A stretch of DNA of 64,000 nt from Lacinutrix sp. WUR7 (GTDB lineage Bacteria; Bacteroidota; Bacteroidia; Flavobacteriales; Flavobacteriaceae): positions 3,234,001 to 3,298,000 of the forward strand of contig NZ_CP045067.1 in assembly GCF_016864015.1 (NCBI RefSeq). Direction: 5' to 3'. The translations under genes were made by a program, and so were the position numbers. This document shows positions 1-64,000 of this stretch, one piece after another (the first letter of the stretch is position 1; each line of letters starts with the position of its first letter). The notes beneath the pieces are model-generated. The model was not told the DNA's origin and ran no database searches. It worked only from the letters and a program-made list of their open reading frames with translations.

Positions 1-666
1 TCTTTTGGATCTGGTGGTGCGTCTTTTGTTTACTCAGAAAACACAAATTTAATTTTTGGGTTACGAAGCAATGGATTTGCTCAAGATTTTATTCAAGTAG
101 ATATTAGCACAGGTAATGTAACAGAATTAACACCAAATAATCAAAGCAATTATTATGGTAAAGGATTTGCCTATCAAAATAAAGTGTTTTACACTATGCC
201 ATTAACAAGTGATTTATGGGCATATGATATAAACAATCAAACCTGGTCCGTAATTAGTACGTTACCCTATAATATAACACAATATAGAAATCAATATATA
301 ACACCAATTGTAGTTGGTGATTATGTCTATATCGCAAATGGATCGGATGATAGTCAATTTAATGACTTTTGGAGAATGAATTTAAACACCTATCAATGGG
401 AACAATTATCAAATAATCCAAGTCCTAGTAAAAGTGCTGCTGTTTATTTAAGAAACAATCAATTACATTTTGTTGGTACCGAAGTTTGGAAGTATGATTT
501 AGTTACACAAAACTGGGGAATTATGCCTAATTCCGGAATTACAAACAATCCCTACGACCATGGAACAGATGTTTTTATCCAAAATAATATTCCTTATGTG
601 ATTTACCGAGAGGATTTTACAAATGTGTCCTATTTAAACTTGTTTTTTGGTGATCTAGTAGATTAA
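1..666 (+). CDS. Kelch-like repeat protein, C-terminal part (5' end outside window)
   Basis: The frame is open from base 1 to a TAA at 664, so this is the last 221 codons of a longer gene; an internal GTG at 184 is not the start. The protein shows repeated blades of the kelch type: DLWAYDINNQTWSVIS, DFWRMNLNTYQWEQLS and EVWKYDLVTQNWGIM share the pattern (D/E)xWxYDxxxxxW. Kelch repeats fold as a beta-propeller and usually serve in binding; no catalytic residues are visible. Repeat spacing is about 60-70 residues, somewhat loose for kelch. The signal peptide, if any, would be upstream of the window. Function unknown; extracytoplasmic location is likely by analogy with other flavobacterial kelch proteins but is not shown here. 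Confidence 0.75.
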   Translation, partial: SFGSGGASFVYSENTNLIFGLRSNGFAQDFIQVDISTGNVTELTPNNQSNYYGKGFAYQNKVFYTMPLTSDLWAYDINNQTWSVISTLPYNITQYRNQYITPIVVGDYVYIANGSDDSQFNDFWRMNLNTYQWEQLSNNPSPSKSAAVYLRNNQLHFVGTEVWKYDLVTQNWGIMPNSGITNNPYDHGTDVFIQNNIPYVIYREDFTNVSYLNLFFGDLVD

Positions 667-720
667 TATATATGTAGTCTAGGAAATCACTTATATTAGA
701 AATAACTTATCGCTATTTTA

Positions 721-910
721 TATAACGTCAGATTATAGTGCATTTCTGCACTATAATGTTCTGCGTTATGTAACTTTGCTTTGGTAAAAGCATAGTTTAA
801 ACTACTACATTTTCTTATTTTTTTCTTCTCAAATGTTTCCCTACGATGTTAATGGAACACTCTTTTTACGAAGCGACGATAGGAGAGTAGTGGAATGTGT
901 GTGGAATGGA
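721..910. repeat. Palindromic intergenic repeat C, copy 1 (attC-like hairpin)
   Basis: A compact imperfect palindrome: ATAACG at 722-727 pairs with CGTTAT at 764-769, and the inner arms ATTATAGTGCA (732-742) and TGCACTATAAT (747-757) are perfect with a 4-nt loop. The following sequence to about 910 resembles 5469-5628: both have CGTTATGTAACTTTGC followed by GGTAAA, and both have a TTACGAAG segment with a nearby GTAGTG. It lies between the kelch gene and the 3' end of the KAP ATPase. It could also act as a transcription terminator for the convergent genes, but no T-run follows. Confidence 0.6.
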
Positions 911-921
911 CTTTGAAATAT

Positions 922-3900
922 TTATTTTAATTTCTTTATTAAAGCTGAAACTTTTGATTTATGTCTTTTAGTTGGTTTATTTAAGTTAGATGTAAGCTTA
1001 AGGATATAATCAATAGTACTTTGGTATAAATCCTTTTTATTTAGCTTTAAAAAATTATTCAAGTAGTTTGTATTAATTGGACTTTGTTTATAATAATCAA
1101 CATAGCTTTTCATTATTTTATTAAATGATGATTTATGAATATGTTTTTTTGCAGAAAACACCCAATCGTATGGTGGATATTTCTCAGAACAGATTTCTAA
1201 AAGTAGATTTTCTTGGACTTTCGAACTGTGTTGGACACCAATAAATCGAACAAATTTTTGAAACTTACTGAAGTTGTTTTGGGCTTTCAGATAGTTTACA
1301 AAAGAATTACCTATTAATTCTTCGTTATTCAATTCATAAAGATTATAAACGTAATTTTCTAACTCTTTTGAGCTTAAATTATCAACAGAAGCAAAAAATA
1401 AATCTTTATCCTTTTCATAAATTAGCCCTAACCAATCACTTGGATACTTCATGAGTGTTGGATATCCCTTGTAGGTAAAAAAGTACTTAAATATATTATC
1501 AATTAATATACTCTTTTGAGCACTTGAAAGGCCTTTTTTGCCTTTGGTTTTATTGTACATTAACATAAGTGTTTTATAAAACATTGTTGCATTTTGCACT
1601 TTTAGCTTGCTAATAATTATATCGAAAAAATTCCAACTATAAGGACCATAATATTTTACAATTTTTTGATAAACAGTATTAATTCCTAAACTTAACTTTT
1701 GATAATCTACTTTTATAAAATGTGAGTTAAAATATTTCTCAAAATTTGCATCTGTAGCAAATTCATTATTTAATTTCATATAATTAAAAATCAAATCAGA
1801 AAAGACAATGTAGAAATCAATTTCTTCATCGTTTAGACCACTTATATATTCTTGATTTAGTTTTGTTTGAATGGTATTGAATAGAACTTCATCTATATCT
1901 AGAATTCCAGAATCAACTTTAGGAAACAATTCATTTAACCTATTAACAATGTCTTTAGTTTCAAAGATTCCCTTTGCAGTTGTAGCTTTTAAATTATATT
2001 CTGATTCAAGTTTGTTAAAAAAGTAGTGAGCATATTCAGTAAATATTAATGAATCCTTAATGTACTCTTTTTCAATATATTTATCTGTAATATCTATAAG
2101 TAAATCAGTTACTTTTTTATCTTCTATTTTATTTTCATTTAATAACTCCAGCATTTTGTCAATGAAATTTGAATCGAGCAATGAATGGGTAATTTCTATA
2201 TTTTCCTCAAATACTTTATAATCTTTTAATAGCAAATTATCATCTAAAATTTTACGTTTTAAATTAGTGCTTAATCCTTTAATTAACTCTGGATGGCTTT
2301 CAAAAACTTTAATAAAAACCTGTATATTTTTATGTATTCCTTTTATAGTTGTATCGGGATTAATCGATTTTTTAAGATATTCAAATAGTTTATCATAAGG
2401 TTTCTTGAAGTTCAACTCAAAATAAAACCATTTAGCAGACTCACAATACAATTTAAAATTACTTAGGTTTGTAATAATATCATTAAATTGATTGTTTGAG
2501 AAAATCCTATTTATGAAACTGTATGACTTTAAATTATCCTTAATTTCAGTTTGAAATTTTTCATAAGTCAAGATGTTGAATAGCATTTCTGAAACAGGAA
2601 AAGCTATTGATTTATAATCTTCGAATTTATTACTATTATAATCATAAACACTTTCTATTTGATTAAGCAACAACTTAACATTTTCTGTCTTTATATCTCC
2701 CTCAATATCAATTGATAATAACTCAAAAATTTCATTTATTTCTCCATTTTCAATAAATTCACGAAGTTCATCTGGTATATCTTTATCTCTATCTATATTT
2801 AGAATGAAAGGTTCAACATTATTAAAATGAACGTCAATATTTCGCTTGAAAAATCTTTTTTGATTTCTAGTTAATGTAAAATCTTTATTGTCAATCTTAA
2901 CAATAAATTTATCTTCTAGTTGAGTAGTTTCATACTTTAAAGCTGTATTAACTTTATTCAAAAAATTGATATCGTCAAGAACTCTTTTGAAGAGTAAATT
3001 CCATTCTTGTTTAATTATTAAAAGTTTAATTAAAAAATCATCTGCTTGATTAGTATAATCTAATTTAACATAGTCTTCTTTAATCTGTCTTTCTAATAAA
3101 TCTCTTTCGGTTTGAAGATTATTTAAGAACTGTATTATTTTTCTTGGATTAGTTGTAAATTCTTGACAGATAAGTCTTATTCCAATGTTCGATAACTTAA
3201 GATTATAATCTTCGTTTATGGCTTTTGTGAATCCAACTAATTCTTTTGGTGTGAATTTTTTTAATCTAATTATTTGATGAAAGATTTTTCTTAAATATTC
3301 ATCAGCATCATCTGAATCACCATTCAAAAAAGATGTTATTCCGTTTTCGTCAACTGGTAGAATAAAAATGATATTATCATTCTCTAAAAAGTTTTTAATT
3401 GATGATAAAGTGATCATAAGATTATCTTTATCACATCTATCAAGATTGTCAATTACAACTACCATTTTCTTAAATATAGTTTTGCTAACAATTTTATTTT
3501 TAATTTTTTTAAGAATATTCATTTTAGATATACCAAAAATCTCATTGGTTATATCTCTAAAAGTATCTTCAAATTTTTCTGGCTCAATTATTTTAGTTTG
3601 CCTTGTTATATGTGGTATAACTCTGAAAAAATTACCAGATATGGTAAATATAAAACTTGAAAATATTGAAAATACAAGTAGAAGAAATTTTTCATTACCT
3701 GATAAACTTGAAAAAAAGAAACTATAAACCAATATAATTATTATTAGTCCTATTGCATAAGGCAACAATTTTTGATATTCAGGTTGAACTGTAGTCTTAT
3801 TGCTGTCTTCTTTTGTAATATCTTTATAAAGTATTTCTTCTAAATCAGTTTCAAGTATAGCTGAGAATTTTTCATTCAAACTTCTTATAAAACTTCTCCT

Positions 3901-4176
3901 GAAATCATCATTTGAATATTTCCAGGCATCATATTTGAAATAGGCAATTTTATCATTTTCATCTACATCATTGTTTTTTCCTATAAAATTTTCTAATGTT
4001 TTTATTATTGTAGATTTTCCACTTCCCCAACCACCAAATAATCCAATATTCTGTTTTCCTTTTGATTGTTTAATAACTTCAAACAAAGTTTCAGCATAAG
4101 GTTTTGTGCCAAGTAAATCTTGATTTTCCGAATCTGACAAATCAAATTCTTTATCTTCTATAAATTTTATACTCAT
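922..4176 (-). CDS. KAP-family P-loop NTPase with membrane insertion
   Basis: A 1084-aa protein with the signature of KAP NTPases (STAND-like P-loop ATPases related to F-plasmid PifA and to animal Kidins220). Walker A is GGWGSGKST at residues 48-56, the family motif FKYDAWKYS lies at about 80-88, and Walker B is VVVIDNLDRC near 239-248. Two hydrophobic segments (about 138-155 and 164-184) fall between Walker A and Walker B, the place where KAP proteins carry their membrane insertion, so the ATPase is probably anchored in the inner membrane. The remaining 800 residues are mostly predicted helix with no recognised domain. It stands alone, transcribed leftwards, between repeats at 721-910 and 4271-4490. 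Bacterial KAP proteins are often found in plasmid, phage-exclusion and defence contexts; that role is inference here. Confidence 0.85.
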   Translation of the reverse strand: MSIKFIEDKEFDLSDSENQDLLGTKPYAETLFEVIKQSKGKQNIGLFGGWGSGKSTIIKTLENFIGKNNDVDENDKIAYFKYDAWKYSNDDFRRSFIRSLNEKFSAILETDLEEILYKDITKEDSNKTTVQPEYQKLLPYAIGLIIIILVYSFFFSSLSGNEKFLLLVFSIFSSFIFTISGNFFRVIPHITRQTKIIEPEKFEDTFRDITNEIFGISKMNILKKIKNKIVSKTIFKKMVVVIDNLDRCDKDNLMITLSSIKNFLENDNIIFILPVDENGITSFLNGDSDDADEYLRKIFHQIIRLKKFTPKELVGFTKAINEDYNLKLSNIGIRLICQEFTTNPRKIIQFLNNLQTERDLLERQIKEDYVKLDYTNQADDFLIKLLIIKQEWNLLFKRVLDDINFLNKVNTALKYETTQLEDKFIVKIDNKDFTLTRNQKRFFKRNIDVHFNNVEPFILNIDRDKDIPDELREFIENGEINEIFELLSIDIEGDIKTENVKLLLNQIESVYDYNSNKFEDYKSIAFPVSEMLFNILTYEKFQTEIKDNLKSYSFINRIFSNNQFNDIITNLSNFKLYCESAKWFYFELNFKKPYDKLFEYLKKSINPDTTIKGIHKNIQVFIKVFESHPELIKGLSTNLKRKILDDNLLLKDYKVFEENIEITHSLLDSNFIDKMLELLNENKIEDKKVTDLLIDITDKYIEKEYIKDSLIFTEYAHYFFNKLESEYNLKATTAKGIFETKDIVNRLNELFPKVDSGILDIDEVLFNTIQTKLNQEYISGLNDEEIDFYIVFSDLIFNYMKLNNEFATDANFEKYFNSHFIKVDYQKLSLGINTVYQKIVKYYGPYSWNFFDIIISKLKVQNATMFYKTLMLMYNKTKGKKGLSSAQKSILIDNIFKYFFTYKGYPTLMKYPSDWLGLIYEKDKDLFFASVDNLSSKELENYVYNLYELNNEELIGNSFVNYLKAQNNFSKFQKFVRFIGVQHSSKVQENLLLEICSEKYPPYDWVFSAKKHIHKSSFNKIMKSYVDYYKQSPINTNYLNNFLKLNKKDLYQSTIDYILKLTSNLNKPTKRHKSKVSALIKKLK

Positions 4177-4270
4177 AAATTATAATTTCAAAAACATTTA
4201 ATATAAGTAATATATTATCAGTATGTTATAACTATTCTATTACTTTTTAACATAGTTGTAAACTAAAAAC

Positions 4271-4490
4271 GACCTCAGAAAATTTTGGTAAAACAATAGG
4301 TGAGTGAAGCGTACATATTTTAGGGGTTTAGTAATAAAGCTTCTTAACAGTTATAAATAAACAACGAATTTCAAAGCACTATTAACTAGTCACAATGTTT
4401 CCTAAAATATAGCGTAACGAGCCGTAATTGTTTCCAAAAGTTTATGCAGTCTTGATTTTTTTGTTTCTTTTTTTATCAAGAAAAAAAGAA
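4271..4490. repeat. Long inverted intergenic repeat A, left copy
   Basis: The segment 4271-4324 and the segment 4401-4445 are imperfect inverted repeats of one another (a TTTTGG...AACAAT...AGCGTA...ATTTTAG pattern and its complement). The same unit occurs at 23746-24009 on the other side of the Tc locus; 4402-4490 and 23921-24009 are almost identical over about 89 bases. The 3' end contains a T-rich/A-rich hairpin (TTCTTTTTTT, then AAGAAAAAAAGAA) that could work as a terminator. It separates the KAP ATPase from the first small companion gene. Confidence 0.7.
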
Positions 4491-4520
4491 AAGAAAGTAT
4501 AAAAATGTATCTTGTTATCT

Positions 4521-4946
4521 ATGAATACTCTCAATGAAAATGCTTTAAAATTTATGAATTCAGAGCTTGAAAAGGTTCAAATTAAAGTTACAGTCAATGA
4601 AAGTGGGAGAGAAGCAGTAGACTTTGTTATTGAGTCCAAAAGTGGAAAACAGTATCAATTATTGTTTAAATCTATTGATTTTGGTATAGAAAGAAGTATT
4701 AAGATTCCAAAACAAGATTTAGGTGAACTAAAAGAAAACCTTTTAATTGGATTAGTTCTTTTAATTGAGAGCGAAGCGAAAGTTTTATATCTAATTCCCT
4801 CAACAGTATTTTTAAATCCAAACTCAATATTTATTAGTAATGACGTAATGTTAGCACATTTATCTAATTGGGAAATTAGTGTATTTACAAACGCAATTCC
4901 AGAATTAAGTAAATATGCTTTAGAATATATGATTGATAAACTTTAA
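4521..4946 (+). CDS. Small Tc-locus companion protein, copy 1 (unknown function)
   Basis: A 141-aa soluble protein; the ATG at 4521 is preferred over an upstream in-frame TTG because its N-terminus then aligns with the paralogue at 22813-23247 (MNTLNE versus MDTVTE). The two copies share SGRE(A/G)VDF, ERSIKI, KQDLGEL, LLIGLVLL, VLYLIPS and LSNWEI. The alternating hydrophobic strands around VDFVIESKSGKQYQLLFKS recall the core of PD-(D/E)xK-fold proteins, but the expected (E/Q)xK lysine motif is degenerate, so nuclease activity is not supported. No signal peptide or membrane segment. Its position upstream of the toxin and the presence of a second copy directly behind the TcA gene suggest a job linked to the toxin (chaperone, immunity or regulation), which is inference. 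Confidence 0.7.
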   Translation: MNTLNENALKFMNSELEKVQIKVTVNESGREAVDFVIESKSGKQYQLLFKSIDFGIERSIKIPKQDLGELKENLLIGLVLLIESEAKVLYLIPSTVFLNPNSIFISNDVMLAHLSNWEISVFTNAIPELSKYALEYMIDKL

Positions 4947-5040
4947 ATCATATCTATAAACATTATGTAAAATAGAATTTCAAAAAAAGTTGAATTGAAA
5001 TTATAAATAGAACAAGTGTATAGAAATTTATTTTTCTTAA

Positions 5041-5496
5041 ATTTTATACTCTTGTGGTAATCTACGAGAATCACATAGAAAAAAATATTAACTATAAACA
5101 TCAAGCTACGAGAATTATGGTAACATCAAAAATCTAGCTTTTTTTTGGCGTTGGCTTTGCGGTTGGGAATTGTGTTTTTAAAAATTTAATGCAATAGCAT
5201 AAATTATTTAAAAAAAGCAATCGAGCGCAAAGGCAGCGGCAATTTTACATAACGACTAATTATAGTTCAAATTTCTAGTTCTGAAGCTTCTTGATAAATC
5301 GCGTATTTGAAAAAACTTGAACCATTGTACAGAATATTCAATTTATACGAGAAGTAAAATACTAATGTTTAATGACCCAAGTACAAACGTTTATTGTGAA
5401 TACAACACATTGTGGGATATTTTACATAATATTGAATTATAGCTATCTAATTGTATTACATATAATTTGTACTATAATGGCCCGCGTTATGTAACT
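5041..5496. repeat. Long intergenic repeat B, left copy, with terminal inverted ends
   Basis: This gene-free stretch (4947-5994) is largely repeat. The part from about 5041 to 5455 matches 24258-24670 with shared blocks such as CTAGCTTTTTTTTGGCGTTGG, AAGCAATCGAGCGCA, CGGCAATTTTACATAACGAC and GTACAAACGTTTATT. ACATAACG at 5247-5254 is the exact complement of CGTTATGT at 5485-5492, and the adjacent CTAATTATAGT/ACTATAATGGC extend the pairing, so the element ends in inverted arms about 230 bases apart. 5469-5628 also resembles 721-910. No ORF with coding character was seen in it. Confidence 0.7.
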
Positions 5497-5994
5497 TTGC
5501 TTGGGTAAAGCAAAGTTTACTTACTATAATTTTACTTAAAGAAATCTCTAAAAAGTTTATAATACACTGTAATGGAGCACTCTTATTACGAAGTGACGTA
5601 GGAGCGTAGTGAAATGTGTTGAAATGGGTTTTTAACTAAAAAAGTGAACTCTGGTGCATTGAGGTTAACTATACATGGCTTTACTATGGAGTATCTATGA
5701 AGTATCCATTAACTAAGCATCTCTAAATTCTTATATAAATTAAGAAATAGATTAAAAAATTTAACATTATTTAGCATTTTGCAATGTAATAAGTCTGATA
5801 AATACTTCGTTATCATATTATTGCAACTACCCACACACATAATTTCCACAAAACTGTAACGAAAATCAATAGGCCTATTGATGATTATTAATTCTTTTTA
5901 AAAAAGAGAATTGAAATTGTTTAACTAGAGTTCTTACGCTATTAATTAAGCTCATAAAATGAGTTATAGTATTGGCTCATAATATTTAGAAATT

Positions 5995-6630
5995 ATGGCA
6001 AAGCAAAAAGGTTTTATTAAGTTAAAAGGTTAGTTGGGAAGACTTACTTTTTACAAGAATAACGGAAATGATTTAATTAGAACTACTGGAGGTGTAGATA
6101 AAAACAGGATAAAAAATGATCCTGCTTTTAAACGTACTCGTGAGAATATGAGTGAGTTTGGAGCTTCTGCAACTGTTGGAAAAGCACTAAGAATGGGATT
6201 TGCAAATATTATTAAAAGCATGAGCGATAATAGTATAGTGGGCAGAATAACAGGACTTATGAAAAAAATAAACTCTGTTGGACCAGGATTAAGAGGGCAA
6301 CGTGCTTTTGAAATTATGCCAAATAAAATACTATTAGAAGGTTTTGAGTTTAACAAAACAGCGCCTTTAGATGCTATATTTTATGCACCAAATAAAGCAC
6401 CAACTTTAGATGCGAATAGGAGTGTAGTTACTTGGGTTGTGCCAGATTTTAATACTAGTAATTATATAAACGCACCAGAAGGCGCAACACATTTTAAATT
6501 GGTATTGGTTACTACTGTTTTGCGTTACAGCTTGGAAAGAAATCTTGCCTTAAGGAGTTTTAAAATTAAAAAAGGAGTTTTTCCTACAAAAAAAGGGATT
6601 TTTCCCTTAAGTCCTAAATTATTTTTTTAG
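5995..6630 (+). pseudogene. Bacteroidetes small conserved protein interrupted by in-frame TAG
   Basis: Reading from ATG at 5995 gives MAKQKGFIKLKG, then TAG at 6031-6033, then LGRLTFYKNNGNDLIRTTGG and 190 further codons in the same frame. The joined N-terminus (MAKQKG-IKLKG-x-LG-LTFYK, followed by GGVDKNRIKNDPAFKRTREN) matches a short conserved family common in Bacteroidetes, in which the residue at the stop is normally an ordinary one. The C-terminus turns into a repetitive basic tail (KKGVFPTKKGIFPLSPK), which suggests a second lesion. The part after the stop could be re-initiated from TTG at 6034, so expression of a truncated protein is possible. Function of the family is unknown to me. 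It sits 108 bp upstream of the TcB-TcC gene. Confidence 0.65.
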
Positions 6631-6738
6631 TATATTTACTCTGGACGCATTGAAATTTACATTTTATATACTCAATTCCTCTATTCATAGTTTCTCCCTT
6701 TTGATATTAATAGCAAATAACAATATTGGTATGAGAAC

Positions 6739-9700
6739 ATGAAAAAAACCCAAGAAGACGAAAAAGGCATTCAACAACCTTCTTTAGTTCCAACATTAGA
6801 ACTTCCAAAATCTGGAGGAGCTATTCAGGGAATAGGAGAAAAATATACAGCCAATCCAGCAACTGGTACTGGTAACTTCTCGGTTCCTATTGGTGTAACT
6901 GCTGGACGTGGCGCTCCACAACTTTCCGTCTCATATAGTTCAGGTTCTGGTAATAGTCCTTTTGGATTAGGATGGGGAATGTCCATTCCACAGATAACCA
7001 GAAAAACAGAAAGAAATCTACCATTATATAATGAGGATCAAGATTCAGATACCTTTATAATTTCTGGTGCTGAAGACTTGGTAAAGAAGTTCAACTTAAA
7101 TGAAGTTTCTAATGAATGGGAAGAAGAAACATTCGAACAAGGTGATTATAAGATTAGTAGATATCGCCCTAGAACTGAAGGACTTTTTGCTCGGATAGAA
7201 AAATGGTTACATAAAACTTCGGGTGATATTTTTTGGAAATCTATTAGTGGCGAAAATATTACTAGTATTTATGGTGAAACTGTTGAAAGTAGAATTTTTG
7301 ATTCTAAAAATTCAAAACGAATTTTCTCTTGGTTACTCTGTAAAACATTCGACAATAAAGGTAACATTACGCTATACCAATACAAACAAGAGGATAATGA
7401 CAATGTTCTAAATTCTCTGTCTGAGGTACAACGAAAAAACAATATTCAACCTCAGAAATACCTAAAACGAATCCTTTATGGAAACAAATCAATGTTTCCT
7501 CAAAAAGAATCTGATACTTCTAAATTAGAGTTTCTATTTCAAGTTGTCTTTGATTATGGTGAACATGATTGGGACAATCCTAAAATCGCCGAACAAAACT
7601 CTTGGCCTTGTCGTTTAGATGCTTTTTCAAAATACAGAGCAGGATTTGAGATTCGTACACGCAGACTTTGTAAAAGAGTGCTTATGTTTCACACCTTTCA
7701 AGGTGAAAATGAAACCGTAGATAAATATGGCATAGGTAAAGAACGACTTATTCAAAGTACAGATATTAACTACGACGAGAATAAAAACATCACACAAGTA
7801 AATTCCATTACCAAAGTAGCTTATGAAAAAGAAGGTAGTAATTATATAAAAAACGAAATGCCGCCTTTAGAATTCACTTATTCCAAGGCAACTGTAAATG
7901 ATACTATAAAAGAAATAGATTCAATAAATACTAGAAATACTCCGCAAGGACTAAGCGGCAATTATCAATTTACAGATTTGAATGCTGAAGGTTTGAACGG
8001 GGTTTTAATGGAAACTGCAGGTGCTTGGTATTATAGAAGAAATTTAGGTGATGGTAAATTTGATGGACTAAAGACTATAAGTGAAAAACCTAATTGGAGT
8101 AACCTTTCTGGAGGTACACAATTGAGTAATATAGAATCTAACGGACAATTGTATTTAAGTCGTCAAGGAAGCAATGGAGGGTATAGTAAAAGAGACGATG
8201 ATGGTTCTTGGTCGCCATTTAGAAATTATAATGAACGCGTTAATATAGATTTATCCGACCCAGATATTCGTTACGTAGATTTAAATGGAGATGGTCGGCC
8301 TGAAATATTGATTCTTAGAGATGAAGTCTTAAAATGGTATCCCAATAACGGGGAAAATGGTTTCAATAAGGAACAAAGAAACTATACTGGTTTAGACGAA
8401 AATCAAGGTCCTGCCAGAATTTTTCAAAATGATTTAGAAAGTATTTTTCTTAATGACATGACTGGTGATGGATTGAGCGATATTGTTCGTATTCGCTACA
8501 ACGACATTTGTTATTGGCCAAACTTAGGATATGGGAATTTTGGCGAAAAAGTAATCATGGATAATGCTCCACACTTTGAAGCTCCAGATGTTTTTCATCC
8601 ACAAAATTTAAGGCTTGCAGATATTGATGGCTCAGGAACAACCGATATTTTATACTTAGGAGGTCATATAACACAATACTGGCTCAACCATTCTGGTAAT
8701 GGGTTTTCAGAACCAATTGAAATTAAAAATTTCCCTCCAACTCATAAGCAAACTACGGTTACATTAGTCGATTTATTAGGAAATGGAACTGCTTGTTTGG
8801 TATGGTCAAGTCCGTTGGCTTCCGATGCTCTTTCTCCATGGAAGTACATAGATATAATGAACAGTACAAAACCTTATTTGCTTACCGAGATTCGCAATAA
8901 TATGGGAAGTGTAACACGTTCAGAATATAAACCATCCACCTACTTCTATTTAAAAGATGAACGAGCAGGTAAACCTTGGGTAACTAAACTACCTTTTCCT
9001 GTACATATCGTTCATAAAACAGAGGTTGAAGATTTAATCACAGGACATCGGTTTGTTACGGAATATGGCTATCATCATGGGTATTACGACAGAACAGAAA
9101 GAGAATTTAGAGGCTTCGGTTTTGTAGAGCAATGGGATGATGAGTCATTCAAAAATCCTGACAAACTCCATAAAGATGTTATTTATGATAAGCCACGTGT
9201 TTGTACCAAATCTTGGTTTCATACTGGCGCATGGGAAAAAGAAATTTCTCTGGAACAACAATATCAAAAAGAATACTGGTTACAAGTAAATAAAGAACGA
9301 TTCTTGGCTGATTCTGAATTGCTGGATGATGCACCATTAATACCTTGGACTCCACAAGAAATACAAGAAGGGAAAAGAGCTTTAAGAGGACAATTATTAC
9401 GTTCGGAAGTTTTTACAGAAGATAATACTGATGATAGCGACAAGCCTTATATAGTTACAGAATCTCGATTTCAGGTAAAGCAATTACAGCCGATTAAACT
9501 CAATGGGGAATCAAATAAACATGGAGTATATATTAGTTTGCCATTAGAAAAAGTAACTGCCACTTATGATAGAAATGTAGATGACCCACGATTGGCACAT
9601 GAACTTACTTTAGAAATTGATGATTTTGGCAATGTACTTAAAGCTTCATCTGTTGCATACCCAAGATTGTATGGAAAAGGAACTGATACAGACCATTGCC

Positions 9701-12700
9701 CAGAACAATATCAACTAAAAATAATCTATACCGAAAATGAAGTCTATAATCAAGATGACTTCAATATAGATTGGTATGTAAAAGGTGTTCCGCTTTCAGC
9801 AAAATCTTTTGAGGTAATCTCGATAACGCAATCGCAAACATATCCTCCATTTTTTGAACGAGAAGACTTGATAAGAGATATTCCTTTGGCTACTAAAAAA
9901 CTGCTTTCTGCTCAAGTAAATTACTATAGATCAGATGATACTGCCAATAGATTAGAACCTTTTGATAGCTTAACTGCTTCGAATTCAGAAAAAATAACAA
10001 GATTAGATTTTGGAGTTATAGAATCTCAAATATTGCCTTATGGCTCATATCAACTTATTGTAACAGACGAAATTTTACACAATGCTTATGATGAAAAATT
10101 CCCTTCAGCAACAGCGTTTACTAATAACATCATCGTATCATTAAAAAAAGAAAAATATCTCAATGTAGAACTTCCAACAAAAGTAGATACAAACCCTGTT
10201 CATCAGGGAAAAATAGAAGGTTATTGGGTTACAGGAGGCTTTGCACAATACGACCCAAATAATTTTTATACCACCACCAAAGTAAAAGACACTTGGGGAA
10301 ATATTAGTAAAATTACTTTTGATGATATTGGTCTATTACCAATTAAAGTAAAAGACCCATTAGAAAATATAATTACAGCCGAATACGATTACCGCATTCT
10401 ACAACCGCTTCGTATAACAGACCCAAATGGTAATAAGCAAGAAGTCGCTTATGATGGTTTTGGACGAGTGATTCGAACCGCTATAATGGGAAAATCAAAT
10501 GAAAATGAAGGAGATGAATTGGATAGAATTAATGCACGAAATATTCATTCATTTGGTGATACAGAGACTAGTATTATAGAATATAATCATGAACGGTTTT
10601 GGAAAGAAGGCTTACCAAATTTCGTACATTCTTATACTAGAGAAACACATCATAACGACATAACCCCAGATAATCCGAATCGTTGGATGCAAGCCAGAGT
10701 CTATAGTGATGGCTTTGGACAAGAATTACAAAGCAAAGCCAAAGTGGAGCCTGGTGAGGCTAAATACATTGACACAAATGGGGATTTACAAACCAAAGTA
10801 CTTTCAGACCCTCGTTGGCTATCAAGCGGAAGAACAGTTTACGACAACAAAGGGCAAGCCGTAAAACAATACGAACCTTATTTTAGTACAACTAAAGAAT
10901 ACCAAAAAGAAGAACATATTATAGAATGGGGTGTATCACCATTTATACATTATGATGCTATAGGTAGAGTATATCAAACCGATATGCCTGATGGCACCTT
11001 TACAAAGGTAGAATTTACACCTTGGATGTCGAAGACCTACGATGCACATGATACATTATCTACAGCAAGTGAATGGTATCTTAGAATGAAAAACGGAACA
11101 GATGCAGAAAAAAGAGCTGCAGACCTTTCTTTAATACATGCAAACTTACCTGCAATTCAAATTTTTGATGTTTTAGGAAGACTTATTCTGTCTAAACAAA
11201 AAATAAAGACCACCAAAAAAGCAACTACTAATAAAGAAATTTTAGCCATTAATGATCCTTTAAACATTCCAGAAACTGCAGTTTCTAAAGTAGTGTTAGA
11301 TACTGTTGGGAATCCTTTGCAAACCTACGATGCTAATAATTTATTGGCACAAGAAGCTGTTTTTGATTTAGCTGGCAGACCTCTAAAAAGCAGTAGTAAT
11401 GATGCTGGCACTTCTTTTATTTTGTATGCCATAGATAACCAACCAGTTTATTCTTGGTTACCTCGCAAGCAACGCATGCGCATGGAATACGACCAATTTA
11501 GAAGACCTACAGAACTTTGGGTAAAAGAAAATGGCGTTGAATCTATAAAAGAAACAACCGTTTATGGAGAACAGTATTCTGCAACTCCAGAGACAGCGAA
11601 CATGAGAGGGCAAGTATGGAAAACTTTTGATGGTGCTGGATTTGCAGAAATAACACAGTATGATTTCAAAGGAGCTCCACTAGAAAGCAAACGCCACTTG
11701 TTTAAAAATCATTTAGAAACTTGGGATATTCCAAAAATAGCCAATCCAAATACGATTACTTTTGAAACATTTATGAGTAAAATAAAATATGACGCTCTAG
11801 GCAGACCTACAGAAACTGAAGCTGCAGATGGAAATATTACTCAAAGAGGAAGCCTTACTAGAAATGAATATGACCAAAGTGGTGCTTTAATAAAAGTAAA
11901 AACGAAACTTCCTAACGAGACTGTTTTTTCTGAACAAGTAAAAAACATTAGTTATAATGAAAAAGGGCAGCGAGAAAAAATACAATATGGTAATGGTGTT
12001 AGTACAGCATACAAATATGCGCCTCTTAATTATCGATTAATTAATATTAAGACTACTAATCACAACCAAAGTGGTGCATTATTACAAGATATTGTTTACA
12101 CCTATGATGCTTTAGGGAATATTGTAAGAATTGAAGATTTAGCACAAGAAACCATTTCCTATAACAATCAACAAATAAAACCAATACAAGAATTTGAATA
12201 TGATAGTCTTAACCGATTGATTTATGCAAGCGGAAAAGAACATATAGGGCAACAAAATAATGCGGAGCAATTAAAAATACCTGCTGAAATTAGTTCAAGT
12301 AATAAACCATCTGCAAATGATTTAAATGCTTTACAAAACTACACCCAAAGTTATGTTTACGATAAGGTAGGTAATATTTTGCGTTGGAAACATTTAGGTA
12401 ATGCACCTTATACACGCGATTATCAGTATGATTATTTTACCGCACCTAACCCAAGTAAAAACCTTTTTGGGACTAGTAATCGTTTAGTGAAAACAGTACA
12501 AGGTAACAAAACAACTGAATTCGATTATGACGAAGCAGGTAACATATTACAATTAAGTAATCATCAAAATCCAATGGATTGGAATTTTAAACACCAACCT
12601 GTTTTTATGGATTTTACTACAACAAAACAAGCACATTATACCTATTATGCTTCGGGTGAACGCATTAGAAAAATACTATTAAATGGAACACGAGTAACCG

Positions 12701-14121
12701 CAGAACGCATCTTTTTAGGTAATTTAGAAATATACAGAGAATGGCAAGGCAATACCATAACCAAAGAGCAAACAAGTTTTCATATAGCAGATGATAGTGG
12801 GAGAATTTGTGTAATAGAAAGCATTACTAAAAATACAGCTTCTAACCCTACTACTTATGAGTCAGTGGGCAATAAAACATATCGTTACCAATTAAGCAAC
12901 CACTTGGGTTCTGTTGGTCTTGAATTGGATGCTATTGGAAACATTATTTCTTTTGAAGAATATCACCCTTATGGCACTACCTCATTTTATTGGAAAAACA
13001 CCAACATAAGCCAAAAGCAATACAGATATACAGGTAAAGAACGCGATGAAGAAAGCGGACTCTCTTACCATTCTGCCCGTTATTATATGCCTTGGCTAGG
13101 TCGTTGGCTTTCTGCTGATCCAGCTGGTATGATTGATGGCTCTTGTTTATATCAATATAGTTTGAGTAATCCAGTAATGTTTAGGGATGAGAATGGTAAT
13201 CGAGCATCAAATCCTAATTCAAAAAATAGAGACTCCGAAAACCATCCTGAAGAAGAAAAAATTGATGATCATTACATCCTTTATACTCTTATATTTTATA
13301 AGCGTAGTGGTAAAAGAGTAGATAAAAGTTGGGTGACATCTGAAAAGAATATAAAGGGTGATAAATTTGTTGTCTCAACTCAACTAGAAGGGGATGTTAA
13401 TGAGTATGGAGTTCAAAATACGTATAGTAATTCGGGCTATAGTGCCGATGCTGTAAATATGTATATTTTACTTTGGGAGAAGAGTAAGACGGAAATGATG
13501 CTTAGTAATCCGATTCATAGGAAGGCTGCAAGCATTTATACGAAAATTAAAGAAAGAGAACAACTTCAACTAATTGGAGATGTTTTATCGGTTGTGGCTG
13601 GAATAGTAACTATAATTGCTTCTTTAGGAACATTAACTGGTCCAGTTGCTGCAGCTGGAGCATTAAAAACATCTAGTCAATTATACTCCGCAGTTGGTTT
13701 AATCTCTGGTATTTCTTCAACTGGTTTAAATATTACTAAGGTTACACTAGACTTAAAAGGCGATTATCTGGCATCTTCTAAAATACCAGGGAGTGTATCT
13801 TATGCCATCGGGCAGCAATTTGATGAGCTATATAAGAATCTTATAGATGAAAATTATGAAGGAAATAATTTTGCTACTGTACTTGGCTTAGCAGAAGGAT
13901 TTCTTCAAATAGGGTGGGCTGCAAAACTAAAAGAACTTGGTGTATCTGATACATTAGTAGGTAGTGCTATGGTACTAGCTTGGATGAGTGCAAATGGAGC
14001 TGATATGAAAGACTTTGAAAAAAATAAGGAAGAATTTTCGTCAATTTATAAAGAATATAAACTAATTGAACAAGCAAAAAAAAGAGATGAAGATCTACCA
14101 ATTGTTACCCTAGAAAATTAA
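6739..14121 (+). CDS. Tc toxin TcB-TcC fusion (SpvB / FG-GAP / RHS) with C-terminal effector domain
   Basis: A 2460-aa protein combining TcB and TcC of toxin complexes in one chain. Order: SpvB-like N-terminus (about 25-370; GTGNFSVPIGV, GNSPFGLGWGMSIP); FG-GAP/VCBS-like propeller repeats with DLNAEG, DLNGDG, DMTGDG, DIDGSG and DLLGNG at about 411, 513, 572, 628 and 676; TcB middle region; many RHS/YD repeats (about 1240-2050); RHS core (YRYTGKERDEESGLSYHSAR, then LGRWLSADPAG at about 2115-2128), the site after which family members cleave themselves. In known Tc toxins the B-C cocoon encloses the cleaved C-terminal enzyme and passes it through the TcA channel. Here residues about 2157-2460 form that variable domain: hydrophilic, then a Gly/Ala-rich hydrophobic stretch, with no catalytic motif I recognise. 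No signal peptide. The TcA gene follows 194 bp downstream. Confidence 0.93.
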   Translation: MKKTQEDEKGIQQPSLVPTLELPKSGGAIQGIGEKYTANPATGTGNFSVPIGVTAGRGAPQLSVSYSSGSGNSPFGLGWGMSIPQITRKTERNLPLYNEDQDSDTFIISGAEDLVKKFNLNEVSNEWEEETFEQGDYKISRYRPRTEGLFARIEKWLHKTSGDIFWKSISGENITSIYGETVESRIFDSKNSKRIFSWLLCKTFDNKGNITLYQYKQEDNDNVLNSLSEVQRKNNIQPQKYLKRILYGNKSMFPQKESDTSKLEFLFQVVFDYGEHDWDNPKIAEQNSWPCRLDAFSKYRAGFEIRTRRLCKRVLMFHTFQGENETVDKYGIGKERLIQSTDINYDENKNITQVNSITKVAYEKEGSNYIKNEMPPLEFTYSKATVNDTIKEIDSINTRNTPQGLSGNYQFTDLNAEGLNGVLMETAGAWYYRRNLGDGKFDGLKTISEKPNWSNLSGGTQLSNIESNGQLYLSRQGSNGGYSKRDDDGSWSPFRNYNERVNIDLSDPDIRYVDLNGDGRPEILILRDEVLKWYPNNGENGFNKEQRNYTGLDENQGPARIFQNDLESIFLNDMTGDGLSDIVRIRYNDICYWPNLGYGNFGEKVIMDNAPHFEAPDVFHPQNLRLADIDGSGTTDILYLGGHITQYWLNHSGNGFSEPIEIKNFPPTHKQTTVTLVDLLGNGTACLVWSSPLASDALSPWKYIDIMNSTKPYLLTEIRNNMGSVTRSEYKPSTYFYLKDERAGKPWVTKLPFPVHIVHKTEVEDLITGHRFVTEYGYHHGYYDRTEREFRGFGFVEQWDDESFKNPDKLHKDVIYDKPRVCTKSWFHTGAWEKEISLEQQYQKEYWLQVNKERFLADSELLDDAPLIPWTPQEIQEGKRALRGQLLRSEVFTEDNTDDSDKPYIVTESRFQVKQLQPIKLNGESNKHGVYISLPLEKVTATYDRNVDDPRLAHELTLEIDDFGNVLKASSVAYPRLYGKGTDTDHCPEQYQLKIIYTENEVYNQDDFNIDWYVKGVPLSAKSFEVISITQSQTYPPFFEREDLIRDIPLATKKLLSAQVNYYRSDDTANRLEPFDSLTASNSEKITRLDFGVIESQILPYGSYQLIVTDEILHNAYDEKFPSATAFTNNIIVSLKKEKYLNVELPTKVDTNPVHQGKIEGYWVTGGFAQYDPNNFYTTTKVKDTWGNISKITFDDIGLLPIKVKDPLENIITAEYDYRILQPLRITDPNGNKQEVAYDGFGRVIRTAIMGKSNENEGDELDRINARNIHSFGDTETSIIEYNHERFWKEGLPNFVHSYTRETHHNDITPDNPNRWMQARVYSDGFGQELQSKAKVEPGEAKYIDTNGDLQTKVLSDPRWLSSGRTVYDNKGQAVKQYEPYFSTTKEYQKEEHIIEWGVSPFIHYDAIGRVYQTDMPDGTFTKVEFTPWMSKTYDAHDTLSTASEWYLRMKNGTDAEKRAADLSLIHANLPAIQIFDVLGRLILSKQKIKTTKKATTNKEILAINDPLNIPETAVSKVVLDTVGNPLQTYDANNLLAQEAVFDLAGRPLKSSSNDAGTSFILYAIDNQPVYSWLPRKQRMRMEYDQFRRPTELWVKENGVESIKETTVYGEQYSATPETANMRGQVWKTFDGAGFAEITQYDFKGAPLESKRHLFKNHLETWDIPKIANPNTITFETFMSKIKYDALGRPTETEAADGNITQRGSLTRNEYDQSGALIKVKTKLPNETVFSEQVKNISYNEKGQREKIQYGNGVSTAYKYAPLNYRLINIKTTNHNQSGALLQDIVYTYDALGNIVRIEDLAQETISYNNQQIKPIQEFEYDSLNRLIYASGKEHIGQQNNAEQLKIPAEISSSNKPSANDLNALQNYTQSYVYDKVGNILRWKHLGNAPYTRDYQYDYFTAPNPSKNLFGTSNRLVKTVQGNKTTEFDYDEAGNILQLSNHQNPMDWNFKHQPVFMDFTTTKQAHYTYYASGERIRKILLNGTRVTAERIFLGNLEIYREWQGNTITKEQTSFHIADDSGRICVIESITKNTASNPTTYESVGNKTYRYQLSNHLGSVGLELDAIGNIISFEEYHPYGTTSFYWKNTNISQKQYRYTGKERDEESGLSYHSARYYMPWLGRWLSADPAGMIDGSCLYQYSLSNPVMFRDENGNRASNPNSKNRDSENHPEEEKIDDHYILYTLIFYKRSGKRVDKSWVTSEKNIKGDKFVVSTQLEGDVNEYGVQNTYSNSGYSADAVNMYILLWEKSKTEMMLSNPIHRKAASIYTKIKEREQLQLIGDVLSVVAGIVTIIASLGTLTGPVAAAGALKTSSQLYSAVGLISGISSTGLNITKVTLDLKGDYLASSKIPGSVSYAIGQQFDELYKNLIDENYEGNNFATVLGLAEGFLQIGWAAKLKELGVSDTLVGSAMVLAWMSANGADMKDFEKNKEEFSSIYKEYKLIEQAKKRDEDLPIVTLEN

Positions 14122-14315
14122 TAATTAAAATACAAAGCTGACAGTATTACTTGAAAATTCGGAGAACAATAGACGCCTAGATTAAAAATAAAACATTTCG
14201 CCCTTGTTGGTATTATCAACAACATGCATAAATAACTAAAAAGATAATAGCTAAAGACCAAAAAAATGAAATCAAAATTCAAGGAACATAAAATTCTAAG
14301 CTTAAAACGAAAGAA

Positions 14316-17300
14316 ATGACAACAATAATCCAAGGAATACTAAAACACCCAAGCTGTACAGATTTAACAAAATATGTTAAGTTATTGTATTTAGAATTAT
14401 ATGCTTGTACATTAACTAAAGAGCAAAAAATTAAAGATATCCCTTTTGATAAAGAAGGTAATTTTAAAGTTGAGCTAGAAAAAGGAGATATAGAAGTGCA
14501 GTATCTTGTAAAACTGGTTTATAAAGCAGCTAAGGAAAAAGAAGTAATTAGAACCAGTGCTAAATTATGTAGTTGTAAAACGCATGAGCTCGATTTTTAT
14601 TTCGACCCAAAACGGTATGAGATATTGCTTCCGTATTTGCAAGAGCAAGTAAAACCACATTTAGAGGGTTTATCCATAGACAAATTAACCGAAGAGCAAC
14701 TGCAACAGTTAGCTTGCTTATCTAAGCAGGATATTACCGATTTACGTGCATTGCAACAATCTGAACTTTGGAATGATGAGTTACAGGAAATCACTAAAAA
14801 TAAATGGTTAGAATGGGAAGGAAGGGTTAAAGAGGACACATATTTTAAGCTCGCTTCATCTAAATTGGAAGACCTTACTCAAGAACCAAAAGAAAGTTTA
14901 TCCTTCTTATTTGCGTTGACTAAAGGTGGCGTTACCGATTGGAAACAAGGCATAAGTGCTTCATCTAATCAACTCACCCAAAAGATAGCTAATGCCAATG
15001 ATAACAAATGGGTGCATATAGACCAAAGAGCTCAAGGTGTGCTTTTAAAAGGTATTGGATATCTACGAGATGCTATTTTGTTAAATGTAGAAGAAGATGA
15101 TTTGTATTATGACGCCAAATTAATAGCTGTTAGTTCGTTACCTTTTTTAGAAAAATCTACTCTTTTAAATGCCGTATTAGATGCTGGTAGTTTACAGGTT
15201 TACCTAACAGAAGAAGATGAAACTGAATATGATGATAACGACAGTACTAAAATAGTTAAACGTCTCAAAAAACAACCTGTAAAAACTAGGTTTAATAAAA
15301 AAGGGAATGACGAATTAGAACAAATTATTAGCTGGGATAAAACCTTGAAGGAATTTCCACCATTATTAGCTATTGTTGTTCCTGAATTGAGGAAAAATAA
15401 ATGGGATAAAACCAGTCTTTTAAAATATACGCAAGAGAATTGGAGAGAGCTTATTCATAATGTAGCAGGCGAATTAAAATATCCTTCTTCTTATAAAGAT
15501 AGTGAAGAGCCAATACAAAGTTATGCCTACGACCTAACACGAACCTTAACCGATCAATTTCCTACAGAAAAATTGGTAGGCCAACTCAAACAAAGTGAGC
15601 TGCCAAATAAGAATGATTTTTATCGTGTTTTAAGTAGAAACCCGGATTTCGATATTCAAAATCAGGCAGTCAGCAGACATTTTACTAAGGGTGAAAACGA
15701 CAGAGCTCCAGAAGTGGTTTCAGAAAGAGATTACAAAAACCTTCAGGAATTACAACGTACCATCAAATTAGCAGATGGCATAGAAAATTTACATCTTGTT
15801 GAAACCTTACTAAAGGAAGATCTAACTTCAGGAATGCAAATCATTCGTTTAGGGAAATTCGATTTTACCAATAAGATGCAAGCGTATGATTTTCAAGATT
15901 GGGAAATTCGTGGTATTTGGTGTAGAGCAGAAGCCTATTATGATACTTCCAAAGAAATTATGCGTCAGTATTTACAATATGACCGTAAGAATGCGTTTGT
16001 GCCCTCAATATTAAAAGGCTTAAGTGGAGCCCAACCTGACATCAGCACAACAAATACTGCAATAGCATTAAACCTGCCAGATATGGAATTATTGTTTGGT
16101 AGCTTAGACACGTGTAGTTGTGAACATTGCCAGTCAGTCTATAGTCCTGCAGCCTATCTAACTGATATGTTGCAATGGCTAAAAAGTGATATGAAATGCC
16201 AACAAACAGGGAATAATGGCTTTGTCGAAATAAATAGTAGAAGACCAGATATACAGTACATTCAACTTAACTGTAAAAACACCAATACAGTTTTGCCTTA
16301 TATTGATTTGGTAAATGAAGTGTTGCTAACGCACCTTGAAGGTAATATTCCTATAGACCCATTTCTAAGAGGTTTACAAACTACCTGGGAAACCGATAGG
16401 CTGTTAATGGAGCCAGAACACATCAATCTTCTAGAATTTGAAGATGCAATGGGTGAATTGAGATCCGCTAAATATCCTTGGTCTTTGCCTTATGATAGAA
16501 ATACAGATTTGGCACAAAATTATTTACTAGAATTAGATATTTCGTATGCTACATTGGTAAATGATCTTTCTGTTGTTGGTAATGAATACGACAGCAAACA
16601 TTGGGCAAATGCAAAATTAGGTTTGTTGAGTTTTATAGATCGCGGAAGTGTAGCCTATCCTGAGTGGAGTATTATAACAAGGAGCCATATGGCATCTACT
16701 GTTCTTAAAAGTTACTACGGTATTGATCCAGATTATTTTGTACAAGATATATTAGATGCTACTTCTTTGGATTACACAGTTTTTAAAACACTCCTTGAGC
16801 AGGTCTATATTATACAAAATGAAACAATAACTTTTACCAAAGATGACCAAAACCCTTGCGATCTTTCAAAAATGAAAATTATTGGTTTTGAAAAAGTAGC
16901 CGACCGTTTAATGCGCTTTGAACGCCTTAGAAGTTCTACAAATCTATCTGTTGAGGAGCTTGACGCTGCTATTCATTATTTAGGTGGTGGAGATTTGAAT
17001 TCAGATTTTCTGAAAAAATTGGCAGGAGCAGTAGAGTTGAGAGATGTCTATTCTATTTCAATTGATGCACAAATGGTACTATGGGATGGTTCTAGTGATA
17101 CTGACAAAAAATTGCTATTATCTAAACTTTCTGGCTTTGATACTTTCAATATAGAAGCATTGGTGACAAGTATGTATACGCCATTAAATACTACACTTAA
17201 AAAACCTTTAGACGTATTGCAATTTTTGAAGATTTGCACAAGTATTAAAAAGCTAGGTATACATCCAGCCGAGTTAATTTCAATGATTTTAGGAATTAAT

Positions 17301-20300
17301 TCTTGGTCTTTAATACCAACTTCTGTTTCTAGAGAATATGGTGAGCCAATTCATAATTCCATTAGTAATGGCTGGAATGCTATGTGCGATGATTTAAAAT
17401 CGCCAGCAAATGCTTATTATATTGTTATTGAGCTTTATAATGAAGTACAACTAATACAAGTAGATATTGATGCTTTAGGTTCAACGAGCGATCCAATTAT
17501 TCTTGATGAAATAGATGACTTGAATGATAAGAAAACAGCCGTTAACACTAAAATTAATTTACATCTCGCTGATTATGCAGATGAAATTGAAGCGACAATA
17601 AAACAAAGTTTAGGTAATACAACGCAATTAGGTTTAGCATTTGTAGATAGGATTTTATCGAGTTCAGACTTTACTAATTGGATTCAAAAATTTTTAGACC
17701 CATTTACTTGGATAGATTGGTTAGATCTAAATAGTACACTTCAAGATGACTTTGCAGCCTGTTATAGAACATTATTACGCATAGCAGTAATTAAACAAGC
17801 AACAGGTGTTACCAATGAATTGTTAAGCGATGTGATTGATAAACAGCCTAGTTTGAGTACAAGCAATTTTGCGTGGTTCAAAAAGTCGTTTGGAACAACT
17901 ACAAGCTTCGATATCAAAAAGGCTATTCAAAAAATAGCTTGGGTAAAAGATTTTAGTTCGCAATCAACAACTATTGGGATTTCTTTTATTGATTATTATA
18001 AACAAGTTATTGAGGTTAAAAGTAATCCAATTACCGATCAGAACGCTTCAGATTTAAAAGCAATTGAAATTCGGAATGAAATGAATTCAGATAATTGGTA
18101 CGCTACGTTTACAGAGCAACAATATCAATCACTTTTTTCAAATGCAACAGCATTGACCAATGGAAAAGATTTAGTTGAAATTCATTCGATCGCCATTACT
18201 TTATCCATCTACAGCTCTACCAATCCAGAAAATATAAAGGATATATGGGGCATTGTTTGGAAAAATGCAGCATTTGATGCATTCGTTGAAAACGGTCTTG
18301 GAGATAATGTTACAGTATTAGCTGCGATGGTAGAAGCAAACAACACAGAAGCACAATGGATAAAGAAAAATACAACAATTAACAATCGTGTACGTGTTAA
18401 CCTAAGAAGTGCTTTAGTTGCTTATTACATCCACTACAAAGCATTTAAGAATGAAAATGAAATTTACGCGCACTTTCTATTAGACCCAGAAATGGAAGCT
18501 TGTATGAAGACTTCTCGTACTAAACTAGCCATTTCGGGTATGCAAATGCTTATTCATAGAGCAATGATGGGCTTAGAAGAACACCTTTGCCCTACGGAAG
18601 ACAATAAGCTAGAATGGGAATGGCGTAAAAATTACCGGGTTTGGGAAGCTAATAGAAAAGTATTTCTCTATCCTGAGAATTGGATAGAACCTGAATTAAG
18701 ATTGGATAAAAGTGAGTTCTTTCAAGAACTAGAAGACGCTTTATTGCAAGACGAAATTAACGATGAAAATGCTGAAAAGGCAATGCAGCGATATTTGAGT
18801 AAATTAAATGACGTAGCTCGTTTAGACATTAGAGGTACTTATTTTGAATCTGACGGTAAAGGAGAATTTGGTTCAGGCATATTTCATGTGTTTGGTAGGA
18901 CATTTAGTACTCCGCATGAATATTATTATAGAAAACGTGAAGTTAATCGTGTTTGGACTGCTTGGGAAAAATTGGAGCTGGATATTGAAGGAGAACACAT
19001 CATTCCTGTTGTGCACAATAGAAAGCTGCACCTATACTGGCCGATGTTTATTGAAAAGGAGGATCGAAAAATTAAAAGAGTAATTGATGGTAACGAGCAA
19101 AATGCACCTTACTATGAAGTCAAAATGTGTTATTCCAAATTAGAATTTGGCAAATGGAGCCCGAAAAAGATTTTGGAGGGGACTATGTTAGCTGGAAACT
19201 ATGCGGGTAAAGGGTGTTTTAATAACCTTAGATATAAGTTAGGACAAGATGTTGGATATAAATTAATAAAAGAGGTGCAAAACCCTAATTGGAAGTGGTG
19301 GAAACCCAACCCTGATCATCCATATGGTGAAACAGGTCCACTACTGAAAGTATATGGGCCTGATGAAACGAATAATGGCTCTTTAGTCTGGTCAAACAGT
19401 GTTTATCAAGATTATGCTCCTGTAAGCATGGACAAGAATAAATTCTTTTTCTGGGCTGAAAAAAGCACAAATTCAGGAGAGTTAACCATACATGTTAGAC
19501 GTGATTTTGATGAAGCCGTAGATAATTATCATGATGGATATACAGAGCTTGCATATGAAGATTCGTTTAGAATTAGTGCCTGCGATGACCGGTTAGAAAT
19601 AATTCCTCCAGTAATAGAAGAAGTTTTGTTTGGTGAACCAACAAATGAAAGCCGTTTTTTGGCTCGACCATACAATACATTACCCAATGCCCAATTAATG
19701 ATTGAAGGCAAGGATGTGGAAAATGATAAATATCCTAGTGGTGGGCTATACGCAAAGCGAGAAATTACACACGCAAATGGTAGTGATAGAATATTGGATA
19801 ATACAAATGGTACATATCAATTAACCCATCTACACCAATACAAGCACGTTTATAGTCATTTACCATTTTTTATGGGAGATAATTTACACACCCTCTTTTT
19901 TGAAAAGCGTGTTGAGAAAAGTTGCGTAAAAATACCTATATATAATGATGGCGGTGAAAAAACTTGGTACACTACTGAATATAAAAATGTACTGTCTAAA
20001 TACCATGTACAACCACACGAACACCCTTATGCCTGCTTAATGTTGGCAGAAATGAATCAGTTTGGAATAAAAGGTTTGTTGGCGTCTAGAAATCCAAATA
20101 ATCAACTAAGACGACAACAACAAAACGCTACGTATTTTAAAAACGAATATCAGCCTGTTCCATTACACATAACAGAGCCTTACCCTAAGGATGAGTTTGA
20201 TTTCAGTTATTTTGGGGCGTATCAAAAATATAATTGGGAGATTTTCTTTCATGCTCCTTCACTCATCGCTAGACAACTAAAAAGCAATGCTCAATTTGCA

Positions 20301-22796
20301 GATGCTATTAAATGGTTGCAGTTTGTTTTTGATCCAACAAATAGAGATGTAAGTGATTATAAAGACAAACGCTTCTGGATGATAAAACCATTCCTTCAAG
20401 ATGTTAGTGAGGATTCCATCCAAAATTTGATGCACTTATTGGGTGCAACAGGCTTAAATCCTGAACAAGAGCAAAAAAGAGTTGAACTCAAAGCACAAAT
20501 AGAAACATGGAAAAACGATCCATTTAATCCACACGGCATAGCTGAAATGCGCTATCGTGCTTATATGTTATGGACAGTTTGTGAATACATAGATATCCTA
20601 ATAGAATGGGGTGATTCACTATTTAGACAAGATAGTATAGAGTCTTTAAATGAAGCTTCTAACTTATATATTCTAGCAGCCGAATTATTAGGAAATCGTC
20701 CGAAAAATATTGAAAAATCAACGAATTCTATAGCAAAATCATTTGCCGATTTAGGAAATATTGATGCCTTTTCAAATGCAATTATGAGCATTGAGAGTGA
20801 AATTCCATCCTATAATCCTACTATATGTTGTAAAGAACAGACGAATAATGAACGCTTCCAATTACCAGATTTATTGTTTTGTATTCCCGATAATCCGAAG
20901 TTACAAGAACTCTGGAATAGAACAGAAGGCAGGTTATTCAAAATTCGTCATTGTATGAATATTGAAGGGCAGGTAAGAGAATTACCATTATTTCAACCAC
21001 CAATAGAACCAGCATTATTAGTTAGAGCCAGAGCAATGGGTATTGATATAGGAGAAGTACTCAATGATATAGCAAAGCCAGAACCTCACTATCGTTACAA
21101 TTATCTATTACAAAAAGCCAATGAATTTACGGGCGAAGTAAAAGCTTTAGGCGGTGCATTATTATCTGCTTTAGAGAAAAAAGATGCCGAGGAACTAAAC
21201 TTAATACGACAAGTGTACGAAGAGAATATCTTGAAGGTGACAAAAAATCTCAAAAAAATGTCTATTGATGAAGCTAAGCTAGGATTGGCCTCAGCTCAAC
21301 ATAGTAAGAAGTTGATTGAAATAAGATTGTCGGAATATGAAGGGAAGGAGTATAAAAGTTCTAGAGAACAAAATGCAATTGACCAGACAAGAACTTCGGA
21401 AGCATTTATGTATTTAGAACAAGCATCTCAGTTGATAGCCGCTGGAATTGTACATGTGCCAGATACTTATGCTGGCTACAGCCCACTTATTAAATTACCA
21501 GGCGGAGATAAATTTGCATTCAATTTTTCAGCAATTGCCTCTAGTTTTGGTATCATTGGATCTGTTTATAGAAACAAAGCATCAATGTCATCAACATATG
21601 CAGGTTATGACCGCCGCCAGGAAGATTGGAATTTTCAAATAAAAACAGCTAAAGAAGAACTCCTCCAAGTAGAAAAGTCGATTATTTCTGCAGAAATACG
21701 AATTGCCATTGCAGAAAAAGATTTAGAAAATCACGAATTACAGATTGAGCAAAGCAAAGAAATATTCGATTTTGTAAAAAATAAGTTTACCAACCTCAAT
21801 TTATATTCTTGGATGACCGGTGAATTAATGAAATTGCACTACAGAGCCTATAAACTTGCTTATGAAATGGCCAAACAGGCACAACGAGCTATGAATAAAG
21901 AGTTAAACATTGATTTATCCCTAGTTGATTTTGGGCATTGGAATAGTTCTAAAAAAGGATTGTTAGCTGGAGAACAATTAAGTATGCAACTTAAAGAGTT
22001 GGATAATACTTATATTAAAAACGACAAACGCAGGTTTGAACTATCTAAAGATATCTCTTTGAAATTGTTGGATCCTGGAGCGTTGGTTAATCTTATACAA
22101 CATAAATACTGTAAGTTTAAATTAGAAGAGGATCTATTAAACTTAGTTTTTAAATCAAGAGATTTAACTGGAATGCAAATCAAGAGTATCGGAATTTCTA
22201 TTCCTTGCGTTACCGGCCCTCAGGTTTCAACTAATGTAAAATTAAGAGTTGAAGGAGGTGAGGAGTTTATCACGTCAACAGGAATTAATGATATGGGTGT
22301 TTTTGAACCCAACTTCAATCAGGCGAGATATATGCCATTTGAGTATTTAAAATTAGATAGCAATAAAATATTTGAGTTGATGTTAGATGAAGATTCAGAA
22401 TATGAAATAACTACTATATCAGATGTCGTATTGCATGTACGTTATTATGCGGAAAACACTCCAAACACTGTAGATATAATTGATAATAAAAATATAATTA
22501 GTACTGAACAACATTTATTAATGTCTTGGAAGTATGATTTTCCGCAAGAATGGCAAAAAAAGCTTGGAGACATTAGCTCTACGCCGCCAGAATTGACTAT
22601 AAACAATATTCCTTATAAATTAAGGAAGTTAGTAACTTCATCATTACCGATAGCTTCGATAGAATATTATGTTATGTATGAGGATAAGTCGTTTTCTGAA
22701 TTAGAAAACAATTTTGGTGCCATTACTTTAAATGGTAATATTTTTAATCATAATAGTAAAGCCGTGGCAGATATATGGTTATTGTATACATTATAA
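14316..22796 (+). CDS. Tc toxin subunit A (TcA-like pore-forming translocator)
   Basis: A 2826-aa protein, a little longer than Photorhabdus TcdA-type subunits (about 2500 aa). ATG at 14316 follows an A-rich leader. Residues 1-100 form a beta-rich domain unlike the classic TcA start. The VRP1-like region contains LDTCSCEHCQSVYSPAAYLT near 594-615, a strong family marker. Around 1515-1560 lies GSGIFHVFGRTFSTPHEYYY followed by YWPMF, typical of the region before the receptor-binding part; from about 1968 comes YNWEIFFHAPSLIARQL, which begins the C-terminal pore and TcB-binding part with long amphipathic helices (about 2280-2550). In the family, five copies form the injection channel and the C-terminus docks the B-C cocoon. 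It would deliver the effector of the upstream gene. A small companion gene starts 16 bp after the stop, so the genes are probably co-transcribed. Confidence 0.92.
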   Translation: MTTIIQGILKHPSCTDLTKYVKLLYLELYACTLTKEQKIKDIPFDKEGNFKVELEKGDIEVQYLVKLVYKAAKEKEVIRTSAKLCSCKTHELDFYFDPKRYEILLPYLQEQVKPHLEGLSIDKLTEEQLQQLACLSKQDITDLRALQQSELWNDELQEITKNKWLEWEGRVKEDTYFKLASSKLEDLTQEPKESLSFLFALTKGGVTDWKQGISASSNQLTQKIANANDNKWVHIDQRAQGVLLKGIGYLRDAILLNVEEDDLYYDAKLIAVSSLPFLEKSTLLNAVLDAGSLQVYLTEEDETEYDDNDSTKIVKRLKKQPVKTRFNKKGNDELEQIISWDKTLKEFPPLLAIVVPELRKNKWDKTSLLKYTQENWRELIHNVAGELKYPSSYKDSEEPIQSYAYDLTRTLTDQFPTEKLVGQLKQSELPNKNDFYRVLSRNPDFDIQNQAVSRHFTKGENDRAPEVVSERDYKNLQELQRTIKLADGIENLHLVETLLKEDLTSGMQIIRLGKFDFTNKMQAYDFQDWEIRGIWCRAEAYYDTSKEIMRQYLQYDRKNAFVPSILKGLSGAQPDISTTNTAIALNLPDMELLFGSLDTCSCEHCQSVYSPAAYLTDMLQWLKSDMKCQQTGNNGFVEINSRRPDIQYIQLNCKNTNTVLPYIDLVNEVLLTHLEGNIPIDPFLRGLQTTWETDRLLMEPEHINLLEFEDAMGELRSAKYPWSLPYDRNTDLAQNYLLELDISYATLVNDLSVVGNEYDSKHWANAKLGLLSFIDRGSVAYPEWSIITRSHMASTVLKSYYGIDPDYFVQDILDATSLDYTVFKTLLEQVYIIQNETITFTKDDQNPCDLSKMKIIGFEKVADRLMRFERLRSSTNLSVEELDAAIHYLGGGDLNSDFLKKLAGAVELRDVYSISIDAQMVLWDGSSDTDKKLLLSKLSGFDTFNIEALVTSMYTPLNTTLKKPLDVLQFLKICTSIKKLGIHPAELISMILGINSWSLIPTSVSREYGEPIHNSISNGWNAMCDDLKSPANAYYIVIELYNEVQLIQVDIDALGSTSDPIILDEIDDLNDKKTAVNTKINLHLADYADEIEATIKQSLGNTTQLGLAFVDRILSSSDFTNWIQKFLDPFTWIDWLDLNSTLQDDFAACYRTLLRIAVIKQATGVTNELLSDVIDKQPSLSTSNFAWFKKSFGTTTSFDIKKAIQKIAWVKDFSSQSTTIGISFIDYYKQVIEVKSNPITDQNASDLKAIEIRNEMNSDNWYATFTEQQYQSLFSNATALTNGKDLVEIHSIAITLSIYSSTNPENIKDIWGIVWKNAAFDAFVENGLGDNVTVLAAMVEANNTEAQWIKKNTTINNRVRVNLRSALVAYYIHYKAFKNENEIYAHFLLDPEMEACMKTSRTKLAISGMQMLIHRAMMGLEEHLCPTEDNKLEWEWRKNYRVWEANRKVFLYPENWIEPELRLDKSEFFQELEDALLQDEINDENAEKAMQRYLSKLNDVARLDIRGTYFESDGKGEFGSGIFHVFGRTFSTPHEYYYRKREVNRVWTAWEKLELDIEGEHIIPVVHNRKLHLYWPMFIEKEDRKIKRVIDGNEQNAPYYEVKMCYSKLEFGKWSPKKILEGTMLAGNYAGKGCFNNLRYKLGQDVGYKLIKEVQNPNWKWWKPNPDHPYGETGPLLKVYGPDETNNGSLVWSNSVYQDYAPVSMDKNKFFFWAEKSTNSGELTIHVRRDFDEAVDNYHDGYTELAYEDSFRISACDDRLEIIPPVIEEVLFGEPTNESRFLARPYNTLPNAQLMIEGKDVENDKYPSGGLYAKREITHANGSDRILDNTNGTYQLTHLHQYKHVYSHLPFFMGDNLHTLFFEKRVEKSCVKIPIYNDGGEKTWYTTEYKNVLSKYHVQPHEHPYACLMLAEMNQFGIKGLLASRNPNNQLRRQQQNATYFKNEYQPVPLHITEPYPKDEFDFSYFGAYQKYNWEIFFHAPSLIARQLKSNAQFADAIKWLQFVFDPTNRDVSDYKDKRFWMIKPFLQDVSEDSIQNLMHLLGATGLNPEQEQKRVELKAQIETWKNDPFNPHGIAEMRYRAYMLWTVCEYIDILIEWGDSLFRQDSIESLNEASNLYILAAELLGNRPKNIEKSTNSIAKSFADLGNIDAFSNAIMSIESEIPSYNPTICCKEQTNNERFQLPDLLFCIPDNPKLQELWNRTEGRLFKIRHCMNIEGQVRELPLFQPPIEPALLVRARAMGIDIGEVLNDIAKPEPHYRYNYLLQKANEFTGEVKALGGALLSALEKKDAEELNLIRQVYEENILKVTKNLKKMSIDEAKLGLASAQHSKKLIEIRLSEYEGKEYKSSREQNAIDQTRTSEAFMYLEQASQLIAAGIVHVPDTYAGYSPLIKLPGGDKFAFNFSAIASSFGIIGSVYRNKASMSSTYAGYDRRQEDWNFQIKTAKEELLQVEKSIISAEIRIAIAEKDLENHELQIEQSKEIFDFVKNKFTNLNLYSWMTGELMKLHYRAYKLAYEMAKQAQRAMNKELNIDLSLVDFGHWNSSKKGLLAGEQLSMQLKELDNTYIKNDKRRFELSKDISLKLLDPGALVNLIQHKYCKFKLEEDLLNLVFKSRDLTGMQIKSIGISIPCVTGPQVSTNVKLRVEGGEEFITSTGINDMGVFEPNFNQARYMPFEYLKLDSNKIFELMLDEDSEYEITTISDVVLHVRYYAENTPNTVDIIDNKNIISTEQHLLMSWKYDFPQEWQKKLGDISSTPPELTINNIPYKLRKLVTSSLPIASIEYYVMYEDKSFSELENNFGAITLNGNIFNHNSKAVADIWLLYTL

Positions 22797-22812
22797 ACAT
22801 CTTTACTAATAC

Positions 22813-23247
22813 ATGGATACTGTTACTGAAATAGCATTAGAGTTTATGAAGTTTGAACTTACTAAAACTCAATTTGAAGTTTCTCAGACAAAAAGTGGGA
22901 GAGAAGGAGTTGATTTTATTATCAAGTCTATTGATGATAAATCTTATAATTTATTTTTTAAAACTTTTGATGCTGATACAGAACGAAGTATTAAAATTTC
23001 AAAGCAAGATTTAGGAGAATTAAATGATGATCTTTTAATTGGTTTAGTCCTTTTAGTTGAGAACGAAGCGAGAGTTTTATATTTAATTCCATCAAAAGAT
23101 TTATTACAATCAAATAGTAATATCTTTATAAATAACGTAGTCAGTTTGATACCTAGTTTATCTAATTGGGAGATTAAAATATTTTCTAAAGGTTTAGATG
23201 AATTAGAAATATACACAATATCAAATCAAATAGAAAAACTACGTTAG
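22813..23247 (+). CDS. Small Tc-locus companion protein, copy 2 (unknown function)
   Basis: A 144-aa soluble protein starting 16 bp after the TcA stop codon, which places it in the toxin transcription unit. It is a clear paralogue of 4521-4946: both have SGREGVDF/SGREAVDF, ERSIKI, KQDLGEL, LLIGLVLL and VLYLIPS at the same spacing, and both end in a lysine-rich helix. No signal peptide, no membrane segment, no catalytic motif that I can defend. Genes placed like this behind polymorphic toxins are often immunity proteins or chaperones, but Tc toxins aimed at eukaryotic cells normally need no immunity, so a chaperone or assembly role is equally possible. Confidence 0.8.
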   Translation: MDTVTEIALEFMKFELTKTQFEVSQTKSGREGVDFIIKSIDDKSYNLFFKTFDADTERSIKISKQDLGELNDDLLIGLVLLVENEARVLYLIPSKDLLQSNSNIFINNVVSLIPSLSNWEIKIFSKGLDELEIYTISNQIEKLR

Positions 23248-23260
23248 TAATTTTGAAAGC

Positions 23261-23295
23261 AAAAAAAACCTCCTATTTAGTTGGAGGAGGAAGGT
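23261..23295 (+). terminator. Possible weak terminator after the Tc unit
   Basis: An A-run followed by CCTCC, a short loop and GGAGGAGG, then AAGGTTT. The stem is only 5-7 bp and no proper T-run follows, so termination here is doubtful, but it is the first hairpin after the companion gene. Confidence 0.3.
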
Positions 23296-23745
23296 TTGTA
23301 ATACCAACCTCTAGCCAAAAGAACCAAACAGCGTGTAAATAAAGTTTAGCCATAGGCATATAAACTATTTTAAACTTACACTTAGAATTTACACTTAGAA
23401 TTTACAGCTAAAAACAAATAACTACGAGAAAATGGCTTAAGTCTGAAATAAAAAAGATAACATAGAACATCCATAATGAAAGAATTTAAGTTAAACTTTA
23501 GCAATAGCGCCAAGGAAAGCCAGTTCCCATGTTTTAAATGAGTCAAATGCAAGCAAGGGCTAAAGCGGTTTTTAAGGCGCGTTGGATAATGAGTTGACTA
23601 AATAGCTTTAGTTTATTAACCTTGCATTTCACGAACCGAAAAACATAACTTTGCTGTTACTTGTGTGCGTAACAAAACACACTAATTAAGTTTTAATGTT
23701 GAATAGGAGTAGTGCGCTTTTACCCAGATGTAGCGTTAGCAAAAA

Positions 23746-24009
23746 GACCTCATAAAATTTTGGTAAAACAATAGGAGCGTGGAGCGTAATATTTTAGGCT
23801 ATACGGTTTTAATTATCCTGTGGATGATTGAAACAGTATACAACAATTTACTAAAATCTAGTTTCAAATAGTATTTAACTAAAAATGTACTTTGGGTACA
23901 TTTTCTTAACGTTAAATAGTCTAAAATATAGCGTAACGAGCCGTAATTGTTTCCAAAAGTTTATACAGTCTTGATTTTTTTGTTTCTTTTTTTATCAAGA
24001 AAAAAAGAA
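23746..24009. repeat. Long inverted intergenic repeat A, right copy
   Basis: Counterpart of 4271-4490. 23746-23798 and 23921-23969 are inverted relative to each other, and 23921-24009 repeats 4402-4490 with hardly any change, including the TTCTTTTTTT / AAGAAAAAAAGAA hairpin. The loop between the arms differs in length and sequence from the left copy. It lies 500 bp downstream of the second companion gene. The preceding 23300-23745 holds no ORF with coding character. Confidence 0.7.
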
Positions 24010-24257
24010 TTAATCAAAACTTAAAAAGTTCAGAACTTGAAATTCTATTTTACATACTATTTTGGAAATTGATTGAGTATCAATTTATAAAATACAATTA
24101 CTAGTTCTATTTTACATAATAACTATAAGCTTGTTTAAAAAAGTTTAAATAGTAACGAGAATAGAATAAGTGCTTAGAATTTTATCATTACTCACATATT
24201 TAATTATTTGCAGAAACTTCAAATGTGTTCGTGAATCTCCTAAAAAGTCGATTTCAT

Positions 24258-24820
24258 AAAATTTAAGCTCTTATGGCAATCCACGAGAATCGCGTAAAAA
24301 AAAATATTACCTATAAATACCAAATTACGAGAATTATGATAACATTTAAAAACTAGCTTTTTTTTGGCGTTGGCAAGCGGTGGTAAATTGTGTTTAAAAA
24401 TAAATGTTATTGAAACATTTAAATTTTTAAAAAGCAATCGAGCGCATTGGCATGCGGCAATTTTACATAACGACTAATTATAGTTCATTTTACTAGTTAC
24501 AATGTTTCTTGAGAATGGCTTATTTGAAAAAACTTGAACAATTGTACAGAATATTCAATTTATAAGAAATGTAAAAAAAGAATGTTTCTAAACCCAAGTA
24601 CAAACGTTTATTATGAAAACAGAACATTCTGGGATATTTTACATAATATAGAATTATAGTTACACATCTAAATTATTATAACGAAGCCACAATTAGCTTG
24701 ACATAATTACTATCGATATAAGTCTAAAGGCGTTATATCTGTAATTATGTCAAATATCGCCCAAAAGCGCTATTTCGCTAATTGTTGTAAAATGTACTAT
24801 AATTAATATTATGTAAAATA
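24258..24820. repeat. Long intergenic repeat B, right copy, with terminal inverted ends
   Basis: 24258-24670 matches the left copy at 5041-5455 in the same order. ACATAACG at 24465-24472 has an imperfect partner TATTATGT at 24807-24814, next to TGTACTATAAT which mirrors the left copy. Between 24680 and 25020 there are further short repeats (ATAGATACGCAATCTATATT, then AGATACGTAATCTGTATT at about 24863-24965). From there to 25336 I see only AT-rich spacer and the promoter region of the next gene. Confidence 0.65.
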
Positions 24821-25336
24821 GAATTTATTGATTCATACTCTACCATCTATTTGTATCAAAAACATAGATACGCAATCTATATTTTTAATAGTATGTAAAA
24901 TATAAATTTAAACAATACCTCTAGTTCCAGATTGTATTACAAACACAGATACGTAATCTGTATTATCAATAGTATGTAATTAAGTTGTAAAAAAGAATTT
25001 ATGAATGCATATCCTAGTTCTTCATTAAATCAAATCATAATTAACACTTCTATGCTTAAATGTATAAATTAGATTTTCCAGATATTACTTTTATATCTTT
25101 CTACATAAACTGGTTTTTACAAAATTCTTCAAGGATAAATTATTACAAACTACAATCTGATTCATCCCATAACAAAATCCAACTACCAAAAAACGAATAA
25201 ATCGTAAGAAATTCCGCTAAAACAACAAATCATAAGTTAAAAAAGTATGTTTTTAATCGTTTTATTCTGCTTTTAATCCGATTTATGTAAAATAATTGTA
25301 TCTTGCAATCCCCAATAGTACTTAAATCTTAACCTA

Positions 25337-25957
25337 ATGAAACCTACTAGAACCCGCTCTAAAGTAGACAAATCGCGTCTGCAATTATTACATCAATACT
25401 ATATATACACCGGATTTTATAGTTTTATTTTAAAAGCACTTAGAAAAGCGATCCCTATTGTGATTGTTTTAATCGCAGCTATTGTAGTTATAAATCAATT
25501 TATAGATATCAACGCTTCCTTGGTATACTTCACGCAAATATTACCTATTTACGGCGTATTAGGTTTCTTTTTTATATCCGAAACCATCCTTGGACTTGTA
25601 CCTCCTGAGATGTTTATTGCTTGGGCAGGAAAATTAAAATCACCCTGGCTATTTCTATGCGTATTATCTATCTTATCCTATTTTGGTGGTTTATTGGCAT
25701 ATGGCTTAGGACACTTATTTACTAAAAATCGTTCCTTTCATCGCTATTTAGAAGTGAAAATGAAAAAACAGCTTGAAAACTCAAAAAAATGGGGCGGATT
25801 TCTAATTATTATTGGCGCATTATTACCAGTTCCTTTTGCGGTATCTTGTATGACTGCCGGAATAATAAAATTCCCTTTCAAAAAAGTGATCCTATATGGT
25901 TCGCTAAGAATGGTACGTATTTTCGGCTATGGTATGGTAGTATATCATTTATTATAA
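25337..25957 (+). CDS. VTT (DedA/YqaA-like) domain membrane protein
   Basis: A 206-aa integral membrane protein. A basic N-terminus is followed by hydrophobic segments at about 37-55, 70-90, 98-125, 150-175 and 185-205. The pattern fits the VTT (SNARE-associated, DedA) family: the re-entrant PPEMFIAWAGKL segment, then GGLLAYGLGHLF, and the later GALLPVPFAVSCMTAG loop where family members carry a G(x)LPVPxxxxxxxAG motif. DedA-like proteins affect membrane lipid flipping and proton motive force homeostasis. It stands alone, 143 bp upstream of the mechanosensitive channel gene on the same strand. The exact subfamily (YqaA-like rather than classic DedA) is a best guess. Confidence 0.75.
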   Translation: MKPTRTRSKVDKSRLQLLHQYYIYTGFYSFILKALRKAIPIVIVLIAAIVVINQFIDINASLVYFTQILPIYGVLGFFFISETILGLVPPEMFIAWAGKLKSPWLFLCVLSILSYFGGLLAYGLGHLFTKNRSFHRYLEVKMKKQLENSKKWGGFLIIIGALLPVPFAVSCMTAGIIKFPFKKVILYGSLRMVRIFGYGMVVYHLL

Positions 25958-26071
25958 GTAATTACTCCTCTCCTTTTGTAGACTAAAATTTCCTTTTAAA
26001 ACCGGTGCTTTTATTTACTATACTAATAAACGTTAATAAAAAATTAATCTCTCGTATAGTCGCAAAACATA

Positions 26072-26079
26072 AAGTATTT
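26072..26079 (+). promoter_or_regulatory. Candidate -7 box for the MscS gene
   Basis: TATTTTTG matches the Bacteroidetes -7 consensus TAnnTTTG and lies about 20 bp before the ATG at 26100. No clear -33 TTG is visible at the right distance. Confidence 0.4.
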
Positions 26080-26099
26080 TTGTAGTTAAATTTTAGTAC

Positions 26100-27353
26100 A
26101 TGAATTCTCAATTATCTATTAAGCATATACTTTACGATTACTTCATCGAATTTGGTTTATCGCAAAGTACAGCCAAGTACCTAAATATGCTTGGTTTATT
26201 TATAACATTGCTTCTTGTCGCTTTTATTATTGACTTTATCATTAAAAAGATACTCATTAATGCCTTTAATATCTTTGCTGTAAAGACAAAATCGAAATTT
26301 GATAATATCCTTATTAAAAATAAAGTACCTCGTAATATTGCACATATTATTCCGCTTATTATTGCTTTAGAGTTTATTCCTATTGTATTTACAGATTTTT
26401 CTTATTTAGAAAATATCATTGAAAAATCACTGCAAGTCTTCGGAATTGTTCTAACGCTTTGGATTGCTCGTAGTATTTTACAATCGGTGAAAGATTATCT
26501 TAAAACCCTTCCTCGTTTTAAAGACAAACCTATTGATAGTTATATTCAAGTGATTATGATTTTTGCTTGGATGGTTGGCCTTTTCTCCATTTTTGCCATT
26601 ATTTCTGGTATTTCTTTTTGGAAATTTGTAACCACTATTGGTGCTGCTTCTGCTATTATTATTTTGGTTTTTAAAGATACTATTCTTGGTTTTGTAGCGA
26701 GTATTCAAGTATCTATTAACGATATGGTACGTATTGGAGATTGGATTACCTTCGAGAAATATGGAGCAGATGGTGATGTGATAGAAATTAATCTTTCTAC
26801 AGTAAAAGTGCAGAACTTTGATATGACCATTACCACAATTCCAACCTATGCACTTATTTCCGATTCGTTTAAAAACTGGCGAGGAATGAGTGATTCTGGA
26901 GGAAGACGAATTAAAAGATCGATTCTTTTAAAAGCGACCAGTGTGCATTACTTAACGGATGAAGATGTTGAAAAACTGCAAAAAATCGGACTTATAACAG
27001 ATTATCTGAAGGACAGAAAAAAAGATATTGACACCTATAATGGAGATCACAATATCGATAAATCGGTATTAATTAATGGTCGTAACCTTACGAATTTGGG
27101 TGTTTTTAGAAAATATATACAATCGTATATTGAAAGTCATTCGGCTATCAATAAAGATATGACTATCATGACGCGACAATTAGCACCAACTTCGCAAGGT
27201 CTTCCTCTTGAAATTTATGCGTTTAGTAGCGATAAACGTTGGGCAAACTACGAATATATCATGTCAGATATCTTTGATCATAGTTTAGCTGCTGTTCCTT
27301 ATTTCGATTTAGAGTTATTCGAATTAAGCTCCGCAATTGGCACCCTTAAATAA
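26100..27353 (+). CDS. Mechanosensitive ion channel, MscS family (YbdG-like)
   Basis: A 417-aa protein with about five membrane helices in the first 205 residues (e.g. 27-47, 70-90, 102-120, 148-168, 175-195) followed by the MscS beta domain: GDWITFEKYGADGDVIEINL, then NFDMTITTIPTYALIS and FKNWRGM. The insertion between the pore helix and these motifs and the long C-terminal domain resemble E. coli YbdG (a miniconductance channel) more than MscS itself. It would release solutes on hypo-osmotic shock. It ends at a strong bidirectional terminator shared with the cold-shock gene. Confidence 0.88.
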   Translation: MNSQLSIKHILYDYFIEFGLSQSTAKYLNMLGLFITLLLVAFIIDFIIKKILINAFNIFAVKTKSKFDNILIKNKVPRNIAHIIPLIIALEFIPIVFTDFSYLENIIEKSLQVFGIVLTLWIARSILQSVKDYLKTLPRFKDKPIDSYIQVIMIFAWMVGLFSIFAIISGISFWKFVTTIGAASAIIILVFKDTILGFVASIQVSINDMVRIGDWITFEKYGADGDVIEINLSTVKVQNFDMTITTIPTYALISDSFKNWRGMSDSGGRRIKRSILLKATSVHYLTDEDVEKLQKIGLITDYLKDRKKDIDTYNGDHNIDKSVLINGRNLTNLGVFRKYIQSYIESHSAINKDMTIMTRQLAPTSQGLPLEIYAFSSDKRWANYEYIMSDIFDHSLAAVPYFDLELFELSSAIGTLK

Positions 27354-27416
27354 AAGTACCACTACTCCTCTATTCTTTAAAAGAATACCTTGAAGGTATC
27401 TCAAAATAATCCAACT

Positions 27417-27451
27417 AAAAAAGCTCCTTATTTTATATAAGGAGCTTTTTT
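27417..27451. terminator. Bidirectional rho-independent terminator
   Basis: Perfect 14-bp stem: AAAAAAGCTCCTTA at 27417-27430 pairs with TAAGGAGCTTTTTT at 27438-27451 around a 7-nt loop. It has an A-run on one side and a T-run on the other and lies between the convergent channel and cold-shock genes, serving both. Confidence 0.9.
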
Positions 27452-27471
27452 AAATATGGTTTAAAATAAAA

Positions 27472-27933
27472 TTACTTAAGTATTTTTACTTTCACTGCAT
27501 TCATACCACGTTGTCCTTTTTCAAGTTCAAAAGAAACTCTATTACCTTCTGTTATTTGGTCTATTAAACCACTAACATGGCAAAAGTATTTTTCGTTGTT
27601 TTCAGAATCAATAATAAACCCGAAACCTTTAGAGGTATCAAAAAAGGATACATTACCAGATCTAACTGGATCAAATGCTTCTTTATCTCCTTCTAAAGTT
27701 TTAGGAATACTTACTTCTATATTGGCAGCTTTTACTTTAACTTTTAAAGCAGGGTCTGGAGGAGTATCTGTTAAATTTCCGTTATGATCTACGTATGCGA
27801 ACTGAATTCCTTCTGATCCATTTTCGTCTCTGTCCGCCTTACGAGCTTCCATCTTCTTACGCTTATCTTCACGTTTCTTTAAACGTTTCTTTTCCTTCTC
27901 GCTTTTGTTAAATGTTTGTTGTGATTTTGCCAT
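27472..27933 (-). CDS. Cold-shock domain protein with charged N-terminal extension
   Basis: A 153-aa protein. The last 65 residues form a cold-shock domain: GNVSFFDTSKGFGFI contains the RNP1-like KGFGFI, and YFCHVSGL stands at the RNP2 position where most family members have (V/F)FVHxS, so one residue of the motif is replaced. The N-terminal 40 residues are extremely rich in Lys, Arg and Glu (EKEKKRLKKREDKRKKMEAR), an extension typical of flavobacterial Csp homologues. It should bind single-stranded RNA or DNA. It has its own promoter (see 27974-28004), which predicts an untranslated leader of roughly 35-40 nt. Confidence 0.88.
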   Translation of the reverse strand: MAKSQQTFNKSEKEKKRLKKREDKRKKMEARKADRDENGSEGIQFAYVDHNGNLTDTPPDPALKVKVKAANIEVSIPKTLEGDKEAFDPVRSGNVSFFDTSKGFGFIIDSENNEKYFCHVSGLIDQITEGNRVSFELEKGQRGMNAVKVKILK

Positions 27934-27973
27934 TAATTTACCTAAAATATTTTTTTTACTAGTTATTAAGTCC

Positions 27974-28004
27974 CAAAGATATTGATTTCCTTACTTGTAA
28001 GCAA
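27974..28004 (-). promoter_or_regulatory. Promoter of the cold-shock gene
   Basis: On the minus strand TATCTTTG (27974-27981) fits the -7 consensus TAnnTTTG and TTG (28002-28004) lies exactly 20 bp upstream, a textbook Bacteroidetes promoter. Confidence 0.6.
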
Positions 28005-28044
28005 AAATAACGGCTTACTTTTATGGATGTTTATGTAATTATTT

Positions 28045-28983
28045 TTAAAAAGGTAGTTTTTGCAAATCTACATTTCCTCCAGAAAGTACTATCCCAACCG
28101 ATTTATTTTCAAAGCTTTTTTTATTCTTTAAAACCACTGCTAAAGCCACAGCACTAGAAGGTTCTACCACTATTTTTAGTCGTTGATAAATGAGCTGCAT
28201 GGCTTCCAAAATATCCTGTTCTTCCACACAAATAATCTGATCTACATGTTTCTGTAAAATTGGAAAATTTATATTTCCTAAATTTGTTCTTAAACCATCT
28301 GCAATCGTATTTGTGCTACTATTGGTTTCTATTTTTCCACTTTTTAAAGAGCGATACGCATCATTGACAGCAGTAGGTTCTCCTCCAATTGCAATGCAAT
28401 TCTTTCCAAAATAATGTGTGGCTAAAGCAGTTCCTGCCAGTAATCCTCCTCCACCAACTGGCGCAATTACCATTTCTAAATGAGGATGTTCTTCTAATAA
28501 TTCTAAACATGCAGTCGCATTTCCATGAATCACGTCTATATCATTAGAAGGATGCACAAAAGCAGCTCCTGTTTCTTTAGCGATTTTAGCAAAAGTACTT
28601 TCTCGTGCTTCTATAGTAGCTTCACATATTGTAATTTGTCCGTGATAACTTATAACCGCATCTTTTTTTACTTGAGGCGCATTTTCAGGCATCACAATAT
28701 ATGCAGGAACACCTAAACTTTTTGCTGCTAAAGATAATGCTTGGGCAAAGTTTCCAGAAGAATGAGTTACCACACCTTTACTTCTTTGTGCTTCGGTTAA
28801 CTGCAGAATAGCATTGGTTGCACCACGCATTTTAAAAGCGCCCATTTTCTGAAAGTTTTCACATTTGAAAAATAATTCAGCACCACAAATAGCATTAATC
28901 CCTTCCGAAGTAAACACTAGAGTTTTATGTATATATGGGGAAATACGTTGGTAACTGGCTAAAATAGCTTCTTTGTGTTGCAT
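28045..28983 (-). CDS. PLP-dependent threonine/serine dehydratase-like enzyme (or serine racemase)
   Basis: A 312-aa fold-type II PLP enzyme. Lys51 in FKMRGATNAI is the Schiff-base lysine, SSGNFAQAL (75-83) binds the substrate carboxylate, GGGGLLAG (177-184) binds the PLP phosphate, and a Ser in LSGGN near the end would contact the pyridine nitrogen. The length lacks the C-terminal regulatory ACT-like domain of biosynthetic IlvA, so this is the short catabolic type: threonine or hydroxyaspartate ammonia-lyase or serine racemase. The sequence does not distinguish these substrates. It is monocistronic, with 111 bp to the cold-shock gene. Confidence 0.85.
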   Translation of the reverse strand: MQHKEAILASYQRISPYIHKTLVFTSEGINAICGAELFFKCENFQKMGAFKMRGATNAILQLTEAQRSKGVVTHSSGNFAQALSLAAKSLGVPAYIVMPENAPQVKKDAVISYHGQITICEATIEARESTFAKIAKETGAAFVHPSNDIDVIHGNATACLELLEEHPHLEMVIAPVGGGGLLAGTALATHYFGKNCIAIGGEPTAVNDAYRSLKSGKIETNSSTNTIADGLRTNLGNINFPILQKHVDQIICVEEQDILEAMQLIYQRLKIVVEPSSAVALAVVLKNKKSFENKSVGIVLSGGNVDLQKLPF

Positions 28984-29368
28984 GAAAAACGATGAATAAT
29001 GTGAAATTCAATAAGTACGAAATATAGCTACAATAAATTATTCGATGAAATTATTATAGCATTAATATGGAAATAATACTACTTTTTAAACGATATCATA
29101 TTGTTTATAACTCCATGAAATTGATGCAGCTTTTCATTTTACATAGAACCTAAATTTATGTATTTTGCAAGTCTGAAAATATTTTTAACGGAAGCCTTCC
29201 TACTGAATTATTATCGTTTAATAAACGGTTAAAAAAAAGGGAACTTATGTCCTCCAAAAAGCAATTAATAATACCTCATGAACCATTCATACTTAATTAC
29301 ATAATAGTTTAATGAACTGTTTATATGAATGTAACATCTGTCATTTAATAAAAAATTAATAATACCAA
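28984..29368. other. Gene-free spacer between divergent genes
   Basis: 385 bases upstream of both the dehydratase (minus) and topoisomerase III (plus). I see no ORF, no strong hairpin and no clear TAnnTTTG box; it must hold both promoters. Confidence 0.5.
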
Positions 29369-31663
29369 ATGAAAGTCTGTATTGCCGAAAAACCTAGTGT
29401 TGCTAGAGAAATTGCTGCTGTTTTAGGAGCAAACACGAAGCGTGATGGTTACTATGAAGGTAATGGCTATGCAGTAACATATACTTTCGGACACCTTTGC
29501 ACATTAAAAGAACCTAACGATTACAAACCGTATTGGAAAAGTTGGGATTTAAACAATCTTCCCATGCTTCCAGAGCGTTTTGAAACAAAGGTTTCTAAAG
29601 ATGCTGGTATAAAAAAGCAGTTTAAAATTGTAAAGAGTTTATTTGATAAAGCAGATGTGGTTATAAACTGTGGGGATGCAGGACAAGAAGGAGAACTTAT
29701 ACAACGTTGGGTTTTAAACCAAGCGGGTTATAAAGGAAAAGTAGAAAGACTATGGATTTCCTCTTTAACTACCGAAGCAATAAAAGAAGGTTTTAATAAC
29801 CTGAAGCCATCTGAAGATTACGATAATTTATACTACGCCGGATTTTCTCGTGCTATTGGCGATTGGCTTTTAGGTATGAATGCAACCCGTTTGTACACTG
29901 TAAAACATGGTGGTTACAAGCAAGTACTATCTGTTGGAAGAGTGCAAACACCCACGCTTGCTATGTTGGTGAATCGTTTTAAAGAAATTGAAAACTTTAA
30001 ACCACAACCCTACTGGGAATTGCAAACCATGTATCGCGATACGTTGTTTAGTTATGAAGAAGGTCGTTTTCTTAAAGTGGAAGACGGAGAAAAATTAGCG
30101 TCGATTGTTAAGGAACATGATTTTGAAATTGTTTCTACGACTAAAAAAGCGGGGAATGAATATGCACCAAAACTATTCGATTTAACGGGTTTACAGGTAT
30201 ATTGTAATACGAAATTCGGATTTAGTGCAGACGAGACTTTAAAGATTGTTCAGAAACTATACGAACAAAAAGTAGTAACCTATCCTAGAGTTGATACTAC
30301 CTTTTTACCAAATGATGTGTACCCAAAAGTACCAGGGATATTAAAACATTTAACAAAATATGCTGCTTTAACAGAACCGCTTCATGGTAAAAAATTAAAG
30401 AAAACGAAAAAGGTTTTTGACGATAGTAAAGTTACCGATCACCACGCTATTATTCCAACGGGACAGCAAATGAACTTGCAATACAATCAGCAACAAGTGT
30501 ATGACATTATTGTCCGTCGTTTTATTGCTGTGTTTTATCCCGATTGTAAAGTATCCAATACCACAGTAATTGGTAAAGCGGAAAAAGTAAAATTTAAAAC
30601 CACAGGAAAAGAAATTCTAGAAAAAGGATGGCGAATTGTTTTTGAAACGCCTAATGCTTCTTCTAAAGAAACAGGAATGCTGCCTACTTTTGTGAAAGGG
30701 GAAAAAGGACCGCATGAGCCTTCTTTTTTAGAAAAACAAACCAAACCACCAAATCAATATACGGAAGCTTCCCTCCTACGTGCTATGGAAACCGCAGGAA
30801 AACAAGTAGATGACGATGAGCTACGTGAGATTATGAAAGAGAATGGTATTGGTCGTCCTTCTACACGTGCAAATATTATTGAAACGCTATTTAGAAGGAA
30901 ATATATAAAACGAAATAAAAAACAAGTGATTCCTACAATAACTGGGATTCAGCTGATTGATACCATTCAAAATGAAATGCTGAAATCTGCCGAGCTTACC
31001 GGAAAATGGGAAAAACAGTTAAAAGATATTGAAAAAGGAACCTATAGTGCTGGGAGTTTTATCAAACAGATGAAGCAAATGGTAGATCGTTTGGTGTACG
31101 AAGTTCGAAGTGAAACAAAGAAAGCCAATATATCTTCGGTGAATAATAAACCTGCAGGCGCTGTAGCGAAGAAAAAAATGGTAAAAAAGGCCTCTGGATT
31201 AACTTCTGAGAAATGTCCGAAATGTAAAACCGGGAGCATTATTAAAGGGAAATCGGCGTATGGCTGTTCCGAATTTAAGAAGACTTGCGATTTTGTAATC
31301 CCGTTTAAGTTTGAAGGTAAAACGATTTCCGAAAAACAATATGTTCGGTTATTTCAAAAAGGATCTACAGTAAATTTAAAAGGTTTTAAAACCGATAGCG
31401 GAACCGTGGAAGGTTTAGTACGTTTTAATGAAAATTTCCATTTGGTATTAGAACCAAAAAAGACTGCTAAAGCTGCAATTCCAGATACACTTACTTGTCC
31501 GAAATGTAAACAAGGAACCGTCATAAAAGGAAAATCTGCCTATGGTTGTTCTGCTTATAAATCTGGTTGTGATTTTGTATTTACGTTTGATGAATTGCGA
31601 AAGAAAGCAGGTAATGAAAAACTCACTAAAGAATTGGTTTTTAAAATACTAAGCAATAACTAG
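29369..31663 (+). CDS. topB: DNA topoisomerase III (type IA)
   Basis: A 764-aa type IA topoisomerase that relaxes and decatenates DNA by single-strand passage. The Toprim domain starts at EKPSVAREIAAVLG (7-20); its acidic motif reads GDAGQEGEL (about 101-109). The catalytic tyrosine is Tyr305 in TYPRVDTTFLP. GIGRPSTRANIIETL (about 495-509) is the conserved later motif. The C-terminus carries two matching four-cysteine zinc-ribbon repeats, CPKCK(T/Q)G followed by KGKSAYGCS and a last Cys (about 615-640 and 710-735), joined by a basic linker. The last codons (KELVFKILSNN) are duplicated in the following tandem repeat. Monocistronic. Confidence 0.95.
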   Translation: MKVCIAEKPSVAREIAAVLGANTKRDGYYEGNGYAVTYTFGHLCTLKEPNDYKPYWKSWDLNNLPMLPERFETKVSKDAGIKKQFKIVKSLFDKADVVINCGDAGQEGELIQRWVLNQAGYKGKVERLWISSLTTEAIKEGFNNLKPSEDYDNLYYAGFSRAIGDWLLGMNATRLYTVKHGGYKQVLSVGRVQTPTLAMLVNRFKEIENFKPQPYWELQTMYRDTLFSYEEGRFLKVEDGEKLASIVKEHDFEIVSTTKKAGNEYAPKLFDLTGLQVYCNTKFGFSADETLKIVQKLYEQKVVTYPRVDTTFLPNDVYPKVPGILKHLTKYAALTEPLHGKKLKKTKKVFDDSKVTDHHAIIPTGQQMNLQYNQQQVYDIIVRRFIAVFYPDCKVSNTTVIGKAEKVKFKTTGKEILEKGWRIVFETPNASSKETGMLPTFVKGEKGPHEPSFLEKQTKPPNQYTEASLLRAMETAGKQVDDDELREIMKENGIGRPSTRANIIETLFRRKYIKRNKKQVIPTITGIQLIDTIQNEMLKSAELTGKWEKQLKDIEKGTYSAGSFIKQMKQMVDRLVYEVRSETKKANISSVNNKPAGAVAKKKMVKKASGLTSEKCPKCKTGSIIKGKSAYGCSEFKKTCDFVIPFKFEGKTISEKQYVRLFQKGSTVNLKGFKTDSGTVEGLVRFNENFHLVLEPKKTAKAAIPDTLTCPKCKQGTVIKGKSAYGCSAYKSGCDFVFTFDELRKKAGNEKLTKELVFKILSNN

Positions 31664-32155
31664 AGATTATTTATTATGCAAAGCCTTTCGACTGCGCTCC
31701 AAACAGGCTTCGTTGGAGCATCTTATATCCTACATAATCAAGCTACCTGTCATGCTGAGTGCAGTCGAAGCATCTTTTATCCTTCAAAATAAACAATCTA
31801 ATTATAGTATAAGATTCCTGCCTTCGCAGGAAGTTGTCACCAAAGAACTGGTTTTTAAAATACTAAGCAGTAACTAGAGATTATTTATTATGCAAAGCCT
31901 TTCGACTGCGCTTTAAACAGGCTTCGACGAAGCATCTTATACCCTCCATAATCAAGCTACCTGTCATGCTGAGCGCAGTCGAAGTATCTTTTATCCTTCA
32001 AAATAAACAATCTAATTATAGTATAAGATTCCTGCCTTCGCAGGAAGTTGTCACCAAAGAACTAGTTTTTAAAATACTAAGCAGTAACTAGAAACTATTT
32101 GTCGTACGAAGCCTTTCAACTGCGCTCCAGACAAGCTTCGTTGAAGCATCTTATA
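31628..32155. repeat. 214-bp tandem repeat that includes the 3' end of topB
   Basis: Units start at 31628, 31842 and 32056 (period exactly 214); the third is partial. Each begins with codons for KELVFKILS(N/S)N and a TAG stop: the first is the true end of topB, the others are untranslated copies. Each full unit also carries an inverted pair (CTTTCGACTGCGCT and AG(T/C)GCAGTCGAAG) and a hairpin TTCCTGC-CTTC-GCAGGAA at 31815-31832 and 32029-32046. The GCAGTCGAAGCATC-type palindrome is a repetitive extragenic sequence common in flavobacterial genomes. Confidence 0.85.
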
Positions 32156-32200
32156 GTATTCAAATAAAACAGTCTTATTTACTTTGAAATTCAAACAAAA

Positions 32201-32226
32201 AAAAACCAACTAAACAGTTGGTTTTT
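32201..32226. terminator. Bidirectional terminator between topB and helicase
   Basis: AAAAACCAAC (32201-32210) pairs with GTTGGTTTTT (32217-32226) around a 6-nt loop. It lies between two convergent genes and carries A- and T-runs on its two sides. Confidence 0.85.
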
Positions 32227-32279
32227 AAACTTTTAAAACATTTCATTTAAACAATTAAATCAAATGTATTATTTTATAT

Positions 32280-33836
32280 TTATTCTGGTTTTCTCCCGTG
32301 AATTTCTTCAAAAACAGTATCAAAATTATCACGTAAATATGCACGAAGCTTTAATCTGTAATCGTTCTTTAACCAATCTACAAAGTTGTAGGTACTCTTA
32401 CTAATACACTTGGTATATCTACCAATTCTGTAATCGATATCATCACCTAACATTTTTGCAAGACCTAATGCGTCATAAACATCTTCGGAGTTTTCAATAC
32501 AAATTTTAGCATGATGAATAATAGAACGTTCTAATACTACTTTAGAAGATTCTCCATTAGTCACAGATGCGATATATGTTTTCTTGATATCGAAATACAC
32601 ATCTTTAGAATTAGCGAATTCTGCACGAAGCTCTTCTGGCATTTCATATCTGAAAGCTTCTTCTAACTCCTCATCATTTACAAGACCATCTAAATAGAAA
32701 TTAGGTGTTCTAAATATACGTTGCCAATCTAAATCTGCTCCCCAAGGTCCGAAACGGTGTAAATTATTCCCTAAATCAATGACTTGAAAAGTAGATTTAT
32801 TCTTTAAAATACGAGACCCTCTACCAATCATTTGGTAGTATAGTGTTAACGATTTTGTCGCTCTATTTAAAATAATAGCTTCTACCGTTGGTTCATCAAA
32901 ACCAGTAGTTAAGATACTAACAGAAGTTAATACCGCATCTGGCGTTTCATGAAACCACTTTAAAATGGCTTTACGTTCTTTTTTAGTATTGGTATTATCT
33001 AAGTGAGCAACTGGGTAACCTGCTCTTTTAAAGGTGTCATACACGTGTAACGATGTATTAATACCATTATTAAAGATTAGTGTTTTCTTTCCTTTACATC
33101 TTTCTTCATAGGCTTGAATAAGCTTAGAAAGCATGTCTGTATTGGTATATAAATCTTCCGAAGATTTTACCGTATAATCTCCATTAGCACCAACAATCAA
33201 GGATGTTAATCCTACATTATAGGAATATACTTCCGCTTGTGCTAAAAATTCATTTTGAATTAGGTGTTCAATAGTTTCCCCAACGATAAGCTCATTATAG
33301 TTATCGTTCATTGGAAGCTTAATATTCGAACTTAAAGGTGTTGCAGTAACTCCTAAGATAAAGGACTTTTCAAAAAACTTAAAAAGCTTCGTAAAAGAGT
33401 TGTAGTGTGCTTCATCAATAATTACTAATCCGATATCTGAAATATCCAGTTTCCCTTCTTGTAATCTATTATTTAGCGTTTCTACCATTGCCACAAAGCA
33501 ACCGTATTGTTCTTGATCGTCTAGATTCGCTTTGCTACTTACAATTTTATTTTCTACACCAAAACCAGTAAGCATGCTTGAAGTTTGCTTACACAATTCT
33601 ATTCTGTGCGTCATCACTAAAACTTTCTTCTTGTGATGTTTTAAATATTGTCTAACAATTTCTGAAAAAATAACCGTTTTCCCTCCACCAGTAGGCAATT
33701 GATATAACAAATGATAGTCTTCTGGAGCATCCTCGAATGCTTTAAAGATTTTGTTAATTGCACCTCTTTGGTAGCTGTAAAGATCTTTTCCAGCTTTATT
33801 TTCTTCTTGTTCTGTAGTTGTAATAGCGTTCCCCAT
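32280..33836 (-). CDS. DEAH-box superfamily 2 helicase (SSL2/ResIII-like)
   Basis: A 518-aa protein with a Q-like motif region (LYSYQRGAI at 19-27), Walker A PTGGGKT (48-54), motif Ia VMTHRIEL, DEAH box at 141-144 in VIIDEAHYN, motif III GVTATPLSS, and motif VI QMIGRGSRI near 335. The C-terminal 120 residues are specific and of unknown role. Family members (SSL2, type III restriction helicase subunit, RadD-like) act in DNA repair or unwinding; the size and motifs resemble E. coli RadD. A -7 box TATTTTTG lies on the minus strand at 33853-33860, only 17 bases before the start codon. Confidence 0.85.
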   Translation of the reverse strand: MGNAITTTEQEENKAGKDLYSYQRGAINKIFKAFEDAPEDYHLLYQLPTGGGKTVIFSEIVRQYLKHHKKKVLVMTHRIELCKQTSSMLTGFGVENKIVSSKANLDDQEQYGCFVAMVETLNNRLQEGKLDISDIGLVIIDEAHYNSFTKLFKFFEKSFILGVTATPLSSNIKLPMNDNYNELIVGETIEHLIQNEFLAQAEVYSYNVGLTSLIVGANGDYTVKSSEDLYTNTDMLSKLIQAYEERCKGKKTLIFNNGINTSLHVYDTFKRAGYPVAHLDNTNTKKERKAILKWFHETPDAVLTSVSILTTGFDEPTVEAIILNRATKSLTLYYQMIGRGSRILKNKSTFQVIDLGNNLHRFGPWGADLDWQRIFRTPNFYLDGLVNDEELEEAFRYEMPEELRAEFANSKDVYFDIKKTYIASVTNGESSKVVLERSIIHHAKICIENSEDVYDALGLAKMLGDDIDYRIGRYTKCISKSTYNFVDWLKNDYRLKLRAYLRDNFDTVFEEIHGRKPE

Positions 33837-33916
33837 AATTTTTAACGATGTGCAAAAATAACATCTTTTTGTAGTTTAGAGAGGGTAATTAGAAAGAAAT
33901 TTGAAAAATAGTTAAT

Positions 33917-34609
33917 CTATTCTTTAATTATAATGATAGTAGCTTTTACTCCTTTGGCTAAATTCCATTGATTTCCAGAAATCACTTCACCAAATTCATC
34001 GAGTATTTGAAACTCTGCAGTGTTTGGAGAAACCTGACCTGTATCTAAAGCAAAAAAGTCAATTTTATTTATTCCTGGAACTAAATTAAATTTAAAACCA
34101 CTGTAGTCAGGAGTTAATAAGACAGATGTTTTTACCACATCCCCATTTATAAAAACACGGATATGATCGCCATCAAAAGCACCATAATCTCTATACACTA
34201 TATTTATGTTTTTGGACGTTGTTCTATGATCTCCAAAAAATTGTGTGGTGGTATTCCCTCGATATTGCTGTTCCTTTCTTAAATCGGTATATTTTGCATG
34301 TTTATTAATGCGATCTTCATACAATTCACCAGGATCACCAAATTCTTCTTTATTAAACATAGAGAACTCTTTTTTTGGTAAATCTGTAGGCTGATTTTGT
34401 TTAGGAACTGTTAATCCATTTATATTATCCTCTTTAGGAATAATAAATCCTTGGTTATTTATTGGTTTCCCTTCTTCTTTAACCTCTTCTTGTATTTCTC
34501 CTTCTTCGCTTTCTATAACAGGAATAGCAACAGATTTTTGTTCACTATCAATTTGTGCTTGTAGTGTCAAACTGAAAAAACATAAAAAAACTAAAAATTG
34601 GATTCGCAT
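33917..34609 (-). CDS. Secreted protein of unknown function
   Basis: A 230-aa protein with an N-terminal signal peptide (MRIQFLVFLCFFSLTLQAQ, cleavage after AQ). A low-complexity Glu/Pro/Asn region (about 25-85) links it to a C-terminal domain (about 120-230) with alternating strands (INIVYRDYGAFDGDHIRVFI, then FNLVPGINKIDFFALDTG), which looks like a small beta-sandwich. I know no function. It is likely periplasmic or surface exposed. It is divergent from the micropeptide array, with 250 bp of shared upstream DNA. Confidence 0.75.
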   Translation of the reverse strand: MRIQFLVFLCFFSLTLQAQIDSEQKSVAIPVIESEEGEIQEEVKEEGKPINNQGFIIPKEDNINGLTVPKQNQPTDLPKKEFSMFNKEEFGDPGELYEDRINKHAKYTDLRKEQQYRGNTTTQFFGDHRTTSKNINIVYRDYGAFDGDHIRVFINGDVVKTSVLLTPDYSGFKFNLVPGINKIDFFALDTGQVSPNTAEFQILDEFGEVISGNQWNLAKGVKATIIIIKE

Positions 34610-34756
34610 AGTATATTAGAATAATTCTATTCTCTTTTTTCAAAAATCGTTCCTAAGTTTCAAATTTCCTATTTAAATAGATTCTTTTTGATTTATTTAA
34701 CTACTTCACATGTTTTTAACAGGACTTCTACTCGCTTAAAATGTTTAAAACGACCA

Positions 34757-34790
34757 TTTTTTTGTTAAAATATGTTAAATTACTATTATG
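34757..34790 (+). promoter_or_regulatory. Possible promoter of the micropeptide array
   Basis: TTG within a T-run, then about 19 bp and TATTATG, an imperfect -7 box. It is the best match in the 250 bp between the secreted-protein gene and the first micro-ORF, but it deviates from TAnnTTTG. Confidence 0.3.
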
Positions 34791-34861
34791 TAATGCATAG
34801 TACTGTAACAATTTTAAAACTCTGTCGTCTATTAGGTATAACAATCAAAAAAACTATAATC

Positions 34862-34948
34862 ATGAGAACTCTAAACAACAATCAATTATCAGGAACTTTA
34901 AACAATACGAAAAGTCATGCTTGGAATAGCAAAAGACGTTTCAGATAA
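34862..34948 (+). CDS. Micropeptide 1 of tandem array (28 aa, unknown)
   Basis: ATG to TAA encodes MRTLNNNQLSGTLNN followed by TKSHAWNSKRRFR. It is the first of three almost identical ORFs spaced 148 bp apart. It differs from the second copy by one synonymous change (Thr3 codon) and one replacement (Asn5 to Asp). The C-terminus is strongly basic (KRRFR) with a single Trp at position 21. There is no signal peptide, no transmembrane segment and no Cys. No Shine-Dalgarno, which is normal for the phylum. Function unknown; the neighbours carry no obvious modification or export enzyme. Confidence 0.6.
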   Translation: MRTLNNNQLSGTLNNTKSHAWNSKRRFR

Positions 34949-35009
34949 ATAGTACTTAAAAACTGCAATTCATCAATCAATAAAATCATCCATCAAAAAA
35001 CCAATTATT

Positions 35010-35096
35010 ATGAGAACGCTAGACAACAATCAATTATCAGGAACTTTAAACAATACGAAAAGTCATGCTTGGAATAGCAAAAGACGTTTCAGATAA
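35010..35096 (+). CDS. Micropeptide 2 of tandem array (28 aa, unknown)
   Basis: Encodes MRTLDNNQLSGTLNN followed by TKSHAWNSKRRFR. It differs from copy 3 at four bases, three of which are synonymous third-position changes (Thr12, Asn15, Asn22) and one a replacement (Ala20 to Thr). That pattern argues for selection on the peptide and is the main evidence that these are genes. Confidence 0.6.
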   Translation: MRTLDNNQLSGTLNNTKSHAWNSKRRFR

Positions 35097-35157
35097 ATAG
35101 TACTTAAAAACTGCAATTCATCAATCAATAAAATCATCCATCAAAAAACCAATTATT

Positions 35158-35244
35158 ATGAGAACGCTAGACAACAATCAATTATCAGGAACATTAAACA
35201 ACACGAAAAGTCATACTTGGAACAGCAAAAGACGTTTCAGATAA
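35158..35244 (+). CDS. Micropeptide 3 of tandem array (28 aa, unknown)
   Basis: Encodes MRTLDNNQLSGTLNN followed by TKSHTWNSKRRFR, the most diverged of the three short copies at the DNA level, yet with one residue changed relative to copy 2. The spacer after it differs from the earlier spacers, so this is the oldest junction of the array. Confidence 0.6.
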   Translation: MRTLDNNQLSGTLNNTKSHTWNSKRRFR

Positions 35245-35309
35245 GTTTTCCTTAGAAACAGCAATTCATCAATCAATTAATCAATCATCATCAAAAAACC
35301 ACCAGAATT

Positions 35310-35444
35310 ATGAGAACATTAGCAAAATTATCTAAAAAAGTAAGTGGTATTGTAGAAGAACAAAACCTTATAAATAGACATGTTATTCGTTTTTGTAATT
35401 CTAACACTACCCTTTGGAAAGGAACAAGTAGGTTCGCACATTAA
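35310..35444 (+). CDS. Micropeptide 4, longer relative (44 aa, unknown)
   Basis: Encodes a 44-residue peptide, MRTLAKLSKKVSGIVEEQNL followed by INRHVIRFCNSNTTLWKGTSRFAH. It shares the MRTL start, an internal Ser-Gly and a C-terminal Trp...RF pattern with the three 28-aa peptides but is otherwise different, with one Cys. It is the last ORF of the array and is followed 19 bp later by a strong terminator, which implies that the four ORFs form one transcription unit. Confidence 0.55.
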   Translation: MRTLAKLSKKVSGIVEEQNLINRHVIRFCNSNTTLWKGTSRFAH

Positions 35445-35463
35445 AAGAATTAGTCACTCTTTA

Positions 35464-35501
35464 AAAAGCCAGTTAGCAATATATGTTAACTGGTTTTTTT
35501 T
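35464..35501 (+). terminator. Rho-independent terminator of the micropeptide unit
   Basis: Stem AAAAGCCAGTTA / TAACTGGTTTTT (35464-35475 with 35487-35498, one G-T pair) around an 11-nt loop, ending in a run of eight Ts. Confidence 0.85.
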
Positions 35502-35531
35502 GTGTTCTGTATGTAATCTTACAAAATAAGT

Positions 35532-36246
35532 GGCTCTCCTCTTTATTTTTAAGAAGAGAATGAATTCTAGTTTTCCATAGAAAACTGGAAGAAAGAGGAG
35601 TTAAAGCAATTAATTTGAAAAGTATCTATTACACTAACTCTCCGATTCCGTAAGAACGGAACCACCTCTCTTTAACATAAGAGAGGAGCCGGTTCTTTGA
35701 TATTTTTTGTAATCATATGGCTCTCCTCTTATTTTAAGAGGAGAATGAATTCTTGTTTTCCATAGAAAACTGGAAGAAAGAGGAGTTAAAGCAATTAATT
35801 TGAAAAGTATCTATTACACTAACTCTCCGATTCCGTAAAAACGGAATTACCTCCCTTTAACAAAAGAGAGGAGCCGGTTCTTTGATATTTTTTGTAATCA
35901 TGTGGCTCTCCTCTTATTTTAAGAGGAGAATGAATTCTAGTTTTCCATAGAAAACTGGAAGAAAGAGGAGTTAAAGCAATTAATTTGAAAAGTATCTGTT
36001 ACACTAACTCTCCGATTCCGTAAAAACGGAATTACCTCCCTTTAACAAAAGAGAGGAGCCGGTTCTTTGATATTTTTTGTAATCATGTGGCTCTCCTCTT
36101 ATTTTAAGAGGAGAATGAATTCTAGTTTTCCATAGAAAACTGGAAGAAAGAGGAGTTAAAGCATTTAATTTGAAAAGTATCTGTTACACTAACTCTCCGA
36201 TTCCGTAAAAACGGAATTACCTCTCTTTAATAAAAAAGAGGAGCAA
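35532..36246. repeat. Four tandem 185-bp hairpin-rich repeats
   Basis: Units start with GGCTCTCC at 35532, 35719, 35904 and 36089 (periods 187, 185, 185). Every unit holds four hairpins in the same order: TCTCCTCTT/AAGAGGAGA, AGTTTTC/GAAAACT, ATTCCGT/ACGGAAT, and a CCTCTCTTT/AAGAGAGG-type stem that ends in GAGGAGCC. Only very short ORFs exist on either strand, and sequence differences between units tend to preserve the stems. There is no gene between 35445 and 36332. A structured RNA or a repetitive extragenic element are the options. Confidence 0.8.
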
Positions 36247-36332
36247 GTAAAGACTTTACTCTAGCTCTATACAAGAATTTCGGTATTGTTTTTGTGAATA
36301 GTACAATCTATTAATCTTAAATATTTACTAGC

Positions 36333-36890
36333 ATGAGATACTCAAAATCTTCACCAACAGTAAATGCAGGTTCTATGGCAGACATTGCATTTTTATTATT
36401 AATCTTCTTTTTAGTAACCACAACAATTGCTTCCGACGAAGGTATAAACAGAAAATTACCCAGGGAATGTCCGCCAAATATAGATTGTTACAAAAATTTA
36501 AATGAACGTAATGTATTGCGAATTCTACTAAATGCAAATGATGAAATCTTAATCAATAATGCATTGGTTACCCTTCCGGAAATAAAAAACATCACTAAAG
36601 ATTTTATTGATAATAATGGCGAAACTACTTGTTTGTATTGCAATGGTAAACAATTAGCCGATGCATCAGATACACCTACAGAGGCTGTAATTTCCCTTCA
36701 AAACGATAGAACCACTAGTTATGCGCTTTATGTAAAAGTGCAAGATGAAATTACTAAAGCATATTATGAATTGCGAAGCACGTACGGTAAAAACAAATTC
36801 CATAAAACGGAAAGTGAATTAACGCCGAGAGAAATAAAAGAAATTCGGGAAGCATATCCTTTTATAATTAGTGAAGCGGAAACAAAATAG
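36333..36890 (+). CDS. ExbD/TolR-family biopolymer transport protein (orphan)
   Basis: A 185-aa inner-membrane protein with one N-terminal helix (about 15-33, GSMADIAFLLLIFFLVTT) that contains the conserved Asp17 used for proton coupling, and a periplasmic domain. ExbD proteins work with ExbB in a stator that energises TonB-dependent transport. The gene has no ExbB or second ExbD neighbour, which is unusual. The periplasmic part has an insertion with two Cys (CLYC) and two Cys earlier (RECPPNIDC), not standard for E. coli ExbD but seen in longer Bacteroidetes ExbD types. It ends at a terminator at 36901. Confidence 0.85.
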   Translation: MRYSKSSPTVNAGSMADIAFLLLIFFLVTTTIASDEGINRKLPRECPPNIDCYKNLNERNVLRILLNANDEILINNALVTLPEIKNITKDFIDNNGETTCLYCNGKQLADASDTPTEAVISLQNDRTTSYALYVKVQDEITKAYYELRSTYGKNKFHKTESELTPREIKEIREAYPFIISEAETK

Positions 36891-36900
36891 TCTATAAAAG

Positions 36901-36940
36901 GAAACCTATCCAAATAACTTTCTGGATAGGTTTTCTTTTT
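36901..36940 (+). terminator. Terminator after exbD-like gene
   Basis: AAACCTATCC (36902-36911) pairs with GGATAGGTTT (36924-36933), followed by a T-rich tail. Confidence 0.8.
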
Positions 36941-37004
36941 AATGTTAAACTAGATGCTGAAACAAGTTCAGAGTGACCATATCTATATTTGTTTTTAAAG
37001 GATA

Positions 37005-37220
37005 TTATTCTGCGATTCCTTCTAAATCTAATAAGAAACTGTAGGTTAATGCTCGTTTTTTGTATCGCTCGAATCTTCCTGATGCTCCAAAAGGACCATT
37101 ATCCATATTACAATCCATAATTAATAGATTATCATCTGTTTTAAGCTCTCTTAGTTTGGCAATTCCTTTTATAGGTTCCCAATATTGTACATGACTATCC
37201 CAATAACCAGTAGTTATTCC
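37005..37220 (-). pseudogene. C-terminal fragment of oligopeptidase B (prolyl oligopeptidase family)
   Basis: On the minus strand the frame reads GITTGYWDSHVQYWEP, then KGIAKLRELKTDDNLLIMDC, then GPFGASGRFERYKKRALTYS and FLLDLEGIAE with a stop. This matches the last 70 residues of protease II / oligopeptidase B, where (T/A)GLHDSQVQYWEPAK, KLRELKTD and the GxSGRF segment with the catalytic His region are conserved. The frame has a TAA immediately upstream (37221-37223), and no further upstream part is present, so only a remnant is left. The catalytic His position (usually HGG) reads GPFGA, so even the motif is lost. Confidence 0.75.
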
Positions 37221-37254
37221 TTATAAAGCTTCTAAATGACAAGAATTGAATATA

Positions 37255-37869
37255 CTACTCACAAATAAGATTATAATCGTTTACTAATTCAAATACATCC
37301 TTTTCTTCATACATATCGTTACGTAGATATTCAACTATATCCTTGCAATCCGAAAAATATTTAATAGTTTTTTCTTTAAACTCCAAAAAGGAGTAATGAG
37401 AGATTAAAGGAGTGAGAGAAGACTCTCCATCTCTTAAAATATAATACTCCTTTTCTTCTTCATACTCCGTTCTTATAACAAAACCACTATGATTGGTTAT
37501 ATCTGTTGCAACAACTATAGTTCTGGTGTATAACTTTGCTTTACCATTAACTATTAATTTGAATAATCTAAACTTGTTCTTTTTAATTGGGACATATTCA
37601 TAATGACCATGATTAGCATCATATGCGTCAAAATATATTTTATCTACTTGTGATTTATCAAAAAGTTGGATTTTATGATCTTCATCTTTCTTGAATTCAA
37701 CTCTAGACTTTCCAAATGAAATTAAACTTGCAACAGTCATCGGTATTTGAATCAGCCCTTCTTTTGTTTCTCCGTTTTTTAAAATTATGACACCAGAAGT
37801 CCATTCGTATTGCCCATAGATTAAAGAACAATTAGAAATTAATAAAATTAAAATAATCTTTTTAAACAT
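37255..37869 (-). CDS. Secreted protein of unknown function
   Basis: A 204-aa protein with a signal peptide (MFKKIILILLISNCSLIYGQ). The mature part starts with WTSGVIILKNGETKEGLI, a pattern I associate with small flavobacterial secreted proteins of unknown function, followed by strands and a charged C-terminal helix region with CKDIVEYL. It starts 23 bp downstream of the E1 gene stop, on the same strand, so it may be read through from it. No enzymatic motif. Confidence 0.7.
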   Translation of the reverse strand: MFKKIILILLISNCSLIYGQYEWTSGVIILKNGETKEGLIQIPMTVASLISFGKSRVEFKKDEDHKIQLFDKSQVDKIYFDAYDANHGHYEYVPIKKNKFRLFKLIVNGKAKLYTRTIVVATDITNHSGFVIRTEYEEEKEYYILRDGESSLTPLISHYSFLEFKEKTIKYFSDCKDIVEYLRNDMYEEKDVFELVNDYNLICE

Positions 37870-37892
37870 TAGAAATCCAATTTGCTACATTT

Positions 37893-39893
37893 CTAATACG
37901 CCAACAACTTCAGTAATTCCCCTTCAAACTTATCTCGAGATAAATACTGATCTTCCAATTGATTAATAAACGGAATTGGTGTTTCCATACTAGCAACTCG
38001 TTTTACCGGAGCGTCTAATTGTTCGAAGCAGTTTTCCATAATTAGTGCCGAAATATCACTGGCTATTCCTCCAAAAAGAGAATCTTCTTGTAATATAATG
38101 GCTCTTCCTGTTTTCTTTACGGAAGCATAAATAGCTTCGGTATCTAAAGGTTGTAACGAACGTAAATCAATGACATCTGCTTGTATGTTGCTATGTTTAT
38201 CTAAAGTATTTAAAACCCAATGTACAGCTGCTCCGTAAGAGATTATAGTAACCTCGTTTCCTTCTCGTAAAAGGGAAGCTTTACCAAGTGGTAATGTGAA
38301 ATAATCTGTTGGTACTTCTTGACGAATACTTCTATACAAAGCCTTGTGCTCAAAGAACAATACCGGATTTGGATCGTTAATTGCTGACGCTAAAAGTCCT
38401 TTGGCATCATAAGGAAACGCTGGGTAAACTACTTTTAAACCTGGTGTTTTAGTAAACCAAGCTTCGTTAGTTTGGCTATGAAAAGGTCCTGCAGCAACTC
38501 CTGCTCCGCAAGGCATTCGTAACACAACATCTGCATTTTGGTTCCATCTATAATGTGATTTTGCTAAATAGTTTACTACCGGATTAAATCCGGAAGTAAC
38601 AAAATCTGCAAACTGCATTTCTACCACACTTTTAATTCCCGCAATAGAAAGTCCCATTGCTGCTTCTACAATTGCAGATTCACAAATTGGCGTATTACGG
38701 ACTCTATCTTTTCCAAAGGCTGCTACAAAACCATCTGTGATCTTAAAAACACCTCCATATTCTGCAACGTCTTGTCCCATGATTACTAAATCATCATGAC
38801 GCTCCATGCTTTGTTTTAATCCTTCAGAAATAGCATCAACTAAACGCAGTTCTTCCGTTTCATTATTTGGTGTAACTTCTTGATATACTATTTTTTGATA
38901 CACATCATTTAACTCTTCACTTTCAGATGCAATTATTGCTTCTTCCGCATAAGCTAAATCTAAATGTTCATTAATTTCATGAACTATTTCCTCTTTGAAC
39001 TTCACCTCTAAAGCTTCGTCAAGAATACCTTCGTTCTTTAAAAATTCTTGATAATTTTCTAAAGGATCCTTCTTCGCCCAAGTATCTAATAAGTCTTGAG
39101 GCACGTATTTTGTTCCGCTAGCTTCCTCATGCCCTCGCATTCTAAAGGTTTTAAATTCTAGTAAAACAGGACGTGGATTTTCACGAATGTCTTCCGCTAA
39201 AGCGCTCACTTTAGTATACACTTCTAGAATATTGTTTCCGTCAATAATATGACTTTCCATGCCATAACCCAAAGCGCGATCGGCTAAATCCTTACAATTA
39301 TATTGCTCACTGGTTGGCGTCGATAATCCGTAACCATTATTTTCTATACAGAATAAAACGGGTAATTGCCATACCGAAGCTACGTTTAAAGCTTCATGAA
39401 AATCCCCTTCACTAGTTCCGCCTTCACCAGTAAAAACAGCAGTTACTTGATTTTTATTTTTCAACTTGCTTGCTAATGCAATACCATCTGCAACCCCTAA
39501 TTGCGGTCCAAGATGCGAGATCATACCAACAATCTTGTATTCTTGCGTTCCAAAGTGAAAACTTCTATCTCTCCCTTTAGTAAATCCACTAGCTTTCCCT
39601 TGCCACTGACTAAAAAGTCGGTATAATGGGATTTCACGAGAGGTAAAAACACCTAGATTCCTGTGCATTGGTAAAATATACTCTTCTGCTAACATGGCTT
39701 TTGTAACCCCTACAGAAATAGCTTCTTGACCAATACCAGAAAACCATTTGGAGATTTTCCCTTGTCGTAATAAAATAAGCATCTTTTCCTCTATTAATCG
39801 AGGTTTAAGCATACTCTTGTATAAATCGATTAAGGTTTCTTTTTTTAAACCTTCTTTATTGTAGTTAATCATAGCTTTAGAAAACGTTTCCAT
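37893..39893 (-). CDS. 2-oxoacid dehydrogenase E1 component, fused alpha and beta subunits (branched-chain type)
   Basis: A 666-aa fusion. The alpha part (1-340) has the thiamine diphosphate motif from GEG (156-158) to NN (185-186); the beta part (about 350-666) begins LRLVDAISEGL and contains GVFKITDGF, TPICESAIV and the C-terminal transketolase-like domain. In the cell it decarboxylates a 2-oxoacid (most likely the branched-chain ones from Val, Leu and Ile) and passes the acyl group to lipoyl E2. Single-chain E1 proteins of this layout are the normal form in Bacteroidetes. E2 and E3 are not nearby. A -7 box TACATTTG lies at 39913-39920 (minus strand). Substrate choice cannot be read from the sequence. 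Confidence 0.9.
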   Translation of the reverse strand: METFSKAMINYNKEGLKKETLIDLYKSMLKPRLIEEKMLILLRQGKISKWFSGIGQEAISVGVTKAMLAEEYILPMHRNLGVFTSREIPLYRLFSQWQGKASGFTKGRDRSFHFGTQEYKIVGMISHLGPQLGVADGIALASKLKNKNQVTAVFTGEGGTSEGDFHEALNVASVWQLPVLFCIENNGYGLSTPTSEQYNCKDLADRALGYGMESHIIDGNNILEVYTKVSALAEDIRENPRPVLLEFKTFRMRGHEEASGTKYVPQDLLDTWAKKDPLENYQEFLKNEGILDEALEVKFKEEIVHEINEHLDLAYAEEAIIASESEELNDVYQKIVYQEVTPNNETEELRLVDAISEGLKQSMERHDDLVIMGQDVAEYGGVFKITDGFVAAFGKDRVRNTPICESAIVEAAMGLSIAGIKSVVEMQFADFVTSGFNPVVNYLAKSHYRWNQNADVVLRMPCGAGVAAGPFHSQTNEAWFTKTPGLKVVYPAFPYDAKGLLASAINDPNPVLFFEHKALYRSIRQEVPTDYFTLPLGKASLLREGNEVTIISYGAAVHWVLNTLDKHSNIQADVIDLRSLQPLDTEAIYASVKKTGRAIILQEDSLFGGIASDISALIMENCFEQLDAPVKRVASMETPIPFINQLEDQYLSRDKFEGELLKLLAY

Positions 39894-39912
39894 TACCTTT
39901 ATATTTATATAT

Positions 39913-39982
39913 CAAATGTAACTAAATTTTTAAGCTAAGCATATTTTAAGTTTAATTTTACTGAAGATTTTCGTTACATTTG
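39913..39982. promoter_or_regulatory. Divergent -7 boxes between E1 and oxygenase genes
   Basis: TACATTTG occurs on the minus strand at 39913-39920 (for the E1 gene) and on the plus strand at 39975-39982 (for the oxygenase gene). Both match TAnnTTTG and lie about 20-25 bp before the respective ATG. No convincing -33 TTG for either. Confidence 0.5.
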
Positions 39983-40007
39983 TAATTCGACTTATAAAAA
40001 AACGATT

Positions 40008-40958
40008 ATGGATAGAATACCTAGTGTGAACCTGAAGGACTTTGTTTCGGGCGATGCAGCAAAAAAGCAAAAATTTGTAGAAGAAATTGGTAAGGCTTAT
40101 GAAGATATAGGTTTTGTTGCGCTTAAAGGGCATTTTTTAGACGATACTTTAGTAGATAATTTATATGGAGAAGTAAAGAATTTCTTTGACCTTCCGGTAG
40201 AAACCAAACGTAGTTATGAAGTACCAGGAATTGGTGGACAACGTGGGTATATTTCTTTTGGTAAAGAAAGTGCTAAAGGTAAAAAAGAAGGGGATTTAAA
40301 AGAGTTTTGGCATTTCGGACAATGGGTAGAAAACAATCCAGAATTAGAAGCAGAATACCCAAAGAATGTAGAAGTTAAAGAGTTTCCAGCATTTAATACA
40401 ACCGGTAAGGAAACGTATAGAATGCTTGAAAAAACGGCTAAATATGTTTTACGTGCTTTAGCTTTATATCTAGATCTTGAAGAAACATATTTTGATCAAT
40501 ACATACATAATGGTAATTCTATTTTAAGACCAATACACTATCCTCCTATTATTAATGAACCAAAAAATGCAGTTCGTGCTGCAGCACATGGAGACATTAA
40601 TTTAATTACGCTTTTAATGGGAGCGCAAGGAAGAGGTTTACAAGTGCAAAAGCATGATGGAGAATGGATTGATGCCATTGCAGAACCAGATGAACTAATG
40701 ATAAATGTTGGTGACATGCTTTCTCGTCATACCAACAACAAACTAAAATCTACAATACACAGAGTTATAAATCCGCCAAGAGAACTTTGGGGAACTTCTC
40801 GTTATTCGATGCCTTTTTTCATGCACCCAATAAGTGATATGAAATTAGATGTATTAGAAAGTTGTATTGATGAAAATAACCCAAAACAATATGAAGATAT
40901 TACTGCAGGTGAATTTTTACATGAACGTCTTGTGGACTTAGGATTAATTAAAAAATAA
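40008..40958 (+). CDS. Iron/2-oxoglutarate-dependent oxygenase, isopenicillin N synthase family
   Basis: A 316-aa cytosolic enzyme of the IPNS-like group. The iron ligands are His194, Asp196 (AAHGDINLITLL) and His251 (STIHRVINPP), and the RYSMPFFMHP segment holds the Arg-x-Ser that binds the co-substrate. The N-terminal DIOX_N domain (EEIGKAYEDIGFVALKGH) is complete. Such enzymes are widespread in Bacteroidetes without known substrate. It leads a run of five co-directional genes to 44069, with 72 bp to the next. Confidence 0.88.
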   Translation: MDRIPSVNLKDFVSGDAAKKQKFVEEIGKAYEDIGFVALKGHFLDDTLVDNLYGEVKNFFDLPVETKRSYEVPGIGGQRGYISFGKESAKGKKEGDLKEFWHFGQWVENNPELEAEYPKNVEVKEFPAFNTTGKETYRMLEKTAKYVLRALALYLDLEETYFDQYIHNGNSILRPIHYPPIINEPKNAVRAAAHGDINLITLLMGAQGRGLQVQKHDGEWIDAIAEPDELMINVGDMLSRHTNNKLKSTIHRVINPPRELWGTSRYSMPFFMHPISDMKLDVLESCIDENNPKQYEDITAGEFLHERLVDLGLIKK

Positions 40959-41030
40959 ATAAAAAGTCTCCATTTTTAGTCAACAGTTGAAGAACTGTAT
41001 ACTGAATTCGGATACGGTATACTAAAAAAA

Positions 41031-41360
41031 ATGGATTTACAAGACCAACTTAAAAACTTGTTTCCAGATCATGTGGATGAAACTCCTGTAGCAGTAGATT
41101 CTAAGAAAAAAGATCTATGGTTACAAGACGATCCTATTATCTGTAAATACGAAAAACGTAAAGGAAAACCCATTACTATTTTAGAAGGCTATACTGGAGC
41201 AACCGAAGATTTTAAAGCCTTAGCAAAAGAACTTAAAACCAAACTTAGTGTTGGCGGAAGTTTTAAAGAGGATAAAATTATTATTCAAGGGGATTACAGA
41301 GATAAAATCATGGCAATGCTTAAAGAAAAAGGGTTTAATGTAAAACGAGTTGGAGGTTAA
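41031..41360 (+). CDS. SUI1/eIF1-like translation factor (YciH type)
   Basis: A 109-aa protein with the SUI1 domain: KRKGKPITILEGYTGATEDF and KELKTKLSVGGSFKEDKIII end with GDYRDKIMAMLKEKGF. Bacterial members (E. coli YciH) help start-site fidelity in translation initiation. Its stop codon directly abuts the ATG of the next gene (41361), so translation of the two is likely coupled. Confidence 0.92.
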   Translation: MDLQDQLKNLFPDHVDETPVAVDSKKKDLWLQDDPIICKYEKRKGKPITILEGYTGATEDFKALAKELKTKLSVGGSFKEDKIIIQGDYRDKIMAMLKEKGFNVKRVGG

Positions 41361-42302
41361 ATGAACGAAAATATCTTACATATTACCAATGGTGGTAATT
41401 TAACTGGCTATTTAAAAGACCTTAGTTACGCAGGCGATTATTTAACTTGGCATGAAATGCTATGTGAAGGTCCTGCAAATCGTCTTATTAATTCGGATGC
41501 ATTTATAAAAGTTAGAAAAGACTTTTTAAAAGAATGTTATGCTATTGAAGTAGACGAATATCAATACAAAAAAGAACTACATAAGCTAGACGATACCGAT
41601 AAATACACAGAAATTGTATTGTGGTTTGAATACGACTTATTTTGCCACATCAATATGTTAGCTGTTCTTAGTCTATTAAACGAAAAGAAAATAAACAAAC
41701 CTATCACTTTAGTTTGTAGCGGTAGAATTGCTAATGAGGATAGCCTAAAAGGATTAAGTGAACTTACTCCTGAGCAATTGGATTCTCATTATAAAAATCG
41801 AATAAAATTAACCGAAGAAGACAAAGATATAGCTGTAAATATTTGGCAAATTTATTGTGGTAAAGATCATAATCTATTAAAAAAATATATTACTAAAAAG
41901 TCCTCTTTTGAATATCTTGGTATTTGCCTAAAAGCACATTTAGAACGTTTTCCTGATTCTAGAAGTGGATTAAGTACTTTAGAACATAATATTTTAAGTC
42001 TACTGGATAAATACGAAGTGAAATCGAAACATCACTTGTTAGGTTATGCACTAAACTATCAAGGTTACTATGGTTTTGGCGATATACAGCTTATGCGAAT
42101 AATAGACAACCTCGCTATATTCTATGTGGAAGAAAACGATACTATTAAATTAAATAGAAAAGGTCACGAAGTACTTTTAGGACATAAAAATTATGCTTTA
42201 GAAATAAATGACAACATGATTTATGGAAATGTAAATCGTTTAGATTTTCAATTTAATAAAAAAGAAAATAAACTTATAAAAACAATATTGCATGGCGATT
42301 AA
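41361..42302 (+). CDS. DUF1835-type protein
   Basis: A 313-aa soluble protein that starts LHITNGGNLTGYLKDL and continues GDYLTWHEMLCEGP, the mark of DUF1835, followed by a long helical C-terminal part. The function of the family is not known. It starts at the base after the SUI1 stop and overlaps the phosphorylase gene by 11 bp, a tight operon arrangement. Confidence 0.85.
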   Translation: MNENILHITNGGNLTGYLKDLSYAGDYLTWHEMLCEGPANRLINSDAFIKVRKDFLKECYAIEVDEYQYKKELHKLDDTDKYTEIVLWFEYDLFCHINMLAVLSLLNEKKINKPITLVCSGRIANEDSLKGLSELTPEQLDSHYKNRIKLTEEDKDIAVNIWQIYCGKDHNLLKKYITKKSSFEYLGICLKAHLERFPDSRSGLSTLEHNILSLLDKYEVKSKHHLLGYALNYQGYYGFGDIQLMRIIDNLAIFYVEENDTIKLNRKGHEVLLGHKNYALEINDNMIYGNVNRLDFQFNKKENKLIKTILHGD

Positions 42303-43161
42303 AGAATCTGAACTAATTTTAAATCCGGATGGAAGCGTTTATCATTTAAACCTGAAACCAGAACATGTTGCTAATGATATCATTTTTGTTGGTGATCAAG
42401 ATCGTGTGGAGAAAATAACCAAGCATTTTGATAGTATTGAATTCACAAAACAAAAAAGAGAATTTAAAACACAAACGGGAACCTTTAAAGGAAAAAGATT
42501 TACTGTAATCTCTACAGGAATTGGTCCAGACAACATAGATATTGTACTTAATGAGTTAGATGCATTAGTAAATATTGACTTGCAAACTAGAAAACCAAAA
42601 ACAACACTGACTAGTTTAAACATAGTTCGTATTGGTACTTCTGGTTCGCTACAAAAAGATATTCCAGTAGATTCATTTGTAATGAGTACTCATGGATTGG
42701 ATTTAAATGGGATGTTACATTTCTATCAAATACACGCTATTTCTAATCCAGAAATTGAAGATGCATTTATGGCATTTACAAATTGGAGTAAAGAAAAAGC
42801 AAGACCTATTATAATTAATAATAGCAAAAAGTTAGAAGCTTTATTAGATAGCGATAAAATTCATAAAGGAATGACAGCTACTGCTGGAGGATTTTATGGA
42901 CCACAAGGACGTGTTTTACGTTTACCACTTGCAGACGCTACCCTAAATACAAAAATGGACACTTTTAATTTTAAAGATTTTAGAGTTACAAATCTTGAAA
43001 TGGAAACCTCTGTTATTTACGGCTTATCAAAACTTTTAGGACACCATGCACTATCTATGAATGCTATTATTGCAAATAGAGCAACTGGTGAATTTAGTGC
43101 AGACCCAAAAGCTGTGGTTAACAAGCTAATCACATATACCTTAAATAAGTTAGTAGAATAA
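42292..43161 (+). CDS. Nucleoside phosphorylase (uridine phosphorylase-like)
   Basis: A 289-aa member of the PNP/UDP family. Motifs: VGDQDRVEKI at the phosphate site, STGIGPDNIDIVLNEL, RIGTSGSLQKDIPVDS (the Gly-rich ribose/phosphate site), TATAGGFYGPQGR, and NLEMETSVIYGLSKLLGH where the Glu-Met-Glu binds ribose. It would split a nucleoside with phosphate into base and ribose-1-phosphate for salvage. It overlaps the preceding gene by 11 bp. The pyrimidine-type specificity is probable, not proven. Confidence 0.9.
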   Translation: MAIKESELILNPDGSVYHLNLKPEHVANDIIFVGDQDRVEKITKHFDSIEFTKQKREFKTQTGTFKGKRFTVISTGIGPDNIDIVLNELDALVNIDLQTRKPKTTLTSLNIVRIGTSGSLQKDIPVDSFVMSTHGLDLNGMLHFYQIHAISNPEIEDAFMAFTNWSKEKARPIIINNSKKLEALLDSDKIHKGMTATAGGFYGPQGRVLRLPLADATLNTKMDTFNFKDFRVTNLEMETSVIYGLSKLLGHHALSMNAIIANRATGEFSADPKAVVNKLITYTLNKLVE

Positions 43162-43175
43162 TTAAATTAAACTCC

Positions 43176-43205
43176 TGCTCCTGCTTGTCGGCAGACAGGT
43201 TCGCG
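43176..43205. repeat. Short palindromic repeat
   Basis: CCTGCTTGTCGGCAGACAGG forms a small hairpin. This TGTCGGCAGACAGG-type element is a frequent extragenic repeat in flavobacteria. It separates the phosphorylase gene from the next gene of the cluster. Confidence 0.5.
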
Positions 43206-43214
43206 GAAAGAAAT

Positions 43215-44069
43215 ATGAAGACAGTAAAAATTGGTGGTGTCCCAGAGCATTTTAATCTTGCTTGGTATCTTACACTTAAAAATGGAGAATATAAAGACGA
43301 AGGAATTAATCTGCGTTGGAAAGATTATTTTGGTGGTACCGGACAAATGTGTACAGCGCTTCGTGATGGAGAAATAGATTTAGCAGTAATACTAACCGAA
43401 GGTATTGTTAAAGATATTATTGATGGTAATCCAAGTACCATAGTGCAAACCTTTGTAGCATCTCCTTTAATTTGGGGAATTCACGTTGCAGAGCACTCTA
43501 ACTATAAAACTGTTGAAGACTTAAAAGGAACAAAAGCGGCCATTAGTAGATATGGTTCTGGATCTCATTTAATGGCATATATTAATGCGCAAAATAATAA
43601 TTGGGACTTAGATAAAGACCTAAACTTTGAGGTTATTAAAAACCTAGATGGTGCAGTAGAAGGACTTACCAACGAAAAGGCGGACTATTTTATGTGGGAA
43701 AAATTTACCACAAAACCCTTAGTAGATGATGGTACCTTTCGTCGTGTTGCTAACTGCCCTTCTCCTTGGCCTTGTTTTGTGATTGCAGTAAGAACAGAAT
43801 TTTTAGAAAATAATAAAGAAGATGTGCAAACCATTTTGAATATTATTAATAATACTACCAAAGAATTTAAAGATATTCCTTCCATTGATAAATCGATTGC
43901 CAATCGGTATGATCAAAAACTAGAAGATGTACAAGAATGGCTAAGCTTAACGGAATGGTCTCAAGATGTTATGGACGAAAAAACAGTCGCTAACGTACAA
44001 GAAAAATTATTTGATTTAGATATTATTTCAGAAAAATGGGAATACAATAAATTAATAACAAAACTTTAA
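43215..44069 (+). CDS. Periplasmic-binding-protein-fold protein without signal peptide (Ca3427-like)
   Basis: A 284-aa protein starting at ATG 43215 (MKTVKIGGVPEHFNLAWYLT); an in-frame TTG 30 bp upstream lies in the repeat and is not the start. The fold is that of SsuA/THI5-like substrate-binding proteins: YFGGTGQMCTALRDGEIDLA, then TEGIVKDIIDG, then AAISRYGSGSHLMAYI. No signal peptide is present and no ABC transporter genes are near, so it is likely cytosolic, as in the Ca3427-type subgroup. It may bind a small metabolite or be an enzyme. Last gene of the cluster. Confidence 0.8.
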   Translation: MKTVKIGGVPEHFNLAWYLTLKNGEYKDEGINLRWKDYFGGTGQMCTALRDGEIDLAVILTEGIVKDIIDGNPSTIVQTFVASPLIWGIHVAEHSNYKTVEDLKGTKAAISRYGSGSHLMAYINAQNNNWDLDKDLNFEVIKNLDGAVEGLTNEKADYFMWEKFTTKPLVDDGTFRRVANCPSPWPCFVIAVRTEFLENNKEDVQTILNIINNTTKEFKDIPSIDKSIANRYDQKLEDVQEWLSLTEWSQDVMDEKTVANVQEKLFDLDIISEKWEYNKLITKL

Positions 44070-44150
44070 ACCCCAAACCTCTACAGTAAGCAACCTTTCA
44101 ACCTTAAAATGTTGCAGTTTAACCACTTAATTATTCAAGATTGTTAAATT

Positions 44151-44184
44151 TTGTTAACTTTATTTAACTAAAATCGTATATTTG
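44151..44184 (+). promoter_or_regulatory. Promoter of small membrane protein gene
   Basis: TTG (44151-44153), 23 bp spacer, then TATATTTG (44177-44184), a full match to the Bacteroidetes -33/-7 pattern, 35 bp before ATG 44219. Confidence 0.6.
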
Positions 44185-44218
44185 TACTCCAAAGCTACAA
44201 ATACTAAATTAGTTGCCT

Positions 44219-44401
44219 ATGTTATTAATAATTACATCAATCCTTATTTTCCTAGTTGCCATCAACTTTATTCTTTTGGTATTTAGTTGTAATAAGACCT
44301 CTAGAAGAAGACTTAAAGCCTTAAACAAAAACAAAAAAGTAGTTAGTGTTCGACCTACCAAATCAGAGGTTGAAAACCATCTTGCTCCAACAGGGAGTTA
44401 G
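44219..44401 (+). CDS. Small single-span membrane protein (60 aa)
   Basis: ATG at 44219 gives a 60-aa peptide with one helix (about 2-25, LLIITSILIFLVAINFILLV), a Cys near its end, then a basic cytoplasmic tail (KTSRRRLKALNKNKK) and a more neutral end. A textbook promoter precedes it. Its 3' end overlaps the convergent uracil-DNA glycosylase gene by 47 bp. No family recognised. Confidence 0.65.
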   Translation: MLLIITSILIFLVAINFILLVFSCNKTSRRRLKALNKNKKVVSVRPTKSEVENHLAPTGS

Positions 44402-45020
44402 TCTTACTAAAATGTTTATTTCCAAACCAATACCCTCTATTCGCGCTTAATGGCGAAGGATGACCAGAAGTTAAAATATGATGCCTAGTAGTATCAATAA
44501 GTTTGGCTTTCTTTTTTGCAAAACCTCCCCAAAGTAAAAATACCACATTCTCTTTCTTATCACTTATTAATTTAATTACAGAATCTGTAAAAGTTTCCCA
44601 GCCTCGCTTTTGATGACTTCCTGCTTGATGTGCTCTAACCGTTAATGTAGCATTTAGTAACAATACACCTTGCTTTGCCCAAGATTCTAAATTCCCAGTA
44701 TTGGAAACCACTTTTCCTAAATCACTTTCTATCTCTTTATAAATGTTTTTTAAGGAAGGCGGAATCGCAATACCATCATTCACACTAAAACATAAACCAT
44801 TAGCTTGACCCACATCATGATAGGGATCTTGACCAATAATAACCACCTTTACATCTTCAAAAGCACATAAGTTAAAAGCATTGAAAATTTTATCGCTTTC
44901 CGGAAAACATTCGTGCGCTTTGTATTCTTCCGCTACAAATTCCATTAAAGATTTAAAGTAAGGTGCATGAAACGTTTCATATAAATGTGCTTTCCAACTA
45001 GAATCTATGTTATATTGCAT
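44355..45020 (-). CDS. ung: Uracil-DNA glycosylase, family 1
   Basis: A 221-aa enzyme that removes uracil from DNA as the first step of base excision repair. The catalytic water-activating motif GQDPYH is at 63-68 (Asp64), the DNA-intercalation motif GHPSPLS at 186-192 (His187), plus LLNATLTVR and LLWGGFAKKK. The ATG at 45020 is chosen over an in-frame TTG 12 bp upstream, giving MQYNIDSSWK. Complete, with normal length. Confidence 0.95.
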   Translation of the reverse strand: MQYNIDSSWKAHLYETFHAPYFKSLMEFVAEEYKAHECFPESDKIFNAFNLCAFEDVKVVIIGQDPYHDVGQANGLCFSVNDGIAIPPSLKNIYKEIESDLGKVVSNTGNLESWAKQGVLLLNATLTVRAHQAGSHQKRGWETFTDSVIKLISDKKENVVFLLWGGFAKKKAKLIDTTRHHILTSGHPSPLSANRGYWFGNKHFSKTNSLLEQDGFQPLIW

Positions 45021-45097
45021 TTTTTTTACCAAATTTTAAGAAAGTCTAAAATAATACTATCTTTAAACTTGATACCCTTTTTAGCATTTAATTATAT

Positions 45098-46591
45098 ATG
45101 AAAAAACTAAAATTTCCATCGGCGCAAACCATTTTATTAATCATAGCAGGATTCGTAACTATACTAACATGGTTCGTTCCTGCAGGTAAATACGAAACTT
45201 TAGGCTACAATAAAGACGATAATACATTCACTAGAATTGGTATCGATAAATCGGAAATCATTCCTGCTTCACAAGACCATTTAGAAACACTAAATATCAA
45301 AATTCCATTAGAGAAATTTACTAATGGTGATATTTACAAACCCATAAACATACCAAATACTTACCAAAAACTAGAATCGAAACCACAAGGTATTTTAGAA
45401 TTTATAAAATCGCCTGTAAAGGGAATTATAGAAGCTGCAGACATCATTTTCCTCGTTTTAATTATTGGAGGGCTAATTGGTATTATTAATAGTACAGGTG
45501 CTTTTGATGCTGGTATTTCTTGGCTCGCCAATGCCCTAAAAGGACGCGAATTTATCCTCATTATTTTAGTAACCACATTAGTTGCTGCTGGAGGAACCAC
45601 CTTTGGCTTTGCCGAAGAAACCATTGCCTTCTTCCCTATTCTAATTCCCGTATTTTTAGCAGCAAAATATGATGCCATGGTAGGTATCGCTTGTATCTTT
45701 TTAGGAAGTTCTATTGGTACCATGTGTTCTACTATCAATCCGTTTAGTACCATTATAGCAAGTGATGCGGCAGGAATAAGTTGGACTACAGGACTTGGCG
45801 GAAGACTTTTTATGTTAGCTGCCTGCTTAACTATTGCTCTTATATACATTATACGCTATGGTAAACGCGTACAAAAGGATCCTACAAAATCGATTATTTA
45901 CGACCAACAAGCACAAATAGCGGCATTATTTACACACGAAAATATAAAAATAGTTGCATTTACAACCCGATTACGTCTGGCATTAATTGTATTTGCACTT
46001 TGCTTTATCATCATGATTTATGGTGTGGTAGCACTCGAATGGTGGTTTGTAGAAATGACAGCAACCTTCTTAGTAGGGTCGATTCTTATTGGTTTTATTG
46101 CCAAAATTAAAGAAACCGAATTTATCGACACCTTTGTAAAAGGCGCAGGAGATTTATTAGGTGTTGCCCTAATTATCGGGATTGCACGTGGTGTTACGGT
46201 TATTATGGCCGACGGATTAATTAGTGATACCCTTTTACATTATGCAAGTTCGATGACCCAAGATATGAACAAAGGAATTTTTGCAAGTGCCATGACAGCA
46301 GTCTATGCCGGACTTTCCTTTTTCATTCCAAGTAGTTCTGGTATGGCAGTTTTAACCATGCCAATCATGTCGCCATTAGCAGATAGCGTTGGCGTTGGAC
46401 GAGAAATTGTTGTAAATGCCTATCAATACGGTATGGGCCTTTTCTATTTTGTAAATCCTACAGGTTTAATTTTAGCCTCACTAGCAGTAGTAAAAGTCGG
46501 TTTCAACAAATGGTTAAAATTCGTGATGCCTTTATTCATCATCCTAATAATCTTTACTTTAATAGTTATGACCGTTTCTAGTTATTTATAA
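45098..46591 (+). CDS. YfcC-family membrane transporter
   Basis: A 497-aa permease with about 12 helices. The N-terminal FPSAQTILLIIAGFVTILTW and FVPAGKYET, the GGTTFGFAEETIAFFPIL segment and the later IPSSSGMAVLTMPIMSPLAD are typical of the YfcC / ArsB-NhaD-like group (C4-dicarboxylate or basic amino acid antiporter types). A soluble loop of about 60 residues follows the first helix. Substrate unknown; members are annotated as short-chain acid or arginine/ornithine transporters. Divergent from ung. Confidence 0.88.
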   Translation: MKKLKFPSAQTILLIIAGFVTILTWFVPAGKYETLGYNKDDNTFTRIGIDKSEIIPASQDHLETLNIKIPLEKFTNGDIYKPINIPNTYQKLESKPQGILEFIKSPVKGIIEAADIIFLVLIIGGLIGIINSTGAFDAGISWLANALKGREFILIILVTTLVAAGGTTFGFAEETIAFFPILIPVFLAAKYDAMVGIACIFLGSSIGTMCSTINPFSTIIASDAAGISWTTGLGGRLFMLAACLTIALIYIIRYGKRVQKDPTKSIIYDQQAQIAALFTHENIKIVAFTTRLRLALIVFALCFIIMIYGVVALEWWFVEMTATFLVGSILIGFIAKIKETEFIDTFVKGAGDLLGVALIIGIARGVTVIMADGLISDTLLHYASSMTQDMNKGIFASAMTAVYAGLSFFIPSSSGMAVLTMPIMSPLADSVGVGREIVVNAYQYGMGLFYFVNPTGLILASLAVVKVGFNKWLKFVMPLFIILIIFTLIVMTVSSYL

Positions 46592-46736
46592 ATAACGCTT
46601 TCGCGGAATCGATTCCGTGAGCATAAAACGAGTTTATTAATATCCTATTTCTTAGTCGCTACAATGTTTTTTTGTACTGGAGTTTCATAGGATTGAAAAG
46701 CTTTCACGACTAATTTGTACACTAATTGGAATACCT

Positions 46737-47660
46737 ATGCATAAACTTTTAAGAATATTATTACTAGCCATCATTTGTATTTCTTGTAAAAATACAAAGA
46801 AACAAAAAGCAGAAAGCATTGTAAAAACAGAATATCAGGAAATAATAAACAGCCAGTACCATTTATTTGCACCTACTAAAAACATTAAAAAAGTAGTAGT
46901 CCTTTTTGGCGGATTTCCAGAAACACCAGAAGACATTAAACGAGAATTCAAAATCCGCGATCTCGCAAAAGCAAAGAATATCGCCTTACTTTATATGAAC
47001 TACAATCAAAAATTGTGGTTAGAAAAAAACCAAAAACAAACACTTGCCAAGCAACTGCAAAACATCTTTAGCGAAAATAAGCTTCCAACCAAGGAAACTT
47101 ATATTGGCGGATTTTCAAGTGGTGGAAATATGGCTGTATTAATTAGTGCTTTTCTAACCCAAAATAAAAACTTTCAGATACAACCAAAAGGTGTTTTTAT
47201 AGTAGATTCACCAATAGACTTAATAGCGCTGTATAGAAGTTCCGAAAAAAATATAGAAAGAAATTTTTCAGAACCTGCCATACAAGAATCCAATTGGATC
47301 ATCGCAACCTTAAAAGAAAATTTTGGAACGCCAGAAGCCAATCTACCACAATACGAAAAACATGCCATTTATACTTCCAAAACAAACACCATCACCAATT
47401 GGAAAGGTTTAAAAAACACAAAAATTAGACTGTACACCGAACCAGATACGCTTTGGTGGCAAGAAAACAGAAAGGCAGATTACGACCAAATGAATGCCTA
47501 TTACATTCAAAAGCTTTCCGAAAGCCTTCAAAATTCCGGATTTAATCAGGTAACATATATTCCTACAGAAAACAAAGGATATCGATCCAACGGAGAAAGA
47601 CATCCGCATAGTTGGTCTATTATAGATAAAACAGATTGGATAGCCTGGATTATAGAATAA
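46737..47660 (+). CDS. Lipoprotein with alpha/beta-hydrolase-like GxSxG motif
   Basis: A 307-aa protein with a lipoprotein signal ending in ICISC (Cys17). A GFSSG motif at 125-129 (nucleophile Ser127) follows a strand, as in alpha/beta hydrolases, and GERHPHSW near 294 could supply the His. The substrate is unknown and overall similarity to named families is low. It ends at a terminator at 47681. Confidence 0.7.
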   Translation: MHKLLRILLLAIICISCKNTKKQKAESIVKTEYQEIINSQYHLFAPTKNIKKVVVLFGGFPETPEDIKREFKIRDLAKAKNIALLYMNYNQKLWLEKNQKQTLAKQLQNIFSENKLPTKETYIGGFSSGGNMAVLISAFLTQNKNFQIQPKGVFIVDSPIDLIALYRSSEKNIERNFSEPAIQESNWIIATLKENFGTPEANLPQYEKHAIYTSKTNTITNWKGLKNTKIRLYTEPDTLWWQENRKADYDQMNAYYIQKLSESLQNSGFNQVTYIPTENKGYRSNGERHPHSWSIIDKTDWIAWIIE

Positions 47661-47680
47661 GAACGATTCCATCCCACTTT

Positions 47681-47709
47681 AAAAGCACAAACCATAGTTT
47701 GTGCTTTTT
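47681..47709. terminator. Terminator of the AAAGCACAAA family
   Basis: AAAAGCACAAAC (47681-47692) pairs with GTTTGTGCTTTT (47697-47708). One of six terminators in the window with almost the same stem. Confidence 0.85.
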
Positions 47710-47786
47710 GCATTTAAATTGGTAAAATATTAAGAAAATTCCTTTCCAATAATTGAAATAGTTAACCTACTTTTGATCCTTAAAAA

Positions 47787-48608
47787 ATGATAGAATTACT
47801 ATTCTTAGTAAAGTTAGTGGTAGCCATTACATTTGTTATTGGCTTGTCTTTTCTTGCCGAAAATGTAAGTCCAAAAGTGGCCGGAATCCTATCTGGATAT
47901 CCTACAGGTTCTGCTATCACTTTGTTTTTTTTCGGATTAGAAGTAAGTCCAGAATACGCAGCAAAAAGCGCTGTATTTAATATGATTGGACTAACTGCCG
48001 CTTTAACCTTTGTGTATGTCTATTATATAGCATCTAGGTATTTTAAAAAACATACTATTATCCTATCCTCTTTAGCTGCTATACTCGCATATTTTGCAGT
48101 GGTTACACTATTACAGGGGCTTGAAATCAATAAATACATAGCCATATTAATTCCAATTTCCGTTTCGTTATTATGTATCTATCTTTTTAAAGACATCAAA
48201 AATATTGGCATTCAAACCAAGGCAAAGATCAATTTTAGAATTCTATTCGTCCGAGCCTTTTTTGCTGCTCTAATTATTTTACTCATCACCACAGTTCCAA
48301 AATTTGTTGGTCCTACTTGGGCAGGACTTTTTTCGGCCTTTCCTACTACCCTATTTCCTTTAATGATAATCATCCATTTCACCTATTCTAAAGAACATGT
48401 TCATACTATTATTAAGAATGTTCCCATAGGCATGTTTTCTTTGATTATTTACTCCTTAACCATATCTATTGTATATCCGTTGTATGGTATCTATTTAGGC
48501 ACGCTTATTTCCTTTGGTGCAGCTACTTTATATTTATTGGTGTATACCAAAATAAAAAGTTGGATAGATAATCGTTCTCAATTAAAAGAATCGAACACTG
48601 CTACTTAA
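47787..48608 (+). CDS. Membrane protein with internal duplication (GlpM/DUF3147-like)
   Basis: A 273-aa protein with about eight helices. AGILSGYPTGSAITLFFFGL near 36 and AGLFSAFPTTLFPLMIII near 180 stand at matching places in two halves, each followed by a helix starting with (A)KSAVFNMIG / IIKNVPIGMF, which points to an ancient duplication. This resembles GlpM/DUF3147-type proteins. Function unknown. Monocistronic; ends 58 bp before the next lipoprotein gene. Confidence 0.7.
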   Translation: MIELLFLVKLVVAITFVIGLSFLAENVSPKVAGILSGYPTGSAITLFFFGLEVSPEYAAKSAVFNMIGLTAALTFVYVYYIASRYFKKHTIILSSLAAILAYFAVVTLLQGLEINKYIAILIPISVSLLCIYLFKDIKNIGIQTKAKINFRILFVRAFFAALIILLITTVPKFVGPTWAGLFSAFPTTLFPLMIIIHFTYSKEHVHTIIKNVPIGMFSLIIYSLTISIVYPLYGIYLGTLISFGAATLYLLVYTKIKSWIDNRSQLKESNTAT

Positions 48609-48666
48609 AAGAATCTCACGGATTTAAAAAATAGTTCCTAATTTATTTTTTTTTATATATTTGAAA

Positions 48667-49179
48667 ATGAAAAATTTAAAAAAGCTATTATTCGTATCCC
48701 TATTTTTTATTTTAAATGCTTGCTTTAACCATGCAGACGATATTACCATTTATAGATCTGGTAAAATCGAATTAGTATCCACCATAGAAATATCAGATAA
48801 AGAGGCCGATAAGGACCAAGTAAACGAAGAAATCGAAAAAAAAATAGCCCAGTTAAAAAAAGAAGGATGGTATGTTTCCTACAAATGGAAAAAGAAATCG
48901 AAACCCTATAAAATTATCTTTACCGCTTCAAATAACATAGATAAAATTCACGAATATCAAGTAGAAACCGAAGGCGATACTCCTTCTGGAATCTATATTT
49001 ATAAAAAGTTTTCCGACAAACAATACGTTGTAACTTTCGATCTATTATCAGATGCAAACAATAGAATCCTTAATCTAAGCAGAAATAGTTTACCGCTATA
49101 TCGTGTCAATGACGATGGTAAACTAGAATTCACTAGAAATATAAAAAGTGAAAAGAAATACTACGTAGTTTTAGACTAA
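48667..49179 (+). CDS. Lipoprotein of unknown function
   Basis: A 170-aa protein; ATG at 48667 is preferred to a TTG two codons upstream. Lipobox FILNAC gives Cys19 as the acylated residue. The mature part is lysine-rich with alternating strands (IYRSGKIELVSTIEISDKEA). No family recognised. A terminator follows at 49231. Confidence 0.7.
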   Translation: MKNLKKLLFVSLFFILNACFNHADDITIYRSGKIELVSTIEISDKEADKDQVNEEIEKKIAQLKKEGWYVSYKWKKKSKPYKIIFTASNNIDKIHEYQVETEGDTPSGIYIYKKFSDKQYVVTFDLLSDANNRILNLSRNSLPLYRVNDDGKLEFTRNIKSEKKYYVVLD

Positions 49180-49230
49180 AACGTTTTAAAACAACTAATT
49201 GGGAATATTAACTTATTAATAACCACTTCA

Positions 49231-49258
49231 AAAACACAAACCCTAGTTTGTGTTTTTT
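49231..49258. terminator. Terminator of the AAAGCACAAA family
   Basis: AAAACACAAAC (49231-49241) pairs with GTTTGTGTTTT (49246-49256), followed by Ts. It is the same stem as 47681 with a compensated G-C to A-T pair. Confidence 0.8.
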
Positions 49259-49317
49259 GTTTATAAGTAAATGCATAATAGTACGAATTCGCGAATTTAT
49301 TATAGCTCGAATTGTTA

Positions 49318-49325
49318 TACTTTTG
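49318..49325 (+). promoter_or_regulatory. -7 box of the PiT-like gene
   Basis: TACTTTTG fits TAnnTTTG and lies 40 bp before ATG 49365. Confidence 0.45.
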
Positions 49326-49364
49326 ATAGTCTGCTAGCAGGTAAAAACAAACGCTACTTACCTT

Positions 49365-50321
49365 ATGGAAATACTTATTCTTTATACTGGTTTTTTACTT
49401 GCAGCCTATGCCGTAATAGGAAATGATGTTATACAAACCTTAGGTACTTTTATTTCTTCCAATAACAAAACACATTGGACCTCGCTTTGGGGATTTGCCG
49501 GTATTATTCTATCTGCCACTTTAATTTTTGGTTGGTATATGTATGATGGAGACGTTTCCTACCAAAGATTAAATAGCATCACGCTTCCCGAAACCCTAAA
49601 ATGGTGGCATTTAATAGCTCCACTTGCCTTATTGATAATTACCCGTTTGGGAATACCAGTAAGCACGACCTTTATGATTCTTAGTGTTTTTTCTAGTCAG
49701 CAATTTATTGAGAAAATGATTCTGAAATCGGTGTATGGTTATGGTATTTCTGTAATTACCGCCTTTTTAATTTATCTCTTAATTGCTCAAAGACTAGAAT
49801 CTAAGGCCTCTTTAGAGAACGTCCATAAAACCAATCAAAAGAGATTTTGGATTGTTGCCCAATGGCTTTCTACTGCATTTTTATGGTCGCAATGGCTTAT
49901 TCAAGATTTTGCAAACATCTATGTTTTTCTACCGCGAAGATTATCTATTTGGGAACTGCTTGGTTCTCTAGTGGTTATCTTGTCTATTATGGCCTATATT
50001 TTTAAAAACCGTGGAGGTAAAATCCAGGAAATGGTCAACCAAAAAGTCAATACTAGAAACATTCGTTCTGCAACTATTATTGATCTTTTTTATGGTGTTA
50101 TTCTTTTTATATACGGAAACTATAATGCCATACCAATGAGTACCACTTGGACTTTTATTGGTATTCTTGCCGGACGAGAAATAGCTATAAACTACTTGCT
50201 TAATAAAGGGAAATTAAAAAGTTCCTACCAACTCATCGCTAAAGATTTTGCTAAAGTAAGTCTTGGTTTGGCTATTAGTATTTCTATCGTGTACCTGATT
50301 CAATTAATAAAAACGTTTTAA
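49365..50321 (+). CDS. PiT-like (inorganic phosphate/sulfate permease) membrane protein
   Basis: A 318-aa membrane protein with about nine helices and the two-fold pattern of PiT transporters: GNDVIQTLGTF (about 19-29) and GIPVSTTFMILSVF (about 97-110) in the first half, GNYNAIPMSTTWTFIGILAG (about 250-269) in the second. The normal PiT motif GANDVANA is only partly kept (GNDVIQTLG). Phosphate is the usual substrate; the nearby DsrE/DoxDA genes leave sulfate or another sulfur anion open. Confidence 0.75.
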   Translation: MEILILYTGFLLAAYAVIGNDVIQTLGTFISSNNKTHWTSLWGFAGIILSATLIFGWYMYDGDVSYQRLNSITLPETLKWWHLIAPLALLIITRLGIPVSTTFMILSVFSSQQFIEKMILKSVYGYGISVITAFLIYLLIAQRLESKASLENVHKTNQKRFWIVAQWLSTAFLWSQWLIQDFANIYVFLPRRLSIWELLGSLVVILSIMAYIFKNRGGKIQEMVNQKVNTRNIRSATIIDLFYGVILFIYGNYNAIPMSTTWTFIGILAGREIAINYLLNKGKLKSSYQLIAKDFAKVSLGLAISISIVYLIQLIKTF

Positions 50322-50519
50322 AAAAGCATGGAAAATTTAAATAAAAAGTTTAAAAAGGAATACCTCTAGAAAATTAGCAAGAATGGAATTTGGAGATACT
50401 ACATCTGGAGCAAAAGTTTAGGCTTTAATACAAAGAGCAAAGGTTGTTGGTAAAAGCAACTTGTAGTATTAAGAAAAAAATAACATAATCTTAAAAAAAT
50501 TGCATCTATATTTGTTAAA

Positions 50520-50897
50520 GTGAAAGCAAATTGTAACATAAATAAAGTAAATTCCATCTTGTCCGTTTTTGGACTTGCGATGTTGCTATTGCTATCTCCT
50601 TGCAAGGTTCGTAATTTTGTTCAAGCCGAATTAGGGATTCCGCAAACGACTGTCTCCAGCAAAAGTCAATCTACAATTTCGCAATCCAATTGCCAGACGT
50701 TAGCGTTTTCTGAGGGAATTCCATCTCTTTCTAAACCTACTTTTCAGGAATCAAATTTTATAATTCCACAAGCTGCAACTTTTAACATTACAAGCTATGT
50801 TTATAAACATGCTTACCACAAAAATGCATCGAAAAGCCAACATGCTACAGATGTTCCTCTCTACATTTTATATCAGAACCTAAAGATTTATTCGTAA
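50520..50897 (+). CDS. Small secreted protein of unknown function
   Basis: Up to 125 aa with a hydrophobic N-terminal segment (ILSVFGLAMLLLLSPC) and the conserved-looking segments CKVRNFVQAELGIPQTTVS, KSQSTISQSNCQT and C-terminal VPLYILYQNLKIY, a pattern I have seen in short flavobacterial proteins without known function. The start is uncertain: the frame opens at GTG 50520, but a good -7 box TATATTTG lies at 50507-50514, only 6 bp upstream, so either the mRNA is almost leaderless or translation starts at TTG 50559 or ATG 50580. Confidence 0.6.
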   Translation: MKANCNINKVNSILSVFGLAMLLLLSPCKVRNFVQAELGIPQTTVSSKSQSTISQSNCQTLAFSEGIPSLSKPTFQESNFIIPQAATFNITSYVYKHAYHKNASKSQHATDVPLYILYQNLKIYS

Positions 50898-50941
50898 TTG
50901 ATTTTCTTCTTAAGAAAAATTTAAAGCAGTTACAGTACTGT

Positions 50942-51079
50942 ATGTATCCATTACAAATAATAAAAAATGAACTTTCAGAAAAAAAACTTGAAGTTAGCTA
51001 TAATTCTATAGTTATCCTTCGTATTTTGCTTAGCTTCATTTTTATAATTACTATAACATTAACCGTTACTATTGGATAA
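50942..51079 (+). CDS. Possible small membrane peptide (45 aa)
   Basis: ATG at 50942 opens a 45-codon ORF, MYPLQIIKNELSEKKLEV followed by a hydrophobic span (IVILRILLSFIFIITITL). It fills the gap between the small secreted protein and the DsrE gene. It may also be the beginning of a decayed DoxX-like gene; there is no independent support. Confidence 0.3.
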   Translation: MYPLQIIKNELSEKKLEVSYNSIVILRILLSFIFIITITLTVTIG

Positions 51080-51170
51080 ATGGCAACTTTATGCCCGCTT
51101 TTAAGAATGTATTCTTACTAAGTGGACTTCTTTTCTTCCGTATTAATCCAACCTTAAAAATTCAAAAACA

Positions 51171-51593
51171 ATGAAAAATTCCATCCTATTTATATCCACT
51201 ATATTTCTTTTAATATTTGGTACTATCCAATTACAAGCACAAAATTTTAATCCTCAAAAAAATAATTATCTAGTACTTTCCAAAAACATAAAACAACTTC
51301 AACCGGTTCTGCTAACTGCCAATGCATTAGCAAAAGAAGACGGGAAAAAGTATGGCGAATTTTATGTCATCATTTGCGGCAAAACAGTACATGCTATTGC
51401 TGATAATTCCGATTTTAAAATCCTCCTGGAAAAGGCTAAACCCCAAAACGTAAAAGTCTTTGTTTGTGGCATTTCGCTTAACAAGTTTAACATTGCTCCT
51501 AGTACCATGCCAGCTAATTTGAAAATAACTCCAAATGGCATACTATACGGTTTCCAATTAACGAAACAAGGGTTTAACACTTTAACTATTTAA
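51171..51593 (+). CDS. DsrE-family protein, secreted
   Basis: A 140-aa protein with a signal peptide (MKNSILFISTIFLLIFG up to AQ at about 24). The mature domain has the DsrE/TusD-like fold pattern: LTANALAKEDGKKYGEFYVI then KILLEKAKPQNVKVFVCGIS with Cys in VFVCG, the usual persulfide-carrying place in family members. It stands directly upstream (1 bp) of the DoxD-DoxA gene, which suggests a common role in handling reduced sulfur at the periplasmic side. Confidence 0.78.
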   Translation: MKNSILFISTIFLLIFGTIQLQAQNFNPQKNNYLVLSKNIKQLQPVLLTANALAKEDGKKYGEFYVIICGKTVHAIADNSDFKILLEKAKPQNVKVFVCGISLNKFNIAPSTMPANLKITPNGILYGFQLTKQGFNTLTI

Positions 51594-51594
51594 A

Positions 51595-52611
51595 ATGAAA
51601 AACATTAGTATAAAAAACGATGCTGGGCTATTGGCTTTAGCATTGCGATTAGTAGTTGGTTGGACGTATTTTTCAGCCTTTTGGAGAAGAACTGCGCTAG
51701 CCAATAAACTCGACCCAGAAGTTGCTGGATATATTGGCGAAAAATTCAATGCGTTTTTACCCAATGCTTTAGGTATTAAACCAATGATTCAATATTTAGT
51801 TGAAAATCCAGATGTATTATGGATTAACATGGTGATTTTTACCATTATTGAAGGTGTTGTTGGCCTGTGTATTATGTTGGGTTTATTTACACGACTAATG
51901 AGTATTGGTGTATTTATGCTTGCTATGGGAATCCTTTTGGGCTCTGGCTGGATTGGTACCACTTGCCTAGACGAATGGCAAATAGGTGTACTAGGAATCG
52001 CTACAGGTTTTGTATTATTTTTAACAGGAAGCGGGAAATACTCTATAGATAACTATCTAATGAAAAATAATTTTGCAATCACCAAAAAGAAAGGCTTTGC
52101 TTGGTTAGGTTCTGGTATATTACCAATTAAGGAAAGTGTTTTTCCAAAAATTGTTTTAATCGGATCTCTTTTTATTTTAGGAATAACCTTAATGACAAAC
52201 CAAGTGTTTCATGGCGGTTTATGGGGAACACTTCATAATAAATCGGTAAAACCAAAACTAGAAATTTCTGCTGGAGAAATCACAAATAACCAATTAAGTT
52301 TTGATGTTTTTAGAACGGAAGGCGTTGATGTTTATGGATCTTGGGTTATTCGTATTGCGTTATTAGATAAACAAAACAATACCGTTCTAGAGTATTCGCA
52401 AGAAGATTTGGCAGCCTTGAAAAAAGAAAGCATTTCTAACTACTATGTAGCCAAAATAAAACCTGGAAAGCATAGTTTAATAGTTCCTTTGGGTGCAAAA
52501 GCGAAGCTGCATTTAGAAAACCAAAAACTGGAAAATCTACCTAGTGGAACCTACCAATTAAGAATCACAGATATTAGTGGTGTTTATTGGGAATATGAAG
52601 TTATAAAATAA
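51595..52611 (+). CDS. Thiosulfate:quinone oxidoreductase, DoxD-DoxA fusion
   Basis: A 338-aa protein. Residues 1-155 are the four-helix DoxD domain (LALALRLVVGWTYFSAFWRR, with GLFTRLMSIGVFMLAMG and GTTCLDEWQIGVLG); about 190-338 form the DoxA-like periplasmic beta domain behind another helix. In Acidianus the separate DoxD and DoxA subunits oxidise thiosulfate and reduce quinone; fusions are usual in Bacteroidetes. It lies 1 bp after the DsrE gene in one operon. Confidence 0.85.
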   Translation: MKNISIKNDAGLLALALRLVVGWTYFSAFWRRTALANKLDPEVAGYIGEKFNAFLPNALGIKPMIQYLVENPDVLWINMVIFTIIEGVVGLCIMLGLFTRLMSIGVFMLAMGILLGSGWIGTTCLDEWQIGVLGIATGFVLFLTGSGKYSIDNYLMKNNFAITKKKGFAWLGSGILPIKESVFPKIVLIGSLFILGITLMTNQVFHGGLWGTLHNKSVKPKLEISAGEITNNQLSFDVFRTEGVDVYGSWVIRIALLDKQNNTVLEYSQEDLAALKKESISNYYVAKIKPGKHSLIVPLGAKAKLHLENQKLENLPSGTYQLRITDISGVYWEYEVIK

Positions 52612-52672
52612 CATAAGTAACATCCTATAAAAGGATTTGATATTCCTCGCGTACTTTAAAAAAATATGCTTT

Positions 52673-52704
52673 AAAAGCACAAACCTTAGTTTGTGCTTTT
52701 TTGT
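52673..52704. terminator. Terminator of the AAAGCACAAA family
   Basis: AAAAGCACAAAC (52673-52684) pairs with GTTTGTGCTTTT (52689-52700), then TTG and T-run. Confidence 0.85.
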
Positions 52705-52906
52705 TTTTAATATAGGCATAGCAATATGGAATTTACAGAATTAGAATTCCATGTATTGCAATAAACGGAATAGCAAATACATAAGTCCTTTTTACATCTC
52801 CAGTAAAGGAACCTATTTCCTTTATGAAACAAAAAGTCTCTATCTCAATTTATGCCTATAAAAATCTATAAATTCCAGGAAATTATCTAAAGAATTATTT
52901 TGGGAA

Positions 52907-53455
52907 TTATTTTGGGAATCTTTTCGAAATTAATTTTATTTGTCCCAAATGGTGTGCTTGATGTTCCATCACGTGAAACCAAGCCCAATGGGTATTTTTA
53001 GTCCACCAATCATCATTTCTCTTCTTAAATTCTTGCAATGTTTTCTTTCTTACTTTTTTATAGATATCTAAGTAATAACGTATTGGTTTTTCTTTTAATA
53101 TTTCTTTAGAATCCTCTAAGTTGATCGCCATTTCTAACATTTTTTTTTCTTCCTCATTATAGGCATTAAAAACATCGGCGCCGAAGGAAGTTTCCTGATA
53201 AGATGCCTCTACAGCTGCTAGATGCATAATAATAGCACCTACTGAATTTGCTTTGTCGTCAAAATGAAAATCTGTTTCCATTTGATTGTATCTTTTTGTA
53301 TAGGTAATAATGTCACTTTTTAAATTTTCTAGCATATAAACCATAACACCTATTTGTGTGTCGTAGCCTTTTTTACTATTTATCTCTTGTGCGCTTAAAG
53401 AAGCTGTAGATATGAATAGAATACCGACTAGCATTCTTTTAAAAAATGTTTTCAT
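52907..53455 (-). CDS. DinB-fold (DUF664-like) protein with signal peptide
   Basis: A 182-aa protein with an N-terminal signal (LVGILFISTASLSAQ). The mature part is the four-helix DinB fold: AIIMHLAAVEASYQ and HVMEHQAHHLGQIKLI hold the His triad that binds the metal. DinB-like proteins often act as thiol-dependent transferases, but an exported form is less common. At its 3' end a 12-bp sequence containing the stop codon is duplicated. A -7 box TACGTTTG lies on the minus strand at 53513-53520. Confidence 0.82.
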   Translation of the reverse strand: MKTFFKRMLVGILFISTASLSAQEINSKKGYDTQIGVMVYMLENLKSDIITYTKRYNQMETDFHFDDKANSVGAIIMHLAAVEASYQETSFGADVFNAYNEEEKKMLEMAINLEDSKEILKEKPIRYYLDIYKKVRKKTLQEFKKRNDDWWTKNTHWAWFHVMEHQAHHLGQIKLISKRFPK

Positions 53456-53727
53456 GTGTTTAATCGTTTATTACTTCGTTCTTAAAAGGAGATCTTTTCT
53501 CTTTCCCTTTTGCAAACGTATATTCATATCATTTGTTGTTTCTGTATTTGTATAAAGCGTTTTATTTTACACCTTAGAATTGCACATAAAAAAGCCAATA
53601 CTTTATAGTAATATGCTTCGCAAGTAGAGGTTACCAGTATTTGCTTTTTAACAAGTTGCATATAATTAGAAAGAAATTATGTAACAAATTTAAAAATAGA
53701 CCTACCTATTATTAAAACATAAATAAA

Positions 53728-53913
53728 ATGAAAAAGACAACAAAAAGAAAAGCACTACTTCTTATACCTATTGGAATGTTCGTAATTGCAGCTTCACAGG
53801 TGTTTTCTCATTATTTCGCATTACCAGATTTTGCAAAAGGTTCCTTCGTTGGAATAGGAATTGGATTATTGATAATAGCATTAATTTACGGAAATTTTAG
53901 AACTGCTAAATAG
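53728..53913 (+). CDS. Small two-span membrane protein (61 aa)
   Basis: A basic N-terminus (MKKTTKRKA) followed by two hydrophobic spans (about 9-28 and 38-56, LIPIGMFVIAASQVFSHYFA and SFVGIGIGLLIIALIYG). Such short proteins are common flavobacterial hypotheticals. Stand-alone gene; no function assigned. Confidence 0.6.
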   Translation: MKKTTKRKALLLIPIGMFVIAASQVFSHYFALPDFAKGSFVGIGIGLLIIALIYGNFRTAK

Positions 53914-54065
53914 ATTTCCAATGTATTAGAAGACAAACGGAAGTCCTATAAAGGAATTACTACACTCCTATCTTACCATACCAAGACATTCTTTAAAAGC
54001 ACAACATTCCGTTTTTTTATAATGCGCAAATTTGTAAATCACTTTATAAATACACGTAGTTATGA

Positions 54066-54224
54066 ATTGCGGAAGCAAAAAACGCAGTTAATGAAGATTC
54101 TCGGATTTTAAATAATAAAATAACCGATTTCTATAATCCATTTACAATTGAAATTAATGTAAGAAATAAAAAAGGCTGTCAGATTTTTTATAATAAGATG
54201 TTGGCAAAAATTAGAACGGAATGA
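54066..54224 (+). pseudogene. Possible remnant of a coding sequence
   Basis: After a TGA at 54063 the frame reads IAEAKNAVNEDSRILNNKI, then TDFYNPFTIEINVRNKKG and CQIFYNKMLAKIRTE with a stop at 54222. It has no start codon and a protein-like composition, and the preceding bases (about 53990-54060) look like a degenerate copy of the terminator/ACGTAG module. Probably a leftover of a deleted gene. Confidence 0.3.
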
Positions 54225-54325
54225 TAGATTAACAAATGAAAACCTCCGTTAATCAAATGGTACTGTTCTTTTGCTACAAAAATAAATATACTTGAAAAAT
54301 TATATTAAGAACAAAATTAGAAATT

Positions 54326-54934
54326 ATGACTAAACGCAAAACAATTTACTTACTAGCATTTTTAACTATCGGAATTGTAACTATCAACTCTTGCAGTAAA
54401 GACGATGATTGTTCGGAACAAACTTGGTACCAAGATAATGATGGAGATGGATTTGGAAACCCAAGTAGTTCCCAAAAATCTTGTAATCAACCAAGTGGAT
54501 ATGTTACTGATAATACAGATTTTGATGACAATAATACTTCGGCATATCCAAATGCAGTAGAATTATGTAATGGAATAGATGATAATGGTAACGGAACTAT
54601 AGATGAAAATCCAACAGATTGCGGATTTGGAGAAGTTTGTGAAAACGGTTCTTGTACCGCAGCGGTAACCTATTATAAAGATAACGATAGTGATTTGTTT
54701 GGAAACCCAGGAGATACAATAATTGCAGGAAGCACTGCACCAATTGGATATGTTATTGACAATACGGATTGTAATGATAATGATGCTAATACTTATCCTG
54801 GAGCACCTGAGAATACTACAGATGGAGTAGACAATAATTGTAATGGTTATACGGATGAAACACTTTGCACAACGGATGCTGATTGTCCAAATGCTTGTAT
54901 TGACCAAGGTAACGGAATTTGGATTTGTCAATAA
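54326..54934 (+). CDS. Lipoprotein with MopE-like metal-binding repeats
   Basis: A 202-aa protein with lipobox INSC (Cys23). The mature part carries two copies of the MopE-type motif: WYQDNDGDGFGNPSSS with ELCNGIDDNGNGTIDE, and YYKDNDSDLFGNPGDT with NTTDGVDNNCNGYTDE. These Asp/Asn-rich loops resemble calcium sites. The first unit lacks a Cys of the usual C-N-G-D-D-N-C pattern. Surface-exposed binding protein; function unknown. Confidence 0.82.
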   Translation: MTKRKTIYLLAFLTIGIVTINSCSKDDDCSEQTWYQDNDGDGFGNPSSSQKSCNQPSGYVTDNTDFDDNNTSAYPNAVELCNGIDDNGNGTIDENPTDCGFGEVCENGSCTAAVTYYKDNDSDLFGNPGDTIIAGSTAPIGYVIDNTDCNDNDANTYPGAPENTTDGVDNNCNGYTDETLCTTDADCPNACIDQGNGIWICQ

Positions 54935-55146
54935 ATAACTAGAATGAAAAAAGAAAATACAACGCGGAAATAAGTAAATCAATAACGAGTTAAATGCTGA
55001 ATTTTGAAATAACCAAATCGTATTAAAAAAGAGAATTAAATATTTAAACGTTACGAATAATAATGTGCGCTCGGTATTGCGTTTTATAAACAAAAGTAAA
55101 ACCGAATTTCAATTTATTAATATGGACAGATAACCAAACACACTTT

Positions 55147-55322
55147 AAAAGCACAAACCTAGATTTGTGCTTTTTTATTTTTAATACATACAAAACCATA
55201 CTATTTCCTCGAATTAGAATAGCATTACACGCTATAATCCACTAATATAAAATACTGTTTCTCAATGGAATACACGTAAAACTACTTATTGCATGTTACT
55301 ATTTTAAATAGTAACTTGGTGG
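55147..55322. promoter_or_regulatory. Terminator plus palindrome module, copy 1
   Basis: Starts with the terminator AAAAGCACAAA / TTTGTGCTTTT (55147-55157 with 55164-55174). At about 55274 follows the degenerate element ACGTAAAACTACTTATT, and at 55295-55315 a perfect palindrome with arms GTTACTATTT and AAATAGTAAC around one T. The same order recurs at 56319-56465 and 62208-62388, each time upstream of a gene. Likely terminator for the left gene and operator/promoter for the right one. Confidence 0.6.
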
Positions 55323-55391
55323 TAACCACTTTAGTGAAATAAGCACTTGTTTACAGGATATAAATATTTCGCTAAAATTAAAACCAACGAT

Positions 55392-56252
55392 ATGAAAAAT
55401 GCAATCGCAAAAATAACGCTATTTTTTACCCTATTTATTTTTGGAGCTACCCATGCACAAGAGAAAACGGATACTTTATATGGGAACAACGAAACCGTTG
55501 GAAAATACATAGCCCTAAACGGTGCAAAAATATATTATGAAGAATATGGAAAGGGAGAACCGCTTTTACTAATTCATGGAAATGGAGGAAGCATTAAAAA
55601 TATGGAAAATCAGATTGCATATTTTAAATCCAAATTTAGAGTCATTATTGCGGACAATAGAGGACATGGAAAGTCCGAATTAAAAACGGATTCTTTAACC
55701 TATAAGCAAATAGCAAAGGATTTAGATGGCTTAGTAAAACACCTACAGCTAGATTCTTTACATATCCTTGGATGGAGTGATGGCGCCATTTTAGGACTTC
55801 AAATGGGGATTAATAATGAAGTGAAGATAAAAAGAATTGCAGCGATGGCTGGTAATCTAAGACCAGATAGCACCGCGGTACATAGCTGGGCTCCAAATAA
55901 AGTTAAAGAATATGAAATACAAGTAAAAGAGTTTATAGCAAAAGGAGATACCTCCAGAGATTGGAATTTGATATTACAACAATTTGGTCTGTTACTTAAC
56001 CAACCCAACATGAGTCACGAGGATTTAAAAAAAATAAAGGCGCCCGTATTATTAATCGCCGGAGATAGAGATATTATTAAAAATGAACACTCTGTTGAAA
56101 TGTTTAACCATATTCCAAAAGCGCAACTGTGTATTCTACCAGGAGCTACACATGCTGCTCCAACCATGATTCCTGAAATATTTAATGAAATTGTGAATCG
56201 GTTTTTAACCGCACCATTTACGATGCCTAATTCATCAGATAGATTCAAATAA
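55392..56252 (+). CDS. Secreted alpha/beta hydrolase
   Basis: A 286-aa protein from ATG 55392; an in-frame ATG 45 bp upstream would place charged residues before the signal peptide, so it is not chosen. Signal peptide to about ATHAQ. Oxyanion motif HGNGG (62-66), nucleophile Ser129 in GWSDGA, Asp in LLIAGDRD, His in GATHAAP: a complete alpha/beta hydrolase triad. Substrate unknown (esterase/lactonase type). A -/+ operator module precedes it. Confidence 0.85.
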   Translation: MKNAIAKITLFFTLFIFGATHAQEKTDTLYGNNETVGKYIALNGAKIYYEEYGKGEPLLLIHGNGGSIKNMENQIAYFKSKFRVIIADNRGHGKSELKTDSLTYKQIAKDLDGLVKHLQLDSLHILGWSDGAILGLQMGINNEVKIKRIAAMAGNLRPDSTAVHSWAPNKVKEYEIQVKEFIAKGDTSRDWNLILQQFGLLLNQPNMSHEDLKKIKAPVLLIAGDRDIIKNEHSVEMFNHIPKAQLCILPGATHAAPTMIPEIFNEIVNRFLTAPFTMPNSSDRFK

Positions 56253-56318
56253 TTGTAGCCAACATTGTATAAAATATCACTAGGTTCTCCTCTATTCCAC
56301 CGCAGCTAAACACACTTT

Positions 56319-56465
56319 AAAGCACAAACTTAGATTTGTGCTTTTTATTTCTAATAAATGTATAGCCATACAGTTTCAAGCATTAAATTGCTATATATCA
56401 CCTACAAAATACACGTAGAAACACCTATTGCAAAAAGGGATTTTAAATGGTAACTTAGTTTCGTC
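56319..56465. promoter_or_regulatory. Terminator plus palindrome module, copy 2
   Basis: Stem AAAGCACAAA / TTTGTGCTTT (56319-56328 with 56335-56344), then ATAGCCATAC, then ACACGTAGAAACACCTATTG (56411-56430) and GATTTTAAATGGTAACTTAG. The palindromes are more degenerate than in copies 1 and 3. Confidence 0.55.
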
Positions 56466-56699
56466 AATCACATGACTACAAACACTTTACTAATATAAAA
56501 TGGTGCCTTTATTGGTTATATAATAAGTTATGTTTCCATATTAGAAACCGACTTCAAGCACAAATTGTGCAAGGAGTCCGTTTGATTTAAAAATAGATTT
56601 AAGAAAGAATAAACGACAGATTCTATATTACTCTAGATTACATTTCTCTATCTAAATTATAGGATGAATATTAATTAACTAAAAGTAATTTAAACTATC

Positions 56700-58424
56700 A
56701 TGACACTACGATTTTACAAATTAAATATAATAATAGCCTGCCTTTTTTTAAGTGCATGTTCTAATAATGAAAAAGAATTTGGCACCATGATTATTCATGG
56801 AGGAACCATTTATACCGTAGACTCTATACAGCCAACAGTAGAGGCAGTTGTAACAAAAAATAATACAATTCTCTTTGCTGGAAGTTTTGAAGAAGCCAAA
56901 AACTATCAAAATGAACAAACGGAACTTATAAATTTAAAAGGGAAGACAATGACGCCTGGCTTAATTGAAGGTCATGGTCATTTTATGGGCTTAGGCTATA
57001 ATGAATTAGAGCTTGACCTTATGAATACGAGAAGCTATCAAGATATTGTAGACGCTGTTGCAGAGAAAGTGAAAACGTCTAAACCAGGGGAATGGATTCT
57101 TGGTGGAGGTTGGCACCAAAGCAAATGGGACTCTATGCCAGCAAACATAGTTAAAGGATTTCAGACGCATCATTTACTCAGCGAAATATCACCAGATAAT
57201 CCTGTTTTTTTAAGTCATGCAAGTGGTCACGCAGGCTTCGCAAATGCTAAGGCTATGGAAATTGCAGGTTTAAATGGCTTACGTAAAGAGGGAATCAATA
57301 CTTATAGTATGGAAGGAGGAGAAGTCATTGTAGATCAATTTGGTATGCCAACAGGAATTTTCAATGAACGTGCACTATCTCTGATTTACAAGTATATCCC
57401 AGAAGAGACGCCAGAAAAAAACATGCAAGCTTTTAATCTAGCTATGGAAGCGTGTCATAAAAATGGTATCACTAGTTTTCATGACGCAGGTATTTCAAAA
57501 AATACCATAGCGCTCTACGATGATATGCAATCGGCTGGAAAAATGAATGTTAGAATGTATGCTATGTTAAGAGGTGGTGAAGAATTACTTAAGGAATGGT
57601 TAGAAAAAGGTCCAAGGATAGATCCAGACCATCGTTTTACTATACGTTCTATAAAATTAAGTTGTGATGGTGCTTTAGGTTCAAGAGGTGCTTGGCTATT
57701 AGAACCTTACACAGATCGCCCAGGGCACTATGGCCATGAAACGCTTCCTATGGATCTTGTAAAAGAAGTAGCAATAAAAGGACTTCAAAACAATTTTCAA
57801 GTCTGTTCACATGCTATTGGAGATCGTGCTAATAGAGAAATTCTGGATCAATATGAATTAGCTTTAAAGGAATTAAATATGTTAGATACCGATCATAGAT
57901 TCCGTATTGAACATGCCCAACATTTACATCCAGATGACATTCCTCGTTTTGCAGAATTAAATGTAATTCCTGCAATGCAGGCAATACACTTGTCTTCCGA
58001 TAGACCTTGGGCCATTGACCGTTTAGGTGAAAAACGAATCAAAGATGGTGCCTACATGTGGCAAGATTTATTACAGAGTGGCGTTCCTATTGTTAATGGA
58101 ACGGACGTACCTGTAGAACCTCTTAATCCTATTGCTAGTTTCTATGCTAGTGTAAGTCGTAAAACACTTAAAGGAACTCCGGAAGGCGGTTATGAGCCAG
58201 AACAAAAAATGACACGAATGCAGGCTTTAAAATCATATACTTTAGATGCTGCTTATGGCGCCTTCGAAGAAAACATTAAAGGTTCTATTCGTAGTGGTAA
58301 GCTTGCTGATTTTACAATTTACAATCAAGATTTGATGACCGTGGCAGAAAATCAGATTTTAAATACCGAAATCGTCATGACCATTTTTAATGGTAATGTA
58401 GTGTACAATAAATTAGCAAATTAA
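56700..58424 (+). CDS. Amidohydrolase-family lipoprotein (YtcJ-like)
   Basis: A 574-aa protein with lipobox LSAC (Cys20). The metal-dependent hydrolase core has EGHGHFMG (His92, His94), SHAIGDRANRE with a further His, EHAQHLHP, and NGTDVPVEPLNPI with the catalytic Asp. YtcJ-like amidohydrolase_3 enzymes have varied or unknown substrates. The lipoprotein signal places it in the periplasm or outer membrane. Stand-alone gene. Confidence 0.88.
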   Translation: MTLRFYKLNIIIACLFLSACSNNEKEFGTMIIHGGTIYTVDSIQPTVEAVVTKNNTILFAGSFEEAKNYQNEQTELINLKGKTMTPGLIEGHGHFMGLGYNELELDLMNTRSYQDIVDAVAEKVKTSKPGEWILGGGWHQSKWDSMPANIVKGFQTHHLLSEISPDNPVFLSHASGHAGFANAKAMEIAGLNGLRKEGINTYSMEGGEVIVDQFGMPTGIFNERALSLIYKYIPEETPEKNMQAFNLAMEACHKNGITSFHDAGISKNTIALYDDMQSAGKMNVRMYAMLRGGEELLKEWLEKGPRIDPDHRFTIRSIKLSCDGALGSRGAWLLEPYTDRPGHYGHETLPMDLVKEVAIKGLQNNFQVCSHAIGDRANREILDQYELALKELNMLDTDHRFRIEHAQHLHPDDIPRFAELNVIPAMQAIHLSSDRPWAIDRLGEKRIKDGAYMWQDLLQSGVPIVNGTDVPVEPLNPIASFYASVSRKTLKGTPEGGYEPEQKMTRMQALKSYTLDAAYGAFEENIKGSIRSGKLADFTIYNQDLMTVAENQILNTEIVMTIFNGNVVYNKLAN

Positions 58425-58576
58425 CGAAAGACCAACAACGTAAACCGTTATTTTTCAACTCAATACTAGCTTACAAACATTCCTACGGAATATTCTATCT
58501 GTCATTTATTTGCTAAATTAGGTGCTTAACAACGCCACTAATTATATACAAATCGGTTAACGACAATTATAAAAAA
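58422..58576. repeat. Intergenic repeat with CAACAACGTA core
   Basis: Directly behind the stop codon stands TAACGAAAGACCAACAACGTA, matched after the DUF6090 gene at 60260 by TAACGAAAGCACAACAACGTA. Further on are CTTAACAACGCC and GGTTAACGAC. AACAACGTA-type palindromic intergenic repeats are frequent in Bacteroidetes. No gene here. Confidence 0.5.
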
Positions 58577-59485
58577 ATGAATAGTTTCCTGGAAATAAAA
58601 TTTAGAATTCCCCTGTTTGTATTTGCAGCGCTACTATTTCAAATGGTTGGCTGTAAACAGGTATCTGAAAATGCGGATGCGAATGAAAATGCTATCCAAG
58701 CGAGTTTTCATCATGTGCATCTAAATGTCAGAGATAGAGATTCAACCATAGCATATTATGAAAAATACTTTGGCGCAACTCGAGTAAAATACCGCGACCA
58801 AGCGGACGCCCTGTTTACGGAGAAATCCTTTTTATTCATGCATCTCGTAGATAACAAACCTTCAACACATTTAGGTTCTAGTTTATGGCATATTGGTTGG
58901 TCTGGTGTAGATGGGCAATCCGAATTTGATTGGAGAGTGAAAGAAGGAATAGCGATTCATACACCTATTACGCCACTTTACGATAATTTTTGGATGTACT
59001 TTCTTGGTCCAGAACAGGAAGTTATAGAGGTTTATACCGGAAATAAAAACCATAGATTTGAACACATACACTTACTAGCCACTAATGTGGATAAAACGAT
59101 GGATTGGTTCAAATCTAATTTGGGGTTGCTTCCTCTATATGAAAAGGCAAAACAATGGGAGAACAACAAGCTTCGGTGGAAATGGAATTTACTAACCGTC
59201 GATAATATTAATATCATAGTATTTGGCAAACCAGTGGAGAAAGAATCATGGTGGCCTAAAGAAAAAATGAAACCAACAGATGGTAGTGCAATCGATCATA
59301 TTAGTTTTTCATTCGAAAATATTGAACCAGTAATGGATAAAATGAGAGCTGCTGGGTTAGACATTGTACAGGATATAAAAATAGATTCTATGTATGGTAT
59401 GAAAAGTTTTTTCGTTAGAGGCCTTGACGGTCTGCTAGTAGAAATAGTAGAGGAAAAACCAATCCCTGAGGGCATCTGGCGCTAA
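58577..59485 (+). CDS. VOC (glyoxalase/bleomycin-resistance) family lipoprotein, two modules
   Basis: A 302-aa protein with lipobox MVGC (Cys26). Two VOC modules: the first starts ASFHHVHLNVRDRDSTIAYY, the second HRFEHIHLLATNVDKTMDWF, with later DHISFSFENIEPVMDKM and LDGLLVEIVEE holding the Glu ligand. Two modules side by side form one metal-binding barrel. Substrate unknown. The outer location is atypical for glyoxalases. Confidence 0.85.
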   Translation: MNSFLEIKFRIPLFVFAALLFQMVGCKQVSENADANENAIQASFHHVHLNVRDRDSTIAYYEKYFGATRVKYRDQADALFTEKSFLFMHLVDNKPSTHLGSSLWHIGWSGVDGQSEFDWRVKEGIAIHTPITPLYDNFWMYFLGPEQEVIEVYTGNKNHRFEHIHLLATNVDKTMDWFKSNLGLLPLYEKAKQWENNKLRWKWNLLTVDNINIIVFGKPVEKESWWPKEKMKPTDGSAIDHISFSFENIEPVMDKMRAAGLDIVQDIKIDSMYGMKSFFVRGLDGLLVEIVEEKPIPEGIWR

Positions 59486-59530
59486 TAACACAAACACCGT
59501 TTCCTGTAAGATAATTACAAAACCTTATAT

Positions 59531-60262
59531 ATGATGAAGTTCTTTAGACACATAAGACAGCGACTACTTTCTGAAAACAAATTCAGTAAATATCTAATGT
59601 ATGCAGTTGGAGAAATTATACTGGTTGTTATCGGTATTTTAATTGCGCTACAATTAAACAATGCCAAAGAAATTAATAAACTTGATGAAACAAGGCACAA
59701 CTACTATAGTCAGATTTTAGTGGATCTGGATAAAGAAATAGAAAACATTACAAATCGAATTTCCTTTTTAAAAAGTAACACTGTCTCTTTTGAAGCATAC
59801 AACAAATATTTGGAGACTTTAGATTTAGAGCCTAATCAAATTATGCAGGAATTACTTAAAATTAATAGAGTATCTAGATACGCATCATTTAACACGAATA
59901 CTATTCAAACATTAGAATCGACAGGAGATATAAAATTAATGCCAGAAATTATTCGAAATCATCTACTGGATGTAAAGCGCTCTCAAGAAAGTTTCAGTAA
60001 AGTGTCTAATGGCAATAATGAAGTATACTTAAATGCGCTAATGAAACCGCTTCAATTAGGTCTTCTTAGATTAAACACGAAAAAACCTATGTATAAAGGT
60101 TCAAGAATCCATGATAATATAGAAGAAATTATTTTGACACTTGAAGGTGCATTAGGTTTAAAATATTATACTGAAATTAACAATACTAAAGCCCTTAGCG
60201 ATATGCTGATTAATATAAAAGAATTAAAAGTAAGGATTAATCTTGAACTTAAAAACAAATAA
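59531..60262 (+). CDS. DUF6090-type membrane protein
   Basis: A 243-aa protein starting MMKFFRHIRQRLLSENKFSK, then the helix GEIILVVIGILIALQLNN (about 27-46), the signature of this Bacteroidetes family, then a helical soluble domain. Function unknown. Paralogues are usually many per genome. Confidence 0.88.
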   Translation: MMKFFRHIRQRLLSENKFSKYLMYAVGEIILVVIGILIALQLNNAKEINKLDETRHNYYSQILVDLDKEIENITNRISFLKSNTVSFEAYNKYLETLDLEPNQIMQELLKINRVSRYASFNTNTIQTLESTGDIKLMPEIIRNHLLDVKRSQESFSKVSNGNNEVYLNALMKPLQLGLLRLNTKKPMYKGSRIHDNIEEIILTLEGALGLKYYTEINNTKALSDMLINIKELKVRINLELKNK

Positions 60263-60282
60263 CGAAAGCACAACAACGTATA

Positions 60283-60456
60283 AAAAAACAATCTAATGCG
60301 CATTTTAAAAATGCCGTGTATTACTTTGAAATGGCTTCCATAGAGCAACCAAACAATATTGCTATTTTAGAAGCGCTAAAAATGGCTTATGATAAATCTG
60401 GCCAAAGCAATAAAGCCATGGAGACACAGGAAAAAATTCAAGCCTTACAAGGATAG
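60283..60456 (+). pseudogene. C-terminal fragment of a TPR-containing protein
   Basis: The frame encodes KKQSNAHFKNAVYYFEMASI then EQPNNIAILEALKMAYDKSG and QSNKAMETQEKIQALQG before TAG at 60454. It is one TPR unit and a capping helix with no start; the frame begins in the repeat behind the DUF6090 gene. A remnant of a larger gene. The following 60457-60630 has no gene that I can defend. Confidence 0.55.
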
Positions 60457-60630
60457 TATGTTTAAGGAATAGATGCAGGTGCACCCCAGTTTTCTGATTT
60501 TCAACTTGGCTCCTGCTTCATACCAAAATAATTTTATAATTTGCAGACTACGAGCTAGATACAAAACCGATGAGCTGTAGCATAAGAAACCACCAAACAA
60601 TGTTTAAATGCTTTAGATTAGCGAAACCAC

Positions 60631-60771
60631 ATGTTGCAAAGCAAAATCAAAGGTCTGGCAAACCATCTTAATTATTTAGAAGCAGGAAAGCACGAATGCC
60701 TTAAATTAATTGCTCTTTTAGAAAATAAAAATACAAGGGTTTTAAAAAATAAATCAAATGACTTGGAATAA
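60631..60771 (+). CDS. Possible small ORF (46 aa)
   Basis: ATG at 60631 opens MLQSKIKGLANHLNYLEAGK then HECLKLIALLENKN and a Lys/Asn-rich end. It overlaps the start of the next ORF by 14 bp. The protein-like helical pattern is suggestive, but it may equally be a degraded gene. Confidence 0.25.
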   Translation: MLQSKIKGLANHLNYLEAGKHECLKLIALLENKNTRVLKNKSNDLE

Positions 60772-61021
60772 AATTAAAAAATCAATACAAACGGATTTAC
60801 TTTCTAGAGATTTAAAAAACCCTAAAATAAGGTTAAATGCATTAGAAAGAGTTGAAATATTATTGACAACTAAAAATCCAAAACTAATTAGAAATCCCGA
60901 GATTGAATTCAAAAAGATTGACAAAAATGAATTAAAAGAAAGTCTTTCAGCATATAAGAAAAGTGGGGAAATATCCGCTTCTGAAAGCAGTATAATTAAC
61001 GAAATTTATAAACGAATTTAA
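60758..61021 (+). CDS. Hypothetical protein (87 aa)
   Basis: A small, highly charged, helical soluble protein (MTWNKIKKSIQTDLLSRDLK; ALERVEILLTTKNPKLI). No family recognised, no signal peptide. It precedes the HNH gene by about 110 bp on the same strand. Confidence 0.5.
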   Translation: MTWNKIKKSIQTDLLSRDLKNPKIRLNALERVEILLTTKNPKLIRNPEIEFKKIDKNELKESLSAYKKSGEISASESSIINEIYKRI

Positions 61022-61024
61022 TTA

Positions 61025-61130
61025 AACAATAAAATCGATTTACCAACACCGTATACAAACAATTGCGATTTTCCTTCGGGAAATCCTCGCTGACAAACCG
61101 AAAACTATTCTTATGCATAAACGCAGTACC
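61025..61130. repeat. Intergenic palindromic repeat with CACCGTATACAA core
   Basis: CCAACACCGTATACAAACAA, then a hairpin GATTTTCC-TTC-GGGAAATC. It is a member of the AACNNCGTATA-type intergenic repeats of Bacteroidetes, and it argues that the open frame through it is not the start of the HNH gene. Confidence 0.45.
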
Positions 61131-61134
61131 TAAT

Positions 61135-62136
61135 GTGGAAACCAATACCAAAAAAGAAAATTTGGACAATCTATTTGACATACATGAACCTGAAAAAACC
61201 TGCGAATATCGTGGTGAAACTTATCACGTAAGAGAAAATGGTTCTATTTTTAGATGTCAAAAAATCAACAAAAGAAAAAGACCTTTAGACGAAAAGTGGA
61301 CTTTCGGGAATCCATGTAAGCAACAAGGCTATATGAACTTCTCATCAGAGACAGTTCATAGGATTGTGGCAACTGCGTTTCATGGAAAACAACCTTCGGA
61401 AAAACATGTTGTCGACCATATTGACACGAATAGGAAAAACAATAGACCTGAAAACTTAAGATGGGTAACAAGATTGGAAAACATCTTACTAAATCCAATC
61501 AGTCTTTCAAGATTAATTTCCAAATATGGCAGTATTGACAATTTCCTTTCAAATCCATCTAAACCAATAGATGGCGAACTTGATCAAAGATTTGATTGGA
61601 TGCGAACGGTTACAAAAGAAGAATCAGAAAATACTTTAAAAAATTTGCTGAATTGGGCTAAAAAAGGAAAAATTCCATCAGGAGGACAGCTAGGCGAATG
61701 GATATTTTTAAATTATACACAACAACCAGAAAAGTATGAGGAGGAAAATCTATTAACAGAATCCTTAACAACAAGTGCAATTCAAAAAAAGTGGAAAACT
61801 CAAAGCGAATTTCCAAATTGTCCAACTTCAGTATCTGAAAACTCAATTGACAGTTATAAACAAAACCTAGTGAAAGGAAGTGCCTTTTCAAAAAATCAAT
61901 ATGGGAAATCTGTAGTGGAGGATTTTCAAATACATGAAAACAAAAGAGAATTATTAGTATTAACGAAAAGTGATAGTATTAAACCATTCGCACTCGCAAA
62001 AGTTTATATAGAAAATGAAAAGTTTGTTCATGAAAGTCTAGGCACATTTTTCACCTTAATCGGAGCACAAAAACAATTTAATCTAGCATTAGGTCTAGAA
62101 TGGACTGGAGAAGATTCTATAGACGATTATTCATAA
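61135..62136 (+). CDS. HNH endonuclease-domain protein
   Basis: A protein of about 333 aa (start taken at GTG 61135; the frame is open to 61063, but that part lies in a repeat). The HNH_3-type core reads VHRIVATAFHGKQPSEKHVV, DHIDTNRKNNRPENLRWVT, with the catalytic His in VDHID and the Asn in NNRPENL. The N-terminal segment ENLDNLFDIHEPEKTCEYRG, the later WKTQSEFPNCP and the C-terminus GLEWTGEDSIDDYS match a full-length HNH family found in many bacteria, including enterobacteria. Such nucleases occur in mobile and defence settings. Complete; no obvious lesion. Confidence 0.82.
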   Translation: METNTKKENLDNLFDIHEPEKTCEYRGETYHVRENGSIFRCQKINKRKRPLDEKWTFGNPCKQQGYMNFSSETVHRIVATAFHGKQPSEKHVVDHIDTNRKNNRPENLRWVTRLENILLNPISLSRLISKYGSIDNFLSNPSKPIDGELDQRFDWMRTVTKEESENTLKNLLNWAKKGKIPSGGQLGEWIFLNYTQQPEKYEEENLLTESLTTSAIQKKWKTQSEFPNCPTSVSENSIDSYKQNLVKGSAFSKNQYGKSVVEDFQIHENKRELLVLTKSDSIKPFALAKVYIENEKFVHESLGTFFTLIGAQKQFNLALGLEWTGEDSIDDYS

Positions 62137-62207
62137 GTTAAAAAACTAGACACAACACCATATATAATTTATCACCACTCCTAACCCACCACAACAAAAC
62201 ACACTTT

Positions 62208-62388
62208 AAAGCACAAACCTAGATTTGTGCTTTTTATTTTAAAGAAATGCATAGCCATACGGTTTCCCGTAATAAGAATATTATTTCTTGTTATACCTTC
62301 GAGTGGTCAACTACTGTTAATTACTTTGTAAATATACGTAGAACTACGTATTGTAAATTACTGTTTTAAATAGTAGCTTGGCGTTATA
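62208..62388. promoter_or_regulatory. Terminator plus palindrome module, copy 3
   Basis: Terminator AAAGCACAAA / TTTGTGCTTT (62208-62217 with 62224-62233), then ATAGCCATACGG, the perfect palindrome TACGTAGAACTACGTA (62335-62350, 7-bp arms), ATTG, and TACTGTTTTAAATAGTAG at about 62359. The palindrome is the best preserved of the series and probably binds a dimeric regulator. Confidence 0.6.
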
Positions 62389-62487
62389 AACTTTAATACT
62401 AGAAGTGCTTTTGTTATTCTGCGCTTATAGGATAAGAGTAAGTTTAGTTATTATATAAAAAGTTAGCCACAAGCAAGAGAAACATTG

Positions 62488-64000
62488 ATGAAAAAAATTG
62501 ACCTTCATACACATACAATACCTACTGTAAGCGATAGTGACTTTGAATTTAGCTTACCAAAAGTTAAGGAATATGTGGAGAGGTTAGAACTTGATGCTAT
62601 TGCAATCACTAATCATAATACGTTCGACTCAAAGCAGTATTTCGAAATACGGAATAGCTTATCAATTACAGTTTTTCCAGGAATAGAAGTTGACTTAGAA
62701 GGTGGTCATATTCTTGTAATTACTGACCCAAATGAATTTGAAATCTCTGATTTTGAACAAAAGTGTAATAAAGTTTCTAGTATCATTCGAACTAGTGAAG
62801 ACACTTTATCAATCGAGCAATTCAACGAGATTTTTACAGATTTATCAAAATATATCCTAATACCTCATAACGATAAGAAACCAAATATTAAGCAAGAAAC
62901 AATTGATGCATTAAAGCCTCATATCACATCTGGAGAAGTTGCAAGTGTTTCTAAATTTAAACGTGCGATAAAAGATGACGATGGTTTAGTTCCAGTCATA
63001 TTTAGTGATGTTCGCTTTAAGGTTCAACTAACTAATTTCCCGTCACGCCAAACATATATTGACTTAAATGACATATCGCTTTCTGGAATTAAGTCCTGTT
63101 TATGTGATAGAAGTAAAATATCATTAACCAAAGAAAGTGGAAATGATTTTTTCCAAGCAACAGACGATGGACTAGTGTTATCAACAGGCTTGACAATTAT
63201 ATTAGGAGAAAGGTCGTCTGGTAAATCTGTAACATTAAACAAAATATCTGCTTCGTCTGGCAATGCAAAATATATCAAACAGTTTTCATTATTACATAAT
63301 GATGAGCAACAATTTAATGATACGAATAACGCTAGACTTAGTTTAGTTCGTCATAATTTTTTAGGGGAATTTAGAAAAGTAGTTGAAAAGACTGTTCAAG
63401 TAGATTTAGAAAAAAATCACATAGAAATTGAGAATTATTTTGATTCACTGAAAAAATTCGCATCCGAAAACGAGAAAAAGGACTTATATTCAAAATGTGT
63501 AATATTCAGTGAAAATGCTTTTATAATCAACGACTTAAGTAATCTAGACAAAGTTATAAAAGCCGTTGAGACGTTAATAAAAAACAATGAATACCAAGAT
63601 ATTATCCAAAAGCATTTAGAAACTAAAAAATTAAAAAGTTTAGCAATTGAACTAAATCAAAAGGCTATTGATTCAAATGTTGACAATAATAAAAAGAATT
63701 GGATTAATTCCTTAACAAGCGATATTACAAGAGAATTAAGAATTAAAACTACTGGTTCGGTAATTGAGGATTTGGACTTTTACAAGATAGCTTTGGATGA
63801 AGTTAGAGTAAATAAATTTAATACTGTAGCATCCGAACTCAAAATGAGCAGAGATATACATAGAGAAGAATTAGGCAAGTTCTCTATTGTGACTTCTACA
63901 AATAAAATTGAAGGAGCCGCAGACCTTCAAAAAATTGGTAGAGACAAGAAAACTTATAGTATTGCTTTTAGTCACTATAACACATCTTCATATCAATATT
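62488..64000 (+). CDS. PHP-domain ATPase, partial (3' end outside window)
   Basis: From ATG 62488 the frame stays open to the end, at least 504 codons. The N-terminal PHP domain has IDLHTHT (His7, His9), ITNHNTFDS, FPGIEVDLEGGHILVIT and IPHNDKKP, all metal ligands of PHP phosphoesterases. A P-loop follows in ILGERSSGKSVTLN (Lys246), so a PHP domain is fused to an SMC/RecF-like ATPase with a helical insert. PHP-ATPase fusions are known near restriction and defence genes; the substrate is not known. The ATPase Walker B would be beyond 64000. Confidence 0.78.
   Translation, partial: MKKIDLHTHTIPTVSDSDFEFSLPKVKEYVERLELDAIAITNHNTFDSKQYFEIRNSLSITVFPGIEVDLEGGHILVITDPNEFEISDFEQKCNKVSSIIRTSEDTLSIEQFNEIFTDLSKYILIPHNDKKPNIKQETIDALKPHITSGEVASVSKFKRAIKDDDGLVPVIFSDVRFKVQLTNFPSRQTYIDLNDISLSGIKSCLCDRSKISLTKESGNDFFQATDDGLVLSTGLTIILGERSSGKSVTLNKISASSGNAKYIKQFSLLHNDEQQFNDTNNARLSLVRHNFLGEFRKVVEKTVQVDLEKNHIEIENYFDSLKKFASENEKKDLYSKCVIFSENAFIINDLSNLDKVIKAVETLIKNNEYQDIIQKHLETKKLKSLAIELNQKAIDSNVDNNKKNWINSLTSDITRELRIKTTGSVIEDLDFYKIALDEVRVNKFNTVASELKMSRDIHREELGKFSIVTSTNKIEGAADLQKIGRDKKTYSIAFSHYNTSSYQY

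Follow-up and report, generated by a model that had tools for sequence, protein, structure and literature searches.

The array of very small genes described here is probably a single operon that encodes translated micropeptides, cationic and cytosolic-looking, and that is controlled by an ECF sigma factor, probably in envelope stress. At the level of sequence the array is coding, its peptides are under purifying selection, it is built from tandem copies, and its promoter is strongly conserved. The array occupies positions 34862-35444 of the window, by which we mean the whole stretch of 64,000 nucleotides that was analysed (Lacinutrix sp. WUR7, contig NZ_CP045067.1), and comprises three ORFs of 28 codons (type A) followed by one of 44 codons (type B). 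Coordinates of these ORFs and of the surrounding features are collected in Table 1.

Table 1. Features of the micropeptide array and its flanks, numbered from the first letter of the window.
Feature	Position	Strand	Remark
AT-rich direct repeat GTTAAAATATGTTAA, upstream element	34764..34778	+	GTTAA in the upstream part of 74/92 aligned promoters
Imperfect palindrome TATTATGTAATGCATAGTACT, predicted operator for a winged-helix regulator (HTH_34)	34784..34804	.	one mismatch from TACTNTGNNATNCANAGTACT
-35 element TGTAAC, predicted ECF promoter	34804..34809	+	
-10 element CGTCTA, predicted ECF promoter	34826..34831	+	16 nt from -35
Micropeptide copy 1, type A, 28 aa, MRTLNNNQLSGTLNNTKSHAWNSKRRFR	34862..34948	+	ORF, profile matches, selection
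Micropeptide copy 2, type A, 28 aa, N5D relative to copy 1	35010..35096	+	ORF, profile matches, selection
Micropeptide copy 3, type A, 28 aa, N5D and A20T relative to copy 1	35158..35244	+	ORF, profile matches, selection
Micropeptide type B, 44 aa, C-terminal end LWKGTSRFAH	35310..35444	+	predicted single helix
Intrinsic terminator, hairpin and T-run	35464..35506	+	hairpin -17.0 kcal/mol
185-bp repeat, 3.9 copies	35530..36244	.	between terminator and exbD, outside the operon
ExbD/TolR-family gene	36333..36890	+	frequent neighbour, probably a separate unit in the window

The 148-bp period reported for the 28-codon ORFs in an earlier note on this DNA is exact, and the hairpin and T-run of the terminator begin 19 nt past the last stop, as stated there for the related 44-codon ORF. 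Copy 1 is listed within a longer frame that opens at 34772, and its start at 34862 was chosen by support from relatives. The MRTL start, single Trp and Arg-Phe end that had been ascribed to all copies hold in the form MRTL..W..R[FY] for the four ORFs, but their ends differ, being ..RRFR in the 28-aa copies and ..SRFAH in the 44-aa ORF. Four ORFs of this form in the window compare with none in 100 block-shuffled windows, and a chance repeat was rejected on this basis. Copies 2 and 3 are indeed separated by four base differences, namely three synonymous third positions and one Ala-to-Thr change. Between copies 1 and 2 there are two base differences, and each is followed by the same 61-nt spacer, implying a recent duplication. 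Three synonymous changes out of four in a recent duplication are weak evidence alone, and it is the cross-species test that carries the claim of selection.

A type A profile (A1) built from 17 rows of the 28-aa peptide was used with a match threshold of E up to 0.01. Matches are found in 114 of 299 sampled Flavobacteriaceae genomes; in a class-wide sample of 197 genomes, few of them Flavobacteriaceae, the only match is the window's own genome. Of 283 confirmed stretches, the best 80 come from carriers such as Lacinutrix, Oceanihabitans, Algibacter, Flavivirga, Winogradskyella, Olleya, Formosa, and Aquimarina. When calculated over distinct sequences from pairs that are 2-20% diverged, pN/pS is 0.294 for type A (184 distinct sequences, 2999 pairs), 0.214 for type B (47 distinct sequences, 20 pairs), and, for a third type C introduced below, 0.162 for members of 37 aa (64 distinct sequences, 120 pairs) and 0.093 for members of 36 aa (11 sequences, 3 pairs only). 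Frames shifted by one or two bases give values of 0.96-2.28 (A, B, and C of 37 aa). The pairs are non-independent and the collecting expressions fix a few residues, and we therefore read the ratios as indicative; the shifted frames lie far above them. Codon-level purifying selection on the micropeptides is clear by this measure. The proposal in the earlier note that the peptide itself is kept is thereby borne out, and the homologous ORFs with synonymous bias that it suggested seeking in other genomes exist.

Array architecture was compared in the window locus and 38 fetched loci (39 in all). One, two, three, and four type A copies are present in 17, 16, 5, and 1 of these loci, respectively, and in 22 of the 39 the type A copies are followed by one type B peptide of 43-44 aa, with a typical end like LWKGTKRYAH. 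In the flanks, taken to about 7 kb on each side, the window's 230-aa protein (no Pfam match) has relatives in 35 of the 39 loci, the window's dehydrogenase E1 in 31, its helicase in 28, and its ExbD-family protein in 25. Outside the main synteny group the gene neighbours vary, and they differ among lineages. A mobile element was rejected as an explanation because a tblastn comparison of the type A peptide with phage and plasmid collections gave no match (a short query, with low sensitivity) and because most of the 39 loci have recurring flanking genes. Two observations concern the rest of the window. The copies of the 185-bp repeat between the array terminator and exbD match at 96% and contain internal inverted repeats, and a 37-base core string of this repeat is present in 9 of 405 fetched loci, all of which cover the same place. 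In addition, the ORF list contains an ORF of 2826 aa at 14316-22796, which we take to resemble a large insecticidal-complex (Tc-like) protein.

The earlier note overlooked the promoter, through which the array is connected with a sigma factor and with a wider family. By established consensus, TGTAAC-N16-CGTC is an ECF-type promoter. The conserved block upstream of type A reads roughly GTTAAAATnTGTTAA, then TACTwTGTnATnCATAGTACT, then TGTAAC-N16-CGTCTA. The pattern AGTACTGTAAC-N16-CGTC is present in 127 of the 299 genomes, with 0 for the backward control; in an order-wide sample it is seen in 7 of 196 genomes, all of them Flavobacteriaceae, and the control in 2. Almost all promoter-bearing genomes (122/127) also carry A or C, the other five having variant micropeptides behind the promoter, and A or C is found without the exact promoter in 32 of the 299 genomes. 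The bare pair TGTAAC-N16-CGTCTA is unspecific: it occurs at 10 places in six genomes, 5 of them at arrays and the other 5 elsewhere. Allowing one mismatch in a 14-base promoter core proved too loose to be of use, with 4 real and 4 control matches in the window's genome.

Loci fetched by the promoter revealed the third type, C, which is mostly 36-38 aa in length (for example, MKASITKTATESKTGQYFSSFRNSKRAQWAQYRNYNR) and usually tandem. Type C is present in 48 of the 299 Flavobacteriaceae genomes, and A or C in 154. Rarer promoter-linked forms are 24-aa copies in locus L324 and 29-aa copies in L307. With the Trp in register, the three types can be aligned at their C-termini (hhalign P values of 8e-4 for A-C, 0.03 for A-B, and 0.011 for C-B, with low probabilities of 24, 1.7, and 3.9%, respectively). 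In most peptides, a C-terminal module lies at or within three residues of the C-terminus; its strict form, W-x3-[RK][RN][YFH]-x0-3, is present in 182/182 type A, 51/54 type B, and 62/75 type C sequences, all collected with related expressions. An ORF with the module follows within 420 nt at 75 of 80 distinct places fetched by promoter, using an expression that was written after the peptides had been seen and that has one term added for L307 (74/80 without this term, and 72/80 for the strict module). Over all loci, many of which were fetched by peptide, a promoter is followed by a module ORF in 163 of 168 cases compared to 3 of 396 control positions. Among the five promoter-fetched places that have no module ORF (L295, L325, L326, L330, L333), the sites at L295, L325, and L326 look like chance, and L330 has a peptide with a C-terminal extension behind the promoter. 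At L333 (1627-2079), what follows this composite promoter, in place of micropeptides, is a 151-aa protein whose N-terminus is signal-like and which has no Pfam match.

Database searches and modeling add the following. Six sequences (one A, two B, two C, and one 24-aa variant) match 0 families in Pfam and NCBIfam at E up to 10, and a type C profile has no significant match to PDB chains (best E 0.099). AlphaFold2 predicts one helix for the 44-aa peptide of the window (mean pLDDT 82.6, pTM 0.38; five models ranging from 64.8 to 82.6). The helical hydrophobic moment of this peptide is ordinary, 313 of 2000 shuffles being as high, although the 54 type B sequences average 0.53 compared to 0.42 when shuffled; type C has no such excess. 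As a set, the type B peptides are mildly amphipathic, but the window copy is not significantly so.

Nineteen places in the window's genome match Sigma70 region 4 (PF08281), and one of these has GTAAC-N16-CGTC upstream. It encodes an ECF sigma factor of 169 aa, and the operon continues with a 145-aa protein that has no Pfam match, and which should be the anti-sigma factor by position, and two DUF4252 proteins. An orthologue of the sigma gene is present in 29 of 30 chosen genomes, and in 28 of these 29 the 200 nt upstream of the gene keep GTAAC-N16-CGTC. The gene and the motif are likewise present in G007, G013, G019, and G143, four tested genomes that have no A or C match, implying that this sigma factor has other work. 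Moreover, two other sigma genes in the window's genome have related AAC..CGTC sites upstream, so that another sigma could serve the array. SigX/SigM/RpoE-like ECF regulons, with their autoregulated sigma/anti-sigma operons, share an AAC -35 element, a CGTC -10 element, a 16-nt spacer, and a site upstream of the sigma operon. Here, too, an AAC-type -35 and a CGTC -10 stand at fixed spacing (TGTAAC-N16-CGTCTA, 34804-34831), and the same promoter lies upstream of a sigma gene, which would be the cognate one. We infer, with fair support, that the array is under ECF control; the predicted regulon differs from those in that its targets are tandem micropeptides without a family model. In Flavobacterium psychrophilum, a CGT -10 box has been assigned to an ECF sigma factor, and the SM6 promoter class of that species includes T9SS and Band-7 genes, no micropeptide array being described in the passages on it (PMC9723704). 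DUF4252 genes adjoin sigma genes in expression tables from Porphyromonas gingivalis and Prevotella bivia, with no function given in the passages concerned (PMC10101095, PMC11410844).

The -35 element of the array promoter is overlapped by the imperfect palindrome. Its halves are complementary at 6.1 of 9 positions compared to 3.1 when one half is shuffled, and in 75 of 92 promoters its upstream half-site has TAC where expected. Matches to the palindrome pattern were seen in each of the genomes searched (8 of 8), with none for the control, and several of the matches head CreD-type operons. With up to one mismatch, it heads one fully read operon in the window's genome, which encodes an HTH_34 winged-helix protein and the inner-membrane protein CreD (PF06123); in the other genomes searched it occurs at the same or related genes, and also near some unrelated genes. 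The array and the HTH_34/CreD promoter have palindromes that match with up to one mismatch within one genome; CreD is no part of the array, and binding by the regulator is a prediction. The upstream half-site of type C departs from that of the CreD operon. In L160, L161, and L163 (G061:C1:3474115, G073:C1:64401, G167:C1:3019714), from three genomes, the palindrome is further found upstream of a protein of 150-154 aa, presumably DUF4442-like. Upstream of the palindrome in the window, the direct repeat GTTAAAATnTGTTAA at 34764-34778 might be an UP element or another operator.

On the reading that we favor, RNA polymerase carrying one conserved ECF sigma factor would transcribe the array from TGTAAC-N16-CGTC, and the HTH_34 regulator encoded with CreD might bind the palindrome over the -35 element to repress or gate the array. 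HTH_34 control, and envelope stress as the signal, are put forward here as weak suggestions from the palindrome and its company. The palindrome of the HTH_34/CreD operon, and the arrays of two other lineages that are followed, on the same strand, by a transglycosylase/transpeptidase gene (L287, L307), point to the envelope by association, that is, by operon company only. Envelope stress would then elicit a burst of peptide, the tandem copies raising the dose. Our guess is that the C-terminal module, W-x-x-x-[RK]-[RN]-[YFH], docks the peptide on one conserved intracellular partner, perhaps a regulator, the ribosome, or the surface of the inner membrane, and that the remainder of the peptide may tune the contact made by the module.

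The same peptides might instead be abundant cationic binders of RNA, ribosomes, or the nucleoid in stress, hibernation- or protectant-like, with no single protein partner. The mean net charge of about +6 in each of the three types is consistent with such a role, as are the variable neighbours outside the main synteny group and the two or more ORFs that stand behind 138 of the 163 promoters, which suggest dose. The positions of the Trp and of the Arg/aromatic residues near the C-terminus are fixed, however, and, though partly imposed by the search expressions, suggest a specific contact; the absence of a Pfam match for the sequences that were tried also argues against it. We consider this explanation unlikely, if worth keeping in mind.

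It is improbable that the RNA is what matters, the ORFs being leaders for attenuation or decoys in a regulatory RNA. Support for this idea comes from five relatives (L064, L070, L073, L076, L079) in which exbD starts 66-71 nt past the final stop of the array, an interval where no strong terminator was detected, and from the detection of a strong terminator directly after the array in just 10 of 39 loci. Against it stand the selection on the peptides and the lack of any excess RNA structure in the array, for which z is 0.33 and 12 of 20 shuffles fold as well. A structured RNA was rejected on these values together with Rfam, where 11 sub-threshold matches fall in 32000-38000 and none within the array. 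An attenuator would have its regulated gene downstream on the same transcript, but in the window the terminator intervenes before exbD, and an element like GGTATTGTTTTTGTGA is located 5' of exbD in the window and in three of four relatives inspected. Leader peptides of exbD were accordingly dropped for the window; they are possible in relatives that have exbD within 66-71 nt.

Precursors of exported, modified peptides (RiPP-like antimicrobials or signals) are slightly less probable still. Darobactin- and dynobactin-like precursors have Trp-Asn with basic and aromatic residues near the C-terminus, as does type A, the WNSKRRF end of which we take to recall darobactin-like cores, and the short conserved core with Trp-Asn and Lys/Arg occurs here in tandem copies. 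An HlyD-type adaptor gene lies downstream of one array (L327). This arrangement is seen in two genomes of one genus, where L327 (the same place as L371) and L329 have a single type A-like gene about 265 nt upstream of the adaptor gene, identified by Pfam in L327 only. The earlier note had seen no processing or export gene adjacent to the array, and this agrees with our scan: by Pfam, no radical SAM, protease, or ABC-type export family, and no other recognised peptide-processing or export gene, is present among 13 window neighbours, two of which matched no family. Neighbours differ among lineages, moreover, and most type B and C members have no Trp-Asn core. A darobactin-like RiPP was dropped on the lack of a modifying enzyme among the scanned neighbours and of the core in most of B and C.

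Small membrane toxins of tandem type I toxin-antitoxin loci, which the tandem copies of very small ORFs might bring to mind, are very improbable, since the window's four peptides are hydrophilic (GRAVY about -1.5 for type A and -0.4 for type B) and have no hydrophobic, membrane-spanning segment (best 19-aa Kyte-Doolittle mean 0.23), and since, at the low sensitivity already mentioned, the type A peptide is unmatched in phage and plasmid collections. With no hydrophobic stretch, these peptides lend no support to the secreted and toxin-like functions that the earlier note had entertained; the regulatory function that it also named may apply.

A description of such a micropeptide family was not among the matches listed in a search of the open literature, which leaves most subscription journals and preprints outside, and no paper there contains the three peptide strings that were searched. 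Returning to the preferred explanation, ECF-controlled micropeptides with a shared C-terminal end, we suggest tentatively that the promoter-defined superfamily, with members of 24 to about 44 aa and arrays of up to five ORFs, may serve marine Flavobacteriaceae as the dedicated output of a circuit for envelope stress that combines the ECF sigma factor with the HTH_34/CreD regulator. Its members could then form a new class of intracellular stress effectors that act through a common Trp/Arg/aromatic module carried on changing bodies. About half of the sampled Flavobacteriaceae genomes carry such genes, and the sequences that were tried have no Pfam or NCBIfam model. Micropeptides of this kind are better found by their promoter than by their protein, which would offer a general route to micropeptides that have been missed, and the present case provides a named sigma operon and a predicted operator in a little-studied bacterial family.
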